In this document: one piece after another, positions 1-9,287 of the stretch | Numbering within the stretch: position 1 is the stretch's first letter | Layout: the number at the start of each line of letters is the position of its first letter | Origin: a bacterium | GTDB lineage: Bacteria > JAJVIF01 > JAGGVT01 | Direction of reading: 5' to 3' | Length of the DNA stretch: 9,287 nt | Assembly (NCBI GenBank): GCA_021157815.1 | Contig: JAGGVT010000111.1 | Location: 1-9,287, forward strand | The notes under the pieces: model-generated | The model's input: the letters and a program-made list of their open reading frames with translations, nothing else | The model's database searches: none | What the model was told of the DNA's origin: nothing | Made by a program: the position numbers and the translations under genes

Positions 1-1023
1 GGTGTTTCCTCCGTACTTGGAAGTGTAACGCTCCCATCCGCCGGCACAGGCGTTATGTACAATCCTTACAATTTCGTTTTCAACATGCCGCTCGATCTCG
101 CTCCCACTCAGGCTGGAAGCCCATACCTTGCATTAATCGCTGTTGAGGATGAATACAACGATTTCCTTCGCGCCGATGTCTATTACAACGATGAACAGCT
201 AAGCGATTTTGTAGCGTATCGTGTGCTTCCCATTACGGTTATCGCTCCGGGAACTGTTCCGGTGATAACCATCTACAATCATTCAGTAAATTACTCAACC
301 GGATCATGCGTGATTTCCGGTGAGATTCTATACCTTGACCAGACAAGCGTGGTAACCATTACGCACAACGGCTTTACATATCCGCTGAGCGTCGATTTCG
401 ATGGCAGTTTCACCGCCAACGTGGTTTTGTTTGTCGGAAATAATAATATACAAATCGATGCCACCAACCAGTTCGGCGCGGACTCGGATTCTATATTCCC
501 GCCCATCAATTACGCCCCCACTCCGCTTCCGAAGTTCCGAGTTACACTTTACTGGTGGCCCACGGTGCCTGATCCGCTGGATTCAACCGATATGGACCTG
601 CATTTCTGGAACGCTCTTGATGAACACTGTTTCTACGACGACCGCTCCATAACATATGGCCAGTTGACAATCGATGACCCTGACGGCTACGGCCCGGAGA
701 ACATCGATGGCAAGGGAGCATTGACAACAGACTGCCGTTATCCTGTCGCTGTGAATTATTATTCGAATCATCGCGGAATACTGACTCATTCTATCAGTTT
801 CAAAGTCAGATTCCTTTTAAATCCGGGCACTGTTAATGAGGCAACCGAAGAATGGCCACTTGTCGGCGATTACACTTTATCTGTAGAGAATTTCAATAAT
901 TCCTTTGCGTATCCAATTCTCGACAGCACCGATTCATGGATAAGAGTACGGGATATCTGGGTTGACGCCGCGGGTGTTGCATCGACAATCGCGCCTGATA
1001 TTACGCACGGACTGCCGTATTAG
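1..1023 (+). CDS. C-terminal part of a large secreted-type protein with Ig-like and YfaP/DUF2135-like domains (5' end outside window)
   Basis: The frame is open from base 1, so the gene starts upstream and 340 residues are visible before the TAG stop. An ATG at 55 is internal and has no ribosome binding site. Visible residues about 87-165 look like a bacterial Ig-like/glucodextranase-B-type domain: alternating beta strands with the closing pattern GNNNIQIDATNQFG. Residues about 178-340 resemble the YfaP/DUF2135 family. They have a DMDLH motif (197-201), then HCFYDD, then a DDPDGYGPENI segment (about 225-235), which is the usual D-x-DLH ... DD-x-x-GxGPENI layout of that family. No sorting tail, membrane anchor or catalytic motif is visible, and the signal peptide would lie upstream. 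The role is unknown; a cell-surface or extracellular adhesion or binding protein is inferred from domain type only. It is followed by repeats, so it ends its transcription unit. Confidence 0.8.
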   Translation, partial: GVSSVLGSVTLPSAGTGVMYNPYNFVFNMPLDLAPTQAGSPYLALIAVEDEYNDFLRADVYYNDEQLSDFVAYRVLPITVIAPGTVPVITIYNHSVNYSTGSCVISGEILYLDQTSVVTITHNGFTYPLSVDFDGSFTANVVLFVGNNNIQIDATNQFGADSDSIFPPINYAPTPLPKFRVTLYWWPTVPDPLDSTDMDLHFWNALDEHCFYDDRSITYGQLTIDDPDGYGPENIDGKGALTTDCRYPVAVNYYSNHRGILTHSISFKVRFLLNPGTVNEATEEWPLVGDYTLSVENFNNSFAYPILDSTDSWIRVRDIWVDAAGVASTIAPDITHGLPY

Positions 1024-1062
1024 AATTTTATCAAATGAAATTTGGAATAGCAGAGGTTTTAA

Positions 1063-1256
1063 GAGCCTGTCGGAAAAGGTTTAATAAGCAAGGAAGTAAT
1101 AATAAAAAATCCGTAATTGTATTCAATGCCATTCCGGGCTTGACCCGGAATCCATCTTCAAACCTAAAAGATGTGGATTCTGAATCAAGTTCAGAATGAC
1201 AATCTGTTATCTTTGAAGAAATCTGGAGTAAAAAAACAACCTTTTCCGACACCCTC
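1063..1256. mobile_element. MITE-like element, 194 bp, imperfect 19-bp terminal inverted repeats, TTTAA flanks
   Basis: Bases 1063-1081 (starting GAGCCTGTCGG) and 1238-1256 are inverted copies matching at 17 of 19 positions, with a perfect 14-bp core (1068-1081 / 1238-1251). The element is flanked by the direct repeat TTTAA at 1058-1062 and 1257-1261, as expected for a target-site duplication. It has no coding capacity; an open minus-strand frame through it is only the translated repeat. Its centre carries the paired hairpins annotated at 1130-1198. The terminal core TGTCGGAAAAGG resembles that of the element at 3506-3634. The 5-bp duplication in AT-rich sequence could be chance, so the exact boundary is less certain than the inverted repeat itself. 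Confidence 0.65.
1130..1198. repeat. Paired inverted REP-type hairpins (SELDSEST-type repeat)
   Basis: Two 25-nt inverted copies lie at 1130-1154 and 1174-1198. Each forms a perfect 8-bp stem with a 5-nt loop: stem 1131-1138/1144-1151 with loop CTTGA, and stem 1177-1184/1190-1197 with loop TCAAG. The loops are exact reverse complements. The copies differ at six positions, and all six fall in three compensated stem pairs (G:C in one copy, A:T in the other). This is the widespread intergenic repeat whose translation reads SELDSES or similar. It may also act as a bidirectional transcription terminator or mRNA stabiliser for the gene ending at 1023, which is inference. Confidence 0.85.
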
Positions 1257-1312
1257 TTTAACCCTTTGCTATTTTTCTTGTTCTTGAACTGATGATTTCA
1301 TAGTGTTCATAA

Positions 1313-1391
1313 ATGTAACCCGGCATCCCTTTGCCGGGGAATCAGGTGGCTATCTCACACAAAGCCCCGGTGAAGGAACACCGGGTTACAT
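1313..1391. repeat. Paired inverted hairpin repeat, 79 bp
   Basis: Two 27-nt inverted copies (1313-1339 and 1365-1391) share the outer arms ATGTAACCCGG/CCGGGTTACAT. Each folds into its own hairpin: stem 1319-1325/1332-1338 with loop TCCCTT, and stem 1366-1372/1379-1385 with loop AAGGAA. Of five differences between the copies, four form two compensated stem pairs (C:G to T:A and A:T to G:C) and one is in the loop. The whole unit can alternatively fold as one long imperfect stem. No target duplication or terminal repeat beyond the arms was found. Confidence 0.75.
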
Positions 1392-1451
1392 ATTTTCCCT
1401 GGGAGTGCTGGATGGAATAATCTAATTCATCAATATTATTCCCAAGATACA

Positions 1452-1480
1452 TTGACACCTTTTAAGCATTGCAATATAAT
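1452..1480 (+). promoter_or_regulatory. Perfect-consensus sigma-70-type promoter of tRNA-Gly (and probably tig)
   Basis: TTGACA at 1452-1457 and TATAAT at 1475-1480 are both full consensus matches and are separated by the ideal 17 bp. Transcription would begin near 1487, about 21 nt before the mature tRNA. A full-consensus promoter fits a stable RNA gene. No other promoter is evident before tig, so read-through from here is the simplest source of its transcript. Confidence 0.85.
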
Positions 1481-1507
1481 TTATATTGTGAATTGCATTT
1501 AACCCAT

Positions 1508-1580
1508 GCGAAAGTAGCTCAGTTGGTAGAGCATAACCTTGCCAAGGTTAGGGTCGCGAGTTCGAATCTCGTCTTTCGCT
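1508..1580 (+). tRNA. tRNA-Gly, anticodon GCC
   Basis: A complete cloverleaf folds with these parts. The acceptor is GCGAAAG/CTTTCGC (1508-1514/1573-1579). The D stem is GCTC/GAGC (1517-1520/1529-1532), with the usual AGTTGGTA loop. The anticodon stem is TAACC/GGTTA (1534-1538/1546-1550), with loop TTGCCAA giving anticodon GCC at 1541-1543. The T arm is GCGAG/CTCGT (1556-1560/1568-1572) around TTCGAAT. The discriminator is T1580, as is typical of glycine tRNAs. The 3' CCA is not encoded, so it must be added by CCA-adding enzyme. Confidence 0.95.
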
Positions 1581-1588
1581 TTTTTTTT
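1580..1588 (+). terminator. T tract directly after the tRNA, possible weak terminator
   Basis: Nine consecutive T residues begin at the tRNA discriminator base. The preceding hairpin would have to be the acceptor/T-arm structure of the tRNA itself, so this could be a partial terminator or simply a 3' trailer that guides processing. tig begins 40 nt after the tRNA with no separate promoter visible, which argues against complete termination here. Confidence 0.35.
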
Positions 1589-1620
1589 GTGCCTGAAATT
1601 TGGTGGTTAAAGGAAAGCAA

Positions 1621-3063
1621 ATGAAAACATCAAGTAACCTTCTGGAAAATTTCCACGCGGAAATAACAGTAACTATTCCCGCAGATGAACTAGAGAATAA
1701 ATTCCGCAAGAACATGGAAGAAGCTGTAAAGGATATTGACATACCCGGCTTCAGAAAAGGCAAAGCGCCGAAAAGCCTTATTGAAAGACAGGTAAACAAG
1801 AATAAACTCTGGAAAATAACTCGTGAGGAAACAATCGAGGATACTCTCACAAAAGCGGTCCAACAGGAAAAACTGAGTGTCATGTCAACAGAGGAAGTCA
1901 ACCAGGACACACACACTCCCGGTGAGGATTTCACCTATCGCGCAAAACTGCGTTTAATGCCTGAGATTCCGGATGTCGATTACAAGGAAATTCCCGTACG
2001 AATAGCCAAAATGGAAGTTACCGATGAACAGATTGGCTACAGTATAGAGAACCTTCGAATCAGCCTGGCGGAATCAACTCCCATAACCAACCGTCCCGCG
2101 CAGGACGGCGACTGGACACTGATTCAGATTGAAGGATATGAACTCTCCCGAATTAAAATACCCGGACAGTCGGACAAACCGAAAAATATGTTCCCACCAT
2201 CTCAATTAACTCTCCAAATCAACGGCGAAAGAGGAATCCCGTGGCTCGATAAAGAGATAATCGGGATGAAAACCAACGAGACCAAAACCGCCCATGTCAT
2301 GATGCCAAAGGACTTTATCAATCCTCCTCTTGAGAACGATACCGAGATTGAAGCGAAAATCCTGTTGCAGGGGATAGAGGAAAAGACACTGCCTGAATTG
2401 ACTGATGAATATCTGGTTGAAAAGAAAATTGCGAAAGACATGGATGAGTTGAAAAAACATGTCAGGACTTCTCTTGAACAGCAGGCGAAAGCGCTTGAGA
2501 ATGATGCAGCTGTGGCATGTATCCACGACTGGCTTGTTGAAAACATGGCGTTCGATTTGCCGGATGATATACTTGAGCAGAAGAAAGAGGAAATCACAGA
2601 GCAGCTAAACCAGGAATTCCATGCGCGCGGTGAGGACCTCGACACAATACTCAAACATGTTGATGAACGAGCAAATAAAATTCGAGAGAATATCGGCAAG
2701 CAATCACGCGAACTTCTGCAGCTTGATTTCATCATAACTAATATCGCGGAAAAAGAGGATTTATCAATCGAGCAGACTGAGCTGTTGAATCACATTCAGA
2801 TGGTTGCCCAGCAGTCTAACCTCAACAAAGCACAGATTAAGAAGTTAATGGAGGACACCAATTTTCTTACTCATTCATTCAGCACACTTCTTTCCCGCAA
2901 GGTAACCAATTTCCTTTTGAATCATGCGAAACGTGAATATATCGAAAAGGATGAGTTGCCCGCTGAAGGTGAAAAAAAAGACGAGTTAATTGCTGAATCT
3001 GAAAAACCTGATGCTGTTGACAGAGACGACTCCAAAGAAAGCGATTTGATTGTTACTGAGTAG
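1621..3063 (+). CDS. tig: Trigger factor (ribosome-associated chaperone, peptidyl-prolyl isomerase family)
   Basis: The 480-residue product matches trigger factor architecture. Trigger factor docks at ribosomal protein L23 beside the exit tunnel and shields nascent chains. The N-terminal ribosome-binding domain (about 1-115) carries the docking signature GFRKGKAP at residues 43-50. A divergent FKBP-like PPIase region spans about 150-250 (RPAQDGDWTLIQIEGY and a GIEEKTLPELTDEYL exit segment). The helical C-terminal chaperone arms cover about 255-440. Residues 441-480 are an acidic Glu/Asp/Lys tail. The ATG at 1621 is chosen because AAAGGA lies 6 nt before it; a TTG at 1600 in the same frame lacks such a site. 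Length is slightly above the usual 430-450 because of the tail. clpP/clpX, which often follow tig, are absent; a repeat-filled region follows instead. Confidence 0.93.
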   Translation: MKTSSNLLENFHAEITVTIPADELENKFRKNMEEAVKDIDIPGFRKGKAPKSLIERQVNKNKLWKITREETIEDTLTKAVQQEKLSVMSTEEVNQDTHTPGEDFTYRAKLRLMPEIPDVDYKEIPVRIAKMEVTDEQIGYSIENLRISLAESTPITNRPAQDGDWTLIQIEGYELSRIKIPGQSDKPKNMFPPSQLTLQINGERGIPWLDKEIIGMKTNETKTAHVMMPKDFINPPLENDTEIEAKILLQGIEEKTLPELTDEYLVEKKIAKDMDELKKHVRTSLEQQAKALENDAAVACIHDWLVENMAFDLPDDILEQKKEEITEQLNQEFHARGEDLDTILKHVDERANKIRENIGKQSRELLQLDFIITNIAEKEDLSIEQTELLNHIQMVAQQSNLNKAQIKKLMEDTNFLTHSFSTLLSRKVTNFLLNHAKREYIEKDELPAEGEKKDELIAESEKPDAVDRDDSKESDLIVTE

Positions 3064-3072
3064 CTGCCTGAT

Positions 3073-3151
3073 CGAATAACCTGTAAGGCTGAATACACGT
3101 CAGGTCAAATTAACCGTAAGGTCGAATAACCCGTCAGAACGAATAACCCCC
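3073..3151 (+). repeat. Degenerate short direct repeats (CGAATAACC-type)
   Basis: The word CGAATAACC occurs three times (3073-3081, 3123-3131, 3140-3148). Around it runs a loosely repeated 33-34 nt unit of the form AACC-GTAAGG-TGAATA-CGTCAG. The copies are imperfect and lie immediately after the tig stop. Function is unknown; this may be replication-slippage debris at the edge of the repeat nest. Confidence 0.4.
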
Positions 3152-3176
3152 GTCATTCCCGCGAAAGCGGGAACCC
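3152..3176. repeat. REP-like palindrome with GAAA tetraloop
   Basis: TTCCCGC (3156-3162) and GCGGGAA (3167-3173) form a perfect 7-bp GC-rich stem closed by GAAA at 3163-3166. This is the widespread intergenic repeat recognisable as GTCATTCCCGCGAAAGCGGG. It lies about 90 bp after the tig stop and could terminate or protect the tig transcript, although no T tract follows until 3178-3183. A second copy of the same core lies at 3490-3646 and is split by an insertion. Confidence 0.8.
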
Positions 3177-3404
3177 ATTTTTTCGGCGCTTCAATAAACT
3201 GTGTGGGTTATTTGCACCCCCGTAAAAAAAGGGGCATTCCCCGATAACGGGGTACGTCCACATGAGGTTTCAAATCTGATGTTATCAATATACTATGCTG
3301 TAATCCCTTATTTATACTGTGTTTATTCACTTGGTTGGGACATTCCCCTTTTTTTACTCAATCGAAACTCAACCCACACGATTTATTGAAGAGCCAAAAA
3401 ATGG
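3175..3404. repeat. Long inverted repeat, about 230 bp, with nested inner inverted repeat
   Basis: The arms at 3175-3209 and 3371-3404 are reverse complements over 34-35 nt with three mismatches and one indel. The outer core is CCATTTTTT/AAAAAATGG and the inner core is GTGTGGGTT/AACCCACAC. A second perfect 13-bp inverted repeat is nested inside (3222-3234 / 3345-3357, GTAAAAAAAGGGG and its complement). A small hairpin CCCCG-ATAA-CGGGG sits at 3239-3252. An open frame at 3201-3389 has no recognisable protein signature or ribosome binding site and is treated as non-coding. The right arm overlaps the GIY-YIG remnant, so the inverted repeat may be a partial inverted duplication of that gene's end. 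Confidence 0.65.
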
Positions 3405-3479
3405 AACAGGGCTTGGAAAATTGAGTTGATTGAAAACTTCAACCCGGAATGGAAAAACTTGTACGATAGTCTGGTTTAA
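3390..3479 (+). pseudogene. Remnant of a GIY-YIG endonuclease (C-terminal about 29 residues)
   Basis: Between an in-frame TGA (3387-3389) and the TAA stop (3477-3479) the frame reads KKWNRAWKIELIE and then NFNPEWKNLYDSLV. Small single-domain GIY-YIG (UvrC/homing-type) nucleases typically end in this way: a basic REKxLKKW segment, K-I-E-L-I-E, then NPEW-DLY. The catalytic GIY-YIG core, the Arg and the Glu are all missing and are not found upstream, so this is a dead fragment. Such genes are often seen beside the GGATTCCCGC-type palindromes, and one such palindrome starts about a dozen nucleotides after this stop. It is identified from the motif alone, over a short span. Confidence 0.65.
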
Positions 3480-3505
3480 GAAAGAAAAATGGATTCCCGC
3501 GAAAG

Positions 3506-3634
3506 GGGCTGTTGAAAAAGGGCTGAATGTAGGGGGTAGGTCTCTGTGCCTACCCTAAATATTGGCATAAATACAGGGCAACCACAGAGAGTTGCCCCTA
3601 CGGTCTGGGATATAATAGGCTTTTTCAACAGCCC
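3506..3634. mobile_element. MITE-like element, 129 bp, perfect 15-bp terminal inverted repeats, CGAAAG duplication
   Basis: The ends GGGCTGTTGAAAAAG (3506-3520) and CTTTTTCAACAGCCC (3620-3634) are perfect inverted repeats. The direct repeat CGAAAG occurs at 3500-3505 and 3635-3640, giving a clear target-site duplication. Because of end ambiguity it can also be scored as GAAA with 16-bp terminal repeats at 3505-3635. The element is too short to encode a protein, so it would be moved in trans by a transposase not in this window. Its interior consists mostly of the paired hairpins at 3529-3601. Intactness of both ends and of the duplication suggests a fairly recent insertion. Confidence 0.85.
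3529..3601. repeat. Paired hairpins with fully complementary 8-nt loops inside the MITE
   Basis: Hairpin one has stem GGGTAGG/CCTACCC (3534-3540/3549-3555) and loop TCTCTGTG. Hairpin two has stem GGGCAAC/GTTGCCC (3576-3582/3591-3597) and loop CACAGAGA. The two loops are exact reverse complements and both stems are 7 bp. Compared in the same orientation, the stems differ in three of seven pairs, all compensated, including a G:C to C:G flip. An outer pair, GTAGGGG near 3529 and CCCCTAC at 3595-3601, could also join the unit into one structure. Confidence 0.85.
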
Positions 3635-3707
3635 CGAAAGCGGGTTCTTTAGTCTGTCCTCAGAAATCCATTTTTCTTCTGATTCAAATAATCAACAACA
3701 TCAACTC

Positions 3708-5105
3708 TCAAAAAATTTCCCGGATTATTTCCTCAATTCCCCGACAAACAACGCTGTCATCCTCAGGGTACTTTTCCGGCAGGAGCACCGCGCAAGCGGC
3801 GTTTTCAGCAGTGAAATATTTTTTCGCGCATTCCTGTACCTTTTCCGTTGAAACTCTCTCAAGCTGCTTCATCACTATCTCAGCCGGCATCAGACTACCA
3901 AGATAAAGTATGCCAAGCGCATTACGCAGCATCCGGCTCGATGATGACTCCATCCCAAGATAGGTGCTGCCCTCGAGATAATCCTTCACACGCTTTAATT
4001 CCGATTTGCTGATCTTCTTATCCTTAAGCTTTTTCAGTTCAAGAAGAGTCTCCCGGACAAGTTCATTAAGTTTTTCAGGAACAGTCGCCGCGTCAATAGT
4101 CATAACACCCGTACCGCGCATTGGCGAATAGCCGGTGTCTATATCATAAACGAGCCCCAGTTTTTCCCTGATAGTCTGGAACAACCGCGCACCCATTCCA
4201 CCCCCAAGAACTGATTCCAGCAAAGTGAATTGATAACGCTCATCATCCTGCACAGTCGGTGCCGGAAACGCGAAGATCATCGTTGCCTGTTCGACATCCT
4301 TGCGATAAACCCTCACACCACTGTGCCATTTGGGTTTAAGAGCTTTCAATATATGCTTCTGTGGAATCTTTTTAATACAATCCGGTTCGGACTTGCTATT
4401 GGAAATATCCTGCCACCATTTCGCAACAGTCATGGCATCAACTTTACCCGCAAGTGAAATAACCAGATTTTCAGGCCTGAATCGATTTTCAAACCAATCC
4501 GACATTACCTTGCTGTCGATTTCCTCCAGCGTCTTTTTACTGCCGGCAACCGGTCTTGCCAGAGAGCTATTGCCCCACAGTTGCTTTGAAAACCTTTCAT
4601 ACAGAAATAGTGACGGAATGTCCTTGTTCATCTTAATTTCTTCAAAAACAACCCTGCGTTCCTTTTCCAAATCAGAAGGATTAAATCTTGGGTTAAGGAA
4701 CATATCCGCAATCACAGTGAATCCACGTTTGACATAGCGTTCGCCAATACGGCCGAACACGTTCATGAATTCCTTGCCTGTGGATGCGTTCAACACGCCC
4801 CCAACGCCCTCGAAAGCAAGCACGATTTTACGGGGCGATCGCGTTTTCGTTCCCTTGAAAATCATGTGTTCTATAAAATGCGTTATACCAGCCATGTTGG
4901 ACGGCTCATATCCACTGCCCTGCGCGATGAAGAACCCGATTGTCGCGCTGTGAAGCCATGGCATCTCCTCAGTTACAAAAAGAGGGCCATTCGGGATTTT
5001 CAGTACGACCGGACCACCCTGCACGCCTACAATTGTTCCAAGGCGATTGCGATGGATGTCCAGATCGCTTTTTGCCGTCCTGTCAGGTTTGGATTCAGTC
5101 ATCAT
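3708..5105 (-). CDS. M16 family zinc peptidase (insulinase/processing-peptidase-like)
   Basis: The 465-residue product has the M16 fold in order. The inverted zinc motif HFIEH is at residues 76-80 (H76, E79, H80), and the third ligand is E156 in RRVVFEEIKM, 76 residues after H80. The mid-domain signature FRPENLVISLAGKVD is near 209-223. In the second half, GGGMGARLFQTIREKLGLVY (301-320) is the conserved substrate-binding segment. All catalytic residues are present, so an active M16B-type peptidase is likely. No signal peptide or membrane segment is seen, which suggests a cytoplasmic location. It is encoded 108 nt downstream of pnp, the usual place for the ymxG/mpp-like member of the rpsO-pnp cluster. 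Two adjacent ATGs (5105, 5102) are possible starts, and an in-frame stop just upstream (5118-5120) rules out extension. The ribosome binding site is weak and no convincing promoter is seen in the gap. Confidence 0.92.
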   Translation of the reverse strand: MMTESKPDRTAKSDLDIHRNRLGTIVGVQGGPVVLKIPNGPLFVTEEMPWLHSATIGFFIAQGSGYEPSNMAGITHFIEHMIFKGTKTRSPRKIVLAFEGVGGVLNASTGKEFMNVFGRIGERYVKRGFTVIADMFLNPRFNPSDLEKERRVVFEEIKMNKDIPSLFLYERFSKQLWGNSSLARPVAGSKKTLEEIDSKVMSDWFENRFRPENLVISLAGKVDAMTVAKWWQDISNSKSEPDCIKKIPQKHILKALKPKWHSGVRVYRKDVEQATMIFAFPAPTVQDDERYQFTLLESVLGGGMGARLFQTIREKLGLVYDIDTGYSPMRGTGVMTIDAATVPEKLNELVRETLLELKKLKDKKISKSELKRVKDYLEGSTYLGMESSSSRMLRNALGILYLGSLMPAEIVMKQLERVSTEKVQECAKKYFTAENAACAVLLPEKYPEDDSVVCRGIEEIIREIF

Positions 5106-5213
5106 TCCAAAATCGAATTACAAGAAGCCTAAGCCCCTTGTTCAGTTTTATTTAAAAATAAATTGAGAATTCTATTTCAAACTGCGATGCTAAAAACTCA
5201 ACACATCGATTTT

Positions 5214-7595
5214 CTATCTGTTTCTGTCTCTTCGATCATCCCTTCTGTCGTCTCTTCGACCTCTATCCCTGTCGTTCCTGTCATACTTGTCTCGTTTGGG
5301 ATATCGACTCGAAGAACCGCTTGAACCACCGTATTTCGAATCACGCCTCGGCGGCCTTGATCCTGAACGGCTATCCCGGTCATACCTGCCGCCCTGATTC
5401 CTATTGTAACCGCCACCGGAACCACCAGTGGAACCGCCTGATGATGCTCCCGCCGGTTCAGAAAGTTCAGTTCCGTCTTCCTGCTTGACTCCTACAGTGG
5501 AAATATTTATTCGGCCCATTTCATCAATTTCAGTTACCCTGACATTAATTTCCTGCCCCATTTTAAGAACATTATTGATGTCATTAATCCGTGAATGTGA
5601 AATTCTGGAAATATGCAGCAGGCCATCCTTGCCCGGAAGAATCTGCACGAAAGCGCCGTAACCCTCAAGGCGAACAATCGTTCCCTTGTAAACCTTCCCG
5701 GGTTCGACCTCTTCAACCAATTTCTCAATTGTTTCCTTCGCGATTCTCGCACCCTCGGCATCATTCGATGTAATATAAACTCTGCCATCATCCTCGATAT
5801 CGATTTCAACACCGGTATCCTCAATAATCTTGCGGACTATCTTTCCACCCGGACCAATGATATCGCCGATTTTTTCATGATTAATCTGGAGAATGATAAT
5901 CCGTGGAGCATAAGGCGACAGGTCATCGCGCGGCTCGGGAATGACATCGAGCATTTTCTGCAGAATGAACGCTCTGCCTTCATTCGCCTGCGCCAGAATA
6001 TCAACTATCATCTCACGGGTTAAACCCTCGGTTTTTGTATCCATCTGAATGGCGGTTACGCCGTCTTTTGTGCCGGTTACCTTAAAGTCCATATCTCCCA
6101 TGAAATCCTCAGTGCCCATAAGGTCAGTCAGGATTTTGTATTCGCCGTTCTCACCTGTAATCATACCCATCGCGATTCCACTGACAGGCTTTTTAATTGG
6201 AACACCGGCATCCATTAACGCTAAAACGCTCGCGCATGTTGAGCCCATCGATGTCGAACCGTTGGACATCATGACATCTGAATTCACCCTGATAACATAG
6301 GGGAAAATATCCTGATCAGGTATCAACGGTAAAACCGCTCGTTCAGCGAGTGCGCCATGCCCGATTTCACGCCGTCCGGGGCCACGCACAAATCCAGTAT
6401 CACCGAATGAAAACGGCAGCGACTGGTAGTGATGCAAATATCGTTTTTCGATGTACGGATGAATGTCATCAATAGTCTGGGCATTGCCCGGAGCGCCAAG
6501 CGTAACTGTGCTAAGAACCTGCGTTTCACCGCGAGTGAAAAGTCCGGAGCCGTGGCATCGTGGGGATAAACCAACCTCACAGGTAATTTCCCTGATATCC
6601 GTTGCTTTCCTGTTATCCGGGCGACGGTCATTCTTTAAAATATTCTCACGAATGGTTTTCTTAATAGTTTTATATTCCCAATCGTGTGCCAAACTTGACA
6701 GTTGTTTTGCTTCATCAGCATTCTCGATTTTGGGAAGATATTCCTCAAGATATTCATCCACTTTTTCACGAATACCGCTGAAAACCCGGTCACGGGCTTT
6801 CTTGCCATCAGCGCTGTATATATCCTCGGTAACCGACTCAACGATTTTTTCAATCGCTTCTTTCAAATCATCCGGAGCTTCAGGAGAAGCTTCCATTTCT
6901 TTCTTATCCAATCCCGCGCGAGTGCGGAATTCATCCATGCAGTCACAGATTTTTCCGATTACCTCATGGCCGGCATCTATCGCCTCAAGAATTTCGCTTT
7001 CCGGAACTTCCAGGCAGTTGGCTTCAACCATCACGATTTTATCCCGAGTCCCTACCAAAAGCAGGTCGATATCAGATGCGTCCTTCTGCTCATACGTCGG
7101 GAAGAAAACGAATTCGCCATCGACTTTCGCAACTCGAACTCCCGCAACTGTATGATTAAATGGAATGTCGGATAACAGCAGCGAACATGTCGCGCCGTTA
7201 AGGCCTATCATATCGGGAATGTTCTCGTTATCAGTGGAGAGAACCATAACCGTTATGTTAATGTCACGTCGAATGCTGCTGTCGAACAGCGGACGGATTG
7301 GCCTGTCAATAACTCGTCCGGCGAGAATGCTCGGTTCGCTTGGACGGCCCTCCCGTTTAATAAATCCGCCGGGGATTTTACCCGCGGAGTACATTCGTTC
7401 CTCGAAGTTGACCATGAGCGGAAGGAAATCGATTCCTTCTCGTTTTTTCTCGGACATGACCGATGTAACCAGACATTCGGTATCGCCATATCGAGCAATC
7501 ACAGAACAGTTTGCCAGCCTCGCCATTCGTCCTGTTTCAAAGCTTAGTGTTTTCCCGCCGATTTCTACTTCAGCGGAGTGAATTTCAGCCACCAT
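5214..7595 (-). CDS. pnp: Polyribonucleotide nucleotidyltransferase (PNPase) with RGG/RD-rich tail
   Basis: PNPase degrades RNA 3' to 5' by phosphorolysis as a trimer and takes part in mRNA turnover. All family domains are present: first RNase PH domain (about 10-205), helical domain (235-315), second RNase PH domain (318-550), KH domain (about 555-615, GPGG at 581-584) and S1 domain (about 633-702). Phosphate-binding SNGSTSMGS lies at 444-452. D491 and D497 in TDLMGTEDFMGDMD match the catalytic metal-binding aspartates. GRREIGHGALAERA (407-420) is also conserved. The protein is 793 residues against about 700-710 usually. The excess is residues 713-793: first Gly/Ser-rich, then Arg/Asp/Tyr/Asn-rich with RRDD repeats. 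AAGGAGA (7605-7611) lies 9 nt before the ATG. The start is 18 nt after the rpsO stop, so the two are cotranscribed. Confidence 0.97.
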   Translation of the reverse strand: MVAEIHSAEVEIGGKTLSFETGRMARLANCSVIARYGDTECLVTSVMSEKKREGIDFLPLMVNFEERMYSAGKIPGGFIKREGRPSEPSILAGRVIDRPIRPLFDSSIRRDINITVMVLSTDNENIPDMIGLNGATCSLLLSDIPFNHTVAGVRVAKVDGEFVFFPTYEQKDASDIDLLLVGTRDKIVMVEANCLEVPESEILEAIDAGHEVIGKICDCMDEFRTRAGLDKKEMEASPEAPDDLKEAIEKIVESVTEDIYSADGKKARDRVFSGIREKVDEYLEEYLPKIENADEAKQLSSLAHDWEYKTIKKTIRENILKNDRRPDNRKATDIREITCEVGLSPRCHGSGLFTRGETQVLSTVTLGAPGNAQTIDDIHPYIEKRYLHHYQSLPFSFGDTGFVRGPGRREIGHGALAERAVLPLIPDQDIFPYVIRVNSDVMMSNGSTSMGSTCASVLALMDAGVPIKKPVSGIAMGMITGENGEYKILTDLMGTEDFMGDMDFKVTGTKDGVTAIQMDTKTEGLTREMIVDILAQANEGRAFILQKMLDVIPEPRDDLSPYAPRIIILQINHEKIGDIIGPGGKIVRKIIEDTGVEIDIEDDGRVYITSNDAEGARIAKETIEKLVEEVEPGKVYKGTIVRLEGYGAFVQILPGKDGLLHISRISHSRINDINNVLKMGQEINVRVTEIDEMGRINISTVGVKQEDGTELSEPAGASSGGSTGGSGGGYNRNQGGRYDRDSRSGSRPPRRDSKYGGSSGSSSRYPKRDKYDRNDRDRGRRDDRRDDRRDRNR

Positions 7596-7613
7596 TTATT
7601 ACTTTCTCCTTGA

Positions 7614-7883
7614 TTATTTCCTCAGTTTGAGCTCGCCTAAAATCTTCCTGTATCGCTCTATGTCTTCGCGTGACAGATAGTTGAGGAGCCTTCGACGTTT
7701 TCCGACCATTTTGAAAAGTCCCTGACGGGAGTGAAAATCATGTTTGTTGATCTTCAAATGTTCGTTGAGGTTATTTATTCTTGTGGTGAGCAGGGCAATC
7801 TGGACCTCCGGGGAACCTGTGTCCTTGCCATGCTTCCTGAACTTTTCTATGAGTCCAGTCTTATCTTCTTTCGTTACAGCCAA
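7614..7883 (-). CDS. rpsO: Ribosomal protein S15 (TTG start)
   Basis: The 89-residue product is exactly the usual length of S15, the 30S protein that binds the 16S central domain and the B4 intersubunit bridge. Signatures are [12 protein letters not shown] (22-33) and the basic [20 protein letters not shown] stretch (48-67). The start is the TTG at 7881-7883, because GGGAGG lies 8 nt before it and AVTKEDK follows, as in S15 N-termini. The same frame continues upstream to an ATG at 7967, but those extra 28 residues are hydrophobic/aromatic, would overlap the promoter and are not S15-like. It is first in the rpsO-pnp-M16 unit. S15 often represses its own leader. The 5' leader here is about 50 nt, and no specific S15-binding fold could be assigned. 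Confidence 0.96.
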
Positions 7884-7891
7884 TCGCCAAA

Positions 7892-7897
7892 CCTCCC
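7892..7897 (-). promoter_or_regulatory. rpsO ribosome binding site (decides the TTG start)
   Basis: On the minus strand GGGAGG occupies this site, with an 8-nt spacer (7884-7891) to TTG at 7883. This strong site places translation initiation at the TTG and not at the ATG far upstream. Confidence 0.85.
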
Positions 7898-7939
7898 GGT
7901 ATCGCGCAACCTGCCAGAAATAATAATTGTAAACAGGAA

Positions 7940-7967
7940 AGTATAACATTAATGTTATGGAATGCAA
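7940..7967 (-). promoter_or_regulatory. Promoter of the rpsO-pnp-M16 unit
   Basis: On the minus strand TTGCAT (7962-7967) serves as -35 and TATACT (7940-7945) as -10, with a 16-bp spacer. The predicted start near 7933 leaves a leader of about 50 nt before the TTG. The spacer is largely filled by the palindrome at 7943-7958. The unit therefore has its own promoter and does not depend on the LVIVD gene upstream. Confidence 0.65.
7943..7958. promoter_or_regulatory. 16-bp perfect palindrome in the rpsO promoter, candidate operator
   Basis: ATAACATTAATGTTAT is a perfect dyad (7943-7958). It overlaps the -10 element and spacer of the rpsO promoter, where a dimeric repressor would block polymerase. 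AT-rich palindromes occur by chance more readily than others, and no second copy was seen in the window, so operator function is inference. Confidence 0.45.
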
Positions 7968-7993
7968 CCGCTATTTTTTGATATTTAGACAGA

Positions 7994-9287
7994 CTACCAA
8001 AGGTCAATTATTCTAAGTCCGCCATTGTTATCCGCCACATATGCATAACCGTTGGAGAAGAAAACACCTTGGGCAACACCCGGTGTGTCAGCCGAATCCA
8101 CTTTATACGCTTCTTCAGAAGGGTCTATGTCGATTATCTGCAAGCCATTTTCATCATTTGCTACACACGCATAACCACTGGAAACGTAAACATTTCTTGC
8201 ACCATCATACATGCCAACAGATTTCACTATATACGCTGATTCAAGCGGGTCTATATCGATTATCCTTAAGCAACCAAAGTCCCCACCATTTGTCACATCC
8301 GCCACATACGCGTAATCACCGGAAACGTAAACATCATTGGCATAGCCCGGTGTGTTAACTGAATTCACGATATACGCCGATTCAGGAGGGTCTATGTCTA
8401 TTATTTGCATGCCAGAATTCCCATCTGCTACATACGCATAACCGTTGGAAACATGTACGCTATATGCAATGCCAGGTGTATCAACTGAATTTATAATACA
8501 TGCTGTTTCAGGAAGATCCACATCTATTATCTGCAATCCAGAATGATGATTAGTTACATAAGCATAACCATCGGAAACATAAACGTCTCTTGCCAAATCA
8601 GGAGTTTGAACTGAATTTAAAATATATGCTGATTCTGGAGGAAATATGTTTACAATCTGCAAACCGGAATCCCCACTTGCGACATATGCATACCAACCAG
8701 AAACGAAAACACCCATGGCATTGTCTGGTGTGTTGACTGTTTTCACAATAAATGCTGATTCTGGAGGTTCTATATCGATTATCTGTAAACCACTGTAATA
8801 ATCCGCCACATAAGCGTAACCGCTGGTTAAGTAAACATCCCGGGCAGAACCCGGGGTGTTGACTGAATCAACAATATATGGGAATGGGGTAACTTTTATA
8901 ATCTGCAATCCAGATGGTTCTGTCAGATATATGTATTCACCAAGAACACTAATATCTTTTGCATAACTTGGTGTATCGATTGTTTTCTCGATATGAGCTG
9001 CTTCAGGTGGGTCTATATTTATTATCTGTAATCCAGAACTTCCATCTGCTACATATGCATACCCACCAGAAATCAAAACATCCCAAGAATAACCGGATGT
9101 ATCAACCGACTTCACAATGGATGCAGTTTCTAGTGGATCGATGTCGATTATCTGCAAACCATACGAGCCATTTGCCACATAGGCATAACCGTTGGAAACA
9201 TAAATTCCTTTAGCTACGAAAGGACAAACAACCGATTTCACGATATGTGCCGATTCAGGTGGGTCTATATCGATTATCTGTAATCCA
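7994..9287 (-). CDS. LVIVD-repeat beta-propeller protein, C-terminal part (5' end outside window)
   Basis: The frame is open to the window edge, so the N-terminus lies beyond 9287. About 430 residues are visible. They consist of nine full tandem repeats of about 42 residues plus partial repeats at both ends, with consensus SGYAYVADGxSGLQIIDID followed by PPESAYIVKSVDTPGYAxDVYV. This matches the LVIVD repeat, which builds beta-propellers usually exported to the surface or periplasm. One repeat (near 8890-9010) is about three residues short, lacking the PPES segment. Another (near 8210-8350) carries an insertion containing VTNGGDF. The protein ends inside a repeat at GLRIIDLW, which suits propeller closure by a strand from the other end. 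A GTG at 9241 is internal and not the start. No sorting tail or enzyme motif is seen, so the role is unknown. Confidence 0.9.
   Translation of the reverse strand, partial: GLQIIDIDPPESAHIVKSVVCPFVAKGIYVSNGYAYVANGSYGLQIIDIDPLETASIVKSVDTSGYSWDVLISGGYAYVADGSSGLQIINIDPPEAAHIEKTIDTPSYAKDISVLGEYIYLTEPSGLQIIKVTPFPYIVDSVNTPGSARDVYLTSGYAYVADYYSGLQIIDIEPPESAFIVKTVNTPDNAMGVFVSGWYAYVASGDSGLQIVNIFPPESAYILNSVQTPDLARDVYVSDGYAYVTNHHSGLQIIDVDLPETACIINSVDTPGIAYSVHVSNGYAYVADGNSGMQIIDIDPPESAYIVNSVNTPGYANDVYVSGDYAYVADVTNGGDFGCLRIIDIDPLESAYIVKSVGMYDGARNVYVSSGYACVANDENGLQIIDIDPSEEAYKVDSADTPGVAQGVFFSNGYAYVADNNGGLRIIDLW

Follow-up and report, generated by a model that had tools for sequence, protein, structure and literature searches.

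IS1272, a member of the IS1182 family, is reported to insert into hairpins; in doing so it eliminates all or part of the stem-loop of its target and generates no duplication (PMC4923244, PMC5678879). A duplication of the loop has been drawn as a possible pathway, without an observation of such an event (PMC5678879, Fig. 13c). PMC4923244 and PMC5678879 both cite Siguier et al. (2015) for the targeting of palindromic sequences by some IS1182 members. Among the repetitive extragenic palindromes (REPs), the CGTC-1 group has been described without an association with a transposase (PMC3733652).

The window analysed here, a stretch of 9,287 nucleotides, is contig C122 of a bacterial draft genome of 3.2 Mb (221 contigs, 91% complete). 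It carries, between the convergent genes for trigger factor (1600-3063, plus strand) and an M16 peptidase (3708-5105, minus strand), a 129-bp element at 3506-3634 (plus strand) that contains two internal hairpins and has no notable coding capacity. The inverted ends are perfect over 15 bp (GGGCTGTTGAAAAAG at 3506-3520 on the plus strand and CTTTTTCAACAGCCC at 3620-3634 on the minus strand) and are flanked by CGAAAG at 3500-3505 and at 3635-3640, both on the plus strand. The arms of the target hairpin lie outside these hexamers on the plus strand: CCCG at 3496-3499, which runs on into the C of the duplication, and CGGG at 3641-3644. Removal of the element and one CGAAAG yields ..GGATTCCCGCGAAAGCGGGTTC.., i.e. 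CCCGC-GAAA-GCGGG, and the same palindrome is found intact at 3156-3173 (TTCCCGCGAAAGCGGGAA). The preliminary description had interpreted the locus as a MITE-like element in the loop of a REP-like hairpin, and the ends, the flanking hexamers and the restored palindrome on which it relied are all present. Its statement that the duplication covers the tetraloop holds as well, with the correction that the hexamer consists of the loop GAAA plus the closing C-G pair. Only 5 bp pair at the insertion site (CCCGC/GCGGG) because the right arm is part of a variant repeat (CGGGTTCTTTAGTCTGTCCTCAG..), of which unfilled REP copies are present at other places in the genome (L007, L040, L045, L076).

The intact palindrome belongs to an unfilled CGTC-type REP at 3151-3173 on the plus strand (CGTC-ATTCCCGC-GAAA-GCGGGAA) and exemplifies the target without the element. 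A CGTC-like head and a CC tail were present in 24 of the 28 intact copies read, and the REPs of this genome are arranged in opposing pairs, 60-131 bp apart. With a CGTC head, an 8-bp stem, a 4-nt loop, a CCA tail, a high copy number and opposing pairs, the target has the features of CGTC-1 REPs. Just downstream of the intact REP, at 3185-3396, lies another palindromic repeat (about 212 bp). It folds as a single long hairpin, is found again in about ten of the fetched stretches with 83-98% identity and is probably another MITE family. Upstream of the REP, at 3072-3145, there are short imperfect repeats (TCGAATAACC..), which are also found near the REPs of L047 and L119. A search of Rfam gave no match in window positions 2900-3900.

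The element recurs in its own genome at 92-99% identity. Its end motif GGGCTGTTGAAAAA, allowing one mismatch, is found 117 times in forward and 122 times in reverse orientation in the 3.2-Mb genome and not once with the letters of the motif reversed, a recurrence far beyond chance. It is short and non-coding, has terminal inverted repeats, is present in dozens of copies and is bordered by duplications of 6-8 bp, as is typical of a MITE. Many contigs of the draft start or stop inside a copy (C7, C19, C26, C43, C47, C103 and others), which makes the element a main cause of assembly breaks and the copy count a lower bound. The MITE had no match among the plasmids searched, and a scan of genome contigs returned matches in the source genome of the query only; an orthologous empty site was not found among the relatives, a set with three genomes of the same class.

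Loci with both flanks were extracted from the fetched stretches (70 in all) and, after four with poor ends had been dropped, 66 remained among the matches listed. Direct CGAAAG/CTTTCG duplications within CGTC-type REPs border 34 of these 66 copies and direct CATCCTG/CAGGATG duplications border 9, counted among the matches listed and with at most one mismatch per side. The CATCCTG group sits in a second repeated hairpin of the type GTGCTGCGGG-CATCCTG-CCTGCAGCAC. Further copies occupy unrelated hairpins: CACCATG-CTTTAG-CATGGTG in L121, the 13-bp hairpin CGGAACGTGGA-CAAGGTTG-TCCGTGTTCCG with an 8-bp duplication in L017, and GACTGGAGCGCC../..GGCGCTCCAGTC in L022. At a few copies (L013, L029, L134) there is no clear duplication or hairpin. 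The clustering of copies in GAAA-loop palindromes that the preliminary description had envisaged is therefore real, with 6-bp duplications and in either orientation, and it is accompanied by insertions into unrelated hairpins with duplications of 6-8 bp. Recognition of the short sequence CGAAAG by the transposase, independent of any hairpin, would account for the 34 direct duplications of this hexamer among the 66 listed sites. It is hardly credible in view of the other sequences duplicated at an apex (CATCCTG, CTTTAG, CAAGGTTG) and of the full-length relatives discussed below, which have no loop sequence in common.

The same base of the REP is occupied by elements of 128-451 bp that share the same ends. 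Relative to the interior of the element the REP is found in both orientations, with CGAAAG on both sides in 19 copies and CTTTCG on both sides in 10, and the second hairpin family is likewise divided, four against three. These data bear on whether the REP and the MITE move together as a composite unit derived from a single founding insertion. Such a unit would explain that the 197-bp surroundings of the window element match dozens more places and that most of these alignments extend from within one REP arm to within the other. However, both orientations and various lengths at the same base exclude a single founding insertion that was copied along with the REP. Several unrelated hairpins were used in addition, and REPs devoid of the element abound (67 places within two mismatches), all of which makes the composite unit very unlikely.

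The frequency of hairpins at the insertion sites was determined with a strict test, in which a stem counted if its centre was no more than 1.5 nt from the insertion point and its score (pairs minus mismatches) was at least 6. Such a centred stem was found at 38 of the 66 sites among the matches listed, as compared to a rate of 0.37% in 20,000 windows placed at random in the same stretches. The other 28 of the 66 failed the test, among them the window's own site with its five paired bases. A binomial value computed for this test overstates independence because many of the sites belong to the two repeat families. Outside these families 10 of 21 sites pass, which is not independent proof because most of the ten are copies with inverted flanks, and inverted flanks pair with each other whenever they are joined. 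Beyond the two families, the single hairpins of L121, L017 and L022 and the full-length IS1182 relatives are the most reliable evidence. A looser folding statistic was dropped after 34% of the random windows had passed it. The position of the window copy between two convergent genes would agree with random intergenic insertion, the REP copies being those that survived selection. Arguing against it are the rarity of a centred stem in random windows and the base-exact placement at the apex, which selection for intergenic sites cannot produce, so that the probability of this explanation is close to nil.

At least nine copies have inverted flanks: in seven of them CGAAAG precedes the element and CTTTCG follows it, and in two the flanks are CATCCTG and CAGGATG. 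The same side is always outward (L025, L063, L089, L143, L144, L139:341, L112, L140), the CGTC heads of the REP copies lying outside, and the reverse inverted arrangement does not occur in the 66 copies among the matches listed. In L061 two filled REPs are about 460 bp apart with their heads outward. Perhaps the inverted flanks arose when two elements, one in each REP of a tail-to-tail pair, recombined and deleted the DNA between them, an event that would result in exactly the observed arrangement. Other possible sources are a chimaeric assembly and the correction of an imperfect palindrome.

The likely origin of the MITE is indicated by a relic of 993 bp (L099:1026-2018) with the same ends and a broken transposase between them. 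The left end of this relic is matched without a difference by the left 15 bp of the MITE and by its right 23 bp, read inward. A 148-residue fragment encoded by the relic matches the IS1182 profile of NCBIfam (NF033551) with E=2e-32, though the match falls short of the whole-protein cut-off because it is to a fragment; weaker Pfam matches are to DDE_Tnp_1 and DUF772. A second truncated copy of the IS1182 type is located in C56. The insertion sequence with the same ends postulated in the preliminary description thus exists, though in decayed form: the draft contains two broken copies (C90 and C56) and no intact full-length copy with these ends. The ends that it shares with a decayed insertion sequence of this family make the element most likely a MITE of the IS1182 family.

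Full-length relatives permit a comparison with sites in other genomes. In an unrelated complete genome (G065), an IS1182-family element of 1762 bp is present in six copies. Each of them occupies a hairpin apex and has an exact duplication of 7-9 bp over the loop, and nearly all of the sites have the A and T tracts typical of terminators. Relatives on plasmids of Peptoclostridium acidaminophilum, Metabacillus, Priestia megaterium, Enterococcus avium, E. raffinosus (two records counted as one site) and Bacteroides fragilis are likewise inserted at apices, with exact duplications of 8-10 bp. The plasmid records had been selected by protein similarity before the sites were inspected. Taken together, G065 and the plasmids of Bacillota and Bacteroidota provide 12 independent sites, and all 12 are apices of terminator hairpins with exact 7-10-bp duplications. 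A more distant Priestia member was read as well and is not among the 12. The earlier idea of a transposase that may recognize hairpin or cruciform DNA gains strength from these sites. Apex insertion is not universal across the IS1182 family: an element of G347, of which eight copies were read, has neither a duplication nor a regular apex site, and the Sinorhizobium elements, which among named relatives come closest to the relic and have similar ends, show 5-bp duplications and no apex hairpin. The Sinorhizobium element with ends GGGGCTGTTGAAGAA (L260, L261, L263, L264; 5-bp duplications ACCCG/CGGGT) apparently occupies one conserved coding position in several plasmids. Two single IS1182-family elements were also noted, one seemingly in a CGTC-like REP with a 3-bp overlap (L182, G349) and one seemingly in a palindrome with a perfect 17-bp inverted flank and no duplication (L183, G170).

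In the model that we consider quite probable, the MITE derives from an IS1182-family element whose transposase chose extruded hairpins and duplicated the loop together with the closing pair. The DDE transposase, when active, would have picked hairpins extruded as cruciforms or in single-stranded DNA; the ends of the element would have been joined across the apex, and staggered cuts would have caused the loop and the closing pair to be copied on both sides. We infer this order of cutting and joining, and an active form of the relic presumably moved the MITE. The predominance of CGTC-type REPs among the landing sites may reflect their abundance and their short, stable hairpins. A transposase that acts as a dimer might instead recognize the two-fold symmetry of a palindromic duplex in B-form, with no hairpin extruded. 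Every target is a palindrome whose dyad lies at the centre of the duplication, and the sequence of the sites fits either mode of recognition. Yet the target stems of the different families have no sequence in common, and the length of the duplication is not constant from site to site, even for one element (6, 7 and 8 bp for the MITE, 7-9 bp in G065), which is unusual for a fixed stagger and is better explained by cutting that depends on the loop. Duplex recognition is thus a possible but rather doubtful alternative. The variable length favours, without proving, the reading of a hairpin, and the enzyme would accordingly respond to a cruciform or a single strand and not to the symmetry of the duplex. 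DDE transposases are usually viewed as cutting duplex DNA with a fixed stagger.

It seems somewhat probable, judging from the sites collected here, that hairpin-apex recognition with loop duplication characterizes a branch of the IS1182 family distributed over several phyla, that terminators and REPs serve as its natural docking sites and that MITEs of this branch can load REPs. Docking in terminators and REPs suggests a route to a high copy number with little damage. As both the position and the duplication follow the geometry of the hairpin, structure-guided transposition by a DDE enzyme becomes directly testable, and the relatives direct attention to culturable bacteria (Metabacillus, Priestia) as sources of multi-copy systems.

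The preliminary description compared the locus with IS1397 and ISPpu10, which was the wrong comparison; the fitting one is IS1272/IS1182. IS1397, ISPpu9 and ISPpu10 are members of other families (IS3, IS110), and their target is, as far as is known, the REP sequence, whereas the MITE studied here also enters unrelated hairpins. What they share with it is insertion into REPs (PMC1525189, PMC8450116). The REPs themselves resemble CGTC-1 REPs in head, stem, loop, tail and opposing pairs and differ in their link to a transposase, which is lacking in the published group (PMC3733652), whereas here they are docking sites for an IS1182-type MITE. Within the IS1182 family, whose profile NF033551 matches the relic, the members in G347 and Sinorhizobium behave otherwise. 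A report of the loop-duplicating mode as an observed event, or of a MITE that colonizes REPs, was not found in open-licence full texts; ISfinder may hold one. Closest is IS1272/TnSha1 of staphylococci, which has a transposase of the same family as the relic, inserts into hairpins without a primary sequence consensus, often transcription terminators, and uses both orientations at one target. The MITE agrees in its orientations and in its use of several unrelated hairpins. The two differ in the outcome: IS1272 removes the stem-loop partly or wholly and leaves no duplication, whereas insertion of the MITE has left the stem in place and duplicated the loop, as 34 REP copies and 9 copies of the second family among the matches listed show. 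Hairpin targeting by the IS1182 family was already known; duplication of the loop with retention of the stem appears to be new, and it supplies sequence evidence for a pathway that had so far just been drawn for IS1272.
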